Shown: positions 1 through 52,606 of the stretch, piece after piece
Layout of the letters: each line of letters begins with the position of its first letter
Position numbering within the stretch: position 1 is the first letter of the stretch
From: Granulicella sp.
Lineage (GTDB): Bacteria; Acidobacteriota; Terriglobia; Terriglobales; Acidobacteriaceae
NCBI GenBank assembly: GCA_003138795.1
Contig: PLHC01000076.1
Location: 50,382 to 102,987, forward strand
DNA length: 52,606 nt
Reading direction: 5' to 3'
Position numbers and translations under genes: made by a program
Notes under the pieces: model-generated
What the model was told of the DNA's origin: nothing
Database searches by the model: none
The model's input: the letters and a program-made list of their open reading frames with translations, nothing else

Positions 1-2
1 CG

Positions 3-380
3 GCGATCTTTGTGCCGGGACAGCTGGCGAAGTTCGACACGGTTCGGACATTTGCACAGCAGGTGACGCATGTGGCCGAGGCGAACTACTACTTCTATTC
101 CACGCTCAGTGGTCTGAAGCCGGATATGGATAGGAAACAGATTGCGATGCTGACGAAGAAGGAAGATGCGGTTGCAGCGCTGGCCGCATCGTTTGCGTTT
201 GCGCATAGGGCGATTGCGACGATTACGCTAGAGAATGCGTTTGAGACGATCAAGGGTGCGGATGGAATGCACACGCGGGCGACGCTGGCGGCGTTTGGAG
301 TAGCGCATGGGTATGACCACTACGGGCAGATGGTGGAGTATCTGCGGATGAATGGGATTGTGCCGCCGGGAAGTAAGTAA
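3..380 (+). CDS. DinB-family protein, 5'-truncated by window edge
   Basis: The frame is open to the first bases of the window, so the gene starts upstream and only its C-terminal ~126 residues are present. The fragment is helical, with the conserved C-terminal DinB/DUF664-type pattern HGYDHYGQMVEYLRMNGIVP, in which the His and Tyr belong to the four-helix-bundle metal site. DinB-like proteins are usually about 150-180 residues and cluster with thiol-dependent metal enzymes; the substrate cannot be told from sequence. A GTG at 12 could serve as a start, but the upstream in-frame residues (Ala-Ile-Phe) continue the expected helix, so I treat it as partial. A weak hairpin follows the stop. Confidence 0.75.
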   Translation, partial: AIFVPGQLAKFDTVRTFAQQVTHVAEANYYFYSTLSGLKPDMDRKQIAMLTKKEDAVAALAASFAFAHRAIATITLENAFETIKGADGMHTRATLAAFGVAHGYDHYGQMVEYLRMNGIVPPGSK

Positions 381-441
381 GAGCAGAGTGTGGAGGGTAG
401 AGGATAGAGGGTAGAGAAAAGCACGGATGGGCTGCTTCGAT

Positions 442-462
442 GAAGGTGGCCCTTCTTTGTTT
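442..462 (+). terminator. Weak terminator-like hairpin after DinB gene
   Basis: GAAGG (442-446) pairs with CCTTC (451-455) around a four-base loop and is followed by TTTGTTT. The stem is only 5 bp, so this is a weak call. It sits in the 122-base gap before the amidohydrolase gene. Confidence 0.3.
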
Positions 463-502
463 GGGGTGTGGTTGGTGCTAGGTTGGGTGCTTGAGGTGAT
501 GG

Positions 503-1741
503 ATGGTGAATGCGGCGCGGGTGCTGGGCAATCTTGAGGAGCTGCGAACGCTGACGGCTGACGAGCATGGGGCGCAGCGCGTGGCCTGGTCGCCGATGTG
601 GCTGAAGGCGAGGGCGTGGTTTGAAGAGAAGCTGAAAGCGCTGCCCGTGGAGCATCACTACGACGCGGCGGGGAATCATTGGGTGACGCTGGCGGGTGCG
701 AGTGAGAGAGCGCTGGTGGTGGGCAGTCATCTGGACTCGGTGCCGAATGGCGGGTGGTTGGATGGGTGCCTGGGGGTGATTGCTGGGCTTGAGGTGTTGA
801 CGAGCTTTGCGGAGCAGTATGACGGCAAGCCGCCGGTGACGGTGAAGCTGGTGGATTGGGCGGATGAGGAGGGCGCTCGGTTTGGACGCAGCCTGTTTGG
901 GTCGGCGGCGTTTGCGGGGAAGGCGACGATCGAGGCGGACCGGGTGCGGACCGATCGCGAAGGTGTGACGCTGGAGGCGGCGCTCGCTGCGTGCGGTGTG
1001 GACGTGGAGCGCATAGGCGAGGCGATGGTCGAACAGAAGAATTTGGCGGCGTATCTCGAGTTGCATATCGAGCAGGGGCCGATTCTGGAGCGGCTCGGCA
1101 AGCCGCTGGGTGTGGTGCAGGGGACGAAGGGCGTGGAGCGGTGGGCGGTTACGTTCCGCGGGCAGGAGGCTCATTCGGGGTCGACGCCGATGGAGGTTCG
1201 GCGCGATGCGCTGGCGGCGGCGGCGAAGCTGGCACTGGCGATTCGGCCGATTGCGATGAAGCATCCGCAGGCGGTGGCGACGATGGGCAGCGTGAAGACG
1301 TTTCCGGGAATTGTGACGGCGGTGGTGGGGCGGTGCGAGACGACGCTGGATATGCGGGACCTCGATGCAGCGGTGCTGGCGGAGATGCTGCGCGAGGCGA
1401 AGGCGGCGAGTGAGCGGTTTGCGCAGGAGGAGGGATGTACGGTGGAGTGGGCGAAGATCTGGTCGATCGAGCCAATTCCTTTCGATACGGAGTTGATTGC
1501 GCATTGTGAGGAGGCGATTGTGGAGACGGTGGGGATCGTGGAGCAGTTGCCGTCAGGGCCGCTGCACGATGCGGCGGAGGTCGCGCGGCTGGGGATTCCG
1601 ACGGTGATGATGTTTGTGCAGTCGCTGAATGGTTTGAGTCACAACGCGGCGGAGGATACGAAGCGCGAGCACCTGGAGCAGGCTGTGCAGGCGTTCGGAA
1701 GACTGAGTGAGAAGACGATGCGGTGGATTGGGCAACGCTGA
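503..1741 (+). CDS. pydC: Zn-dependent amidohydrolase, N-carbamoyl-beta-amino acid amidohydrolase (beta-ureidopropionase)
   Basis: A 412-residue M20-family hydrolase of the allantoate/hydantoin carbamoylase group. Expected role: release of NH3 and CO2 from N-carbamoyl-beta-alanine to give beta-alanine, the third step of reductive pyrimidine breakdown. Metal-site elements are visible in order: GSHLDSV (His76), the bridging Asp87 in GGWLDG, DEEGARF (Glu122/123), LHIEQG (His188), and His380 in LSHNAAED. GQEAHSGSTP marks the dimerisation/lid domain. The ATG at 503 is preceded by GAGGTG at 493-498 at good spacing. Alternatives in the same family are allantoate amidohydrolase or L-carbamoylase. The position directly before preT-preA-hydA decides for ureidopropionase, which is an inference from context. 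Confidence 0.88.
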   Translation: MVNAARVLGNLEELRTLTADEHGAQRVAWSPMWLKARAWFEEKLKALPVEHHYDAAGNHWVTLAGASERALVVGSHLDSVPNGGWLDGCLGVIAGLEVLTSFAEQYDGKPPVTVKLVDWADEEGARFGRSLFGSAAFAGKATIEADRVRTDREGVTLEAALAACGVDVERIGEAMVEQKNLAAYLELHIEQGPILERLGKPLGVVQGTKGVERWAVTFRGQEAHSGSTPMEVRRDALAAAAKLALAIRPIAMKHPQAVATMGSVKTFPGIVTAVVGRCETTLDMRDLDAAVLAEMLREAKAASERFAQEEGCTVEWAKIWSIEPIPFDTELIAHCEEAIVETVGIVEQLPSGPLHDAAEVARLGIPTVMMFVQSLNGLSHNAAEDTKREHLEQAVQAFGRLSEKTMRWIGQR

Positions 1742-1825
1742 GGGCCTCCCACTTTGAGCGCAGATGGAGGATAATCGAACCTTCATCCATCCATCTCAGC
1801 TAAAAGAAGGAGATGTGCTCGTTCC

Positions 1826-3169
1826 ATGAGTGAGTCGACAAGCTTTTTTTCGAAGGCAGAAGGCACGGCGGAGGTTGCGGCGCGGTTTGCGGACCTGCGT
1901 CCGCCGTTAGAGAAGACGGCTGCGGTGACAGAGGCGCAGCGATGTTTGTACTGCTTCGACGCGCCTTGCATGGCCGCTTGTCCGACGCATATCGATGTGC
2001 CGAAGTTCATCAAGAAGATTGCGAGTGGGAATCTGGAAGGATCCGCCCGGACGATCCTGGACGCGAATATTCTTGGAGCAAGCTGTTCGCGGGCGTGCCC
2101 GGTGCAGGTGTTGTGCGAGGGCGCCTGCGTGATGCATCGCTACAACAAGCAGCCAATTGAGATTGGGAGGCTGCAGCGGTTTGCGATGGATGCGCTGCAT
2201 GCGAGTGGGGCTCCGCTGCCGTTTGCGCCGGGCGCGGATACGGGGAGGCGGGTGGCGTTGATCGGCGGTGGGCCGGCGTCGTTGGCGTGTGCGGCGGAGT
2301 TGCGCAGGCGCGGTGTGAGAGCGGAGATATTCGATGCGCGGCCGCTGCCGGGTGGTCTGAATACGTATGGAATTGCAGAGTACAAGCTGCCGCTGGCTGA
2401 GAGCTTGCGGGAGATCGATCTGCTGGCGCAGCTAGGCGTGGAGTTTCACTTCAAGACGGTGGTCAATGCGGCGAAGCTTGCGGAGCTTGAGGCGAGTTAC
2501 GATGCGGTATTTCTAGGCATGGGATTGGGTGCGATCCATAAGCTGGGAATTGCAGGGGAAGAGCTTGAGGGCGTTACGAATGCGCTCGATTTTATTGCGG
2601 GATACAAGAACGGCAAGATCAATCATGCGCCGCCTAAGGTTGCTGTGATCGGTGCAGGGAATACGGCGATTGATGCTGCGAATGCTGCGGTGCGGCTGGG
2701 CGCGAGCGAGGTGCATATGGTGTATCGGCGCGGGTCAGAGCAGATGTCGGCGTTTGCGTTTGAGTATGAGCATGCGAGGCAGGCGGGTGTGAAGTTTCTG
2801 TGGCATGTGGCACCAGTGGGACTGGCAGGGACGAAGAAGGTGCACGGTCTGGAACTGGCGCACCTGGAAACGACGAGCGATGGTTCGCTTGTGCCGATGC
2901 AAGGCGAAAATTTTACGCTGGCAGTGGATTTAATCGTGCTGGCAATTGGGCAGGCGACACACGCTGAGTTTGTATCGGAGGGCAAGGTGAAGCTCGAGCG
3001 TGGACGAATCGTGATCGATCGCGCAACTGGGCAGACGTCCAACGCGAAGTACTTTGCGGGTGGCGATTGCACGAATGGTGGGCGCGAGGTGGTCGATGCG
3101 GTTGCGGATGGAAAACGCGCGGGGATTGGGATTGCAGCTTGGTTGGAGGGGCAAGATGCCAACGCTTGA
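1826..3169 (+). CDS. preT: NAD-dependent dihydropyrimidine dehydrogenase, flavin subunit PreT
   Basis: The 447-residue electron-input subunit resembles the glutamate synthase small subunit. An N-terminal Fe-S domain carries two Cys groups (Cys40/43/48/52 and Cys87/91/97/101). It is followed by an FAD-binding GGGPASLACA loop (about 147-156) and a second Rossmann loop, VIGAGNTAIDAA, for NAD(H) near residues 272-285. PreT oxidises NADH and passes electrons to PreA, which reduces uracil or thymine. An AAGGAG at 1807-1812 lies 13 bases from the ATG, a little far. The 3' end overlaps preA by 14 bases, indicating translational coupling of the two subunits. Family assignment is very secure; pathway direction is inferred from the catabolic neighbours. 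Confidence 0.95.
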   Translation: MSESTSFFSKAEGTAEVAARFADLRPPLEKTAAVTEAQRCLYCFDAPCMAACPTHIDVPKFIKKIASGNLEGSARTILDANILGASCSRACPVQVLCEGACVMHRYNKQPIEIGRLQRFAMDALHASGAPLPFAPGADTGRRVALIGGGPASLACAAELRRRGVRAEIFDARPLPGGLNTYGIAEYKLPLAESLREIDLLAQLGVEFHFKTVVNAAKLAELEASYDAVFLGMGLGAIHKLGIAGEELEGVTNALDFIAGYKNGKINHAPPKVAVIGAGNTAIDAANAAVRLGASEVHMVYRRGSEQMSAFAFEYEHARQAGVKFLWHVAPVGLAGTKKVHGLELAHLETTSDGSLVPMQGENFTLAVDLIVLAIGQATHAEFVSEGKVKLERGRIVIDRATGQTSNAKYFAGGDCTNGGREVVDAVADGKRAGIGIAAWLEGQDANA

Positions 3170-4547
3170 GACGACGTTTGCGGGAATCAAATGCATGAAT
3201 CCGTTCTGGCTGGCGAGTGGACCGCCGACGAACAGCGGTGAGCAGATTATGCGCGCGTTTGATGCGGGCTGGGGCGGCGCGGTGTGGAAGACGATCGGTG
3301 AGCAGGTTACGAATGTGAGCTCGCGCTACTCGTCGATCGACTGGAACGGGCAGAAGATGATGGGCTTCAACAACATTGAACTGATCTCCGATCGGCCGAT
3401 GGAGGTGAACCTGAGCGAGCTTGCGGAGGTGAAGCGCCGCTATCCGAAGCATGTGGTGATTGCGTCGCTGATGGTGGAGAGCAAGCGCGAGGCGTGGCAT
3501 GAGATCGTGCAGCGCGCGGAGGATGCTGGAGCGGATGGACTGGAGTTGAACTTCGGATGTCCGCATGGGATGAGTGAGCGCGGGATGGGCTCGGCGGTGG
3601 GGCAGGTGCCGGAATACTGCGAGCAGATTACGGGATGGGTGAAGGAGAAGGCACGGACGCCGGTGATCGTGAAGCTGACGCCGAACATCAGCGACATCCG
3701 GCTTCCGGCACGAGCAGCGAAGCGCGCAGGTGCGGATGCGCTGTCGGCGATCAATACGATTAATTCGATTACAGGGATCGATCTGGAGACGCTCGAGCCG
3801 CGGCCGAATGTCGATGGCAAGAGCTCGCATGGCGGCTACTGCGGCCCGGCGGTGAAACCAATCGCGCTGAACATGGTGCAGCAGATGATGAGCGACGCTC
3901 AGGTGGCGCTGCCGGTGTCGGCTATTGGCGGGATTGGGGGCTGGCAGGATGTGGCGGAGTTTATGCTGCTGGGTGCGGGAACGGTGCAGGTGTGTACGGC
4001 TGTGATGCACTATGGGTATCGCATTGTCGAAGATATGGGCGACGGCCTGCTGGCGTGGATGCGGCGCAGAGGGTATGAGTCGATCGATGATTTTCGTGGT
4101 CTCTCGCTGCCCAATATGCGTGAGTGGAAGAACTTGAATTTGAACTTCAAGGTGGTCGCGCATATTCACGAGTCGAAGTGCATTGGATGCGAGCTTTGCT
4201 ACACGGCGTGCTGGGATGGGGCGCACCAGTGTATTCATCTGGATCGCACGCTGCCTGCGCCTGACACGACGCGCACGCCCGCCATGGTGGCGGCGGAGAG
4301 CAGCAGGCGGATCAGCACGACGCCGATTGCGAAGCTGGATTTGAATGGCGGTGGAGTGAGCGGGCCGTATGCGACGCCGCTGGAGCGGATTCCGCTCGTG
4401 GATGAGGAGCACTGCGTGGGATGTAATTTGTGCAGCTTGGTTTGTCCGGTGCCGGAGTGCATCACGATGGAGCGCGTGGATACGGGCCTGACTCCGCAGA
4501 CGTGGGCAGAACGCGTTGCGGCGGGTGCTGATAATTCGAATGTCTAG
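3156..4547 (+). CDS. preA: NAD-dependent dihydropyrimidine dehydrogenase, catalytic subunit PreA
   Basis: The 463-residue FMN TIM-barrel subunit reduces uracil/thymine to the 5,6-dihydropyrimidine. The barrel covers roughly residues 1-310 and includes NFGCPHGMSERGMG (132-145), KLTPN and the FMN phosphate region AIGGIGG. A C-terminal ferredoxin part has CIGCELC (342-348, plus Cys352) and CVGCNLC (420-426, plus Cys430), with a long ~65-residue linker between the clusters. The ATG at 3156 was chosen because GGAGGG (3145-3150) precedes it and homology begins at MPTLETTFAG; an earlier in-frame ATG at 3054 lies inside preT. At the position where mammalian DPD carries its catalytic Cys (LACGQ) this protein reads SAVGQ (Val148), from memory of the family. 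Confidence 0.95.
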   Translation: MPTLETTFAGIKCMNPFWLASGPPTNSGEQIMRAFDAGWGGAVWKTIGEQVTNVSSRYSSIDWNGQKMMGFNNIELISDRPMEVNLSELAEVKRRYPKHVVIASLMVESKREAWHEIVQRAEDAGADGLELNFGCPHGMSERGMGSAVGQVPEYCEQITGWVKEKARTPVIVKLTPNISDIRLPARAAKRAGADALSAINTINSITGIDLETLEPRPNVDGKSSHGGYCGPAVKPIALNMVQQMMSDAQVALPVSAIGGIGGWQDVAEFMLLGAGTVQVCTAVMHYGYRIVEDMGDGLLAWMRRRGYESIDDFRGLSLPNMREWKNLNLNFKVVAHIHESKCIGCELCYTACWDGAHQCIHLDRTLPAPDTTRTPAMVAAESSRRISTTPIAKLDLNGGGVSGPYATPLERIPLVDEEHCVGCNLCSLVCPVPECITMERVDTGLTPQTWAERVAAGADNSNV

Positions 4548-4560
4548 GGAGTTGTGAACT

Positions 4561-5976
4561 ATGGGAATCCTGATTAAAAACGGGATAGTTGTAAGTGCGA
4601 CGGAGTCAAAACAGCTCGATGTGCTCCTAGCGGGCGAGACTATTGCATGGGTTGGCACTGGGATCAGTGAGGCAGGGCATGAGGTGGTGGATGCGACGGG
4701 GCTGCTGGTGATGCCCGGCGGGATTGATGTGCATACGCATCTCGATATGCCGTTTGGTGGAACGACCTCGGCGGACGATTACACGACGGGAACCCAGGCA
4801 GCGGCCGTGGGTGGAACGACGACGGTGATCGATTTTGCACTGCAGTCGCAGGGGCACACGATGCGCGAGGCGCTGGATGTGTGGAGGGCGAAGTCGAAGG
4901 ATAAGGCGTGCGTGGATTTTTCACTGCATATGGCGGTGACGGATCTGGGGCCGGGGGATGGTGCGCAGGGATTGCGCGAGATGGAGGAGATGGTCGCGGA
5001 GGGGATCTCGAGCTTCAAGCTGTTCATGGCGTATCCAGGCGTGCTGATGATCGACGACGGGCTGATGTTCAGGGTGATGCAGAAGGCTGCGGCATTGAAT
5101 GCTCTGTGTTGCGTGCATGCGGAGAATGGAAGTGCGATCGATATTGTTGTCGCGCAGATGATTGCGGAGGGTAAGACGGAGCCGCACTATCATGCGCTGT
5201 CACGATCACCGAAGGCCGAGGCGGAGGCGACGCATCGGGCGATCGCATTGGCGGATATGGCGGGAGCGGCTGTGTACATCGTGCATGTGTCGAATGAAGA
5301 TTCGCTGGCAGCGTTGAAATTTATGCAAGGGCGTGGAGCGAAGGCGCTGGGCGAGACCTGCCCGCAGTATCTGGTGCTATCGATCGAGGACCAGATGCCG
5401 GGCAAGGGCTGGGATGAGGCCAAGTATGTGTTTACGCCTCCGCTGCGGGAGAAGTGGAACCAGGAGCCGTTGTGGGGTGCGCTCCGGGATGGATCGCTGG
5501 CGGTGGTGTCGACCGATCATTGTCCGTTCCGGTTTGCAGACCAGAAGGAGCTTGGGCGTGGAGACTTCCGAAAGATTCCGAATGGTGGGCCGGGGGTGGA
5601 AAATCGGTTGCAGATCTTGTGGCACTTCGGTGTGAACGCAGGGCGCATTACGCCGGAGAGGTTTGTCGCGCTATGTGCGACGAATCCGGCGAGAATCTTT
5701 GGCATGGAGAAGCAGAAGGGCTCGATTGCAGCGGGGCTCGATGCAGATATTGTGCTGTGGAACCCGAAGGCGGAGTACACGATTTCGGCAGCAACACAGT
5801 GCATGGCGACGGACTACTCGATGTTTGACGGATGGAAGGTCGTGGGCAATGCCGCGAAGGTGTATTCGCGTGGTGAGTTGGTGGTGAACAACGTAGCGCA
5901 GCCGGGGAGATTTTTGGGTGAGACGGGGCGGGGACGGTTCGTGAAGCGCGAAGCCAATGGCGGAGGGCTTGCTTGA
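4561..5976 (+). CDS. hydA: Dihydropyrimidinase (D-hydantoinase)
   Basis: A 471-residue cyclic amidohydrolase that opens dihydrouracil/dihydrothymine to the N-carbamoyl-beta-amino acid. Binuclear zinc ligands are visible: His58 and His60 (DVHTHLD), the carbamylated Lys153 (SFKLFMAYPG), His186 (CVHAENG), His242 (VHVS) and Asp319 (STDHCPF). The substrate loop NGGPGVENR is also present. Length and motif order match the family exactly. The gene starts 14 bases after preA, and its TGA overlaps the TTG start of the permease gene, so it sits inside one transcription unit. Hydantoinase and dihydropyrimidinase activities cannot be separated by sequence alone; the context favours dihydropyrimidinase. 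Confidence 0.95.
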   Translation: MGILIKNGIVVSATESKQLDVLLAGETIAWVGTGISEAGHEVVDATGLLVMPGGIDVHTHLDMPFGGTTSADDYTTGTQAAAVGGTTTVIDFALQSQGHTMREALDVWRAKSKDKACVDFSLHMAVTDLGPGDGAQGLREMEEMVAEGISSFKLFMAYPGVLMIDDGLMFRVMQKAAALNALCCVHAENGSAIDIVVAQMIAEGKTEPHYHALSRSPKAEAEATHRAIALADMAGAAVYIVHVSNEDSLAALKFMQGRGAKALGETCPQYLVLSIEDQMPGKGWDEAKYVFTPPLREKWNQEPLWGALRDGSLAVVSTDHCPFRFADQKELGRGDFRKIPNGGPGVENRLQILWHFGVNAGRITPERFVALCATNPARIFGMEKQKGSIAAGLDADIVLWNPKAEYTISAATQCMATDYSMFDGWKVVGNAAKVYSRGELVVNNVAQPGRFLGETGRGRFVKREANGGGLA

Positions 5977-7427
5977 TTGCACTGGTGACGAATGTCGCGA
6001 TTGACAGCGATCAGTTCGCTGGTGAGTATGCGCCCGATGCGCGACTCTATAACGACGACCTTGCGCCAACGATGCCGGTGCAGCGCACGTGGGGCACCTA
6101 CAACTACATCGCGCTGTGGTTTTCGATGTCGATGGGGGTGACGACGTACATGCTGGCGGCGAGCTTGATCGCCGGTGGCATGAACTGGAAGCAGGCCGTC
6201 GGGACGATCCTGCTGGGTAATCTGATTGTGCTGATTCCGATGCTGCTGAATGCGCATGCGGGCGCAAAGTATGGGATTCCGTTTCCGGTATTTGTGCGGG
6301 CTTCGTTTGGGCCGGTGGGTGCGAATATTCCGGCGATGCTGCGCGCGATTGTGGCGTGCGGGTGGTTCGGGATTCAGACGTGGATTGGCGGGCAGGCGAT
6401 TGCCGCGATGGTCGTGGTGCTGTGGCCGGCGGCGGCGCATATGGCCGGCGTGACGTGGGTTTGCTTTCTGGGATTCTGGGCGCTGAACATGGTGGTGGTG
6501 TGGCGCGGCGTGGAGTCGATACGGTTTCTACAGAGTTTTTCGGCGCCCTTGCTGCTGGGTCTGGGGCTGTTGCTGCTGGCATATATGCTGCATCGCGCGG
6601 GTGGGTTTGGGCCGATGCTCGCGGCACCGAGCAGGTTCGCGACGACGGGGAGTTTTCTGCACTTCTTCTTTCCATCGTTGACGGCGATGGTGGGATATTG
6701 GGCGACGCTGAGCCTGAACATTCCGGACTTCACGCGCTATGCGAAGACGCAGAAGTCGCAGTTGATTGGGCAGGCGGCTGGGCTGCCAGTGGCGATGGTG
6801 CTGTACTCGTTCATCGGGATTGCGGTGACTTCGTCGTCGACGGTGGTGTTTGGTGAGCCGATATGGAATCCGGTGACGCTACTGGGCAAGTTTCATCAGC
6901 CATGGATCGCGTTTCTCGGCCTGATCGGGCTGCTGATTGCGACGATGAATATGAATATCGCAGCGAATGTCGTTTCACCGTCCAATGATTTTTCGAACCT
7001 AGCGCCAAAGCTGATTAGCTTTCGGACAGGTGGTTTGATTACGGGTTTTCTAGGCCTCGCGATGATGCCATGGAAGCTGATGGCGACGTTTGGAAGCTAT
7101 GTGTTTGGCTGGCTGGTGGGGTACTCGGGGCTACTGGGGCCGGTCGCTGGGATTATGGTGACGGACTATTTTCTGGTGCGCCGAACGCGGCTCGATAGCT
7201 ACTCGCTCTATCGGCGCGATGGGATCTATGAGTACAAGAATGGCTTGAATCCAGCGGCGATTGTGGCGTTAGTGCTGGGAGTGTTCGCGGCGCTGGTGGG
7301 GAAGTTTGTACCGCGGGTGGCGTTTCTTTATGACTATGCGTGGTTTGTCGGATTCTTCCTTTCTGGAGCAATCTATTACTTAATGATGTTTGGTCAGCGC
7401 GTGAAGCTGGCGGAAGTGAAAGGATAA
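5973..7427 (+). CDS. NCS1-family nucleobase:cation symporter
   Basis: A 484-residue integral membrane transporter with about 12 hydrophobic segments. The N-terminal NCS1 signature is visible: an Asn-Asp-Asp-Leu-Ala-Pro stretch, then TWGTYNYIALWFSMSMG, and later the PVFVRASFGPVGANIPAMLR segment. NCS1 carriers import uracil, allantoin, hydantoins or cytosine with Na+ or H+. In this operon uracil, thymine or a dihydropyrimidine is the likely cargo (inference). The start is a TTG that overlaps the hydA stop by four bases (TTGA), with CGGAGGG at 5961-5967, so translation is coupled. The upstream gene product feeds on the imported base. Confidence 0.92.
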   Translation: MIALVTNVAIDSDQFAGEYAPDARLYNDDLAPTMPVQRTWGTYNYIALWFSMSMGVTTYMLAASLIAGGMNWKQAVGTILLGNLIVLIPMLLNAHAGAKYGIPFPVFVRASFGPVGANIPAMLRAIVACGWFGIQTWIGGQAIAAMVVVLWPAAAHMAGVTWVCFLGFWALNMVVVWRGVESIRFLQSFSAPLLLGLGLLLLAYMLHRAGGFGPMLAAPSRFATTGSFLHFFFPSLTAMVGYWATLSLNIPDFTRYAKTQKSQLIGQAAGLPVAMVLYSFIGIAVTSSSTVVFGEPIWNPVTLLGKFHQPWIAFLGLIGLLIATMNMNIAANVVSPSNDFSNLAPKLISFRTGGLITGFLGLAMMPWKLMATFGSYVFGWLVGYSGLLGPVAGIMVTDYFLVRRTRLDSYSLYRRDGIYEYKNGLNPAAIVALVLGVFAALVGKFVPRVAFLYDYAWFVGFFLSGAIYYLMMFGQRVKLAEVKG

Positions 7428-7432
7428 AGACG

Positions 7433-8800
7433 ATGAGCCCTAGCGATTTGGTGGAAACAAATGCAGCAATGACCTCGGAAGAGGTGGTGCGGATAACGCG
7501 TGAGACGAACTATGGTACATGGCGATTCCAGAAGGGTTGGAATCCGATGCATATCGTCGATGCGGAGGGTTGTTACATTACGGATGGGAATGGGAAGAAG
7601 TATCTGGATTTCTCGTCGCAGTTGATGTGCGTGAACCTAGGGCATAAGAACCAGGCGGTGGTCGATGCGATCAAGCAACAGGCGCAGGACCTGGCGTATG
7701 CGATGCCAGGATATGCGACGACGTCCAGAGCCGAGCTGTCAAAGCTGCTGCTCGAGGTGCTGCCGAAGGGGTTGAATCGGTTCTTCTTTACGACGTCTGG
7801 AACGGATGCGAACGAGGCGGCGTTCAAGATTGCGCGTATGTATACGGGCAAGTCGAAGATCCTCGCGAGGTATCGGAGCTATCACGGGTCGACGGCGGGA
7901 AGTATTGCGGCGACGGGCGATCCGCGGCGATGGGCGATGGAGCCGCGCGGCAAGGGGCCGGGCGTTATCTTCGGGCCGGAGGTGCATTGCTATAAGTGTC
8001 CGATCAAGCAGACGTATCCGCAGTGTGGGATTGCGTGCGTGGATTATATGGAGCACATGATTCGCAATGAGAGCGATGTGGCTGCGGTGCTGGTGGAGCC
8101 GATCGTTGGGACCAATGGGGTAATTGTGCCGCCCGCTGAGTACATGCCGAAGCTGCGCAAGGTGTGCGACGAGACGGGCGTGCTGCTGATTGCCGATGAG
8201 GTGATGACCGGATGGGGGCGTGCGGGCGAGTGGTTCGCGATGAACCTGTGGGGCGTGACGCCGGATATTTTGACGACGGCGAAGGGCATTACGTCGGCGT
8301 ATGTGCCGCTGGGTCTGTGTGCGACGTCAGAGAAGATTGGCGACTTCTTTCAGGACCATTATTTTGCGCATGGACACACGTATGAAGCGCATCCGATGAC
8401 GCTGGGACCGGCGGTGGCGACCATCCATGAGATGAAGCGGCTGAAGCTGGTGGAGCGCGCGCGTGACCTGGGGCCGTTTGTCGAGGAGAAACTGAAGGCC
8501 CTGAAGGCGAAGCATAAGAGTGTCGGCGATGTGCGCGGCAAGGGGCTGTTCTGGGCAGTCGACCTGGTAAAAAACCAGACGACGAAGGAGCCGTTCAATA
8601 CGTATACGGATAAGGTGTCGGGCACGCCGATGCTGGTGGATCAGATTGCGGCGAAGATGCTGGCAGATGGCGTGATCATCCAGGCATGGGTGAGCCACTT
8701 CGTGGTTGCGCCGCCGCTGATCGTAGAGAAGGAAGAGATCGAGCGGGGGATTGCGACGCTGGATAAGTGGCTGCATCTGGCGGATGAGCTGGCTGACTAA
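7433..8800 (+). CDS. Class III (omega) aminotransferase, probable beta-alanine aminotransferase
   Basis: A 455-residue PLP fold-type I transaminase. LIADEVMTGWGR carries the Asp that holds the pyridine nitrogen, and the Schiff-base Lys is near residue 284 in TTAKGITS. The sequence resembles taurine/beta-alanine:pyruvate aminotransferases. It would convert beta-alanine (or beta-aminoisobutyrate) to malonate (or methylmalonate) semialdehyde, the last operon-encoded step. A Cys-rich patch (HCYKCPIKQTYPQCGIAC, near residue 185-202) is notable. The ATG at 7433 has AGGA at 7421-7424; an earlier in-frame start at 7340 lies inside the permease gene and is rejected. A semialdehyde dehydrogenase is not in the window. 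Confidence 0.9.
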   Translation: MSPSDLVETNAAMTSEEVVRITRETNYGTWRFQKGWNPMHIVDAEGCYITDGNGKKYLDFSSQLMCVNLGHKNQAVVDAIKQQAQDLAYAMPGYATTSRAELSKLLLEVLPKGLNRFFFTTSGTDANEAAFKIARMYTGKSKILARYRSYHGSTAGSIAATGDPRRWAMEPRGKGPGVIFGPEVHCYKCPIKQTYPQCGIACVDYMEHMIRNESDVAAVLVEPIVGTNGVIVPPAEYMPKLRKVCDETGVLLIADEVMTGWGRAGEWFAMNLWGVTPDILTTAKGITSAYVPLGLCATSEKIGDFFQDHYFAHGHTYEAHPMTLGPAVATIHEMKRLKLVERARDLGPFVEEKLKALKAKHKSVGDVRGKGLFWAVDLVKNQTTKEPFNTYTDKVSGTPMLVDQIAAKMLADGVIIQAWVSHFVVAPPLIVEKEEIERGIATLDKWLHLADELAD

Positions 8801-8807
8801 TTTTGAC

Positions 8808-8857
8808 TCCCAGTGCTTTGGGCCCGGTGATGTGCGATACATGGCGCATCACTGGGA
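8808..8857. terminator. Terminator-like inverted repeat between convergent genes
   Basis: TCCCAGTG (8808-8815) is the exact complement of CACTGGGA (8850-8857); an inner GTGATG/CATCAC pairing competes with it. It lies in the 85-base gap between the convergent aminotransferase and glgP genes. No clear U-tract follows on either strand, so the function is tentative. Confidence 0.35.
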
Positions 8858-8885
8858 ACCCGTGCGAGCTGCCGTCCTCGGGGGG

Positions 8886-11420
8886 TCAGCTTTTCCAAAG
8901 GATGTGTGTTGATTCGAGCGGTAGAAGCGCACTGGGACGACGGGGAATGACGCGGGGAGTGTAGTCGCTAGAGGCGCGCGTTGCGGGCACCTCGGCCGAA
9001 TAAAGCAGCACGCCGGGAGAGACCTGCTCCGTGGATGCGGTCATGGTTTCGCGCACCGGGTCACCTCCGGAAACTGGCTCTGCGTACAGTTCCACGATCA
9101 GGTCGTCCGGACGGACATTGCCGGGAAGAACCTCTAATTGAAAAAGACGAAGGCTATCGCGGGACTCGATCCGAAGGTTGCCAAAGCGCATAGAGTTCCA
9201 ATGCCGCGCCAAATCCTGTTGCCACTGGAGAAGGTCAATCCCCAGCTTGCTGTCATTCGCTGCGCGTTCCGTGTAACCGGAGGCAGCGGGAAGATAGTGA
9301 TCTTCGGTGTATTCGCGGATGGCACGGCTCGCGGAGAATTCCGGGGTGAGGCGGGCCATGCTCTCACGGATACGATGCAGCCACTTCACTGGCACGCCCT
9401 CTGGTGTGCGTTCATAGAACTCCGGAATCACCTGGTTTTCCAAAAGCGCATATAGGGCCTCGGCTTCTGCAGCGTCCAATGTCGGGTCTTCGCCATGTTC
9501 CTTGCCATCGCCGATAGCCCACCCAACTTCCGGGGAATACGCCTCCGCCCACCAGCCGTCCAGTTCCGATAGATTCAGCCCACCGTTTACAAGAACCTTC
9601 ATCCCACTCGTCCCGCACGCTTCCCACGGGCGTCGTGGAGTGCTGATCCACAGATCCATGCCCTGGACCAGTTCCTGCGCCATTTGCATGTCGTAGTCGC
9701 TGAGGAAGACGACGTGGCAGCGGACTTCGGGGCGCTTGATGAACTCGTTCCATTGCTTGACCAGCGCCTGTCCCGCCAGGTCCTCGGGATGCGCTTTGCC
9801 GGCGAGGAGCAATTGCAGAGGACGCTTCGGATCGGAGAGTAGACGCATGAGCCGCTCAGGGTCGTGCAGTAAAAGACAGGGACGCTTATAGGTTGCAAAG
9901 CGGCGCGCAAATCCAACCGTCAGCACATTCTCGTCACAGATATGTGCGCCCTCCAGTTGAGGGCCACCTTCGGACGAAAGCTGGCGCGCGTACCGTTGAC
10001 GCACGCGACCGAGCATCGTCTTGCGCGCCTGGGTGCGCATCTGCCACAACTCGGTGTCGGTCAGGGAACGGACGTCGTCTGCAACGGGATGAGCACCGCG
10101 CCAACGATTCGCGCCGCAGGCCTTCGTCCAGAGAGCATCGGCCTCGACTGAGTCCCAGGTAGGCACATGAATGCCGTTGGTGACGGAACCGATGGGCACA
10201 TCGGCTTGCGGCCAGCGGGGAAAGAGCGGCTCGAAGATCTGTCGACTCACTTGTCCATGGAGCTTGCTGACCCCGTTGACCTGACCACTGCCGCGTAGCG
10301 CAAGGTAGGCCATATTGAAGGGCTCAGACGCATCTCCCGCGTTCTGTCTTCCGAGGGCGAGGAGGTTCTCCATCGGTATTGCGAGTTCATCTTTCGCATA
10401 GATGCCGAGATATTTGCGGAGGAGTTCGGGATCGAAGCGATCGAACCCCGCCGGCACAGCAGTGTGTGTCGTAAAGATGTTTCCCGCCCGGGTGACGGTC
10501 AGCGCAAGCGCAAACGGGACTTGATGATCTTCCATGTAGCAGCGTGCGCGCTCGAGTACGGTGAGGGCCGCGTGGCCTTCGTTGAGATGACAGACCTCGG
10601 GATGCAGGCCGAGAGCGCAGAGCAGACGCCAGCCACCAATGCCAAGAACGATCTCCTGCTTTAGTCGCATCTCCGGATCGCCGCCGTAGAGTTCGCTGGT
10701 GATGCCGCGGTGCGCGGCGGTATTGGCGAAGTCGTTGGCGTCGAGCAGGTAGAGCTTCGTTCTGCCAACCAGGACCTGCCAGCACCGCAGCCATATCTTC
10801 GCTCCGGGAAGTTCAATCTGCAGCCTCAACCACTCTCCATCCGGACGGCGAAGCGGCTGAATGGGCAACTGGCCAGGATCGTTGACCGGATACAGGACGC
10901 GCTGCTGGCCATCCGCATCGAAGCCCTGGCGAAAGTACCCCTGGCCCCAGAGCAAACCGACACCGACTACAGGGACACCCAGGTCGCTGGCTGCCTTCAT
11001 CTGGTCGCCTGTTACATTTCCGAGTCCGCCGGAGTAGATCGGGAGCGCCTCGGTCAGCATGAACTCCATGCTGAAGTATGCGACCGATGAGAGCGCGGTG
11101 CCGGGGTACTTCTTCTGAAACCATGCATCCGTCGCGAAGGACTTCCGTTTGTGCTGCAGCAATGAGGACAGGAGCGCTTGAAACTTTGGCGTCTCCAGCA
11201 GAGCTTTGATCTTGTCCTTCGAGACCGTCTGCAGGATGACCCAGGGGTTCTGCGTTGTCTGCCATAGATAGCTATCCAGGGCGTCCCATAACTCATCCGC
11301 TAGATGGTTCCAGGACCAATGCAGGTTGAGCGCCAGTTCGGTAAGCTCATCCATTCCCAGAACCAGCTCCGACGGTGTACCGGCTTCTGGATTCTTCTCG
11401 CTGGATCTTGGATTGTTCAC
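8886..11420 (-). CDS. glgP: Alpha-glucan (glycogen/maltodextrin) phosphorylase
   Basis: The 844-residue enzyme releases glucose-1-phosphate from alpha-1,4-glucans. It belongs to the bacterial branch (Thermotoga-type) with an N-terminal DUF3417 helical domain (LALNLHWSWNHLADELWD, about residues 30-50). The glucan-site region AYFSMEFMLTEALPIYSGGLG follows (residues 114-134). PLP attaches to Lys in GTSGMKVLVNGG (about residue 608). Downstream WWAEAYSPEVGWAIGDG is typical. The ATG at 11420 has AGGAGA just upstream. No glg biosynthesis genes are near; its neighbour is a polyphosphate kinase, so carbon and phosphate storage genes sit side by side. The role in glycogen use is established family knowledge; in vivo direction is inferred. 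Confidence 0.95.
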   Translation of the reverse strand: MNNPRSSEKNPEAGTPSELVLGMDELTELALNLHWSWNHLADELWDALDSYLWQTTQNPWVILQTVSKDKIKALLETPKFQALLSSLLQHKRKSFATDAWFQKKYPGTALSSVAYFSMEFMLTEALPIYSGGLGNVTGDQMKAASDLGVPVVGVGLLWGQGYFRQGFDADGQQRVLYPVNDPGQLPIQPLRRPDGEWLRLQIELPGAKIWLRCWQVLVGRTKLYLLDANDFANTAAHRGITSELYGGDPEMRLKQEIVLGIGGWRLLCALGLHPEVCHLNEGHAALTVLERARCYMEDHQVPFALALTVTRAGNIFTTHTAVPAGFDRFDPELLRKYLGIYAKDELAIPMENLLALGRQNAGDASEPFNMAYLALRGSGQVNGVSKLHGQVSRQIFEPLFPRWPQADVPIGSVTNGIHVPTWDSVEADALWTKACGANRWRGAHPVADDVRSLTDTELWQMRTQARKTMLGRVRQRYARQLSSEGGPQLEGAHICDENVLTVGFARRFATYKRPCLLLHDPERLMRLLSDPKRPLQLLLAGKAHPEDLAGQALVKQWNEFIKRPEVRCHVVFLSDYDMQMAQELVQGMDLWISTPRRPWEACGTSGMKVLVNGGLNLSELDGWWAEAYSPEVGWAIGDGKEHGEDPTLDAAEAEALYALLENQVIPEFYERTPEGVPVKWLHRIRESMARLTPEFSASRAIREYTEDHYLPAASGYTERAANDSKLGIDLLQWQQDLARHWNSMRFGNLRIESRDSLRLFQLEVLPGNVRPDDLIVELYAEPVSGGDPVRETMTASTEQVSPGVLLYSAEVPATRASSDYTPRVIPRRPSALLPLESTHILWKS

Positions 11421-11622
11421 TTTTTCTCCTGAACTTTCGATGGCGCGGGAGCAGCGGCTGGAGTCGCAGACGCTTTGTTTACGATGCCCTGCGCCTCTGT
11501 CTCGATTTGTGCCAGATGGTCTTTCCCGCTGGAGTTCTCAGCATAGTACTCATTCTCTCTCTCTCCAGTATGAGGTTGGGACGGCAAGTGGACCGCATGC
11601 CACGCCCGACCCGGTCCTGACC

Positions 11623-12501
11623 TTACTTCTGCAGCAGCTTGCGAATGGACTGTAACTCAGCGCGGCGTTTTGCGGTGGTCTTGGGATATTCCATCTTTAG
11701 ACCCTTGAGCGCGTCCAAGAGGATCGCGGAGATAATCAGACGAGCGTTCTCCTTGTCATCGGCGGGAACAACAAACCAGGGTGCGTGCTGCGTGCTGGTT
11801 GCATTCAGGCAAGCTTCAAACGCTTCCATATATTTCTTCCAATACTTCCTCTCGTGAATGTCGGCGAGGCTGAACTTCCAATTCTTGTTCGGCTCTTCGA
11901 TGCGCTCGAGGAATCGTTTGCGCTGCTCTTCCTGAGATAGATGGAGGAAGATCTTGACCGTGCGTGTCCCATTGTTATGCAGGTGATGCTCCATGTCGAC
12001 GATGGAGCGGTACCGCTGGCTCCAAATGTTCTTGTCTTCTCGCAATTCTTTCCCAAGCCCCTCTGCGTTGAGAAGCTTCGGATGGACCCGGTCGACCAAA
12101 ACCTCCTCGTAATAGGAACGGTTGAAGATGCCGATCCGTCCACGCTCGGGAAGCCGACAGGTTGAGCGCCAGAGAAAATCGTGCTCCAGTTCGTCGGCGG
12201 TCGGCTGCTTGAAGCTGGATACGTCGCAGCCCTGCGGGTTGATCCCGGACATGACGTGGCGAATCGCTCCGTCTTTCCCCGCAGCGTCGATCCCCTGAAA
12301 GATCAGAAGGAGGGCGTACTGGTTCGAGGCATAGAGCAGTTGCTGCAGATTGCTCAACTCTGAAATATGCTCCTGCAGCAAAGCGTGATACTTCTTCTTT
12401 GTCTTGTAAAAAGGGTGGATCCTGGTAGGAAGTTCGTGTAGCTTGATCGGTTCGCCTGGACGTACCTGAAATTTGTCTGAGTCGATTTTTATATTCTCCA
12501 T
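11623..12501 (-). CDS. Polyphosphate kinase 2 family protein (PPK2)
   Basis: A 292-residue PPK2-type kinase that transfers phosphate between polyphosphate and nucleotides (ADP/AMP to ATP, or GDP to GTP). The Walker A-like loop GIDAAGKDG lies at 70-78, and the second motif [12 protein letters not shown] at 123-134 contains the Walker B-like Arg/Tyr pattern. [19 protein letters not shown] (about 214-232) is the lid region typical of single-domain PPK2. Whether it is class I, II or III (AMP versus ADP preference) cannot be fixed by eye. The gene reads toward glgP with a 202-base gap in which I see no gene. A repeated GTCTCAAC element lies 37-70 bases upstream of the start and could regulate it. 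Confidence 0.93.
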
Positions 12502-12537
12502 GCAAGCCCTCTATTCAATCTGCAACGGTGGAACTGT

Positions 12538-12571
12538 GTCTCAACTATGTCTCAACCCCGTCTGTTGAGAC
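12538..12571. promoter_or_regulatory. Candidate operator: GTCTCAAC repeated three times
   Basis: GTCTCAAC occurs at 12538-12545 and again at 12549-12556 (11 bases apart, one helical turn), followed by its inverted copy GTTGAGAC at 12564-12571. The last two form a perfect 8-bp inverted repeat with a 7-base spacer. It lies in the 262-base divergent region between the ppk2 and gnd genes, which otherwise shows no gene. A regulator binding site or an RNA hairpin in the ppk2 leader are both possible. Confidence 0.45.
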
Positions 12572-12763
12572 TTGTCCGTTCGAGTTGGGGTTGCATCCGC
12601 CCACCAAACGCCTCGGTCGCGTCAACGGAGCGCTTGCGCGGAGACAGCGTGAGGTAACGAAACCAACGGCTGAGCACTGCCGCATTGAGCACTATGGAAC
12701 AGCCATTTGCTGCGCAAATTACATCCTATGGTTTGAGGCGAAGGACGCAGTGAAAGGAACTCC

Positions 12764-13795
12764 ATGGAACTGGGCATGATTGGGTTGGGCAGGATGGGAA
12801 TCAATATGGTGGTGCGTCTTCAGAAGGCCGATCACCATTGTATCGCCTGGGACCGCAAGGAAGAAAAGACGCAGAGTGTCGTTAAAGAGGGAGCATTCGG
12901 TACCACCTCGCTTGAAGAGTTTGTGCAGAAGCTGACCGCGCCGCGTGCTATCTGGTTGATGGTTCCCGCAGCCGTGGTGGACCCGATGCTGAAGCAGCTT
13001 GTTCCACTCCTCCAGCCGGACGACGTGATCATCGACGGGGGAAACTCTTATTACCACGACGACATACGCCGTGCCGCAGAACTGAAGCCGAAGGGCATCC
13101 ACTATATGGACGCCGGTACCAGCGGTGGAGTGTGGGGGGCGGACCGAGGCTATTGCCTGATGATCGGCGGCGACGATGCGATTGTGAAGCGCTGTGAGCC
13201 GATCTTCGCCGCGTTGGCTCCGGGGATCGAAGAAGCGCCGCGCACGCCTGGGCGGGAGAAGATCGGCGGCACCGCCGAGCATGGATACCTGCACTGCGGC
13301 GCGAACGGTGCGGGCCACTTCGTCAAGATGGTCCACAACGGCATTGAGTACGGCATGATGGCCTCTTATGCAGAAGGCTTGAATATCCTGCGCCACGCCA
13401 ACGCCGGCAAGGATAAAGCATCCGCTGACGCCGAGACAACGCCGCTGCGCGATCCGGAACACTACCAGTACGACCTGAACCTTGCCGACATCACCGAGAT
13501 CTGGCGACGCGGCAGCGTCATCTCCTCGTGGCTGTTGGATCTCGCTGCAGCAGCGCTTCTCGATAGTCCTGACCTCAGCAAGTTCGCGGGCCGCGTCTCG
13601 GACTCCGGAGAGGGGCGTTGGACGCTCAAGGCCGCTATCGACGAGTCGATTCCTGCCCCGGTGCTCAGCGCTGCACTGTTCGAGCGCTTCAGTTCACGCG
13701 GCGAGGGCGACTTCGCCGACAAGGTGCTTTCGGCGCTACGATTTCAGTTTGGTGGCCACAATGAGAAGTCTGCGGCCAGGAACGAAGGTGCTTGA
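12764..13795 (+). CDS. gnd: 6-phosphogluconate dehydrogenase (decarboxylating), short type
   Basis: The 343-residue enzyme oxidises 6-phosphogluconate to ribulose-5-phosphate and CO2. The Rossmann loop MIGLGRMG lies at 5-12. Substrate-site segments are [10 protein letters not shown] (91-100), [10 protein letters not shown] (116-125) and [12 protein letters not shown] (182-193) with catalytic Lys188 and Asn192. It belongs to the short GntZ/YqeC-like branch of about 300-345 residues, unlike the ~470-residue E. coli type. An Asp (Asp30) closes the second beta strand, often a sign of NAD+ use, but Arg31-Lys32 follow, so cofactor choice is open. Its TGA overlaps the ATG of zwf by one base (TGATG), so both pentose-phosphate enzymes are co-translated. 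Confidence 0.95.
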
Positions 13796-15171
13796 TGAGT
13801 GTCTCGCAATCAGACGCGCTTGTGCTCTTCGGAGTAACGGGCGACCTGGCCCACAAGATGGTCTTCCCGGGACTCTACGCCCTGGCAAAGCGTGGGGAGC
13901 TCAAGGTGCCGATCATCGGCGTTGCCAAACAGAAGTGGACGCTTGAGAATCTGCGCAATCGCGTGAAGGATAGTATCGAGCGGGCCGGCGGCATCGATAA
14001 CAAGAGTGCATTCAAGCAGTTCCTCTCACTCTTTCAATATGTACGAGGAGACTATGAAAACCCGGACACCTTCACGGCGATCAAGCAGGCGTTAGGAAGT
14101 GCCCGGCGTCCGACTCACTACCTTGCCATCCCGCCTGTTCTTTTTGGAGTGGTGATCGAAGGGCTTGGCGCGGCCGGGTTGGCCGGGAACGCACGCATCG
14201 TTATCGAGAAGCCCTTTGGGCGCGATCTCGCCTCTGCGCGGGCGTTGAATCGCATCGCGCATAAGGTGTTCGCGGAAGATGCGATCTTCCGCATCGATCA
14301 CTTCCTTGCGAAGGAGGCGATCATGGACATCCTGTACTTTCGATTCGCCAACTCGTTTCTGGAGCCGCTCTGGAACCGCAACTATGTGGCCAGCGTGCAG
14401 ATCACACTCGCCGAGAAGTTTGGCGTCGGCAGCCGCGGGGCGTTCTATGAGACCGCGGGTTGTCTGCGAGATGTGATCCAGAACCATCTATTCCAGATCG
14501 TCGCACTTCTCGCCATGGAGCCTCCGGCCAATCGGAGCTTCGAAGCGATGCAAAACCAGAAGCTGCAGGTCTTTCAGGCCATGCGGCCCTTGAAGGCCGA
14601 CGACGTTGTGCGTGGGCAATACGAAGGTTATCGCCAGCAGGCGCATGTAGCGAAGAACTCCGACGTAGAGACATTCTGCGCACTGCGCCTCTTCATCGAC
14701 TCGTGGCGCTGGGGCGGCGTGCCGTGGTATTTGCGATCGGGCAAGTATTTGCCCGCCACCGAGACCGGCGTTCTGGTGGAGTTGAAAGCACCGCCGCAGA
14801 AACTCTTTGCCGACCCGGAAGCAGTAACGAAACGCTCCAACTATCTGAGGTTCGAGATCTCTCCTGAGTCAACGATTTCTCTCGCAGCTCGAGTCAAGCT
14901 GGCAGGAAGCGACGCACTCGGCGTTCAACGGGAGTTCTACCTGTGCAATGAACAGCCGGGAGGCGAGACGCCCTACGAGCGACTTCTCGGCGATGCCATG
15001 AAGGGTGACCGCACGCTCTTCACTCGAGAGGACACGGTGGAGGCCGCGTGGGCCGTTGTCGATCCTGTGCTTAAGCATCACGATCGAGTCCACTCTTACA
15101 AACGCCTCACATGGGGGCCCAGGAAAGCTGACGCACTCATCGCTGCAGACGGACCATGGAACAATTCTTAA
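13795..15171 (+). CDS. zwf: Glucose-6-phosphate 1-dehydrogenase
   Basis: The 458-residue first enzyme of the oxidative pentose phosphate pathway makes 6-phosphogluconolactone and NAD(P)H. The N-terminal [10 protein letters not shown] coenzyme loop (13-22), EKPFG (138-142) and the substrate motif RIDHFLAKE (166-174) are all present. IQNHLFQI carries the catalytic His region. The loop has Ala-His where many homologues have Ala-Lys/Arg. An in-frame TTG lies one codon upstream (13792), but ATG at 13795 is preferred; it is fused to the gnd stop as TGATG. The gene converges on the methyltransferase gene with only six bases between stops. A 6-phosphogluconolactonase gene is not present here. Confidence 0.96.
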
Positions 15172-15177
15172 GCAAGA

Positions 15178-16074
15178 TCAGTTTTGCGTTGTCTTCTGGG
15201 ATTCGCAGTTACTCGTTCGCAGGCGCTTGCGCATGAGCGTACAGGCTTCGGTGCTCTGATCGATGAGGATGCAGTTACGACCGTTGCGCGCTGCGGCGAC
15301 GCCGGTGGTGCCGCTGCCGGCGAAGAAGTCGAGGACCGTGTCGCCGGGGTTGGAGTGGACGCGGACGATGCGCTCTAAAATTCCCAATGGTTTCTGGGTC
15401 GGATAGCCGGTCTTCTCTTTGCCGGTGGGAGAGACGATGGTGTGCCACCAGACATCGGTGGGGGTTTTTCCGCGCGCGGCCTTTTCAGCGCCGACCAGGC
15501 CGGGCGCCATGTAAGGGATGCGGTCCGATGCGCCGAGGTTGAAGGTGTAGCGTTTGGGATCTTTGGTGTACCAGAGGATGTTGTCGTGCTTGGCGGGCCA
15601 GCGTTTGGTGGCGCGCGCGCCGTAGTCGTAGGCCCAGATGATCTCGTTCTGGAAGCAGGCGCGTCCTGCCCCGTCATTCAAGGCGAAGACCTCGTCGAGC
15701 ATGACCTTGCAGTAATGAACCTCGCGCGGGTCTATATGTAAAAAGAGAGAACCCGTGGAAGTCAGGACGCGATGGGCCTCGACCATGCGCGGGCGGAGGA
15801 AGCCGATGTAGTCGTCGAAGAGATCGGCGTAGATGGGGGTAGAGGCGAGCTTCTCGGTGCGATAGCGGTTGCCGCCAAAGCCGGTGCGGTCGCCCGCGGC
15901 GTCTCGGATGGTCTTGATGCGGGTGCGCTTTTGAGTGACGCCGGTGTTGAAGGGCGGGTCGATATAGATGAGCTCGACGCTGGCGCCGCGGAGATTGCGC
16001 AGTGCGGAGAGATTTTCGCTTCGGATGATGCGGTTTGGGACGCGGGGCTGGACGCGAGTCTGGACGCTATTCAA
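15178..16074 (-). CDS. Orphan site-specific DNA methyltransferase (beta class, N6-A or N4-C)
   Basis: A 298-residue AdoMet-dependent DNA methyltransferase. The catalytic motif DPPFNTG (39-45) comes first and the AdoMet-binding motif DFFAGSGTTGVAA comes near residues 262-274, the order that defines the beta class. TQKP shortly before motif I is also typical. This class methylates adenine N6 or cytosine N4; the recognition sequence cannot be read by eye. No restriction endonuclease or specificity gene is adjacent, so this is a solitary methyltransferase, possibly with an epigenetic role. It is convergent with zwf (six-base gap) and divergent from the hydroxyacyl-CoA dehydrogenase gene. Base composition resembles the neighbours, so recent transfer is not suggested. 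Confidence 0.92.
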   Translation of the reverse strand: MNSVQTRVQPRVPNRIIRSENLSALRNLRGASVELIYIDPPFNTGVTQKRTRIKTIRDAAGDRTGFGGNRYRTEKLASTPIYADLFDDYIGFLRPRMVEAHRVLTSTGSLFLHIDPREVHYCKVMLDEVFALNDGAGRACFQNEIIWAYDYGARATKRWPAKHDNILWYTKDPKRYTFNLGASDRIPYMAPGLVGAEKAARGKTPTDVWWHTIVSPTGKEKTGYPTQKPLGILERIVRVHSNPGDTVLDFFAGSGTTGVAAARNGRNCILIDQSTEACTLMRKRLRTSNCESQKTTQN

Positions 16075-16182
16075 TGGTTGCTCCGAGGTAAGTCTATTAC
16101 CGAGTGCGGTTGATTATCGAACGGGCTTGGCCCGATATGTATCGAGCCTGCTAGACTTTGCCTTTTATGGGAGAGTAGCTGT

Positions 16183-17037
16183 ATGAGTGCATCGCAAGAT
16201 CGGCTGGGTGTGGTTGGCGCAGGAACCATGGGCAATGGCATCGCGCATGTGTTCGCGCGTGCGGGGTTTGGGGTGACGCTGTATGAAGTGAGTGAGCGGG
16301 CGCTGGAGCGGGGGTTGGCGGCGATTCGCACCAACCTGGACCGCGAGGCGGCCAAGGGCAAGATCGATCCGGCCGAGGCTCCGGCGATCTTTGCGAGGAT
16401 TCGTCCCGTGCATAGGCTGCAGGACCTGAGCGCGTGCACGCTGGTGGTGGAGGCGGCGACCGAGCGGCTGATGGTGAAGCAGGAGATCTTTCGCGAGCTC
16501 GATGAGTTGCTGGGGCCGGAGGCGATCCTGGCGACGAATACGTCGTCGATCTCGATTACCAAGCTCGCGGCAGGGACGGGAAGGCCGGAGCGCGTGATCG
16601 GGATGCACTTCTTCAATCCGGTGTCGATGATGGCGCTGGTGGAGGTGATTCGCGGGTTGCAGACGTCCGATGCGACGTTCGCAACGGTGCGTGCGCTGGC
16701 GCTGGATGTAGGAAAGACGCCGGTTGAGGTGAACGATGCGGCGGGTTTTGTCTCCAATCGCGTGCTGATGCCGCTACTGAATGAGGCGATGTTCGCGGTG
16801 ATGGAGGGCGTCGCGACGGCAGAGGCCGTGGATGAGATCTTTCGCCTGGGAATGGCGCATCCGATGGGGCCGCTGACACTGGCGGACTTCATCGGGCTGG
16901 ATGTATGCCTGGATATTATGCGGATGCTCGAGGAGGGGATTGGTGATCCGAAGTACAGACCGTGCCCGCTGCTGATCCGTATGGTGGATGCTGGGTGGCT
17001 GGGGCGAAAGTCGGGCCGCGGGTTTTATAGCTACTAA
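16183..17037 (+). CDS. 3-hydroxyacyl-CoA (3-hydroxybutyryl-CoA) dehydrogenase
   Basis: A 284-residue NAD(P)-dependent dehydrogenase of the Hbd/PaaH type, oxidising 3-hydroxyacyl-CoA to 3-ketoacyl-CoA or the reverse. The dinucleotide loop GVVGAGTMGNGIA lies at 9-21. The catalytic His is in VIGMHFFNPV with its Glu partner downstream, and NDAAGFVSNRVLMP marks the C-terminal domain. Length is that of the monofunctional family. GGGAG at 16169-16173 precedes the ATG. A MaoC hydratase gene follows 23 bases downstream, a natural pair for fatty acid beta-oxidation or short-chain acyl-CoA metabolism. The exact chain length is unknown. Confidence 0.92.
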   Translation: MSASQDRLGVVGAGTMGNGIAHVFARAGFGVTLYEVSERALERGLAAIRTNLDREAAKGKIDPAEAPAIFARIRPVHRLQDLSACTLVVEAATERLMVKQEIFRELDELLGPEAILATNTSSISITKLAAGTGRPERVIGMHFFNPVSMMALVEVIRGLQTSDATFATVRALALDVGKTPVEVNDAAGFVSNRVLMPLLNEAMFAVMEGVATAEAVDEIFRLGMAHPMGPLTLADFIGLDVCLDIMRMLEEGIGDPKYRPCPLLIRMVDAGWLGRKSGRGFYSY

Positions 17038-17060
17038 AAAGAGGGGCATGGAGGGTTACG

Positions 17061-17516
17061 TTGGCAACCGAGTTGTATTACGAGGATTTGTATGTGGGCA
17101 TGAAGTTTAACTCCACCCACAGCTACAAGGTGACCGCGGAGGAGATCAAGGAGTTTGCGGAGAGGTACGATCCGCAACCGTTCCATCTGGATCAAGCAGC
17201 CGGGGAGAGTTCGTTCTTCAAGGGGCTGGCGGCGTCAGGATGGATGACGGCGGCCATCGCCATGCGGCTGAGGGTTGAGTCGATCCGTATTGCGGGCGGC
17301 ATCGTCGGAGCGGGTGTGGAGGAGATTCGGTGGACGGAGCCGGTGAGGCCAGGCGATTCGCTCCGGACCGAGGCGGAGATTCTGGGTTTGCGGCTTTCGA
17401 GATCACGACCGAATTTTGGGGTGGTGCGGTCGCGGACGCTGGTGTTCAATCAGCGCGACGAGATTGTGTTGCGGTCGGTGGTGAATTTTCTGGCACCGCT
17501 GCGCGGAGCAGCTTAG
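17061..17516 (+). CDS. MaoC-family (R)-specific enoyl-CoA hydratase-like protein
   Basis: A 151-residue single hot-dog domain of the MaoC family. The hydratase-2 catalytic signature is present as Asp37 and His42 in YDPQPFHLD, followed by LAASGWMTAA. Such enzymes hydrate trans-2-enoyl-CoA to (R)-3-hydroxyacyl-CoA or act on related thioesters. The start is TTG at 17061 with GGAGGG at 17050-17055. It is co-oriented and closely spaced with the hydroxyacyl-CoA dehydrogenase. Stereochemistry normally differs between MaoC ((R)) and Hbd ((S)) products, so the two may not act in series on one substrate; this is left open. Confidence 0.88.
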   Translation: MATELYYEDLYVGMKFNSTHSYKVTAEEIKEFAERYDPQPFHLDQAAGESSFFKGLAASGWMTAAIAMRLRVESIRIAGGIVGAGVEEIRWTEPVRPGDSLRTEAEILGLRLSRSRPNFGVVRSRTLVFNQRDEIVLRSVVNFLAPLRGAA

Positions 17517-17602
17517 AGGAATCAGGGCGAAGTCCTGGTGGACGCCCAGGCCCCGGGCGCGGGTTTAGTCACAGGGATTCGGCGTATTTTTAAGTAGTGC
17601 GG

Positions 17603-18595
17603 ATGACAGTGTTGGCATCGGGGTCGAAGGGCAATGCGACGGTGATCGCCGCGGGCTCGACGAGGATTCTTATCGATGCTGGGATGTCGTGCCGGGAACT
17701 GATGCGGCGCATGGCGCAGGTTGGGGAAGATCCTGAGGCGCTGGACGCGATTCTGATCACCCACGAGCATCTGGACCATGTGGCGGGGCTGTCCGTGCTG
17801 GCTCGCCGGCTGAATATTCCGGTGTTCTTTACCGAGCCGACGCATCGGGCCTGGGTGCGGATGCTGACGCCGCGCACGACCATGAGCTACGGGAAGTGGC
17901 TGGAACTGATGCAGCGTGAGAAGGAAGCTCGCGCAGAGGAAACGGCTGCGGCGCATATGTTGGCGGAGAGCGATGAGGTCTCGGCGGCTGGCTCGATGGA
18001 AGCCGAGTCTGCGGAGCTGTTAGCGGAGAGTGTGCCGGCAGCGGAGGGGGACACGGCTGCGCCGAAGGCCAAGGCCGATCCTGCGTTTCTGCCTGCGGTG
18101 GAGTACTTCCGAGCTGGGCACGGATTTTCGATTGGCGAGATCGACATCAATCCATTCAGCACTCCGCATGATGCGGCCGATCCGTGCGGGTTCGTCTTCC
18201 ATGCGCGGTCGGAGTCGATTCAGATGGCGATCGCTACCGATCTGGGCTACATTCCTCCGAATGTGAAGATGGCGCTGAAGAGTGTGGACGTGCTGCTGCT
18301 GGAGTCCAACCACGACCTGGAGATGCTGAAGAATGGGCCGTATCCATGGTCGGTGAAGCAGCGGGTGCTGTCGCGTGTGGGGCATCTGTCGAATGCGGCG
18401 GCGGCAGAGTTTCTGCTGCGTGACTACGATGGCGGCGCCCACACAATCGTTCTGGGCCATCTTTCGGAGCAGAACAATCTGCCAGAGCTGGCGCGGCTGG
18501 CGGCTGAGCAGGCGATTGGAGACCGGTTGAGCCTGCTGGGGAATCGCGTGGTGCTGGCCGCACAGGATGCGCCGCTGGAACCGATTTGCCTCTAG
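17603..18595 (+). CDS. MBL-fold metallo-hydrolase, WalJ/YycJ-like, with acidic insertion
   Basis: A 330-residue metallo-beta-lactamase-fold hydrolase close to WalJ/YycJ and related exonuclease-like proteins. The metal motif THEHLDH (His54, His56, Asp58, His59) is intact, and the family-typical LLESNHDLEML and GPYPWSVKQRVLS segments are present, as is LGHLSEQNN. Residues about 98-160 form an insertion rich in Ala and Glu (REKEARAEETAAAHM onward) that normal ~265-residue homologues lack. ATG at 17603 is used; a GTG two codons upstream (17597) is equally possible, and no good ribosome binding site settles it. Family role: probable DNA-end processing or mismatch-linked nuclease, not certain. Confidence 0.88.
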   Translation: MTVLASGSKGNATVIAAGSTRILIDAGMSCRELMRRMAQVGEDPEALDAILITHEHLDHVAGLSVLARRLNIPVFFTEPTHRAWVRMLTPRTTMSYGKWLELMQREKEARAEETAAAHMLAESDEVSAAGSMEAESAELLAESVPAAEGDTAAPKAKADPAFLPAVEYFRAGHGFSIGEIDINPFSTPHDAADPCGFVFHARSESIQMAIATDLGYIPPNVKMALKSVDVLLLESNHDLEMLKNGPYPWSVKQRVLSRVGHLSNAAAAEFLLRDYDGGAHTIVLGHLSEQNNLPELARLAAEQAIGDRLSLLGNRVVLAAQDAPLEPICL

Positions 18596-18692
18596 AGGGC
18601 TGCTTTCATCGGAACGAGCATTTGGAACGCGTCGGGTGGGCCTTTCATCGAAACCTAGAATCGACTAAGATAACTAAAGCATCGATAGATTC

Positions 18693-19205
18693 ATGGCGAC
18701 AAATACAACTCACTCTCGACAACATGGCCAAGACACCTGCAATGATCAGGTTGTAGGTGCGATTCTTTCCGGTTGGCGATACGACATTTCCGAGATCTCG
18801 CCTGATCTGCGCTTGGACTACGAGGCGCATCTCTACAACTGTCCGCACTGCCGGCGACGGCAGCGGGTGCATCGCACGTGGGACGTGATGCTGCTGGCGA
18901 TAACGACGCTATCGTTTGCCGCGTTCCTTCTGGCCGCGCTGGTAATGCATCGCGTTGAGGCGATGAGCCATATCAGCAACATTCACCACCTGCAGCTGCA
19001 TGATCAGGGTGCCGCAGCGCTGCTGCGCATCCCTACCAGTGTGACGATCAGTCTCGAGGTCTTGGCAATTGTCGGCATGGTGATCTCGATGCTGCTGTGG
19101 ACGCTGGTAACGATTACAACGCCGATTCCAAGCATGGTCTCCACGGTCTTCCGCGAGCGTATCTCGCCGGAGTTGCGCGAGCGGCTTCGTAAGCAGACTG
19201 TCTGA
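18693..19205 (+). CDS. Zinc-finger membrane protein, anti-sigma-factor-like, unknown function
   Basis: A 170-residue protein I cannot assign to a named gene. Residues about 45-58 hold HLYNCPHCRRR, which looks like the tail of a His-Cys-Cys zinc finger as in anti-sigma factors (zf-HC2). Two strongly hydrophobic segments follow, about 67-88 and 120-145, so the N-terminal zinc part should be cytoplasmic with both ends on the same side. The N-terminus has an additional Cys (Cys16). No clear ribosome binding site precedes the ATG. A rhomboid protease gene begins 21 bases downstream, suggesting co-expression and perhaps a protease-substrate relation. No sigma factor gene is adjacent. Confidence 0.75.
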   Translation: MATNTTHSRQHGQDTCNDQVVGAILSGWRYDISEISPDLRLDYEAHLYNCPHCRRRQRVHRTWDVMLLAITTLSFAAFLLAALVMHRVEAMSHISNIHHLQLHDQGAAALLRIPTSVTISLEVLAIVGMVISMLLWTLVTITTPIPSMVSTVFRERISPELRERLRKQTV

Positions 19206-19226
19206 GCCAGACTTGCACCCACAATC

Positions 19227-20135
19227 GTGACGAACCTTTCCCAGACTGAAGCATCAATCGCCGCAGCGGAAGCCGCGCTGAATGGTGTTGCGCCTGTCGA
19301 CCCCGCGAGGCCCAGAAAGTCCGGGAGGTCGGTTTCGCTCTCGGAATATCCAGCAACCTATCTGCTCATGGCCATCAACTTCGCAGTGTTTGCGGCGATG
19401 TTCAGCTCCGGTCCGGTGATCGGGCTGATTCATCAGCATGACTGGGCGGGGATTTTGACGGCGTCGTTCGATGTCGATACGCTGGTTCGCTTTGGGGCGA
19501 GCGCATCTCCTCTGATCCAGCAGGGACAGTGGTGGAGGCTGGTTACAGGCACATTCGTGCATGTGACGATCCTGCATATCGCACTGAACATGTGGTGCCT
19601 GTGGAACCTGGGGCTGTTCGGCGAGCCGCTGCTGGGCAAGCAGGGGTTAGTGGCGGTATATCTGCTGACCGGCACGGCGGGGATGATGTTTTCGTATACG
19701 TGGAGCGTCTTCAGCGGTCAGATGGGTTTGGTGGCAGGAGCCTCTGGAGCGGTGTTTGGCATTGCCGGTATTTTGATTGTGCTGCTGTCGAACCGCAAGC
19801 TCTCGCTGCCGTGGGACGAACTGCGTGGACTGCGTCGCCAGGTAATCTTTTTTGCCGTGGCGAACCTGGCAATTGGCATGACACCGGGGATGCTGGGGAT
19901 GGCCTCGGCCAATCAACTGGCGCGGGTTCATCTGGACCCGGCAACGCTGCCGCGGATCGATAACACGGCGCACCTGGGTGGGTTTCTGAGCGGGCTGGCC
20001 CTCGGGCTTCCGCTGTTTCCACGGATGACCTCGGGGCGGCCGAGCTACCGTGCGAGGCAGAAGCTTACGTTTGCGTTCGCGACGCTCCTGCTCTGCCTGT
20101 TTGGGTATGCCTTGTCGAAGGTCCGCATTCCTTAA
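19227..20135 (+). CDS. Rhomboid-family intramembrane serine protease
   Basis: The 302-residue polytopic membrane protease cleaves within transmembrane segments. The catalytic Ser173 is in GASGAVFG and the catalytic His249 is in AHLGGFLSG. The L1-loop region W-W-R-L-V-T and HVTILHIALNMWCLWNLG (with the conserved His-Asn) are present. About six to seven hydrophobic helices are visible, with a soluble N-terminal region of ~42 residues. The GTG at 19227 is the start. The gene is followed by a strong bidirectional terminator. The co-transcribed zinc-finger membrane protein is a possible substrate, which is inference only. Confidence 0.93.
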   Translation: MTNLSQTEASIAAAEAALNGVAPVDPARPRKSGRSVSLSEYPATYLLMAINFAVFAAMFSSGPVIGLIHQHDWAGILTASFDVDTLVRFGASASPLIQQGQWWRLVTGTFVHVTILHIALNMWCLWNLGLFGEPLLGKQGLVAVYLLTGTAGMMFSYTWSVFSGQMGLVAGASGAVFGIAGILIVLLSNRKLSLPWDELRGLRRQVIFFAVANLAIGMTPGMLGMASANQLARVHLDPATLPRIDNTAHLGGFLSGLALGLPLFPRMTSGRPSYRARQKLTFAFATLLLCLFGYALSKVRIP

Positions 20136-20150
20136 GTCTTACGGAGACAG

Positions 20151-20176
20151 AAAAGCCCCTGATGACAGGGGCTTTT
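20151..20176. terminator. Intrinsic terminator, bidirectional
   Basis: AAAAGCCCCTG pairs with CAGGGGCTTTT around a four-base loop. It has A-rich and T-rich flanks on both sides, and it sits between the convergent rhomboid and XRE-regulator genes. Confidence 0.85.
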
Positions 20177-20198
20177 GCTTTGCAGGCAGTTGGATGCT

Positions 20199-20612
20199 CT
20201 AGCTGATCGAAGTCGTCGCCGTAGCGGCGAATTTGCGCACCATGGCCAGCAACAGCTTGCGATCGCTCTCTGTCAGGTTCGCGGAGTAGCGTTGGACCTG
20301 GGTGAGGAAACGAATCTCGTCTTCGCTGAGCGTGACGCCGTAGGTCACCTTGACGGGATCTTCGGAGAAGAACTGACTGAGCGGCATGTCGAGCGATGCG
20401 GCAATCTTTTGCAGCGTTTCAATCGAGGGAACGGTGTGGCCGTTTTCCACGCGTGAAAGGTAGCACCGCAGCAGGCCTGTGCGCTTCTCAATGTCCCCTT
20501 GCGACATCCCGCGCTGCAGGCGGAAGTCGCGGATCGTAGCTCCGATATGGATTGGAGTCGGCTCGGATCCAACGAACTGCTCTTCCAGCATTACTGTGTG
20601 CATATTTGCCAT
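20199..20612 (-). CDS. XRE-family helix-turn-helix transcriptional regulator
   Basis: A protein of about 137 residues with an N-terminal Cro/C1-type helix-turn-helix. IGATIRDFRLQRGMSQ and DIEKRTGLLRCYLSRVENG cover helices 1-4, and VPSIETLQKIAASLDMPLSQFF completes the domain. The ~45-residue C-terminal tail is mostly helical without a recognisable ligand domain. Several starts are possible (GTG or ATG at 20648, ATGs at 20612, 20603 and 20591) and none has a good ribosome binding site; 20612 is a compromise. The regulated genes are unknown. It is monocistronic and convergent with the rhomboid gene. Confidence 0.85.
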   Translation of the reverse strand: MANMHTVMLEEQFVGSEPTPIHIGATIRDFRLQRGMSQGDIEKRTGLLRCYLSRVENGHTVPSIETLQKIAASLDMPLSQFFSEDPVKVTYGVTLSEDEIRFLTQVQRYSANLTESDRKLLLAMVRKFAATATTSIS

Positions 20613-20734
20613 TAGCGGTAAAGTAACTATCGCGAGCCAGTGTGGCAAGGGCTAAGTGCAGAATATCGCTGAATTTGTACCATCCCAGATTCGTGCACGG
20701 GACGGCACTTTAGCCCGGAAGCACCCGAAGCCTC

Positions 20735-21526
20735 CTATCCCATATATATGCCACCATTTACGTCGAGGGTGTGGCCTGTGATATAGCCAGCGGCGTCGCT
20801 GGCGAGGAATGCGACGGCGGCTGCGATGTCTGCGTCGGTGCCGTAGCGCGCCAGGGGAATCTGGGTGAGGATGCTCGCCCTCTGGGCTTCGGTTAGTTCC
20901 TCGGTCATGGCGGTCTGGATGAATCCGGGGGCGACGGCGTTGACCGTGATGCCGCGGCTGGCGAACTCGCGGGCGAGGGATTTGGTGAGGCCGATCATGC
21001 CGGCCTTGGAGGCGGAGTAGTTGACCTGACCTGCGGCGCCGATCTCGCCGACGACCGAGGTGATGTTGATGACTCGGCCCCAGCGGGCCTTCATCATGGA
21101 GGAGATGACCGCCTGCGTGAGCAGGAAGGCTCCGGTCAGGTTGGTGCGGAGGACTGCTTCGAAGTCCGAGAGCCTCATGCGCAGAGCCAAACCGTCCTTT
21201 GTGATGCCGGCATTGTTGACGAGGATCTCGACTTTTCCGAGGTCGGCGAGGACGGATTTAGTGCAGAATTTTATGGATTCCTCGCTGCTGACGTCGAGTG
21301 CGTAGACCTTGGCGTGGCCACCCGCGGCGGTGATTTCGGCGGCGACGGCCTCGAGTTTGGCTACAGACCGGGCAGCCAGGGCGACGGTGGCGCCAGCCTT
21401 GGCGAGCTGAATGGCGCAGGCGCGGCCGATGCCCTGGCTGGCACCGGTAATCAGTGCAATTCTTCCTGACAGTCTCTGCCCGTCCCCTGACAGCCCAAGG
21501 CTGTCCTTCATGTCCTGCTGGCTCAA
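20735..21526 (-). CDS. fabG: 3-oxoacyl-ACP reductase-like short-chain dehydrogenase
   Basis: A ~263-residue short-chain dehydrogenase with full FabG features. TGASQGIGRA is the NADP(H) loop, NNAG follows the fourth strand, the catalytic Ser lies in INITSVVGEIG, and YSASKAG carries the Tyr-Lys pair. It ends in DVNGGIYMG, typical of FabG. It would reduce 3-oxoacyl-ACP in fatty acid synthesis, although paralogues act on other ketones. A GGAGG lies five bases before an in-frame TTG at 21526, which I prefer. The ATG at 21538 is four codons upstream and has no binding site. The gene is divergent from the ThyX-like gene. Confidence 0.92.
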   Translation of the reverse strand: MSQQDMKDSLGLSGDGQRLSGRIALITGASQGIGRACAIQLAKAGATVALAARSVAKLEAVAAEITAAGGHAKVYALDVSSEESIKFCTKSVLADLGKVEILVNNAGITKDGLALRMRLSDFEAVLRTNLTGAFLLTQAVISSMMKARWGRVINITSVVGEIGAAGQVNYSASKAGMIGLTKSLAREFASRGITVNAVAPGFIQTAMTEELTEAQRASILTQIPLARYGTDADIAAAVAFLASDAAGYITGHTLDVNGGIYMG

Positions 21527-21589
21527 AATAGCCTCCATATATTGTTTCCACCATTAAAACATCGCAAGCGCGATATTCTTGTGCGAGTT

Positions 21590-23167
21590 ATGACCGACAG
21601 CCACAAGCAGCAAGCCGAACAGAAGCCCTCGCAGAATATCACCGAAGTCTACGCCATTTACGGCGCTGAACCCGAGGTCCTCGCCTACGCGATGGCCAAG
21701 TACTCGCGATCGTCGCTGACGATGCGCGAGTCGCTGACCGAGATCAGCTCGCAGCGAGCCGAACAGTTTCTCAACACGTTTTACTTCCAGTATGGCCATC
21801 GATCGATCGCCGACCTCGCCCACATTGCATTCGCCGTGGAGCGGCTGAGCCTGCTGGCGGCGGTGGCGCTGGTCGATGAGACGCGCTGGGATGGGCAGGA
21901 GCGCTCGACGCGATATCAGGACTTCCGAAGGTCGGGCTGGTATACGCCGCATCTGGAAGGGGAGCACCGCTCGGCCTATACAAGAGCCGTTGAGGGTCTA
22001 TTTGCCTCCTATGACGAGCTGAGCGTAGGGATGTTCGAGGCGCTCAAAGCCATAATTCCGCAGCCTGAGGAGATGAAGACAGAGTTGTATTCGCGGACGC
22101 TGAAGGCTCGAGCGTTCGATGCGGCGCGGTATCTGCTGCCGCTGGCGACGAATACTTCGCTGGGGCAGATTGTGAATGCACGCACGCTGGAGACGCAGGT
22201 GTCGCGGCTGCTCTCCAGCCCGTTCACCGAGATTCGCGAGCTGGGCGTGAAGCTGCGAGCGGCAGCGAGCGAGCCAGCGTGGAATGTGCAACGCGACAAG
22301 CTAGAGGAACTGGCTGGCGAGGGTGTCGTGAATGCGGAGGCGACCGCCCAGATCCTCAACGAGCTGATGCCGCCGGTGCACGCTGCTCCGACGCTGGTCA
22401 AGCATGCCGAACCGAATGAGTACCAGATTGAGAGCCGCAGGGAACTCACACAGGCCGCCCAGGAGCTAATGAACGGCGTGGAGATCTATCCGGCGCCGAT
22501 CGTGGATCTGCTGGATGACGAAGAGCATCTCGAGGTCGAGCTGGCGACGTCGCTGCTGTATCCGTTCTGCCACTATTCGTATCGCCAGCTGCGTGGAGCT
22601 GTTGGGGCGTTGGGCGAGACGCGGAGGAACGAACTCCTGAAGCTGGGCACGGCGCACCGCGGACGGCATGATGAGTTGCTGCGCTCGTTCCACTCCGGGC
22701 ACGGGTTCCGCTTCGACATCCTGATGGACATCGGCGGCTTCCGCGACATGCACCGGCATCGGCGGTGCGTGCAGCTGATCCAGGAGTTCACGGACCTGCA
22801 TGGGTACGATGAGCCGGTGTGCCCGGGGCAGCCAACGCTGGCCGCGGCGGGGCTGCAGACCGCCTACAAGACCGCGATAGAGGCCGCGTTTGCAGCGTAC
22901 CGGGCGTTGCGGGATAGTGACGAGGTGGAGGCTGCACATAGCGCGCAGTATCTGCTGCCACTGGGCACGCGCTGTCGAGCGATGTTCAAGATGGACTTTG
23001 CCGAGGCGCTGTATATCGCGGAGTTGCGGTCGGGGATTGCGGGGCACTTCAGCTACCGGCGCGTGGCATGGGAGATGTATCAGGCGATTGCGGCGCGGCA
23101 CCCGGCGCTCGCAGGGCTGTTCCGGATCGAGGATGTGAATCTGCCAGTGGATCTGCTGAAGCGGTGA
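21590..23167 (+). CDS. Tandem ThyX-like (flavin-dependent thymidylate synthase fold) protein
   Basis: A 525-residue protein made of two ThyX-like halves; ordinary ThyX is about 220-250 residues. The first half has YGHRSIAD (68-75), QERSTRY (103-109, matching the NExSxRY end of the ThyX motif) and ARYLLPLATNTSLGQIVNAR (179-198), which carries the dUMP-binding Arg. Its RHR triplet is replaced by Asp-Glu-Thr (96-98). The second half keeps RHR (389-391) but loses the Ser/Asn-Glu part, and has AQYLLPLGTRCRAMF (452-466). ATG at 21590 is chosen because homology starts just after it. It may be a pseudo-dimeric thymidylate synthase or a related enzyme with another role. An intact thyA or thyX is not in the window. 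Confidence 0.85.
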   Translation: MTDSHKQQAEQKPSQNITEVYAIYGAEPEVLAYAMAKYSRSSLTMRESLTEISSQRAEQFLNTFYFQYGHRSIADLAHIAFAVERLSLLAAVALVDETRWDGQERSTRYQDFRRSGWYTPHLEGEHRSAYTRAVEGLFASYDELSVGMFEALKAIIPQPEEMKTELYSRTLKARAFDAARYLLPLATNTSLGQIVNARTLETQVSRLLSSPFTEIRELGVKLRAAASEPAWNVQRDKLEELAGEGVVNAEATAQILNELMPPVHAAPTLVKHAEPNEYQIESRRELTQAAQELMNGVEIYPAPIVDLLDDEEHLEVELATSLLYPFCHYSYRQLRGAVGALGETRRNELLKLGTAHRGRHDELLRSFHSGHGFRFDILMDIGGFRDMHRHRRCVQLIQEFTDLHGYDEPVCPGQPTLAAAGLQTAYKTAIEAAFAAYRALRDSDEVEAAHSAQYLLPLGTRCRAMFKMDFAEALYIAELRSGIAGHFSYRRVAWEMYQAIAARHPALAGLFRIEDVNLPVDLLKR

Positions 23168-23385
23168 GGCATGAAATTGCGCTGACCACGAATGCGGTCG
23201 TGACTGGGTCAAGGTAACGGAAGCGGCTCATTCGAAAAGCGTAACCAGGGTGGGCTCAAAACGTCCCATGATGTTCGCGTGGATGTCCACAAGGATCTTC
23301 GCCTTTCTTTTGCTTTTTGGCGAACGAGGATGCTACTATCGGTTGTTACTTCAACCTGTCAATACCCACTGAGGAGATCAATATC

Positions 23386-24459
23386 GTGGCCGACGACCGC
23401 AGCAAAGCCATAGAAACCGCACTTGCGCAGCTTGATAAGCAATTTGGCAAAGGGTCGGTGATGCGGCTTGGAGCGAAGGAGGCGATTGGTCCGATCGCGG
23501 TGATTTCGACGGGTTCGATCTCGTTCGACGCTGCGCTGGGGGTGGGCGGTGTGCCGCGCGGTCGCGTGATCGAAATCTTCGGGCCGGAGAGCTCGGGTAA
23601 GACGACGATTACGCTGCAGATTATCGCCGAGGCGCAGAAGAACGGCGGCCTGGCCGCATTCGTTGACGCCGAGCACGCGCTCGATCCGGCGTATGCCAAG
23701 AAGCTCGGCGTTGACGTGGACAATTTGCTGGTGAGCCAGCCGGACTATGGCGAGCAGGCGCTGGAGATTGTAGAGGCGCTGGTGAAGTCGGGCGCGATCG
23801 ATGTGCTGGTGGTGGACTCGGTTGCAGCGCTGGTGCCGAAGGCGGAGCTCGACGGCGAGATGGGCGACTCGCACATGGGGCTGCAGGCGCGGTTGATGTC
23901 GCAGGCGCTGCGCAAGCTGACCGGGACAGTCTCGAAGTCGCGCACCTCGCTGATCTTTATCAATCAAATACGCGAGAAGATCGGCGTGATGTTCGGCAAT
24001 CCGGAGACGACCACCGGTGGTCGCGCGCTGAAGTTCTACTCGTCGGTTCGTATCGACATTCGCCGCATCGGTGCAGTGAAAGAGGGCGACGTCGTTGTCG
24101 GCAATCGCACCAAAGTGAAGATCGTGAAGAACAAGGTGGCGGCGCCGTTCCGCGATGCCGAGTTCGACATCCTGTACGGCGAGGGCATCTCGCGCGAGGG
24201 CGACACGCTCGACCTCGCAGTGGTGAACAACATCGTCGACAAGTCGGGCGCGTGGTACAGCTACCAGGGTGAGCGCATCGGGCAGGGACGTGAGAACGTG
24301 CGCGGATTCCTCAAGGAAAACAAGGAGATCTTCGGGCGCATCGATACGGAGCTTCGTAAGAAGCTGGGCATCAAGGCGCTGACCGAGGCCGACGTCCCCG
24401 AAGTCCCGGAGAATGGTCCGGAGCAGGCTGTCGCTGCGGTGAAGACGAAGCGCGGGTAG
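23386..24459 (+). CDS. recA: Recombinase RecA
   Basis: A 357-residue DNA strand-exchange ATPase for homologous recombination and SOS induction. Walker A is GPESSGKTT (66-74). [24 protein letters not shown] (Walker B) and [19 protein letters not shown] (L2 loop region) are all canonical. The start is GTG at 23386 with GAGGAG at 23371-23376; homology begins immediately after. Upstream ATG-like starts at 23317 are rejected because they add residues foreign to RecA. The 218-base upstream gap contains an inverted repeat (TTCGCC/GGCGAA) but no SOS box I can confirm. Confidence 0.98.
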
Positions 24460-24474
24460 TTGCGGCTAAGTGGT

Positions 24475-24496
24475 GGCGCCTCATGCGGGAGGCGCC
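24475..24496. terminator. Hairpin terminator between convergent recA and uxaC
   Basis: GGCGCCTC (24475-24482) and GAGGCGCC (24489-24496) form a perfect 8-bp stem with a six-base loop in the 50-base gap between the two stops. No strong U-tract follows on either strand. Confidence 0.5.
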
Positions 24497-24509
24497 CCGT
24501 AGCCCTCTC

Positions 24510-25904
24510 TTACAGCTTGTAGGCGCGGCGCGCCAGGTTGCTGGTGAGGTCCTGGGCGATCTCGAAGGCTTCATCTTCGTTCAGACGGTGCTCAACCACC
24601 AGTCGTGCGAGAAACGAACAATCCACGCGGCGCGCCACGTCATGCCGGGCCGGTATGGAAAGAAACGCGCGCGTATCGTCGTTGAATCCCACCGTGTTGT
24701 AGAAGCCCGCAGTCTCGATCACCGATTCGCGAAATCGCATCATGCCCTCTGGGCTGTCGTTGAACCACCACGGCGGACCAAGGCGCAGGCACGGATAATG
24801 TCCCGCCAGCGGCGCGAGTTCACGGCTGTAGGTCGACTCGTCGAGCGTGAACAGGATAATCGTCAGGTCGGTCTCATTGCCGAAGAGGTCCAGAAGGGGC
24901 CGGAGCGCCTCTACGTAGTTGGTCGGCGCAGGAATATCCGCGCCCATGTCGCGGCCAAACTTACGGAAGAGTTCCAAGTTATGATTCCGTACGCTTCCGG
25001 GATGAATTTGCATGACCAGACCATCGTCCAGGCTCATGCGAGCCATCTCCGTCAGCATCTGCGCACGGAAGAGCTCTTCCTCCTCCAGGCTGGCACGGCC
25101 TGTACTCACCTTCGCAAACAGCGCAGCACTGGCGCCGCTGGAAAGATTGGCCGTGTTTGCGGTTGGATGTCCGTGATCGGTGGCGGTGCAGCCGAGCGAA
25201 CGGAACCGTTCGCGTTCCTGCCGCAGCGCCGCCAGATAGCCCTGCCAGGTCGATGTGTCTTCGTCGGTCTGTTCGCCCAGTTTCGCGATGTTCTCTGCAA
25301 ATCCGGCGAACTCGGGATCGACCACGGAATCGGGGCGGAAGGTGGGCAGCACGCGGCCGCTCCAGCCCGACTCGCGAATGGCGATGTGGTCGGCGAGAGA
25401 ATCGAGAGGCGAATCCGTGGTTGCAAGTACCTCGATATGAAACCGCTCGAACAGGGATCGCGGCAGGAACTCCGGCGTTTGCAGTTTGGAGGAGATCGTA
25501 TCGAAGTAGAGATCAGCGGTCCGTGCTGTCAATCGGTTCTCAAGCCCAAAGAGCTCCTGAAAGGCAAAATCCAGCCACAAGCGCGTAGGCGTTCCGCGAA
25601 AGAGATAGTAGTGCTCCGCGAAGATGCGCCACACCTTGCGCGGGTCGCTGATGTTCTCCACGTCAATCTCAAGCGCGTCGAGCGAAACGCCCTGGCTATA
25701 GAGCATGCGATGCACGTAGTGGTCCGGTTGAATAAAGAGCTTCGCTGGGTCGGGGAAGGCTTGGTTCTTCGCGAACCAGGCAGCCTGCGTATGTCCGTGC
25801 GGACTCAGTATCGGCAACTCGCGCACGCTGGCGTAGAGTTGCCGGGCTATGGATCGGGTAGCGGGATCTGCGGGGAAGAGTCGATCGTCGTGAAGCAAAG
25901 GCAT
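24510..25904 (-). CDS. uxaC: Glucuronate isomerase (uronate isomerase)
   Basis: The 464-residue enzyme interconverts glucuronate/galacturonate with fructuronate/tagaturonate, the first step of hexuronate use. It belongs to the amidohydrolase superfamily. The metal-binding segment SPHGHT lies at about 34-39. LFTLDESTYSRELAPLAGHY and GPPWWFNDSPEGM, followed by the Asp-containing NTVGFNDDTRAFLSIPARHD near the C-terminus, are family-specific. The ATG at 25904 has GGAG seven bases upstream. No other uronate genes (uxuA, uxaB, kdgK) lie in the window, so it is a detached pathway gene. It is convergent with recA and divergent from queG. Confidence 0.94.
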   Translation of the reverse strand: MPLLHDDRLFPADPATRSIARQLYASVRELPILSPHGHTQAAWFAKNQAFPDPAKLFIQPDHYVHRMLYSQGVSLDALEIDVENISDPRKVWRIFAEHYYLFRGTPTRLWLDFAFQELFGLENRLTARTADLYFDTISSKLQTPEFLPRSLFERFHIEVLATTDSPLDSLADHIAIRESGWSGRVLPTFRPDSVVDPEFAGFAENIAKLGEQTDEDTSTWQGYLAALRQERERFRSLGCTATDHGHPTANTANLSSGASAALFAKVSTGRASLEEEELFRAQMLTEMARMSLDDGLVMQIHPGSVRNHNLELFRKFGRDMGADIPAPTNYVEALRPLLDLFGNETDLTIILFTLDESTYSRELAPLAGHYPCLRLGPPWWFNDSPEGMMRFRESVIETAGFYNTVGFNDDTRAFLSIPARHDVARRVDCSFLARLVVEHRLNEDEAFEIAQDLTSNLARRAYKL

Positions 25905-26062
25905 AATAGGCTCCGAGAGAGAGAATTACACGTTTGTCAGAAGCGATTGTCAACGCGGCCCATCTCACGCTACAGCCTACGGTCGCTGCAGATAGCGCTT
26001 TATGTGCAAAGGTTGGTTGTCTCAGAGGATCTAGCAGCCTTCGCTTGCGCGAAAATAGCGTG

Positions 26063-27256
26063 ATGGCCCTTACGCGCGCAGACCGGGAGTGGATCGAGCA
26101 GCTCGCACGCGCCTCCGGCTTCGATCTTGCCGGTGTTGCCAGCGTCTCCGATCCCGCGAGTGCCATTGCCGTTGAGGATGACCGCCGCTACGCGCAATGG
26201 ATCGATGCCGGCCGCGCGGGCGAGATGGAGTATCTGAAGAGCGCTGATGAATCGGGCGACTACCTGCGCGGAAACCTGCGCCGAGCGATGCCCTGGGCGC
26301 GCTCAGTCATTGTCTGCGCGGTAAACTACAACGCTCATGCGCCGCTGTCGATTGAGTCTGCGGATGCAAAGGCAGGATGGATCGCGCGCTACGCGTGGAG
26401 CGGTCGTGAAGATTCGAGCGCGGGCAGCGACTACCACGATGTCCTCCTGCCGCAGCTGCGGGTCATCGAGGCGGAACTGAAGCAGCGCTTTGGCGACATC
26501 GGCGAGACGCGCTGCTACGTCGACACGGGGCCGCTGGTGGAGCGGGGCTACGCAGAGCGTGCGGGCATAGGTTGGATCGGCAAGAATACCTGCATCCTCA
26601 ACCAGCAGCAGGGCTCGTGGCTGCTGCTCGGCGTGATCGTCACGTCGCTGGAGCTCGCGCAGGAGGCCTGGAGCGTGCCCGCAACCGACCGCTGCGGCAG
26701 TTGCACGCGCTGTATCGACGCCTGCCCCACCAACGCGCTCATCACCTCGCAGGACGCGCAGTCCCCGCTGGACGTGCAGTCCCCGCGCCACATGGACGCC
26801 TCGCGGTGCATCGCCTATCTCACCATCGAAAAGAAAGGGAGCATCCCGGAAGACCTGCGCCCGCTGATGGGCCGCCAGGTCTTCGGCTGCGACATCTGCC
26901 AGGACGTCTGCCCCTGGAATCGCAAGGCCACTGTCTCGGAGGCAGGCCCGCTTCCACCGCGCCGCGAGCTGATCAACCCGGCGCTGGATTGGCTTGCAGC
27001 GATGGATGGCCCTGCCTTCAATCGCGTCTTCCGCGGCTCACCGCTGGAGCGTACGCGCCGCAAACGCATATTGCGCAACGTGGCGATCGCCATGGGCAAC
27101 AGCGGCGACGCGGATTTTCTTGCTCAGCTCGACTCCTGGGCTGCAAGCGAGGACACGATGCTTGCCGAAGCCGCAGCGTGGGCTGCTGCTCGTTTGCGTG
27201 GATCGTTTCCCACGATTTCCGAAGGTTTCGCAAACCGTCAGCGACCAGCCAAGTAA
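26063..27256 (+). CDS. queG: Epoxyqueuosine reductase
   Basis: The 397-residue cobalamin- and Fe-S-dependent enzyme performs the last step of queuosine synthesis in tRNA (epoxyqueuosine to queuosine). YVDTGPLVER contains the catalytic Asp154. Two ferredoxin-like clusters are seen: CGSCTRCIDAC (211-221) and CDICQDVC (276-283), with a further Cys249. The C-terminal region holds HEAT-like helices. The frame is open back to 25934, adding 43 unlike residues, so the ATG at 26063 is preferred, where QueG homology begins, although no clear ribosome binding site is present. It is followed 9 bases later by the YihY-family gene. Confidence 0.95.
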   Translation: MALTRADREWIEQLARASGFDLAGVASVSDPASAIAVEDDRRYAQWIDAGRAGEMEYLKSADESGDYLRGNLRRAMPWARSVIVCAVNYNAHAPLSIESADAKAGWIARYAWSGREDSSAGSDYHDVLLPQLRVIEAELKQRFGDIGETRCYVDTGPLVERGYAERAGIGWIGKNTCILNQQQGSWLLLGVIVTSLELAQEAWSVPATDRCGSCTRCIDACPTNALITSQDAQSPLDVQSPRHMDASRCIAYLTIEKKGSIPEDLRPLMGRQVFGCDICQDVCPWNRKATVSEAGPLPPRRELINPALDWLAAMDGPAFNRVFRGSPLERTRRKRILRNVAIAMGNSGDADFLAQLDSWAASEDTMLAEAAAWAAARLRGSFPTISEGFANRQRPAK

Positions 27257-27265
27257 ACTGGTCTC

Positions 27266-28306
27266 ATGCGCTTCGGAAAATACCGCATCGTTCACAGGAA
27301 ATCACCGGGCGAAGCTAAAAAACACACAGAGGCAAAAGAATCCATTCGGGAGAGCCGCGCTGAGGAGGCTCCTGGCAGTGGGCCAGAGACTATTGCCGGG
27401 AAGGAGACGGTCGAACCTTCGCTGGTGGCTGCGGCGGCTGTGCCAGTCGATGCGAGCGGCACATGGCAGCAGATCGTAGCGCTCGCCCGCTACATGACCA
27501 AGACAGAGGTTCATACCTACGCCTTCAGCGTGGCCGCGCAGGTCATCCTTTCGCTGTTTCCATTTATCGTGCTCCTCTTGACGGTCGCGCAGCGCGTCTT
27601 CCACTCCCCCAGGTTGGTCGACGTCGTCGGTCAGATGATGTCGAGCTTTTTGCCCAGCAATCAGGATTTCGTCATGCGCAACATGCGCGTCCTGGCATTT
27701 GCACATACCAAGACCAAGATATTCTCTGTCGTCATGCTGCTGATCACCACCACGGGCGTGTTTCTGCCGCTCGAGGTCGCGCTGAACAGCGTGTGGGGCG
27801 TGCGCAAGAACCGCAATTACATTCACAATCAGATCGTCTCGCTGGGCTTGGCGACCGGTGTTGGCGTGCTCGCGATGGCCTCGGTCGCCCTGAGTGCGGC
27901 GCAGCGATCCGTCATGGATTTCATCTTTTTCGGCCACACCAACAACTTTGTCTTCACCTTCATCGCCGATAGCTTCCTCAGAATCTGCGCCGTCTTCGCC
28001 AGCATTGGCCTGTTCTTCCTGATCTATTGGGGATTGCCGAACCGCAAGATACCCGCGCTCGCCGTGCTGCCGACTGCGATCGTCATGGGTGTGCTGTGGG
28101 AGATCGCCAAGTACCTTTACATCCTGGCGCTGCCGCACCTGGACTTTCGCTCAATCTACGGGCCGTTCGAGGTGTCGGTCGGGCTGATCATGTGGGCGTT
28201 CGTCAGTGGCCTGCTGCTACTGGCGGGAGCGTATGTCTCGGCCACGCGCCAGGCGCTCCGAGAGGCCCGCCGGGCCGACATCGCACGCGAAGAAGCTGAT
28301 CTTTGA
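27266..28306 (+). CDS. YihY/BrkB-family (UPF0761) integral membrane protein
   Basis: A 346-residue inner-membrane protein with about six transmembrane segments in the conserved BrkB/YihY arrangement. YAFSVAAQVILSLFPFIVLL is helix 1, TTTGVFLPLEVALNSVWGVRKNRNY is the most conserved loop, and a C-terminal IYGPFEVSVGLIMWAFVSG segment closes the domain. The first ~65 residues are hydrophilic, charged and probably disordered. The family is often mis-annotated as ribonuclease BN; actual function is unknown. It lies 9 bases after queG and likely shares its transcript. It is convergent with the propeller lipoprotein gene, with four bases between stops. Confidence 0.9.
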   Translation: MRFGKYRIVHRKSPGEAKKHTEAKESIRESRAEEAPGSGPETIAGKETVEPSLVAAAAVPVDASGTWQQIVALARYMTKTEVHTYAFSVAAQVILSLFPFIVLLLTVAQRVFHSPRLVDVVGQMMSSFLPSNQDFVMRNMRVLAFAHTKTKIFSVVMLLITTTGVFLPLEVALNSVWGVRKNRNYIHNQIVSLGLATGVGVLAMASVALSAAQRSVMDFIFFGHTNNFVFTFIADSFLRICAVFASIGLFFLIYWGLPNRKIPALAVLPTAIVMGVLWEIAKYLYILALPHLDFRSIYGPFEVSVGLIMWAFVSGLLLLAGAYVSATRQALREARRADIAREEADL

Positions 28307-28310
28307 GTCT

Positions 28311-29543
28311 CTAGCGCTTTGCGTGGAAAGACTTCACCACGATGTCATTTGCGTGGCCGCCGGAGGGCAGCATGGTGAACAGAGTGGGCCCGTCCTTACT
28401 CTGAGTGCGGATCACAGCGACATCGGCAGAGCCGGAGTCCGCTATCAGCAGCAGGTGCTCGTCGGCGGAGAAGGCGATGGAATCGGGATGCGATCCGGTG
28501 CGCACACTGGCCTCCACATGGCCGTCGTCGATGCTGTACATCGCAGCTGAATCCGCTCCGAAGTTCGTGACCCACAAGCTCGAATTATCCGCGCTGATGA
28601 CAGCGCGCGAGGGCTTCGATCCGATCATGTACGTACCCAGCACCTCGTTCGTCCACGTCGAGATCTCCGAGATGCTGTCGGAGCCGAAGTTGGTCGTAAA
28701 GACCTCGCCGCCATCCGGCTTGACCGCGATATGTGTCGGTGTCTTACCCACGTCGAGAATGCACAGCAGATGGTCGTGCTGCAGTGAAGGTTCCTGTTTG
28801 CCGCGCCACGAATCCGCCGAAGCGGCCAGCCACACGACCATCACCTGGTATGTCCCCGAGCAGGCAACGAAGGCCTTCGATCCCGACTTAGGCTCACCGG
28901 CAGAGTTGGCCACGACGGCAACGTCGGTCGCGCCGGTGCACCCTGGGAAGGCTTCTCGCAACTGCAGCGGATGCTCCCTTGAGTCGGTGATTGAATAGAC
29001 CGAGAGGCTGCCGGCGATCCGGTTGCTGACCACCAGCGTGCGATTGTCCGGCGCGACGCGCGCGACGCCCGGACCCTCGCCGGTCGCAGCAACGGCGATC
29101 TCGCGGCGCTTGTCCAGATCGAGAACGCTAACGGTGTTTGAGCCGGAGTTGGCCACGTAGGCACGCTTGCCGTCCGGCGCAACATCGATGAAGTATGGCG
29201 TCCGGTGTACATCGATTGTCGCGGCGACGCGGTTGGTGGCTGCGTCGATCACCGTCACGGAATCGCTCCCGGCATTTACCGCATAGACCTCATTGCGGAC
29301 CGGATTCACCGCTAAACCTGTCGGCTGCCGGCCCACCTGCAATACGCGGTCCTGGAGCAGATCGACAAGGTCGAGCACGGTCACGGTGTTGGCTGCGCCG
29401 TTGGAGATGTAAGCAAACTCGTGATAACTCGCCGGATAACTGGGAAAGCGATTTCGTCCGCAGCCGCTAAGAGCCAGCGGCAACGGGAGCAGTAAGATGA
29501 GCGCGCGCCTGGACAAGGCGTGGAGGCGCCGGGCAGGCTTCAT
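28311..29543 (-). CDS. Seven-bladed beta-propeller (YncE-like) lipoprotein
   Basis: A 410-residue protein with an N-terminal lipoprotein signal (ALILLLPLPLALSGC, lipidated Cys28) and a series of YVTN-type repeats. Repeat cores can be seen as YISNGAANTVTVLDL, YAVNAGSDSVTVIDA, YVANSGSNTVSVLDL and TTNFGSDSISEI. Such propellers bind DNA, metals or partner proteins at the cell envelope; the function here is unknown. The ATG at 29543 overlaps the ccmD stop (ATGA) and begins the signal sequence. The open frame continues upstream to 29948, but that part is the shadow of ccmD and ccmC. Position as the last gene of a ccm operon suggests an envelope or cytochrome-linked role. Confidence 0.88.
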   Translation of the reverse strand: MKPARRLHALSRRALILLLPLPLALSGCGRNRFPSYPASYHEFAYISNGAANTVTVLDLVDLLQDRVLQVGRQPTGLAVNPVRNEVYAVNAGSDSVTVIDAATNRVAATIDVHRTPYFIDVAPDGKRAYVANSGSNTVSVLDLDKRREIAVAATGEGPGVARVAPDNRTLVVSNRIAGSLSVYSITDSREHPLQLREAFPGCTGATDVAVVANSAGEPKSGSKAFVACSGTYQVMVVWLAASADSWRGKQEPSLQHDHLLCILDVGKTPTHIAVKPDGGEVFTTNFGSDSISEISTWTNEVLGTYMIGSKPSRAVISADNSSLWVTNFGADSAAMYSIDDGHVEASVRTGSHPDSIAFSADEHLLLIADSGSADVAVIRTQSKDGPTLFTMLPSGGHANDIVVKSFHAKR

Positions 29544-29659
29544 GCGCGGCTCTTGCGCCATTGCACGGCGAGCCATGTGCCGTACCCGAACTGTAGCAGC
29601 CAGACGACACAATAGGCATAGACGAGATGGCGCTGCGAAAGCGTATGGAAGGGAATCAT
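29540..29659 (-). CDS. ccmD: CcmD-like small membrane protein, 39 residues
   Basis: A tiny gene easily missed. The encoded peptide has one hydrophobic helix, LVYAYCVVWLLQFGYGTWL, flanked by a basic C-terminal end (QWRKSRA). This fits CcmD, which helps release heme-loaded CcmE from the CcmABC complex. AGGAG (minus strand, 29665-29669) lies five bases before the ATG and overlaps the ccmC stop codon. Its own TGA overlaps the ATG of the lipoprotein gene (ATGA). Size, topology and position directly after ccmC support the call; sequence similarity in this family is always weak. Confidence 0.75.
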   Translation of the reverse strand: MIPFHTLSQRHLVYAYCVVWLLQFGYGTWLAVQWRKSRA

Positions 29660-29667
29660 CGGGTCTC

Positions 29668-30462
29668 CTAAAATGCGGTGCCAGGTTCATTGCCCAGAAA
29701 GCCGAGCGCGCGGGCGTTGGACTGACGTTGGAGGCGGCGCTCAATGGCATAGCGCAGGCCGAGTATGAGGGCCCCCCACATCGCCCATGCGAGCATATTC
29801 CAAAGCACGGCGGGGACCATGCTGGGGTCGATACCAGAGTCCGACCCGCCACCAAACACCGCCGCCGGATGCTGCGTGCGCCACCAGCGGATCGACATAA
29901 AGCAGATGGGAACGTCGATGGCCGCGAAGATCGCCAGGACCGCGGCAATAACGGCTGTCTGTCCGGTCGCCGAATACCGTCGCACCAGCAGATAGCTGAC
30001 GTATAGCAGCCACAGCAGCAGGTAGGTGGTCATGCGCGCATCCCAGGCCCACCAGATGCCCCAGGCTGCGCGTCCCCAGAGCATGCCCGTTGCAAGGCCA
30101 ATGGTCGCGTAGAGCACCGTCACCTCGGCAGCTGCTAGCGCGAAAGCATCCGCCGCCGCCGCACGCTCGACATTCCGGTTGCGCCAGAATAGGTACAGCA
30201 GCGACGCGCCGCAGTTCAGATACGGGAATATGAAGCTCAGGATCGTGTGCGGCAGGTGGTAGAAAAAGACGCGATACAGGTTACCCATCGTCGCTTCGGT
30301 AGGTGCGGTCATGGCCTTATAGAAGCCAAAGACCAGCATGATGAGAGTCAGGGCAAACCAAGCGAGGGCCCATTTCGGCATAGATCCGGGAGATTTTCGA
30401 ATATTAGTCACCGTCCATGATTTTATCTTGTTGCTGTCCTGTGCAACATCTTCTGGGCCCAC
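29668..30462 (-). CDS. ccmC: Cytochrome c maturation heme-handling protein CcmC
   Basis: A polytopic membrane protein of up to 264 residues with six transmembrane helices and the heme-binding tryptophan-rich motif GIWWAWDARMTTYLLLW. Conserved His residues flank it (YHLP in the first part and a later His in RTQHPAAVF). CcmC presents heme to CcmE in System I cytochrome c maturation. The start is uncertain: a GTG at 30462 shares one base with the ccmB stop (TAGTG), giving 264 residues, and an internal ATG at 30381 would give 237. Neither has a good binding site. It lies between ccmB and ccmD in an overlapping operon. Confidence 0.92.
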   Translation of the reverse strand: MGPEDVAQDSNKIKSWTVTNIRKSPGSMPKWALAWFALTLIMLVFGFYKAMTAPTEATMGNLYRVFFYHLPHTILSFIFPYLNCGASLLYLFWRNRNVERAAAADAFALAAAEVTVLYATIGLATGMLWGRAAWGIWWAWDARMTTYLLLWLLYVSYLLVRRYSATGQTAVIAAVLAIFAAIDVPICFMSIRWWRTQHPAAVFGGGSDSGIDPSMVPAVLWNMLAWAMWGALILGLRYAIERRLQRQSNARALGFLGNEPGTAF

Positions 30463-31142
30463 TAATCGGCGCTAAGAATCGTCTGAAACAACAGGACGCA
30501 TGCGGTCGTGAAAACAACCACGTAGGCGACGAGTACCTTGATCCACAGCGTCGGCTCGAACTCGCCTGTAAGTACTGCCGTGGTGGCCTGTATCATCGCC
30601 AGCAGCGCAGGCATGGAGATGGGCAGCAGCACCAGCGGAAGCAGCGTCTCCCGGTTGCGGGAGCGGAGGCTGAGAGCGGCGAAAAACGTCCCATTCACCA
30701 CGAGCGCCCACGTTCCCAGCGGAAGGATGATGAGCAGTTTCCATGTCTCGCCCAGCGGATGAAGGTTGTAGAAGATCGTGAAGATTGGTGCAAGCACAAC
30801 TTCGACCGCAATCACAAAAAGAAAGTTCGCCAGCGCCTTGCCGACAAACAGCGCGGATGCAGGCGCAGATGAAAGGCGATGCGCATCCAGGACATTGTTG
30901 TTGGTCTCGCGCGCCCAGGACTGATTCAGCGCAGTCATTGCGGCGAAGAGCAGGGCAACCCATAGCAGCCCGCCGCTGATCTGCCGTGTCATCGTTGGGT
31001 AGGACGCCGGGTCAAACGCCATGGCCAGCACCACGACCACCAGCAGCGCGAAGAACAGCATGCCGTTGATCGAGTCCTTCGTGCGCCACTCCAGACGCAG
31101 ATCCTTGCGCAGATGCGTGAGGACGTGCTGCGCGTAGTTCAT
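30462..31142 (-). CDS. ccmB: Heme exporter/ABC permease CcmB
   Basis: A 226-residue six-helix membrane protein. LRKDLRLEWRTKDSINGMLFF at the N-terminus and LNQSWARETNNN..LSSAP in the first cytoplasmic loop are characteristic of CcmB, as is LPLVLLPISMPALLAMIQAT. It forms the ABC complex with CcmA and CcmC for cytochrome c maturation. Its ATG overlaps the stop of the ybaK gene by four bases (ATGA), so it is translationally coupled to an unrelated deacylase gene. Confidence 0.95.
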   Translation of the reverse strand: MNYAQHVLTHLRKDLRLEWRTKDSINGMLFFALLVVVVLAMAFDPASYPTMTRQISGGLLWVALLFAAMTALNQSWARETNNNVLDAHRLSSAPASALFVGKALANFLFVIAVEVVLAPIFTIFYNLHPLGETWKLLIILPLGTWALVVNGTFFAALSLRSRNRETLLPLVLLPISMPALLAMIQATTAVLTGEFEPTLWIKVLVAYVVVFTTACVLLFQTILSAD

Positions 31143-31660
31143 GCTTGGCCTCCGGGGATGGAAGTCTTGGTAAGGTCCGCGAGTTTCGCGTTCGTCGCGC
31201 GCAGATAATCTGTTGGCGCAAGTACGATCTGCAATCCGCGTTGTCCGGCCGAGACCGAGATGACGTCAAACAACTCAATGGCCTCGTCTGCAAAAGCAGG
31301 GAAGGGCTTCTTTGCGGCGAGCACGGTGACACCGCCCCGGATATATCCGGTGAGCGGTTCGACGTCCTTCAGCGCTACAAGTTCGACCTTGCGCGTGCCC
31401 GCGACCGCAGCCAACTTCTTCAGGTCGAGTTCGGAGTCTCCCGGCACAACCGCGAACAGATGCTCGCCTTCGGCTGTCTGTGTGACCAGCGTCTTGAAGA
31501 CCTGCTCTGCGGGTAAACCGATTTTGCGAGCGCCCGAGACCGCCGTAAGATCGTCCGGATCGACCTCGTACGATCGCAGTTCATAATGAATGCCGAGAGC
31601 GTCGAGTTGCCGTACCGCGTTCGTCTTGCCTGGGTGGATTGTCTTGCCTGCGTGGCTCAT
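31139..31660 (-). CDS. ybaK: Cys-tRNA(Pro)/Cys-tRNA(Cys) deacylase YbaK
   Basis: A 173-residue YbaK/EbsC-type trans-editing protein that hydrolyses Cys wrongly loaded on tRNA-Pro. KTNAVRQLDALGIHYELRSYEVD starts the domain. The catalytic Lys region is AEQVFKTLVTQ, and the C-terminal GYIRGGVTVLAAKKPFPAFAD and SVSAGQRGLQIVLAP segments are typical. It is inserted between ccmA and ccmB, with ATGA overlaps on both sides (31657-31660 and 31139-31142). A functional link between Cys handling and heme attachment to Cys residues is conceivable but unproven. Confidence 0.93.
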   Translation of the reverse strand: MSHAGKTIHPGKTNAVRQLDALGIHYELRSYEVDPDDLTAVSGARKIGLPAEQVFKTLVTQTAEGEHLFAVVPGDSELDLKKLAAVAGTRKVELVALKDVEPLTGYIRGGVTVLAAKKPFPAFADEAIELFDVISVSAGQRGLQIVLAPTDYLRATNAKLADLTKTSIPGGQA

Positions 31661-32391
31661 GAAGCAGCGGTTCCAATCTGCGACACAAGCCGCCCCTCGC
31701 GCAGGGTAATGGTGGTCTGCGCGAGCGGTCGCGCCAGCTCGGCCTGGTGTGTCGTCAGCATCAGCGTGCGAGCCAGTCCATTGCTTCCAGGCTGCGCCAC
31801 ATACGTCAGCAGCCGCTCGATCATGCTCTGCGCCGAGCCGACATCAAGATTGGAGAAGGGTTCGTCGAGCAGCAGCAGATCGGGCTCCGATAGCAGCACC
31901 CGGGCCAGGGAGGCTCGCTGCCGCATACCCTGCGAGTATTCGCCCAAGCGCCGCGAATTCGTCGGCTCGAGGCCGACCTCGAGCAACGCCGCGGCTGCTT
32001 TTTGTTCGAGTACGCCGCGTCCTTCGCCGCCTTTGTGCAGGCTGCCAAAATATGTCAGGTTTTCAAGCCCCGTAAGCTCGTCGTAAAGCATCGTCGCGTG
32101 GCTCATATAGGCAACGCGTCCGCGCTGGTCCTTCGGGCCTTCGCCGAATATCGCGACGCTGCCGTAACTTGGCGAGGTAAGACCGGCGACCAGCTTCAGC
32201 ATGGTCGATTTGCCTGCGCCATTCTCGCCCAGCATCACCACACTTGAGCCGGCAGCCAGCGTGACGGAGACCTCACGCAACGCGACGAAGCTGCCATACA
32301 GCCGCGAAACGCGGGTCAACTCTACAGCTGGCGCCGCAAGGGCAGTAGATGTCTCAGCGGCTTCGGCTCGGAGGTCGTTGGTTGTCAGCAT
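31657..32391 (-). CDS. ccmA: Cytochrome c maturation ABC ATPase CcmA
   Basis: A ~244-residue ABC-type ATPase. Walker A is GENGAGKST (about 55-63), the signature is EYSQGMRQR, and Walker B is LLLLDEPFSNLD. The short helical region and single-domain size fit CcmA, and its partner ccmB lies in the same operon. It would power heme-CcmE release. The frame opens at an ATG at 32430, but the internal ATG at 32391 is preferred because the additional residues are not family-like; AGGA sits too close to be convincing for either start. It is the first gene of the ccm operon and is divergent from the SAM-riboswitch gene. Confidence 0.92.
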   Translation of the reverse strand: MLTTNDLRAEAAETSTALAAPAVELTRVSRLYGSFVALREVSVTLAAGSSVVMLGENGAGKSTMLKLVAGLTSPSYGSVAIFGEGPKDQRGRVAYMSHATMLYDELTGLENLTYFGSLHKGGEGRGVLEQKAAAALLEVGLEPTNSRRLGEYSQGMRQRASLARVLLSEPDLLLLDEPFSNLDVGSAQSMIERLLTYVAQPGSNGLARTLMLTTHQAELARPLAQTTITLREGRLVSQIGTAAS

Positions 32392-32510
32392 ATCCTGTAA
32401 GTGAGTATAGAGCCACGTCCGCCGTCGCATGCTGCTGTGGAAAGCATGGTTGCAAACTCCGGGGTTCGGTGATAAAAGTTAAAGTATTCCTCTCGCTACG
32501 GCGGGTCGAA

Positions 32511-32611
32511 TTTCATGCAGAGTGGTTGAGGGACGAGCCCTGTGACGCCACGACAACCGGACAGAACAGAGTACCGGTGTCAACTCTCTCCTGGCGACAG
32601 GGTACATGAGA
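32511..32611 (+). ncRNA. SAM riboswitch (S-box, SAM-I/IV clan)
   Basis: The S-box architecture can be drawn by hand. P1 pairs TTTCATG (32511-32517) with CATGAGA (32605-32611). The conserved core AGTGGTTGAGGGACGAGCCC and GACGCC..CGACAACC follows. P3 pairs ACCGG (32556-32560) with CCGGT (32574-32578). P4 is CCTG-GCGA-CAGG (32590-32601), capped by a GNRA loop. SAM binding normally turns the downstream gene off. Between the aptamer and the ATG at 32728 there is a GAGAG/CTCTC hairpin (32681-32693) that may act as expression platform, probably at translation because no U-tract is visible. Confidence 0.88.
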
Positions 32612-32727
32612 TTCGGTGGAAGCAGACCCGTATCTGAGGCTGTACTCCACGACTCTCTGTACCCCCCTTCCAGATCAATAGAGAGCGGCTCTCAGGACCA
32701 GGACCCTTCGACCATCGGAGTCGAACA

Positions 32728-34026
32728 ATGGTTTCTTCTTGTACGAAGTATGAGCTGCGCTGCAACGAATGCGGCAAAAGCTATGGCAATCAGCCGCTTT
32801 CGGCTTGCGCGGATTGCCTCGCCCCGCTCGAAGTTCAATACGATTTGGAGTCCGTTCGCGGCCGCTTCACACGCGAAACCATTGCTGCGGGGCCAGCCAA
32901 CATCTGGCGCTACAAAGAACTCCTGCCGATCCCCGAGGGCTTTCTGCCCGACCTGCCTGTGGGCTTCACGCCGCTGGTGCGCGCAAAGAACCTCGGCAAG
33001 CGCATTGGCGCGGATAATCTCTACGTGAAAAACGACGCTGTCTGCTTCCCGACGCTCAGCTTCAAAGACCGGGTCGTCGCGGTCGCGCTGGCTAATGCGC
33101 AGGCCTTTGGTTTCACGACGGTCGGTTGCTCCTCGACCGGCAATCTGGCCAACTCCACCGCAGCGCAGGCGGCGCGTCTCGGCCTCAAGGCTTGCATCCT
33201 GGTGCCCGCCGACCTCGAAGCTGCAAAGATCCTCAATACCCAGGTCTACGGCGCGCGCCTGGTGCGCATCGATGGCAACTACGACCACGTCAACCGCCTC
33301 TGCACACAGATCGCCGACGAGTACAACTGGGGCTTCGTGAACGTGAATCTTCGCCCCTACTACGCCGAGGGTTCGAAGACCGTCGGCTACGAGATCGCCG
33401 AGCAACTCGGCTGGCGTCTGCCCGACAACATCGTCTGCCCCATGGCCGGCGGCAGCCTCATCCGCAAGATTCGCAAGGCGTTCAAGGAACTCATCGCCCT
33501 CGGCCTCGTCGAGCCCAAGGAGGTGCGCTTCTTTGGAGCGCAGGCCACCGGCTGCTCGCCCATCTCGCACGCCGTCAAGAACGGCTGGGACTACATCGAG
33601 CCGCAGCGTCCAAACACCATCGCTCGCTCGCTCGCCATCGGCAATCCCGCCGACGGTCCTGCGGCAGCCAAGATGATTCAGGAGACCGGCGGCTGGGCTG
33701 AGGATGTGTCTGATGTAGAGCTTGTGTCGGGCATTCAAGAACTCGCCGAGACCGAGGGCATCTTCACCGAGACCGCGGGCGGTGTTACCACCGCCGTAGC
33801 CGCCCGGCTGTACTCGCAGGGGCGCATCTCGCGCGACGAGACCACCGTCGTTTGCATCACCGGCAACGGCCTCAAGACCACCGACGCGCTGGAGGGCCGC
33901 TTCGCCACCGAGCGCGCCGTCAAGCCAAAACTCGCAGCCTTCGACGAGTACATCCGCGCGGTCGACGGGAAGCTTATCGGAGTGAAAGAAGATGCCGAGC
34001 TGGTGCTCGCAGGAGGCCCACGTTGA
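32728..34026 (+). CDS. thrC: Threonine synthase-family PLP enzyme (possible homocysteine-forming enzyme)
   Basis: A 432-residue fold-type II PLP enzyme. An N-terminal zinc ribbon is visible (Cys12, Cys15, Cys27, Cys30). The Schiff-base Lys113 sits in PTLSFKDR, and SSTGNLANS and the Gly-rich phosphate loop MAGGSL are in place. The canonical reaction is O-phosphohomoserine to threonine. The setting is odd for that: a SAM riboswitch lies upstream and a ThiS/MoaD-type carrier overlaps its stop. SAM control suggests methionine synthesis, so sulfhydrylation of phosphohomoserine with carrier-bound sulfide is a possible alternative (inference). CGGAG at 32715-32719 precedes the ATG. Confidence 0.88.
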   Translation: MVSSCTKYELRCNECGKSYGNQPLSACADCLAPLEVQYDLESVRGRFTRETIAAGPANIWRYKELLPIPEGFLPDLPVGFTPLVRAKNLGKRIGADNLYVKNDAVCFPTLSFKDRVVAVALANAQAFGFTTVGCSSTGNLANSTAAQAARLGLKACILVPADLEAAKILNTQVYGARLVRIDGNYDHVNRLCTQIADEYNWGFVNVNLRPYYAEGSKTVGYEIAEQLGWRLPDNIVCPMAGGSLIRKIRKAFKELIALGLVEPKEVRFFGAQATGCSPISHAVKNGWDYIEPQRPNTIARSLAIGNPADGPAAAKMIQETGGWAEDVSDVELVSGIQELAETEGIFTETAGGVTTAVAARLYSQGRISRDETTVVCITGNGLKTTDALEGRFATERAVKPKLAAFDEYIRAVDGKLIGVKEDAELVLAGGPR

Positions 34027-34316
34027 GCGTGAAGATCGTGTTACCCACCGCCCTGGCTCGCCACACCGATGGCCAGAAGTCGTTTGAGTCCGAGGCCGGC
34101 AATCTCCCCGGGCTGCTCGCAGAGTTCGACACGAAGTTTCCCGCGCTCGCCAAGAACGTGAGAGATGAGAACGGCAAACTGCGCCGCTTCGTCAATGTCT
34201 ACGTCAACGACGAGGACATCCGTTTCCTCGGCGGCGACACGCACCAGTTTGAAGACGGCGACGAGGTCATGCTCATCCCCTCAATCGCCGGCGGGTGCTG
34301 CGCGGACGGCGAGTAG
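34023..34316 (+). CDS. ThiS/MoaD-family sulfur-carrier protein with masked Gly-Gly tail
   Basis: A 97-residue beta-grasp protein: KIVLPTALARH is strand 1, RRFVNVYVNDEDIRFLGGD is the middle, and GDEVMLIPSIAGG is the conserved C-terminal strand. Active carriers end in Gly-Gly, which is adenylated and thiocarboxylated. Here Gly-Gly is followed by CCADGE, so it would need trimming by a JAMM-type protease, as known for QbsE and HcyS. The start is TTG at 34023, overlapping the preceding stop (TTGA), with AGGAGG at 34011-34016. The tight coupling implies that it serves the threonine-synthase-like enzyme. No JAMM, E1-like or sulfurtransferase gene is in the window. Confidence 0.85.
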   Translation: MSVKIVLPTALARHTDGQKSFESEAGNLPGLLAEFDTKFPALAKNVRDENGKLRRFVNVYVNDEDIRFLGGDTHQFEDGDEVMLIPSIAGGCCADGE

Positions 34317-34383
34317 CGCTTCGCGCAAAAGACACGACACGCTGCGGTGACGCGCTTACCTGGCGTTTTGCTATGATTTCCAC

Positions 34384-34776
34384 ATGGGCAGGACACTGCT
34401 GGTCCTCGCTGGGTGCTCGGTATTTCTCGCAGGCTGCGGTGTAGCTTCGCCGAGCTGCACCCTCACCGATATCCTTGAAGTGTCACCAAGCACCGCAACC
34501 GCAAACCACTCGGCTGCCCCGCCAGGAAATCAGCAGCAGTTTTCAGCCGTAATCCAACCGACGGGGCCGCCGGGCTGCCCGATCCCGCAATACGTCGCAG
34601 AGGCGTTCCCCCGTCTGGACGAACCCGGATCCGCTCGCCATCTCGATCAGTAGTGCGCAGAACCAGACCAATGGGCTGGCCACGTGCTTGACTGCAACGG
34701 TGCGGTAACGCTGACCGCGACAGTCGGTTCGGGCCAAAGCACTCAGACCAAGACGGTCTCACTCACCTGCCAGTAG
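34384..34776 (+). pseudogene. Lipoprotein gene broken by two compensating frameshifts
   Basis: The start encodes a lipoprotein signal (LLVLAGCSVFLAGC, Cys18) and an Acidobacteria-style extracellular sequence with VSPSTATANHSAAPPGNQQQ. In frame it stops at 34653 after 89 residues. From the CCCCC run at 34608-34612 the +1 frame continues the protein sensibly (VWTNPDPLAISISSAQNQTN), and after 34685-34695 (TGC-TTGAC-TGC) the first frame resumes with NGAVTLTATVGSGQ to a TAG at 34774-34776. The net change is +1 and +8, a multiple of three. It is either a decayed gene or assembly errors. Function unknown. Confidence 0.65.
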
Positions 34777-34780
34777 AGAT

Positions 34781-35992
34781 TCAGCTCCCAGAGACGCCAT
34801 AGGCGTCCAGCCTGCGGCATGCCTCCGCGAGTTCGGGGTGCTTCTTCGCGAAGCAAAATCGCAGCAGATTCTCCCCAGGATTCACGCCCGCAGCATCGCT
34901 CGCAAAGAACGCCGACCCAGCGACTGCGGCAATTCCCGTGTCCGCCAGCAGCTTGCGTGCCTTCTGCTTCGCATCCGCTCCCGGAATGGCCGTCGCGTCC
35001 GCAAGCACGTAGTACGCGCCCGTCGGGATGGAAGGGGTCAGCCCTGCGCGTGTCAGCGACGCGCAGATCGCATCGCGCTTCCCCTGATACTCCTCCGCCA
35101 GGTCCGTGTAGAAGCTGTGTGGGAGTTGCAATAAACCAGCGGCCGCTCCGTGTTGCATCGGAGAAGGCGCACAGATGTAAATAAGGTCGTGGAAGTATCC
35201 GATCGCCGGAAGCCAGCGTTCACTCGCCGCAAGATAGCCCAGCCGCCAGCCCGTCACGGAAAACGTCTTCGAGAAACCGGAGATGGTAATGGTGCGCTCG
35301 GCCATACCTGGGATCGTCGCGATGCTGATGTGCCGCGCGCCGTCATAGATGAAGCATTCGTACATCTCATCGGTGAAGACAAAGAGATCATGCTCGATTG
35401 CGACCTCGGCAAGCGCTTCGAGTTCACTCTGCGTAAAGACCTTGCCCGAAGGGTTCGATGGGCTGTTGAGAATGATCGCGCGTGTGCGCGGCGTGATCGC
35501 AGCGCGCAGGCGGTCGAGGTCAAGGGCAAATTCCGGCGCCGTCAACTCAACAACCACCGGCGCGATGCGCATGGAATGCAGCGTACTGACGTGATAGCCG
35601 TAGAACGGCTCAAACACCACGCACTCGTCGCCTGGATTCAACAGCGCCAGCAGGGCAGCATTCAGCGCGCCCGTGGCCCCACTCGTCACGAGTACCTGCG
35701 TATTCGGGTCTACGCTGAGCCCGTTGAAGCTCGCAAACTTCTGCGCGATCGCATCGCGCAGCGGCGCGATGCCGTCGAGCCGAGTATAGATATTCTGGCC
35801 GGAACGAATCGCCTCGATCGCTGCCTCGACCACAGGATGCGGTGGGTCGGTATCGCAGACGCCCTGCGCCATGTTGATGCCGCCGACGTCCGAGCACGCG
35901 ACCGACATGGCGCGTATCTCAGACTGGATAAAGTGCGGCGCCAGTTCACTAAGACGAAGATTGCCGGAGGGAGAGGACGTAATTATGGGCAT
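34781..35992 (-). CDS. Class I/II pyridoxal-phosphate aminotransferase
   Basis: A 403-residue fold-type I aminotransferase of the AspC/KAT (kynurenine/methionine/aromatic) group. NSPSNPSG (176-183) binds the carboxylate side, Asp208 and Tyr211 are in FTDEMYE, the Schiff-base Lys242 is in SGFSKTFSVTGWRLGY, and Arg250 lies nearby. The C-terminal Arg for substrate binding is in ENLLRFCFAK. Substrate preference cannot be set by eye; a methionine or aromatic amino acid transaminase is plausible. It is convergent with the broken lipoprotein gene, four bases apart. Confidence 0.88.
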   Translation of the reverse strand: MPIITSSPSGNLRLSELAPHFIQSEIRAMSVACSDVGGINMAQGVCDTDPPHPVVEAAIEAIRSGQNIYTRLDGIAPLRDAIAQKFASFNGLSVDPNTQVLVTSGATGALNAALLALLNPGDECVVFEPFYGYHVSTLHSMRIAPVVVELTAPEFALDLDRLRAAITPRTRAIILNSPSNPSGKVFTQSELEALAEVAIEHDLFVFTDEMYECFIYDGARHISIATIPGMAERTITISGFSKTFSVTGWRLGYLAASERWLPAIGYFHDLIYICAPSPMQHGAAAGLLQLPHSFYTDLAEEYQGKRDAICASLTRAGLTPSIPTGAYYVLADATAIPGADAKQKARKLLADTGIAAVAGSAFFASDAAGVNPGENLLRFCFAKKHPELAEACRRLDAYGVSGS

Positions 35993-36067
35993 AGAAAAGG
36001 CGCGCTGTTAGTGCACGCCTTTTATCTTAGCGAAGTTATTGCCGTCAGAGAAGCTATCAAAATCTGG

Positions 36068-36220
36068 CTAGATAATGTGGAGCAGCCATAGAATGATCAC
36101 GATGATAAGAATCGTGCCGAGGCCGCCGCTGGGATAGTATCCCCAGTTGCGCGAATAGGGGTAAGTCGGAAAGGACCCGAAGAGAAGCAGCAGCAGAATA
36201 ATGACGATGATCAGTTCCAA
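36068..36220 (-). CDS. DUF3309-family small membrane protein, 50 residues
   Basis: A 50-residue peptide with two hydrophobic helices (LIIVIILLLLLFGS and GTILIIVIILWLL) around the family signature PTYPYSRNWGYYPSGGLG, which identifies DUF3309. The start is TTG at 36220, six bases from a perfect GGAGG (36227-36231, minus strand); an ATG at 36225 is out of frame and stops after four codons. The function is unknown; members are found in stress-responsive contexts in other bacteria. It is divergent from the lmo0937-type gene with about 170 bases between, in which I see only regulatory space. Confidence 0.85.
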   Translation of the reverse strand: MELIIVIILLLLLFGSFPTYPYSRNWGYYPSGGLGTILIIVIILWLLHII

Positions 36221-36392
36221 GACATACCTCCGATAATTAACACTTACAGGTAGATGCCTTCCACCTCGACACTGTTATCCACTGAACTCACAACAGAAAA
36301 ATTATTAATCCAAGCAACGCGCCTTCGAAGAATTCCCTCTTACGTTGGGATGGTGGGCGCTCAGCGTTCAATCCCAAGCAAGGTGGCAAACG

Positions 36393-36542
36393 ATGTTCTT
36401 ACTCCTCGCTCTTCTCCTGGTCCTTGCATGGGCTGGCTTCTTCTTCCTCTTCCACGTAACCGCTCTCCTGATTCACATCCTCCTCATCTTCGCGGTGATC
36501 TCGCTTGTAGTGCATCTCGTCTCGGGACGCAAGGCGGCTTAG
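36393..36542 (+). CDS. lmo0937-type small membrane protein, 49 residues
   Basis: A 49-residue peptide with two hydrophobic stretches joined by a His-containing turn (FFLFHVTALLIHILLIFAVI) and a short basic tail (SGRKAA). This matches the small lmo0937/DUF5670 membrane family, common in acidobacteria and soil bacteria. AAGGTGG at 36380-36386 is placed six bases before the ATG; an upstream in-frame start at 36345 has no binding site and adds non-hydrophobic residues. The function is unknown. It is followed by a strong terminator. Confidence 0.8.
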   Translation: MFLLLALLLVLAWAGFFFLFHVTALLIHILLIFAVISLVVHLVSGRKAA

Positions 36543-36576
36543 CTCCCATCCGCCAAAGCGCAATCGATCGCTACAT

Positions 36577-36607
36577 AAAAAGCCGAACCCATCGGGCCCG
36601 GCTTTTT
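36577..36607. terminator. Intrinsic terminator, bidirectional
   Basis: AAAAAGCCG (36577-36585) pairs with CGGCTTTTT (36599-36607), with an inner CCC/GGG. A-rich and T-rich ends serve both the small membrane protein gene (plus) and lon (minus), which converge here. Confidence 0.85.
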
Positions 36608-36636
36608 CTGTAGCGGATTTCTTTTTTAACAAACAA

Positions 36637-39063
36637 CTACTGATGCGCAATGTTCGCTGCCGGCTCCTGCGGCGGAATTGGCGGAGGTGCATTCGCGGTC
36701 AGCGCCTCAGGCGTCTCTACAGTCAGCTTCTTCGGCCTGGTTACCAGCGCAATCTCCAGCACCTCATCCATCTGCTCCACCCAGTTCAGCTTCATCTCGT
36801 TCTTGATCAGGTCTGGAAGATCGGCCAGGTCTCTCTTGTTATCCGCCGGAAGAATTGCCTCGCGAATGCCCGCGCGATGTGCCGCGAGCAGCTTCTCCTT
36901 GAGGCCGCCGATGGGCAATACCTTACCGCGCAGTGTAATCTCGCCGGTCATCGCGATGTCGCGCCGCACCTCGATCTTGGTCAGTGCGCTTGCCAACGCG
37001 GTAGCCAGCGTGATGCCTGCCGACGGGCCGTCCTTCGGGATTGCGCCCTCGGGCACATGCACATGGATGTCCACATTGCGATAGAAGTCGCGCGGCAGCC
37101 CCAGATGATGCGCGCGCGAGCGAATATAGGTGAGCGCGGCCTGCGCGGACTCCTGCATCACGTCGCCGAGTTGCCCGGTCGCCGTCATCTTGCCCTTGCC
37201 GTCGAGCACCTGCACCTCGGTCTGTAGAATCGATCCGCCCATCTCCGTCCACGCCAGCCCGGTGACAAGCCCGATCTCCGACTTCTCCTGCACCTGTGAG
37301 TCCCGATACTTCGCAACGCCCAGCAGCGTGCTGAGCGACTCCAGTGTCACCGGCTCGACATGCTTGTTGTCTCCTACGACCTTGCGCGCAACCTTGCGGC
37401 ACACATTGCCGATCTCGCGCTCCAGGTTGCGAACCCCGGCCTCACGCGTGTACGCACGAATAATCTCGCGCAGTGCATCGTCGGTAAAGTTGACCTGCAC
37501 GCCCGTCAGCCCCGTTGCCTCGAGCTGCTTCTTCACTAGGTACTGCTTGGCGATCTCCAGTTTCTCCAGCTCGGTGTAGCCGGTGAGACGCAGGACCTCC
37601 ATGCGGTCCTGCAGCGGGCCAGGAATCGTGTGCAATACATTCGCCGTCGCGACGAACAGCACCTGCGACAGGTCGTACTCCACGTCGAGATAATGGTCCT
37701 GGAACGTATTGTTCTGCTCCGGATCAAGCACCTCGAGCAGCGCCGAAGATGGGTCGCCACGGAAGTCCGAAGCCATCTTGTCGATCTCATCCAGCATGAT
37801 CACCGGGTTCTTCGTCCCGGCCTTCTTCATCGCTTGAATAATCTGTCCAGGCAGCGCTCCGATGTACGTCCTGCGGTGCCCGCGGATCTCGGCCTCGTCG
37901 CGCACGCCACCCAGCGACATGCGCACGAACTTGCGCCCTGTGGCCTTCGCGATCGACATGCCCAGCGAGGTCTTGCCCACGCCCGGAGGCCCGACGAAGC
38001 ACAGGATCGAACCCTTCGGGTTCTTCACCAGCTGCCGCACCGCGAGAAACTCGAGGATGCGGTCCTTGATCTTCTCGAGACCGTAGTGGTCTTGATTCAG
38101 TACCGTCTCGGCGTTCTCAATCGAGCGAATCTCCTTCGAGCGCTTCTTCCACGGCACGGCCAGCAGCCAGTCGAGATAGTTCCGGCTCACCGTCGACTCG
38201 GCTGACATCGGCGGCATTGCCTCGAGCTTCTTCAGCTCCTGCATGGCTTTTTCCTGCACCTCTTTGGTCATGCCGGCTTCTTCAATCTTCTTCTTCAGCT
38301 CGTCGAACTCGCTCTTCTCGCCGCGGCCAAGCTCCTTCTGGATCGCCTTGATCTTCTCGTTGAGGTAGTACTCTTTCTGCGCACGCTCCATCTGCCGCTT
38401 TACGCGCGACTGGATGGTGCGGTCCATGTTCAGCTTCTCGATCGCGATATCGAGCGTGTCCGCAATACGCGAGAGCCGCATCTCAGGATCGAAGACCTCG
38501 AGGATCTGCTGCTTCTCCTCAATCGCAAGCGGAAGGTTTGCCGCGATCACGTCAGCGAGCTTCGCCGGCTCATCTGTACGCAGCGCAGCGGCCGCCTCTT
38601 GATTCAACGACTGCTGCAGCTTGCCGTATTGCTCAAACAACTGGTGCACGCGTGCGACCAGCTGCTCTGTCGCCGGAGTAGATTGCAGCTCAACTGTGGA
38701 GGTCTGCACCGTTGCGACGAAGAACCCGTCGTCGTCGTTGATCTCGCTGGCCCGTGCGCGCTCCACGCCTTCGACCAACACCTTGATATTGCCGTCGGGC
38801 ATGCGCACTGATTGCACGATATTGCCGATCACGCCGACGGTATAGATATCTTCGGCAGTGGGCTCATCGACGGACGCATCGTGCTGGGTCGCCAGGAAGA
38901 TCCGGCGATCGCCGTTGAGGGCCTCTTCCAGTGCTCGAACGCTCGACTCGCGTCCGACTACAAAAGGTGCCATCATGTGCGGAAAGATGACCATCTCGCG
39001 GATGGGCATCATCGGAAGTTTGCGCTGAGCGCCGTTGAGGATGTCGCGTTCGTCGTTTGTCAT
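36637..39063 (-). CDS. lon: ATP-dependent protease Lon
   Basis: The 808-residue homohexameric quality-control protease degrades misfolded and regulatory proteins. The N-terminal LON substrate domain (about 15-210) begins with [19 protein letters not shown]. The AAA+ domain has Walker [10 protein letters not shown] and Walker [10 protein letters not shown]. The protease domain has the Ser681-Lys722 dyad (PKDGPSAG and [10 protein letters not shown]). The Pro/Ala-rich C-terminal tail of ~25 residues is extra. GGGAGG lies three bases before the ATG. It is last in a tig-clpP-clpX-lon array on the minus strand, separated from clpX by 179 bases that contain the hairpin at 39191. Confidence 0.97.
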
Positions 39064-39190
39064 GTGCCTCCCGATTAGACGTGTCTCGCGCAGGAACGAT
39101 GCGTGCCCCGCTTGAACGGAATTGTACGCGCTTGCTAAAGAGGGAATTGTACAGAGTTTAGAGACCGTTGCAGAGATGAAAGAGCAACCA

Positions 39191-39219
39191 GAAACGGGCA
39201 GCCATTGGCTGCCCGTTTC
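39191..39219. terminator. Hairpin downstream of clpX
   Basis: GAAACGGGCAGCC (39191-39203) and GGCTGCCCGTTTC (39207-39219) form a perfect 13-bp stem with a three-base loop. It lies 24 bases after the clpX stop. No uninterrupted U-tract follows on the minus strand, so it could be a terminator with partial read-through into lon or an mRNA-stabilising structure. The rest of the clpX-lon gap (39064-39190) shows no gene. Confidence 0.65.
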
Positions 39220-39242
39220 TCGTTCCTAAGGTTCCGCTGAGA

Positions 39243-40538
<1,296 letters not shown>

Positions 40539-40777
40539 GGTAAACTCCTTTGCACCCGCAGGGCGCAGGAACGCGCGACGGATACCAGCTACATCATTTA
40601 TTTTACACCTGCGACCACGGCCATGGGGTGTCGGCAACAGGAGAAGATGTGTAACTGGATTCCCAGTATCGAATCGGATTCGAGGCCGTCCGAGGCAGGG
40701 AATTCAGCGCAAATGAGAAGGCATCACCCCTCCACGAAGTCCTGCGAAAGGATGAGGCGCATCTCTTTGTCGTTGCG

Positions 40778-41371
40778 CTAGGTCGTTCGCGGACGATCGA
40801 TGATGTCATCGATAATCCCGTATTCCTTGGCCTGCGGCGAGTTCATGATGAAGTCGCGCTCCACATCGCGCTCGATGCGATCAAGCGGCTGGCCCGTACT
40901 GGCGCTCATCAGCTTGTTCGTGATCTCGCGGATGCGCAGAATCTCGCGCGCGTGGATGTCGATGTCGGTCGCCTGTCCGCTCAGCCCGCCCATCGATGGC
41001 TGATGGATCAGGATGCGCGAGTTGGGCAGAGCGAAGCGCTTGCCCTTCTTGCCCGCCATCAACAGGAACGCGCCCATCGACGCCGCCTGCCCGATGCAGA
41101 ACGTCACCACATCGTTCTTGATGTACTGCATCGTGTCATAGATCGCCAGGCCTGCTGTGATCGATCCGCCCGGCGAGTTGATGTACAGCTGGATGTCTTT
41201 CTCCGGGTCCTCGCCGGAGAGAAAGAGCATCTGCGCGATGATCAGATTGGCGACATTGTCGTCAATCGGCGTGCCGAGGAAGATGATATTGTCGCGCAGC
41301 AGACGGCTGTAGATATCGTAGGAGCGTTCGCCCCGGCTCGTCTGCTCGAGCACCATCGGTATAAGTCCCAT
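40778..41371 (-). CDS. clpP: ATP-dependent Clp protease proteolytic subunit ClpP
   Basis: A 197-residue serine protease forming the tetradecameric Clp chamber. The catalytic triad is visible: Ser98 in GQAASMGAF, His123 in HQPSMGG, and Asp173 in the ERDVERDF segment. SPGGS (66-70) forms the oxyanion strand. The N-terminus [11 protein letters not shown] is the typical short propeptide and start. A purine-rich GGAAAG precedes the ATG. It works with ClpX (next gene) and presumably with ClpC, encoded 5 kb away in the same window. Confidence 0.98.
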
Positions 41372-41446
41372 AGCTCTCTTTCCTTTGCTTCTAGACCTGC
41401 GTGAGTGAAGGGTGAACGGTGTTCGCTCTAGCTTGATGGCTATAGC

Positions 41447-42898
41447 TTAGCTCGCCAGCCTCTCGAAAAGTGTGGAACCAGTTTTTTCGCGGCGCATCTG
41501 TTCGCGGATGCGGTCGAGCGAACCGTCCTCAGCCAGCCGCTTGCGCAGCGTTTCGATCGGCTCGCGTGACTGGATCGACAGCATCAGCAGTTCGCGCTCG
41601 AGGTCCTCATCGGTGACTTCGATGTGCTCGCGCTCTGCCACGCGGTCGAGGACCAGCGAAACCTTCACCTCGTTGACCGCCTGATCGCGCTGCGCCTCAC
41701 GCAGCCGGTCAAAGTCGAGCTGCCGCATCGCGTCCGGGCTCATGCCCTGCTGCGCCAGCGCACGGAGGCCGCGCTCCAGCCGAGCATCGATTTGCTGCTG
41801 GACGAAGGTTTCGGGGACGGGGAACTGGAACTTCTCAATCAGCTCATCGAGCATCTTGTCGCGCGCTTGTGACTCTAACGCTTCCTTCTTGCGGCTCGTC
41901 ACGCGCTCGCGCAGCTTGGTCTCAAAGTCAGCCCAGTCCGAATACGGCCCGAGCTGCTTGGCAAACTCCTCATCGCGCCCGGGGTAGGTCTTTTTCTTGA
42001 TGGCCTTGACCGTCACGTCGTAGCTGACTGTCTTTCCCGCCAGCCGGTCATCGCGAAACTCCGCCGGATAGGTCGCCTCGAACGAGAGCTCCTGCCCAAC
42101 CTTCGCGCCGCGCAGCGCGTCGTTGAAGGCCTGCAGCGTATTCTTTCCGCCGATCTCGATCAGCACGTCCTCGCCCGTAATCGGCTGCGCCTGGGAATCA
42201 TCGGGGCTCTTGCTCTCCAGGCTATCCTCGCCGACGACCTGCGCAAGGTCCTGCACCTGGCCCTTGAAGCCAATCTCCGCCCAGTCGCCATCGGTGATCG
42301 CGCGGTCCTCTTCGACCGGCTCGACCGTCGCATGGTGGTCGAGCACATTGCTTAGCTCGGCCTCGAACTCGCCCTCTTCCAGTGTCGCGTCCGGACGCTC
42401 CACCTTGACCGCGTCATAGCCGTCGATATTGATCTCCGGCAACACCTCGAAGGTCGCCTTGAACTTCAGCGGCGCGCCTTCTGCGAGCATCAGCTCGCTG
42501 ATCTGGGGCTGCGAAACGGGCTGTACCTTTTGCTCCTGGAGCGCTTTGCGGAAGCGATCGCTCACCAGCGATTCAAGTACTTCCTGGCGGACCTCCTTCG
42601 CAAACCGTGACTTAATCAACGACGGCGGCACCTTGCCTGCGCGGAAGCCCGGAATACGAGCCAGCTTGGTATAGCGCTTGGTTATCTGCTGGAACGCCTT
42701 GGTCACGTCCTCGGCCGAGGCCTCGACCTCGATCGACCGCGTCAACTCGGGATTCAGTGTCGGTGCGGGATGATGATGCTCGTGGCCGTCATGGTCATGG
42801 CCTTCGTGCGAGTGTTCCGTCGCTGCCTGCTCAACCGTCGCGAGGGTCTCTTCTTGAACATCGAGGGAACTGCCTGTGGGGGTCTCTGTGGGGGTCAA
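41447..42898 (-). CDS. tig: Trigger factor (ribosome-associated chaperone/peptidyl-prolyl isomerase)
   Basis: A 483-residue nascent-chain chaperone. The ribosome-docking signature GFRAGKVPP is at 84-92. The PPIase domain lies in the middle (DWAEIGFKGQVQDL and GELSFEATYP-type strands), and a long helical C-terminal domain ends the protein. The first ~50 residues are extra relative to E. coli and contain eight His in fifteen residues (29-43: HSHEGHDHDGHEHHH), suggesting metal binding. The start is a TTG at 42898 preceded by GGAAGG at seven-base spacing. It heads the tig-clpP-clpX-lon array; two adjacent hairpins lie in its leader. Confidence 0.95.
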   Translation of the reverse strand: MTPTETPTGSSLDVQEETLATVEQAATEHSHEGHDHDGHEHHHPAPTLNPELTRSIEVEASAEDVTKAFQQITKRYTKLARIPGFRAGKVPPSLIKSRFAKEVRQEVLESLVSDRFRKALQEQKVQPVSQPQISELMLAEGAPLKFKATFEVLPEINIDGYDAVKVERPDATLEEGEFEAELSNVLDHHATVEPVEEDRAITDGDWAEIGFKGQVQDLAQVVGEDSLESKSPDDSQAQPITGEDVLIEIGGKNTLQAFNDALRGAKVGQELSFEATYPAEFRDDRLAGKTVSYDVTVKAIKKKTYPGRDEEFAKQLGPYSDWADFETKLRERVTSRKKEALESQARDKMLDELIEKFQFPVPETFVQQQIDARLERGLRALAQQGMSPDAMRQLDFDRLREAQRDQAVNEVKVSLVLDRVAEREHIEVTDEDLERELLMLSIQSREPIETLRKRLAEDGSLDRIREQMRREKTGSTLFERLAS

Positions 42899-42937
42899 AT
42901 TATTGCCTTCCGAAGGTTTTGGCGGGGTATCTGGTCA

Positions 42938-42977
42938 AGAACGCAGGATGCGTTCCGCGAACCAGCCATACGGTTCG
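42938..42977 (-). promoter_or_regulatory. Two adjacent hairpins in the tig leader
   Basis: GAACGCA (42938-42944) pairs with TGCGTTC (42948-42954), and GCGAACC (42956-42962) pairs with GGTTCGC (42971-42977). Both are perfect 7-bp stems, one base apart, 40-80 bases upstream of the TTG start of tig. Possible roles are a translation control element, an RNA stability element or a double operator. The remaining part to 43075 contains a GC-rich inverted repeat (CGCGAGGG/CCCCCGCG) that resembles, but is not, a tRNA arm. Confidence 0.4.
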
Positions 42978-43075
42978 CCAAGCCTAAGAATACGAGTGTG
43001 GAGCGCGAGGGTCAAACCCCCGCGCCACAATCTGCCGCATCTGCTCTGTTGTTGCCTTGGTGACTGTGCAGCGGT

Positions 43076-44452
43076 CTACGGCACGGAGGCACTCGCAGCT
43101 CCGAGCAGGGAGATTTCGATCCGAACTTTCCACCTCAGGGTGGCTCCTGGAGCCAGTGTGACCATTCCCGCGTTCTCTGGGTTGCCCCACTCTGGACCGA
43201 ACGGGTCATCGAGGTTGGTATTGGGACCAATCGAGACCCACGACTTATCGGCTGGAGCGATCACCCGCAGGTTCGAGATGCTTGCCGTCAGAGGGATTAC
43301 GCTCAGCTTGAAGTTGTACGCAGGGTCGCTTATCTCCGCGACCGGCCCGCTCCCCACACCGGACTTCAGGTTCGTATAGGTCTCATTCAGCCTATCCATT
43401 CCCAGTCTCGTTCCGCCCGATTGAGAGAAGTCGCTCAGCGAGTTATCCACCGTCACCATCCTGCCAGTCGGCAGTCCCGACCGGTGATCGACCTCCATGA
43501 TGCTCTGCGATGGAATCCTCAGCAGGGCATTGGACCGATTGCCGCTGGGAATAGAAAAGAACGGATGCCATCCAACGCCAAAGGGAGCCGGCTGCTGGCC
43601 GGTGTTCGTCGCTGTGACCGTCAGATCCAGGTCGTGTGAGGTCAGTTGGGCTTGAACCGTCACCTCGATCGTTGATGGCCATCTCCCCGTGAAGTCCCCA
43701 GCATTGAAGACCGCCGAGGCAGATTGGCCATCTGGAAGCACATCGCTCTTGACACTGTCAGCGCCTCGGCTGAGCAGCAGGCCCTCGACAGACATATTGC
43801 TTCGTGAGTTCGCCGCTGGAAACGTCAAACGCCGACCGTTCCATGCAGTCTGCAGCACTCCAGGAGTCCCGGTTGGCGTTCCCGAAAGGCTCTGTGCCCA
43901 CGGGACCAGAATCGCTCCTCCCAGGCTCGTACTCGCCGATCCATTGGCATCCTCATCCTGACCACTCATAATGCCGGCTGCGCTAGCCAACTCGGGCGAG
44001 ACCAGCAGAGGCACCTCTCCGTGCCCAGGAATCATTGCCGTTATCTGGAAGACATTCATGCCGCGGCCGGGCAGAAAGGTCGCGGAGATCAGTTCAGCAT
44101 TCTTGCCAATGTTAGATGCGCTACGGCTCAAGCGAACCGGATCCTGGCCCCCCGGGCCCGGCGGTACAACCTCGGTCGGCGCTGGTGGATTGATCCTCGT
44201 CTGTAGCTTGTGGAAATTTCCGTGTCCGCGCTCGTACGCGGCGATCAATAGCCCTAGGCACAGCAGCCCAACGATACTCGGAGTAACCCAGCCGCTGGTA
44301 GTAAAGTTGCTACCGCCTTGCAATGGCTTCCGTTGCCCTGTTTTTCGTGCTTTGAGGTTAATTGTTTTTCGATCTCCGGGCCTTAGTATCTTTGCCACAA
44401 AGCCATGTTGCCGCTCCCGCGCAGTTTGTACGAGCAACTCCTGCCATCTCAC
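43076..44452 (-). CDS. Membrane-anchored aldose 1-epimerase-like protein
   Basis: A protein of up to 458 residues with one transmembrane segment near residues 58-75 (VTPSIVGLLCLGLLIAAY), a Pro-rich linker and a galactose-mutarotase-like beta-sandwich. PFGVGWHPFFSIPSG carries the conserved His-Pro of aldose epimerases, and the C-terminal LGMDRLNETYTNL and SVIPLTASISNLRVIAP match the fold. The domain contains large insertions and its catalytic residues are only partly recognisable, so carbohydrate binding or epimerisation outside the cytoplasm is likely but not proven. The start is a GTG at 44452; a second GTG at 44398 is also possible. Confidence 0.75.
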   Translation of the reverse strand: MRWQELLVQTARERQHGFVAKILRPGDRKTINLKARKTGQRKPLQGGSNFTTSGWVTPSIVGLLCLGLLIAAYERGHGNFHKLQTRINPPAPTEVVPPGPGGQDPVRLSRSASNIGKNAELISATFLPGRGMNVFQITAMIPGHGEVPLLVSPELASAAGIMSGQDEDANGSASTSLGGAILVPWAQSLSGTPTGTPGVLQTAWNGRRLTFPAANSRSNMSVEGLLLSRGADSVKSDVLPDGQSASAVFNAGDFTGRWPSTIEVTVQAQLTSHDLDLTVTATNTGQQPAPFGVGWHPFFSIPSGNRSNALLRIPSQSIMEVDHRSGLPTGRMVTVDNSLSDFSQSGGTRLGMDRLNETYTNLKSGVGSGPVAEISDPAYNFKLSVIPLTASISNLRVIAPADKSWVSIGPNTNLDDPFGPEWGNPENAGMVTLAPGATLRWKVRIEISLLGAASASVP

Positions 44453-44604
44453 GCGGCAGAATCCTGAGATTCGCGTCGCATAGAGCCAGGATGGAGAGAC
44501 GTCCTGGCAAGCTGATTGGATGGCTCACCTCTTATACGCCCGTTACAACGTTATCATCGACCAAAGGTGTCTGGACAATTACGTACCCCTAAGGAAGAGG
44601 CCCC

Positions 44605-45324
44605 GTGCGCCCCCAACGGTCGAGCACAATCAATCACTTACAAGCTCTCGCGCAACTTCAGCAGAGCGTCACCACCTGCACTCTCTGTTCCAGGCTACGC
44701 GACTACTGCCGCGGGATCGGCGAGACATGCCGAAAGGCCTACCGCGACCAGCAATACTGGGCCAAACCCGTCCCCGGATTTGGCGATCCCAACGCCCGCA
44801 TCCTCATTCTCGGCCTGGCTCCCGGAGCCCACGGAGCCAACCGCACCGGCCGTCCCTTCACCGGCGACGGCTCCGGAGATTTCATGTATCCCGTGCTCCA
44901 CGAGCTTGGCCTCGCCACCAAACCCGTCGCCATCAGCCGGGATGACGCCCTCAAGCTCCGCAAGCTCTGGATCGGCTCGGTCGTCCGCTGCGCTCCTCCG
45001 GGCGACAAGCCGACGCCGCAGGAAGTCCGTAACTGCTCTGTCCACCTGGCCGCTGAGGTTGCCGCGCTTCCCAAGGTCCGCGTCGTCGTCTGCCTCGGCA
45101 AGATCGCCTGGGATGGCTATCTCGCCCATCTGCTCGAGCAGGGAATCATCGAGCGCCGCTCCGCCTTCAAATTCAGCCACGGTGCCGATTATCGACTACC
45201 CAACGGCATCACGCTGCTGGGCAGCTACCATCCCTCGCTGCGCAATACCAACACGGGCCGTCTGAACCGCCCCATGTTCGCGCGCATCTTTCTTCGCGCG
45301 ATGGAACTGAGCGGAATAGCCTAA
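44605..45324 (+). CDS. Family 5 uracil-DNA glycosylase (UDGb)
   Basis: A 239-residue base-excision repair glycosylase with Fe-S ligands Cys25, Cys28, Cys129 and Cys144. Motif 1, GLAPGAHGANRTGRPFTGD (70-88), is the family 5 form, which lacks the polar Asp/Asn used by other UDG families and removes uracil and other deaminated bases. Motif 2 is GSYHPSLRNTNTG. The GTG at 44605 has GGAAGAGG upstream. The gene is monocistronic; its upstream gap (44453-44604) shows nothing else. The family is common in thermophiles and some mesophiles including acidobacteria. Confidence 0.93.
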   Translation: MRPQRSSTINHLQALAQLQQSVTTCTLCSRLRDYCRGIGETCRKAYRDQQYWAKPVPGFGDPNARILILGLAPGAHGANRTGRPFTGDGSGDFMYPVLHELGLATKPVAISRDDALKLRKLWIGSVVRCAPPGDKPTPQEVRNCSVHLAAEVAALPKVRVVVCLGKIAWDGYLAHLLEQGIIERRSAFKFSHGADYRLPNGITLLGSYHPSLRNTNTGRLNRPMFARIFLRAMELSGIA

Positions 45325-45453
45325 GGGCATGCGATTCCACTTCGGTTCGACCAAGGTTTAGATTCTGCGCAAGCCGGTGACGCAGATTTGCAGGTTTAGC
45401 TGCAACCTCAAGAGCAGCCTGCGAATCCTACACACTGAAGCACGGAGGACAAT

Positions 45454-45771
45454 ATGCGTCATAAGGAATTTTGGATTGCTCTTGGTGTGGGTGCAGCGAT
45501 CGGCGGTGTGGCCGCTCTGCTCTATGCTCCGCAGACAGGGACTGCAACTCGCAAGAAGTTGAAGCGCGGACTCGAGGATCTCGGCGACACACTCGAAGAG
45601 GCCGGCGAATACCTCAAGGACCAGGCGGAACGCCTCGGCAAAGAGGCTCAGAAGCTGATCGATGCCAGCAAGGATCAGTTCGACGATGCCATTGACGCTG
45701 CCAGCGGCGCTGCCAGCGACGTGGTGAGATCGGCCAATAGGGCGGCTAAGGCTGTTACCAAAATGGTGTAG
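45454..45771 (+). CDS. YtxH-domain small membrane/stress protein
   Basis: A 105-residue protein with one N-terminal hydrophobic segment (FWIALGVGAAIGGVAALLYAP) ending in the YtxH-typical Pro-Gln-Thr-Gly, followed by a long charged amphipathic helix (EEAGEYLKDQAERLGKEAQK). The family is linked to general stress in Bacillus; the molecular role is unknown. GGAGGA lies directly upstream of the ATG at good spacing. It is followed by a strong terminator, so it is likely a single-gene unit. Confidence 0.9.
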   Translation: MRHKEFWIALGVGAAIGGVAALLYAPQTGTATRKKLKRGLEDLGDTLEEAGEYLKDQAERLGKEAQKLIDASKDQFDDAIDAASGAASDVVRSANRAAKAVTKMV

Positions 45772-45793
45772 ATTCTTCGATATTTTAAACAGC

Positions 45794-45822
45794 AAGGCCC
45801 GCGGCAGTATTGCTGCGGGCCT
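45794..45822. terminator. Intrinsic terminator after ytxH-like gene
   Basis: AAGGCCCGC pairs with GCGGGCCTT with an additional inner GCA/TGC. It is followed by TCTGCTTG on the plus strand, and it lies between the YtxH gene and the small minus-strand peptide gene. Confidence 0.75.
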
Positions 45823-45849
45823 TCTGCTTGTGGCCTCTGGCCACAGGGC

Positions 45850-45954
45850 TTAGCTGTCCATGGTGCCCAGCTGCTGGGCAGAGACGGTTTCAGGAAGCAG
45901 GGCAGTGGCGGCAAGTAGTGCGGGCAGAAAGCTGGCAAATTCACGACGGTCCAT
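45850..45954 (-). CDS. 34-residue leader-like peptide (possible remnant of a Tat-exported protein)
   Basis: The minus strand encodes a 34-residue peptide, starting MDRREFASFLPALLAATALL and ending in PETVSAQQLGTMDS. It looks like a complete secretion signal (Arg-Arg-x-Phe, hydrophobic core, Ala-Gln cleavage site) with almost nothing after it. GGAGG lies eight bases before the ATG (45963-45967). Similar signals front cupin-domain proteins in acidobacteria (from memory). It may be a decayed exported protein or a genuine small exported peptide. It lies between the terminators of ytxH and clpC. Confidence 0.5.
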   Translation of the reverse strand: MDRREFASFLPALLAATALLPETVSAQQLGTMDS

Positions 45955-45973
45955 CAGGAAAGCCTCCGGTAAA

Positions 45974-46007
45974 ACAATACGCCCCGGCTGCAGCCGGGGC
46001 GTATTGT
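45974..46007. terminator. Perfect 34-bp palindrome, terminator of clpC
   Basis: ACAATACGCCCCGGCTG (45974-45990) is followed immediately by its exact reverse complement to 46007, giving a 17-bp stem with no spacer. On the minus strand it lies 14 bases after the clpC stop and is followed by TTTT (GTATTGTTTTACC), which fits an intrinsic terminator. It also lies just upstream of the small leader-peptide gene. Confidence 0.8.
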
Positions 46008-46020
46008 GCATCTCTTGCAA

Positions 46021-48498
46021 TTACACCGTAGTTAGTGCGAGGCCAGCAGCCTTCTCTTCGCCCTCAGTCGCGACCGGCCGATAGTGAAGCTGGTTGTTGT
46101 CGAGGTAGATCTCGAGGAACGCAGGCCGCTCGGCGATCTGACCGGCGATCAGCGCCTCCGAGAGCGGATCTTCGACGAACCGCTGCAGCGCGCGGCGCAA
46201 CGGTCTTGCACCGTAGCTGCGATCCACCAGCGTCTTGTCCAGGATCCACCGCTGCGCATCGTCGCGCACCGTGAGCGTAATGGACTTGTGCACCAGGTTC
46301 GTATTCAGGCCCTGCACGAGGAGGTCCATGATCTGCATCAGGTCCGCATCCGACAGCGATGTGAACACGATCACCTCGTCGAGACGATTGAGGAACTCGG
46401 GGTTGAAGGTTCTCTTCACCTCGCTCATCACCATCTCCTGCATCTTCTCGAGCACCACCTCGTCCTTGCTCGACTGGAAGCCCAGCCCCTCGCGTTTCAT
46501 CAGGTGCTTGGCCCCGATATTCGAGGTCATGATGATGATGGTGTTCTTGAAGTCGACCGTATTGCCGAGACCATCGGTCAACTGGCCGTCTTCAAACACC
46601 TGCAGCAGCAGGTTGAAGACATCCGGATGCGCCTTCTCCACTTCGTCGAGCAGCACGACCGAGTACGGCGAACGCTTCACGCGCTCCGTCAACTGGCCGC
46701 CCTCCTCGTATCCGACATAGCCCGGAGGCGAGCCGATCAGCTTCGACACCGAGTGCTTCTCCATGAACTCCGACATATCGAAGCGGATCAGCGCCTTCTC
46801 CGAGCCGAACAGGAACTGCGCCAGCGTGCGCGCCATCTCCGTCTTGCCCACGCCCGTCGGTCCCAGGAACAGGAAGCTGCCGATTGGCCGCGCCGGGTTC
46901 TTCAACCCAGCCCTCGACCGCCGAATCGCCCGCGCCAGCGCCGAGATCGCCTTGTCCTGCGCGATCACCCGCTTGTGCAGCTCTTCTTCGACGCGCAGCA
47001 GCTTCTGCGTCTCTTCTTCCTTGATCGACGTAATCGGAACGCCCGTCCAGCGCGAGACCACGTCCTCAATATCCTCGCGCGTCACAATGCCCGAACTCGA
47101 TTCATCGAGGTGATACTTGTCGCGCAGCGCGCGTAGATTCTCGCGCTCCTTGCGTTCCTCATCCGAGTAGAATCTCGCCTTCTCGAACTCATGATTCGCA
47201 ATCGCATTCTCCATGCGGTGCACGATGAACTTGATGCGCTTCTGAACCTCGGTCAGCTCCTCTGGCAGAGTCGTCTGGCGCAACTTCACCCGCGCACCAG
47301 CCTCGTCAATCAGATCGATCGCCTTATCCGGAAGGAAACGGTCGGGAATATACCGGCTGGAATGCGAGACCGCGAAGGTGATCGCGTCGTCGGTATAGCT
47401 GACGGCGTGGAACTTCTCATACTTCTCGCGGATGCCCATGAGGACCTTTATGGCATCTTCTTCATTCGGTGGCGGAACCTTCACGGACTGGAAGCGCCGC
47501 TCCAGCGAGCGGTCCTTCTCGATCGACTTCCGATACTCCGCAGGCGTCGTCGCCCCGATGCACTGGATCTCGCCGCGGCTCAGCGCCGGCTTCAGAATGT
47601 TCGCTGCATCCAGAGAACCCTCCGCCGACCCTGCACCCACCAGCGTATGCAGTTCGTCGATGAAGACGATGCAGTTCTGGTTCTCCATCAACTCCTTCAT
47701 GATGGTCTTGAGCCGTTCTTCAAACTGCCCGCGATACTTCGTTCCCGCAACGATCAGCGAGAGATCGAGCGAAAGCACGCGCTTCTCCGCGAGGAAGCTC
47801 GGAACCTCGCCGTCGGCGATCTTCTGCGCCAGCCCTTCGACGATCGCCGTCTTGCCAACGCCCGGCTCACCGATCAGCACTGGATTATTCTTCGTCCTGC
47901 GGCAGAGGATCTGGATGACGCGCTCAACTTCAAAGTCGCGTCCCACCAGCGGATCGAGCTGCTGATCGGTAGCGGCCTGCGTCAGGTCGCGCGAGAACTC
48001 CGCCAGCATGGACTGCTCCTGCGGGTTGCCGCGCTGCTTGCCGCCGCCGGTCTGCGCCGCGGGTTTTTCTTGCGTCGTACGCTGCAGCTCCTCGCGGATC
48101 GCCGCCAGCCTCAATCCACGCTCGGTCAAAATCTCCGCTGCGAAGCACTTCTCCTCGCGCAGCAATCCGAGCAGCAGGTGCTCCGTTCCAATGTGTTTGT
48201 GGCTCAGCCGCTCGGCCTCTTCAGCCGCATAGGCCAAGACGCGTTTGCACTCATTCGATAGCGGAAGATCGACCGAAGTCGACACCTTCTCGCGCACGAT
48301 GGTGCGCTGCTCAATCTGTTTGCGGATAGATTCCACTGAAGCGTGCGAGCGCAGAAAACGATTCGTGAGTGCCTTGTCTTCGCGCAGCAGGCCCAGCAGG
48401 AGATGTTCGGTTTCGATATAAGGCGATCCAAACTGGCTCGCCTCGTAGCGCGCGAAGAAAATCACGCGTCTCGCCTTTTCCGTATAGCGTTCGAACAT
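46021..48498 (-). CDS. clpC: ATP-dependent Clp protease ATP-binding subunit ClpC
   Basis: The 825-residue Hsp100 unfoldase has two N-terminal Clp_N repeats ([10 protein letters not shown] occurs twice, at about 31-40 and 106-115). The first AAA+ domain has Walker A GEPGVGKT (210-217). A middle UVR-type coiled region follows ([20 protein letters not shown]), and a second AAA+ domain has [14 protein letters not shown]. The UVR part distinguishes ClpC from ClpB. The C-terminal domain contains the ClpP-binding loop region GLGFQSS. A strong AGGAGG precedes the ATG. No ctsR, mcsA or mcsB gene is adjacent, unlike in Firmicutes. It likely partners the ClpP encoded in this window. The 276-base upstream gap shows no gene. 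Confidence 0.95.
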
Positions 48499-48774
48499 AC
48501 TCCTCCTTCGAACCGCCGCCCCCGCGCAGCTTCTGAGGGCGCGGTCTGCGAATGACGATTACGTGGTCACCGCCGCGTTCGATTGCGACGGAGAGGACCG
48601 ATTGTCTTGCGGCAACCAGTGAGTTACTCCTAGTGTATCCGTCCCGGGCTTCGAAGTGAAACCCTAACTTGATTCCCGAAATCATAGATTGGATGTCGGC
48701 TGTGGGAAATTAGTCGCAAATCCATAGGGGCCTTCAGACACCTGAATCGGATCGCAAGGCCCTGGACCCGATCC

Positions 48775-49515
48775 CTACGCAGCCGCCAGCCGACCATCCC
48801 GCAGCCGCAGCACGCGATCGCACCGTCCCGCAAGCTCCAGGTTATGCGTCACCAGCACACTCGCCAGCGCATGTTCCCGGTGCAGCTCCTGCAGCATTGC
48901 GAACACCCGCTCCGCCGTCACGCCGTCGAGATCCCCTGTCGGCTCGTCTGCCAGCAACAGCTTCGGCTTTGTAATCAGCGCCCGCGCAATCGACAGCCGC
49001 TGCTGCTCGCCCCCCGACAACTCACCCGAGCGGTGCTCTCCGCGATCGCCCAGCCCCACGCGTTCCAGCCAGCCCTTTGCCTCGGCCAGCGCAGCCCCGC
49101 GACGCATCCCGCGCGCCAGCAGCGGCATTGCGACATTCTCCAGCGCCGTAAACTCCGGCAGCAGGTAGTGAAACTGCCACACATACCCGATCTCGCGATT
49201 GCGATACGCCGCCGCCTGCCGCGCGCTCAGCGTCCATCCGGGTCCAGCCACATGCGTCGCACCGCACCACACCTCACCCGCGGTCGGCCGGTCCAGCGCC
49301 GCCAGCAGATGCAGCAGCGAGCTCTTGCCCGCGCCACTCTCGCCCACCACCGCAACCATCTCCCCAGCGGCCACCTCCAGCGACAGATCCCGGAACAGCC
49401 GCAGCCCACTCCCACCCGCCACCAGCGGCGCGTAGGTCTTCTCCAGCGCAAGCGCGCGCAGCACCGGAGTAGCGCGCAGCACCGGTGCTGCGGCCACAGG
49501 AAGGGAGGTGCTCAT
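48775..49515 (-). CDS. lolD: Lipoprotein-release ABC transporter ATPase LolD
   Basis: A 246-residue ABC ATPase. Walker A is GESGAGKSS (58-66), the signature is LSGGEQQR and Walker B is LLLADEPTGDLD. The LolD/MacB-group region YVWQFHYLLPEFTALENVAMP is diagnostic, with Trp in place of the usual Phe before the Q-loop Gln. It should energise extraction of lipoproteins from the inner membrane with the LolC/E-like permease encoded just upstream. Its ATG overlaps the stop of the AhpD-like gene (ATGA). An AGGGCCTT/AAGGCCCCT inverted repeat after the stop (about 48726-48764) may terminate the unit. Confidence 0.92.
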   Translation of the reverse strand: MSTSLPVAAAPVLRATPVLRALALEKTYAPLVAGGSGLRLFRDLSLEVAAGEMVAVVGESGAGKSSLLHLLAALDRPTAGEVWCGATHVAGPGWTLSARQAAAYRNREIGYVWQFHYLLPEFTALENVAMPLLARGMRRGAALAEAKGWLERVGLGDRGEHRSGELSGGEQQRLSIARALITKPKLLLADEPTGDLDGVTAERVFAMLQELHREHALASVLVTHNLELAGRCDRVLRLRDGRLAAA

Positions 49516-49991
49516 CGTGCCATCGTCTCCTCATTCGCCGCTTCTTTCCGCGGATTCCACTCAGCACGGAAGGCCACGCCGAGACGGTTCCACGCGTTGA
49601 TGTTCGCGATGGCAAACGTGAGGTCGACGAGGTCCTTGTCGTGGAAGAACTCGCTCACTGCGGCATAGTCAGTGTCCGAGACATGCGAACCGTGCAATTC
49701 GGTGACGGCCTCGGTCCAGGCCAGCGCAGCACGCTCGCGAGCCGTGAACGCGTCCGAGCTCCTCCAGTCAGCGACGGCATCGATGCGGCTCTGCGGCTCG
49801 TTATGTTTGTGCAACTCGGCCGTATGCATCCCAATGCAGAAATCACAACTATTGAGTTCCGATGCCCGCAGATAGACAAGGCTCAGCAGCACCGGCTCCA
49901 GCGCTGTGCCCGTCTTGATGTAATGCCCCAGCGAGGAGAGCGCAGTGTAACCATCAGGAGCGAGTTGTGGATACCGAAGTCTCATAGCCAT
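49512..49991 (-). CDS. AhpD-like / carboxymuconolactone decarboxylase-family protein
   Basis: A 159-residue all-helical protein with the AhpD redox core CDFCIGMH (Cys49, Cys52, His56), as in alkylhydroperoxidase-like proteins. It begins MRLRYPQLAPDGYTAL and resembles YciW/CMD peroxidase-related carboxymuconolactone proteins. The likely role is thiol-dependent peroxide or disulfide chemistry; the substrate is unknown. The ATG at 49991 is chosen because GGAGG lies seven bases upstream (49999-50003, minus strand). It is wedged between lolC and lolD with a four-base overlap to lolD, so it is co-expressed with the lipoprotein-sorting transporter. Confidence 0.9.
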   Translation of the reverse strand: MAMRLRYPQLAPDGYTALSSLGHYIKTGTALEPVLLSLVYLRASELNSCDFCIGMHTAELHKHNEPQSRIDAVADWRSSDAFTARERAALAWTEAVTELHGSHVSDTDYAAVSEFFHDKDLVDLTFAIANINAWNRLGVAFRAEWNPRKEAANEETMAR

Positions 49992-50021
49992 ACCAATTCC
50001 TCCGCGCAAATTCTAACCAGC

Positions 50022-51284
50022 CTACTCATATCGCAGCGCCTCCGCCGGCAGCACGCTCGCCGCCGACCCCGACGGATATAGCGTCGCCAGCAAACTCATC
50101 CCCAGCGACACCGCCGCCACAATCAACGCATCCGTAAAACGCGGCGCAAACGGCAGATAGTCGATCGAGTACACACTCGCATCCAGGTGGATAAACCGGT
50201 AGTGCGAACCCACCAGGCTCGCCGTGTACCCGAGCACCAGCCCCAGCACCGTCCCAACCGACGAGATCAGCAGCCCCTGCAGCAGAAAGATCTTGCGCAC
50301 CTGCTCGGCCGTCACGCCGAAGCTCATCATCACGGCGATATCGCGCGTCTTCTCCATCACCATCATGGTCAGCGCGATCAGAATATTCAGCGCCGCCACC
50401 ACCACAATCAGCGCCAGCACAATGAACGTCACCACCTGCTCCAGCTTCAGGGCGCGAAACAGCTCGCGATTCTGCTGCATCCAGTTGGTCGTCTGGAAGC
50501 CCGGCCCACTGAAACTCACAGCGGCCTGCTCGAGCGCCTTGCCTACCTCCGGCGCCTTGTACAAATCATCAATACGGAAGCTGACCACGCTCACCAGGTC
50601 CGGCTCCGAGAACAGCCGCTGCGCATCGGCCAGCCGCATGAACGCATAGCTGTCGTCGTACTGGTAAAAGCCTGAAGCGAAGATCCCCACAACCCGAAAT
50701 CGCTGATATCGCGGCACCAGCCCCAGAGGCGTCAACTCACCCTGTGGCGAGGTCACCAGCAGCGTATCCCCAACACCTGCTCCCAGACTGATCGCAAGCT
50801 CATTTCCGATCACAATCGGCGGCGCCAGCTCGCTGCTCGGTGCCGTCGGATTCGCAGTGGGCGCAAGCTCATCCGCCGAGCCCTGATTCACCGCCTGCAG
50901 CAGATTCCCAACCTTCAACTCATCCGCTGGAATAATTCCCTTGATCAGCGCTCCACCGGACCGCGCACCACGCGAGATCAGCACCTGCCCATACAGCCCC
51001 GGAGCGACGGCAACCACATGCGGCACCTGCGCCAGCCTCTCCATCAGCGGCCGCCAGTCACGGATGCCGTCGCCGGCTGTCCGCATCAGGTCAACATGGG
51101 AGGTCGAGCCCACGAGCCGCTCCTGCAGATCGCGGCGCATCCCGTTCGTGATGGCCAGCGCGATAATCAGCGACGCCACGCCTGCCGCAACACCCACCAC
51201 GGAGATGACCGTAATCAGGCCCACAACAGCTTGCCGGCGACGGGCTCGAAGATAGCGGGCGGCGATGAAGAGTTCGAAGCGCAT
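50022..51284 (-). CDS. lolC: Lipoprotein-release ABC transporter permease LolC/LolE family
   Basis: A 420-residue permease with one N-terminal transmembrane helix (residues 20-45), a large periplasmic MacB-like core domain (about 50-270) and three C-terminal helices. FELFIAARYLRARRR at the start and the conserved MEKTRDIAVMMSFGVTAEQVRKIF loop mark the LolC/E family. The final segment LYPSGSAASVLPAEALRYE is the family signature (PA..AL.YE). A single LolC/E gene here suggests a homodimeric LolCC-type transporter as in many non-gamma-proteobacteria. It heads the lolC-ahpD-lolD unit. Confidence 0.93.
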   Translation of the reverse strand: MRFELFIAARYLRARRRQAVVGLITVISVVGVAAGVASLIIALAITNGMRRDLQERLVGSTSHVDLMRTAGDGIRDWRPLMERLAQVPHVVAVAPGLYGQVLISRGARSGGALIKGIIPADELKVGNLLQAVNQGSADELAPTANPTAPSSELAPPIVIGNELAISLGAGVGDTLLVTSPQGELTPLGLVPRYQRFRVVGIFASGFYQYDDSYAFMRLADAQRLFSEPDLVSVVSFRIDDLYKAPEVGKALEQAAVSFSGPGFQTTNWMQQNRELFRALKLEQVVTFIVLALIVVVAALNILIALTMMVMEKTRDIAVMMSFGVTAEQVRKIFLLQGLLISSVGTVLGLVLGYTASLVGSHYRFIHLDASVYSIDYLPFAPRFTDALIVAAVSLGMSLLATLYPSGSAASVLPAEALRYE

Positions 51285-51307
51285 TCAAAGCTATCGTACC
51301 TGTTGGT

Positions 51308-52315
51308 CTAGTTCGCCAACACAGCCCGATACCGCACCTGATTTTTTTTCACCCGTTCGACGGCCTTATTCGCATCCTTCATCGCAAAGTGCTCGGTGAT
51401 GGCCTTCACCTTGTGCCGCGCGGCTACGTCGAGCATCTCGCGCAGGTCGCGCGGGCTTCCCGTCGGGCTTCCCGCGATGGCTTTCTGACCTGAGATCAAG
51501 CTATGGCCTCCAATCTGCAGAGGCGAAGGCGCAACCCCCAGGATCACCAGCGTTCCCTTCGGTCGCAGCGCGGCGACGAAGCCCTGAAAGTCCTGATCAG
51601 CCGACGTTGTCGAAAGAATCAGGTCGAAGCTTCCCACAGCCTTCTTCAACCCTCCGTTGTCGCGCGTATTCACGAAGTGGTTCGCACCCAGCTCCAGGGC
51701 CTCCTGCTCCTTGTCCTGGGAGGTCGAGAACGCTGTCACCTCGCACCCGAAGGCGCGCGCAAACTGCAATGCCAGATGGCCCAGCCCACCAATGCCGATC
51801 ACCCCCACCCGCGATGAAGGCCGCGCCAATAGATTCCGCAGCGGGCTGTACACCGTAATGCCCCCGCACAGCAGGGGAGCGACATTCTCGCTCTCCAGCA
51901 CCTCCGGAATTGGAATCGCGAAGAGTGCATTCACCCGGATCGAGTCCGCATATCCGCCATTTCGCCCAATGCACGTAGGTTGCGACTTGGCGCACAGGTG
52001 TTCATCGCCCTGCCGGCACCACTCGCAGATCCCGCATGAATCCGCCTGCCAGCCGATCCCAACGCGCTGGCCAGCCTGCCGGTCAACCACCTCGGAACCC
52101 ACAGCCGTCACCGTCCCAACAATCTCGTGGCCGGGGATAAACGGGTACTTGCTCACTCCCCAGTCGTTGTCGATCAGATGTAGGTCGGAATGACAGACGC
52201 CGCAGTGGGTGATCCTGACCTCGACCTCATGGGGGCCGAGCTCTTCAACCGAATACTTATAGGGCAGCAATTGTGCACCGGCAGCATGGGTAGCGAGCCC
52301 GCGAATCTCTGGCAT
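51308..52315 (-). CDS. Zinc-dependent NAD(P) alcohol dehydrogenase (CAD/YahK type)
   Basis: A 335-residue medium-chain dehydrogenase. The catalytic zinc ligand is Cys39 in CGVCHSD with GHEIVG (His62-Glu63). The structural zinc Cys set is CGICEWCRQGDEHLC (94-108). The coenzyme loop GIGGLGHLALQFA follows. It resembles broad-substrate aldehyde/cinnamyl alcohol reductases; the physiological substrate is unknown. AGGAG at seven-base spacing precedes the ATG. The stop lies 23 bases before the lolC start, so read-through into the lol genes is possible. Confidence 0.93.
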   Translation of the reverse strand: MPEIRGLATHAAGAQLLPYKYSVEELGPHEVEVRITHCGVCHSDLHLIDNDWGVSKYPFIPGHEIVGTVTAVGSEVVDRQAGQRVGIGWQADSCGICEWCRQGDEHLCAKSQPTCIGRNGGYADSIRVNALFAIPIPEVLESENVAPLLCGGITVYSPLRNLLARPSSRVGVIGIGGLGHLALQFARAFGCEVTAFSTSQDKEQEALELGANHFVNTRDNGGLKKAVGSFDLILSTTSADQDFQGFVAALRPKGTLVILGVAPSPLQIGGHSLISGQKAIAGSPTGSPRDLREMLDVAARHKVKAITEHFAMKDANKAVERVKKNQVRYRAVLAN

Positions 52316-52450
52316 GGGAGTGCTCCTGAATCCTGTTTCAATACGACAGTAAGATGCAAAGTTCTAACGTGCGCGTTTTTCAATCCTGAGGCTATAGTAT
52401 CCAATTTATCGGTAAAAAATGCACATTCACAGCCTCTGAACCGATGTTTA

Positions 52451-52459
52451 TGTAATAAT
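52451..52459 (+). promoter_or_regulatory. Extended -10 promoter candidate
   Basis: TGTAATAAT contains an extended -10 (TG plus TAATAAT). There is no good -35 at 17 bases; the nearest TTCACA is 21 bases upstream. The predicted start at about 52465 coincides with the first base of the structured leader below. Confidence 0.4.
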
Positions 52460-52465
52460 CACGAA

Positions 52466-52563
52466 GCGCCTCTGGTCGGGACGACCCCCCACCGGTCGCA
52501 TCCCTTGATAGGAGGCGCGATTTGAAAACAATGGGTCCGCTGGCACCCCCCGGCGGCCCATTG
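52466..52563 (+). other. Structured RNA leader or small RNA at window edge
   Basis: GCGCCTC (52466-52472) pairs exactly with GAGGCGC (52512-52518), covering most of a GGAGG ribosome binding site at 52511-52515. Inside, GGTCG (52474-52478), CGACC (52482-52486) and GGTCG (52494-52498) allow two mutually exclusive hairpins. Further on, CAATGGG-T-CCGC pairs with GCGG-CCCATTG (52529-52563), a terminator-like stem. The exposed binding site would serve a 21-codon frame from TTG at 52522 to TGA at 52587. It could be an attenuator, riboswitch or thermosensor for a gene beyond the window, or a free-standing small RNA. I do not recognise a known family. Confidence 0.4.
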
Positions 52564-52606
52564 TGTTTAACCCCAAATTTCTCCTGATACCCACGCCTCG
52601 CGTCTC

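Follow-up and report, generated by a model that had tools for sequence, protein, structure and literature searches.

In a Granulicella sp. contig (PLHC01000076.1) we analysed a stretch of 52,606 nucleotides, hereafter the window, which contains a two-gene operon behind a SAM-I riboswitch. We read this with high confidence as a MetM/MetO operon, making homocysteine from O-phosphohomoserine with sulfur delivered by a carrier protein. The reading is built on the riboswitch match, the two genes, their orthology to known genes, a gene order conserved among relatives and the presence of partner genes elsewhere in the genome. The mechanism has already been published for Streptomyces (2024), and the window looks like a further member of that system rather than a new pathway. 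Four points are added here: SAM-I is tied to metM in a further large clade, a SAM-II-like element takes the place of SAM-I in some relatives, metYX is present alongside the operon, and most carriers of the clade are tailed, presumably as pro-carriers. Prior reports of these were not found in the open-licence literature, outside which the 2024 Streptomyces paper lies and in which tails and coexistence were not specific search targets.

In the proposed pathway, O-phosphohomoserine would be made by ThrB, while the MetO precursor (GG-CCADGE) would lose the residues after its Gly-Gly, probably to the JAMM peptidase encoded in a cysM-JAMM-CysO-E1 cluster, and then be adenylated and thiocarboxylated by the MoeB/MoeZ-type E1 of that cluster, which carries a rhodanese domain. 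MetM would swap the phosphate for the MetO-borne sulfur to yield homocysteine, to be methylated by MetH to methionine and passed on to SAM. Binding of SAM by the aptamer would, in this genus, probably favour a hairpin that hides the Shine-Dalgarno sequence of metM.

The probable metM-metO operon and its leader

The SAM-I (S-box) aptamer is located at positions 32510-32612 of the forward strand, where the full RF00162 model matched with 69.7 bits (gathering threshold 44.4; E = 2.7e-14) in a covariance model search with cmscan. It lies upstream of a methionine/SAM gene, and RF00162 was the sole Rfam family above gathering in the window. In the whole genome, a 3.14-Mb assembly of 172 contigs that is 94.6% complete, only the window copy was found among the 150 of 223 candidates that were scored.

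The downstream gene, metM (32728-34026, forward strand), is a 432-aa open reading frame with a match to PALP (PF00291, E = 8.1e-69). It encodes a PLP enzyme of the threonine-synthase fold, predicted from profile matches and tree placement to be an O-phosphohomoserine-dependent homocysteine synthase. The second gene, metO (34023-34316, forward strand), is a 97-aa open reading frame for a sulfur carrier of the ThiS/CysO fold (PF02597, E = 3e-11). With a TTG start at 34023 it shares 4 nt with the end of metM, an alternative GTG start is located at 34029, and an AGGAGG sequence read by eye at 34011-34016 precedes both. The S-box aptamer, the threonine-synthase-family enzyme and the overlapping ThiS-like carrier had all been listed in the initial annotation, and each was confirmed by its family match.

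The leader as a whole folded more stably than 200 shuffled versions (z = -2.54), and a terminator scan of it returned no site. The Shine-Dalgarno sequence of metM, GGAG at 32717-32720, is contained in a hairpin at 32707-32725 (forward strand), which we examined in an alignment of 14 genus loci (11 of them distinct), the remaining genus loci being left out as hard to align. In this alignment 86.4% of the cells were paired, a value reached by 6 of 500 shuffles, and the covariation was 0.391, which no shuffle out of 500 reached and which compares with at most 0.161 for slid versions of the hairpin. Two of the five measures were within the range of chance, namely the 3 pairs changed on both sides (115 of 500 shuffles as high) and the 7 further pair types (319 of 500). 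The hairpin is a candidate translational expression platform, and we infer that control of metM is likely at the level of translation.

A possible alternative hairpin at 32600-32664 (forward strand), which uses the 3' strand of aptamer helix P1, was seen in the minimum free energy fold of the part after the aptamer (32600-32750). The stability of this fold was modest, with a z score of -1.51 and 12 of 200 shuffles equally stable; the hairpin is possibly a candidate for the SAM-free state.

SAM riboswitches at metM in relatives

To place the operon among its relatives, we searched the window genome together with 60 others. A close MetM (at least 56% identity) was present in 50 of the 61 genomes and RF00162 in 42, with one copy in each and all 42 at metM. 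None of the 11 genomes without MetM yielded a copy in this search, which used stricter filters with 51 candidates scored per genome, such that weak copies may be missed. The match was located directly upstream within the metM locus in 41 genomes (20/20, 16/20 and 5/10 loci in three batches). In the remaining one, G048, metM has just 37 nt of upstream sequence on its contig and RF00162 was found on a different contig, 210 nt away from its end.

The other eight metM loci had no SAM-I match. Two of these have only 0 and 86 nt upstream. Four of the six others, all with more than 100 nt upstream, contain a SAM-II-like element, which brings the loci with either a SAM-I match or a SAM-II-like element to 46 of 50. 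The last two are L040 and L045. In L045 no riboswitch was found with Rfam, RF00521 included, or with our SAM-II-like model. L040 (G023:C116) has 257 nt upstream of metM, in which the 3' end of the aptamer is kept and preceded by unrelated sequence near the contig end, which points either to loss of the switch or to a join made in assembly.

The SAM-II-like elements are located upstream of metM as tandem pairs in L060 (1747-1819 and 1868-1941) and L063 (1718-1791 and 1843-1904) and as single copies in L055 (1840-1912) and L043 (1276-1346). The best match to RF00521 (SAM_alpha, SAM-II) at these loci scored 34.6 bits and four others 23.3-25.7 bits, all below the gathering threshold of 36, for which reason we call them SAM-II-like. 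Five copies had 37 of 65 columns in common. A model made from them recovered the held-out sixth copy, the second of the L063 tandem, with E = 3e-9, and otherwise matched nothing up to E = 1 in 367,056 and 486,433 bases, the behaviour of a conserved element. When six loci were searched again up to E = 10, a single match of 9.7 bits was obtained, downstream in L014. The element is nearly invariant, so covariation is uninformative about its pairs. A terminator scan nearby returned four sites in L063 (0.6 in shuffles), which is clearly beyond chance, and one site each in L060 (0.4) and L043 (0.5), which is not clearly so; none was reported near the L055 element, where one hairpin was apparent by eye.

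At the metM operon of these relatives a SAM-II-like element stands in place of SAM-I. Two types of SAM riboswitch at one operon would constitute independent evidence for a role in methionine synthesis outside Streptomyces.

We also examined an actinomycete sample of 81 loci, consisting of the best 80 of at least 575 matches in a profile scan and a Nonomuraea record. RF00162 was present just upstream of metM in all 20 scan loci tested out of the 80, and in Nonomuraea. According to PMC12172450, Hasebe et al. identified MetM as a homocysteine synthase in Streptomyces, and the metM gene of S. albulus has a SAM riboswitch upstream. In these respects, as described there, the Streptomyces system resembles the window, a threonine-synthase-like homocysteine synthase behind a SAM riboswitch; it differs from the four more distant relatives of the window in which the switch is SAM-II-like.

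Carrier and enzyme families

The carrier gene follows metM in 49 of the 50 clade loci, the window's included, in 78 of the 80 actinomycete scan loci (the other two end 69 and 73 nt past metM) and in Nonomuraea, so that the actinomycete loci examined share this arrangement with the window. Together with the 41 genomes in which RF00162 lies upstream, this shows that the order riboswitch-thrC-thiS, which the initial annotation proposed to look for, recurs in relatives. All 128 carriers found have an AGG or SGG sequence within their last 30 residues. In the window genome MetO and CysO share 39% identity, and a tree of 29 MetO and 15 CysO rows separated the two into distinct groups (99/97), placing MetO apart from the carrier of the cysM-JAMM-E1 cluster. 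The CysO rows of this tree were drawn from part of 21 JAMM regions, and one of them is an in-frame E1 fusion.

These observations bear on the nature of the sulfur donor. MetM might make homocysteine from free sulfide, as MetY-type enzymes do, with MetO as an accessory only, for example a carrier for tRNA thiolation or protein conjugation; the role of the enzyme would be the same and only the donor would differ. MetO does match SAMP1 and Urm1-like models, weakly and under their cut-offs. We consider this improbable, given the near-constant adjacency of the carrier gene to metM in both the clade and the actinomycetes and the separation of the MetO group from CysO. The 2024 study of Hasebe et al. 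(Appl Environ Microbiol 90:e01247-24) is also said to have MetM using O-phosphohomoserine together with thiocarboxylated MetO, MetO being the sulfur donor.

The enzyme itself scores as a threonine synthase. It obtained 281 bits against the TIGR00260 model for thrC (cut-off 167) and 293 bits against PRK08197, narrowly under the cut-off of 303, and the solved chains nearest to it are threonine synthases. In a tree of 62 proteins, however, 23 clade MetM and 16 actinomycete MetM sequences formed one group (100/100), outside which fell 23 threonine-synthase-like paralogues from the same genomes. Within the group, the clade sequences did not separate as a single group from the actinomycete ones, and the S. 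albulus MetM was not among the sequences compared. For the comparison of residues, we used 39 of 131 MetM and 11 of the 23 paralogues; at 24 positions, a residue shared by 38 or more of the 39 MetM differed from the one shared by 10 or more of the 11 ThrC. The SFKDR motif, which we take to contain the PLP lysine, was retained in all 131 MetM.

A Streptomyces protein whose locus has both a SAM-I riboswitch and a carrier shares 54% identity with the window enzyme. This identity and the common tree group suggest that the chemistry of the window enzyme is that of MetM/MetO. The claim of the initial annotation, that carrier-bound sulfur replaces the phosphate of phosphohomoserine to give homocysteine under repression by SAM, is on these grounds very probably right.

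Could the gene instead encode a second threonine synthase, perhaps also active as a threonine deaminase, that is situated by chance behind a SAM riboswitch and beside an unrelated carrier? The profile score and the solved chains are compatible with this, as is a cyanobacterial homologue for which PMC12172450 gives 51.6% identity to MetM, a metO-like neighbour (annotated as a putative sulfur carrier, 47.25% similar to S. albulus metO) and no SAM riboswitch. In vitro that protein was reported to have both threonine synthase and threonine deaminase activity, and sulfide led to no more than an unidentified peak close to methionine; methionine levels in cells did not go up (PMC12172450). The MetM family may vary or be promiscuous. 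Against this stand the separate tree group with its diagnostic residues, the recurrence of both carrier and SAM riboswitch at metM loci, and a second thrC of the window genome, which adjoins thrB (L073). The gene is thus not the only thrC, as had been considered at the outset, and threonine need not depend on MetM. A plain second thrC was ruled out by the tree group and the separate thrC-thrB pair, and a chance association of the kind described is very unlikely. Genes that score as a second threonine synthase in these genomes are better read as methionine genes.

In five genomes (G041, G042, G043, G044 and G049) a thrC-type paralogue is located within about 1.5 kb of metM in divergent orientation, and all of these except that of G043 grouped with true thrC in the tree.

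That the pair is a MetO-dependent cysteine synthase of the CysM/CysO kind, with O-phosphoserine as acceptor, is hardly credible: among solved chains 3dwg_C, which we take to be CysO in complex with CysM, comes closest to MetO, and the identity to CysO is as given above, but a distinct CysM-like gene is present in the genome together with a carrier, a JAMM and an E1 of its own, MetM is closest to threonine synthase and not to CysM, and control by SAM suits methionine better than cysteine.

The CysM/CysO system of Mycobacterium tuberculosis works with Mec+ and MoeZ. It resembles the window pair, read as MetM/MetO, in combining a PLP enzyme with a GG-bearing carrier activated by an E1, and a comparable cysM-JAMM-CysO-E1 set is present in the window genome, whereas the window pair belongs to another enzyme family and another carrier group and is SAM-regulated. 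For M. tuberculosis, PMC6225789 describes the use of thiocarboxylates for cysteine; it also cites a protein-thiocarboxylate route to methionine, with which the window pair would share a carrier-based path to this amino acid.

Predicted carrier maturation and other homocysteine routes

The C-terminus of the window MetO (34290-34313, forward strand) reads IPSIAGG-CCADGE, with the Gly-Gly at 34290-34295 followed by the tail CCADGE at 34296-34313. The Gly-Gly is therefore not terminal, a feature missed in the first description of the gene. Only 4 of the 49 clade carriers, the window's included, end at GG and 45 have 1-20 more residues; of the 78 actinomycete carriers, 52 stop at GG and the other 26 continue for 1-3 residues. 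The tail of 6 residues in the window thus compares with 0-3 in the actinomycetes. Tails, in many cases containing cysteines, were likewise present on all 14 unfused clade CysO examined (GGCCR, GGTPSAGCCCR, GGADCLCCCL). In one locus, L214 (G051:C55), CysO is seemingly fused in frame to E1 in a reading frame of 476 aa, which would place the Gly-Gly inside the chain.

In this carrier family the thiocarboxylate forms on the terminal glycine, and since MetO extends past its Gly-Gly, trimming is expected. We predict that a protease removes the MetO tail before thiocarboxylation. Trimming of a residue after the GG is reportedly needed also in the study of the protein-thiocarboxylate methionine route, which is said to involve a MetY-type enzyme with O-acetylhomoserine and not one of the threonine-synthase type.

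The JAMM and E1-like genes sought in the genome were found in a cysM-JAMM-CysO-E1/rhodanese cluster (G000:C44; L072:5903-9191), beside homoserine dehydrogenase and unlinked to metM. The E1 is MoeB/MoeZ-like with a rhodanese domain. The CysM-like enzyme, the carrier and the JAMM matched NCBIfam models under their cut-offs, and the JAMM passed PF14464. The CysO of the cluster ends GG-CCR and has GG-CC in common with MetO. This cluster could supply both the protease and the activating enzyme for MetO, and its JAMM peptidase, being encoded between CysM and CysO, is a natural candidate for the trimming. JAMM is nearly universal (58 of 61 genomes) and can for this reason not be tied to the carrier tails.

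A wider model, which we put forward tentatively and hold to be rather less likely than the operon reading itself, even somewhat doubtful, is that MetO and CysO of the clade are both tailed pro-carriers matured by one JAMM and one E1/rhodanese protein. They would then form a single sulfur hub with a cysteine and a methionine arm, in which SAM gates only the methionine arm through two riboswitch classes that replace each other at the same operon. The tailed carriers lead to a testable prediction, namely that maturation is shared with cysteine synthesis.

Unlike what is described for Streptomyces MetM/MetO, a separate metY-metX pair coexists in the window genome. Both genes had been proposed for a search and were found adjoining, MetY above the TIGR01326 cut-off and MetX above that of PRK00175 and below that of TIGR01392. 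The suggestion that a conventional pathway might operate under a SAM riboswitch of its own held for the genes only: the metY-metX locus, with 1.46 kb of upstream sequence included, had no Rfam match above gathering. MetM may accordingly be one of two homocysteine routes in this genome, which also encodes a CGS/CGL-like enzyme (L008) that could in principle use phosphohomoserine.

To compare genomes with and without MetM, we counted MetX above a line of our own at 300 bits, which 13 genomes passed; none, controls included, passed the TIGR01392 cut-off of 500. MetA was present in 5 of the 61 genomes searched. A MetX/MetA-type gene was found in 12 of the 50 MetM genomes and in 6 of the 11 others (Fisher p = 0.067, a negative association short of significance), and among the 42 near-complete genomes in 7/37 and 3/5, respectively (p = 0.078). 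At these thresholds, 38 of the 50 MetM genomes, some of them incomplete, had no MetX or MetA, and in them MetM is the one path to homocysteine that the searches recognised, which is not the case in the window genome. Annotation could wrongly call methionine auxotrophy in such genomes.

Two other explanations for the missing genes were tried and rejected. Weak MetX hits were considered as acyltransferases, and in 20 loci fetched all 10 proteins scanned had their best match to PRK07581 or PRK06489, models of other hydrolases. A DUF39/NIL-ferredoxin route, an alternative homocysteine synthesis according to PMC5764234, shares its product with the window pair; as a hidden route of the clade it was dismissed, with PF01837 in 0 of the 61 genomes.

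MetH is present in the window genome as a single frame of 1174 aa. In at least 5 of the 50 MetM genomes (G005, G008, G011, G016 and G018), metH precedes the metM riboswitch by 0.2-1.2 kb and shares its strand. In many genus relatives (G001-G009, G013-G015 and others), the MetH matches were divided over two frames, the N-terminal part measuring about 360-420 aa and the C-terminal part about 900-990 aa. In the window, the region upstream of the metM leader (29668-32430, reverse strand) contains divergently oriented genes, among which profile scans covered those for a YbaK Cys-tRNA(Pro) deacylase and the ABC ATPase; apart from YbaK, they presumably encode cytochrome c maturation transport proteins.
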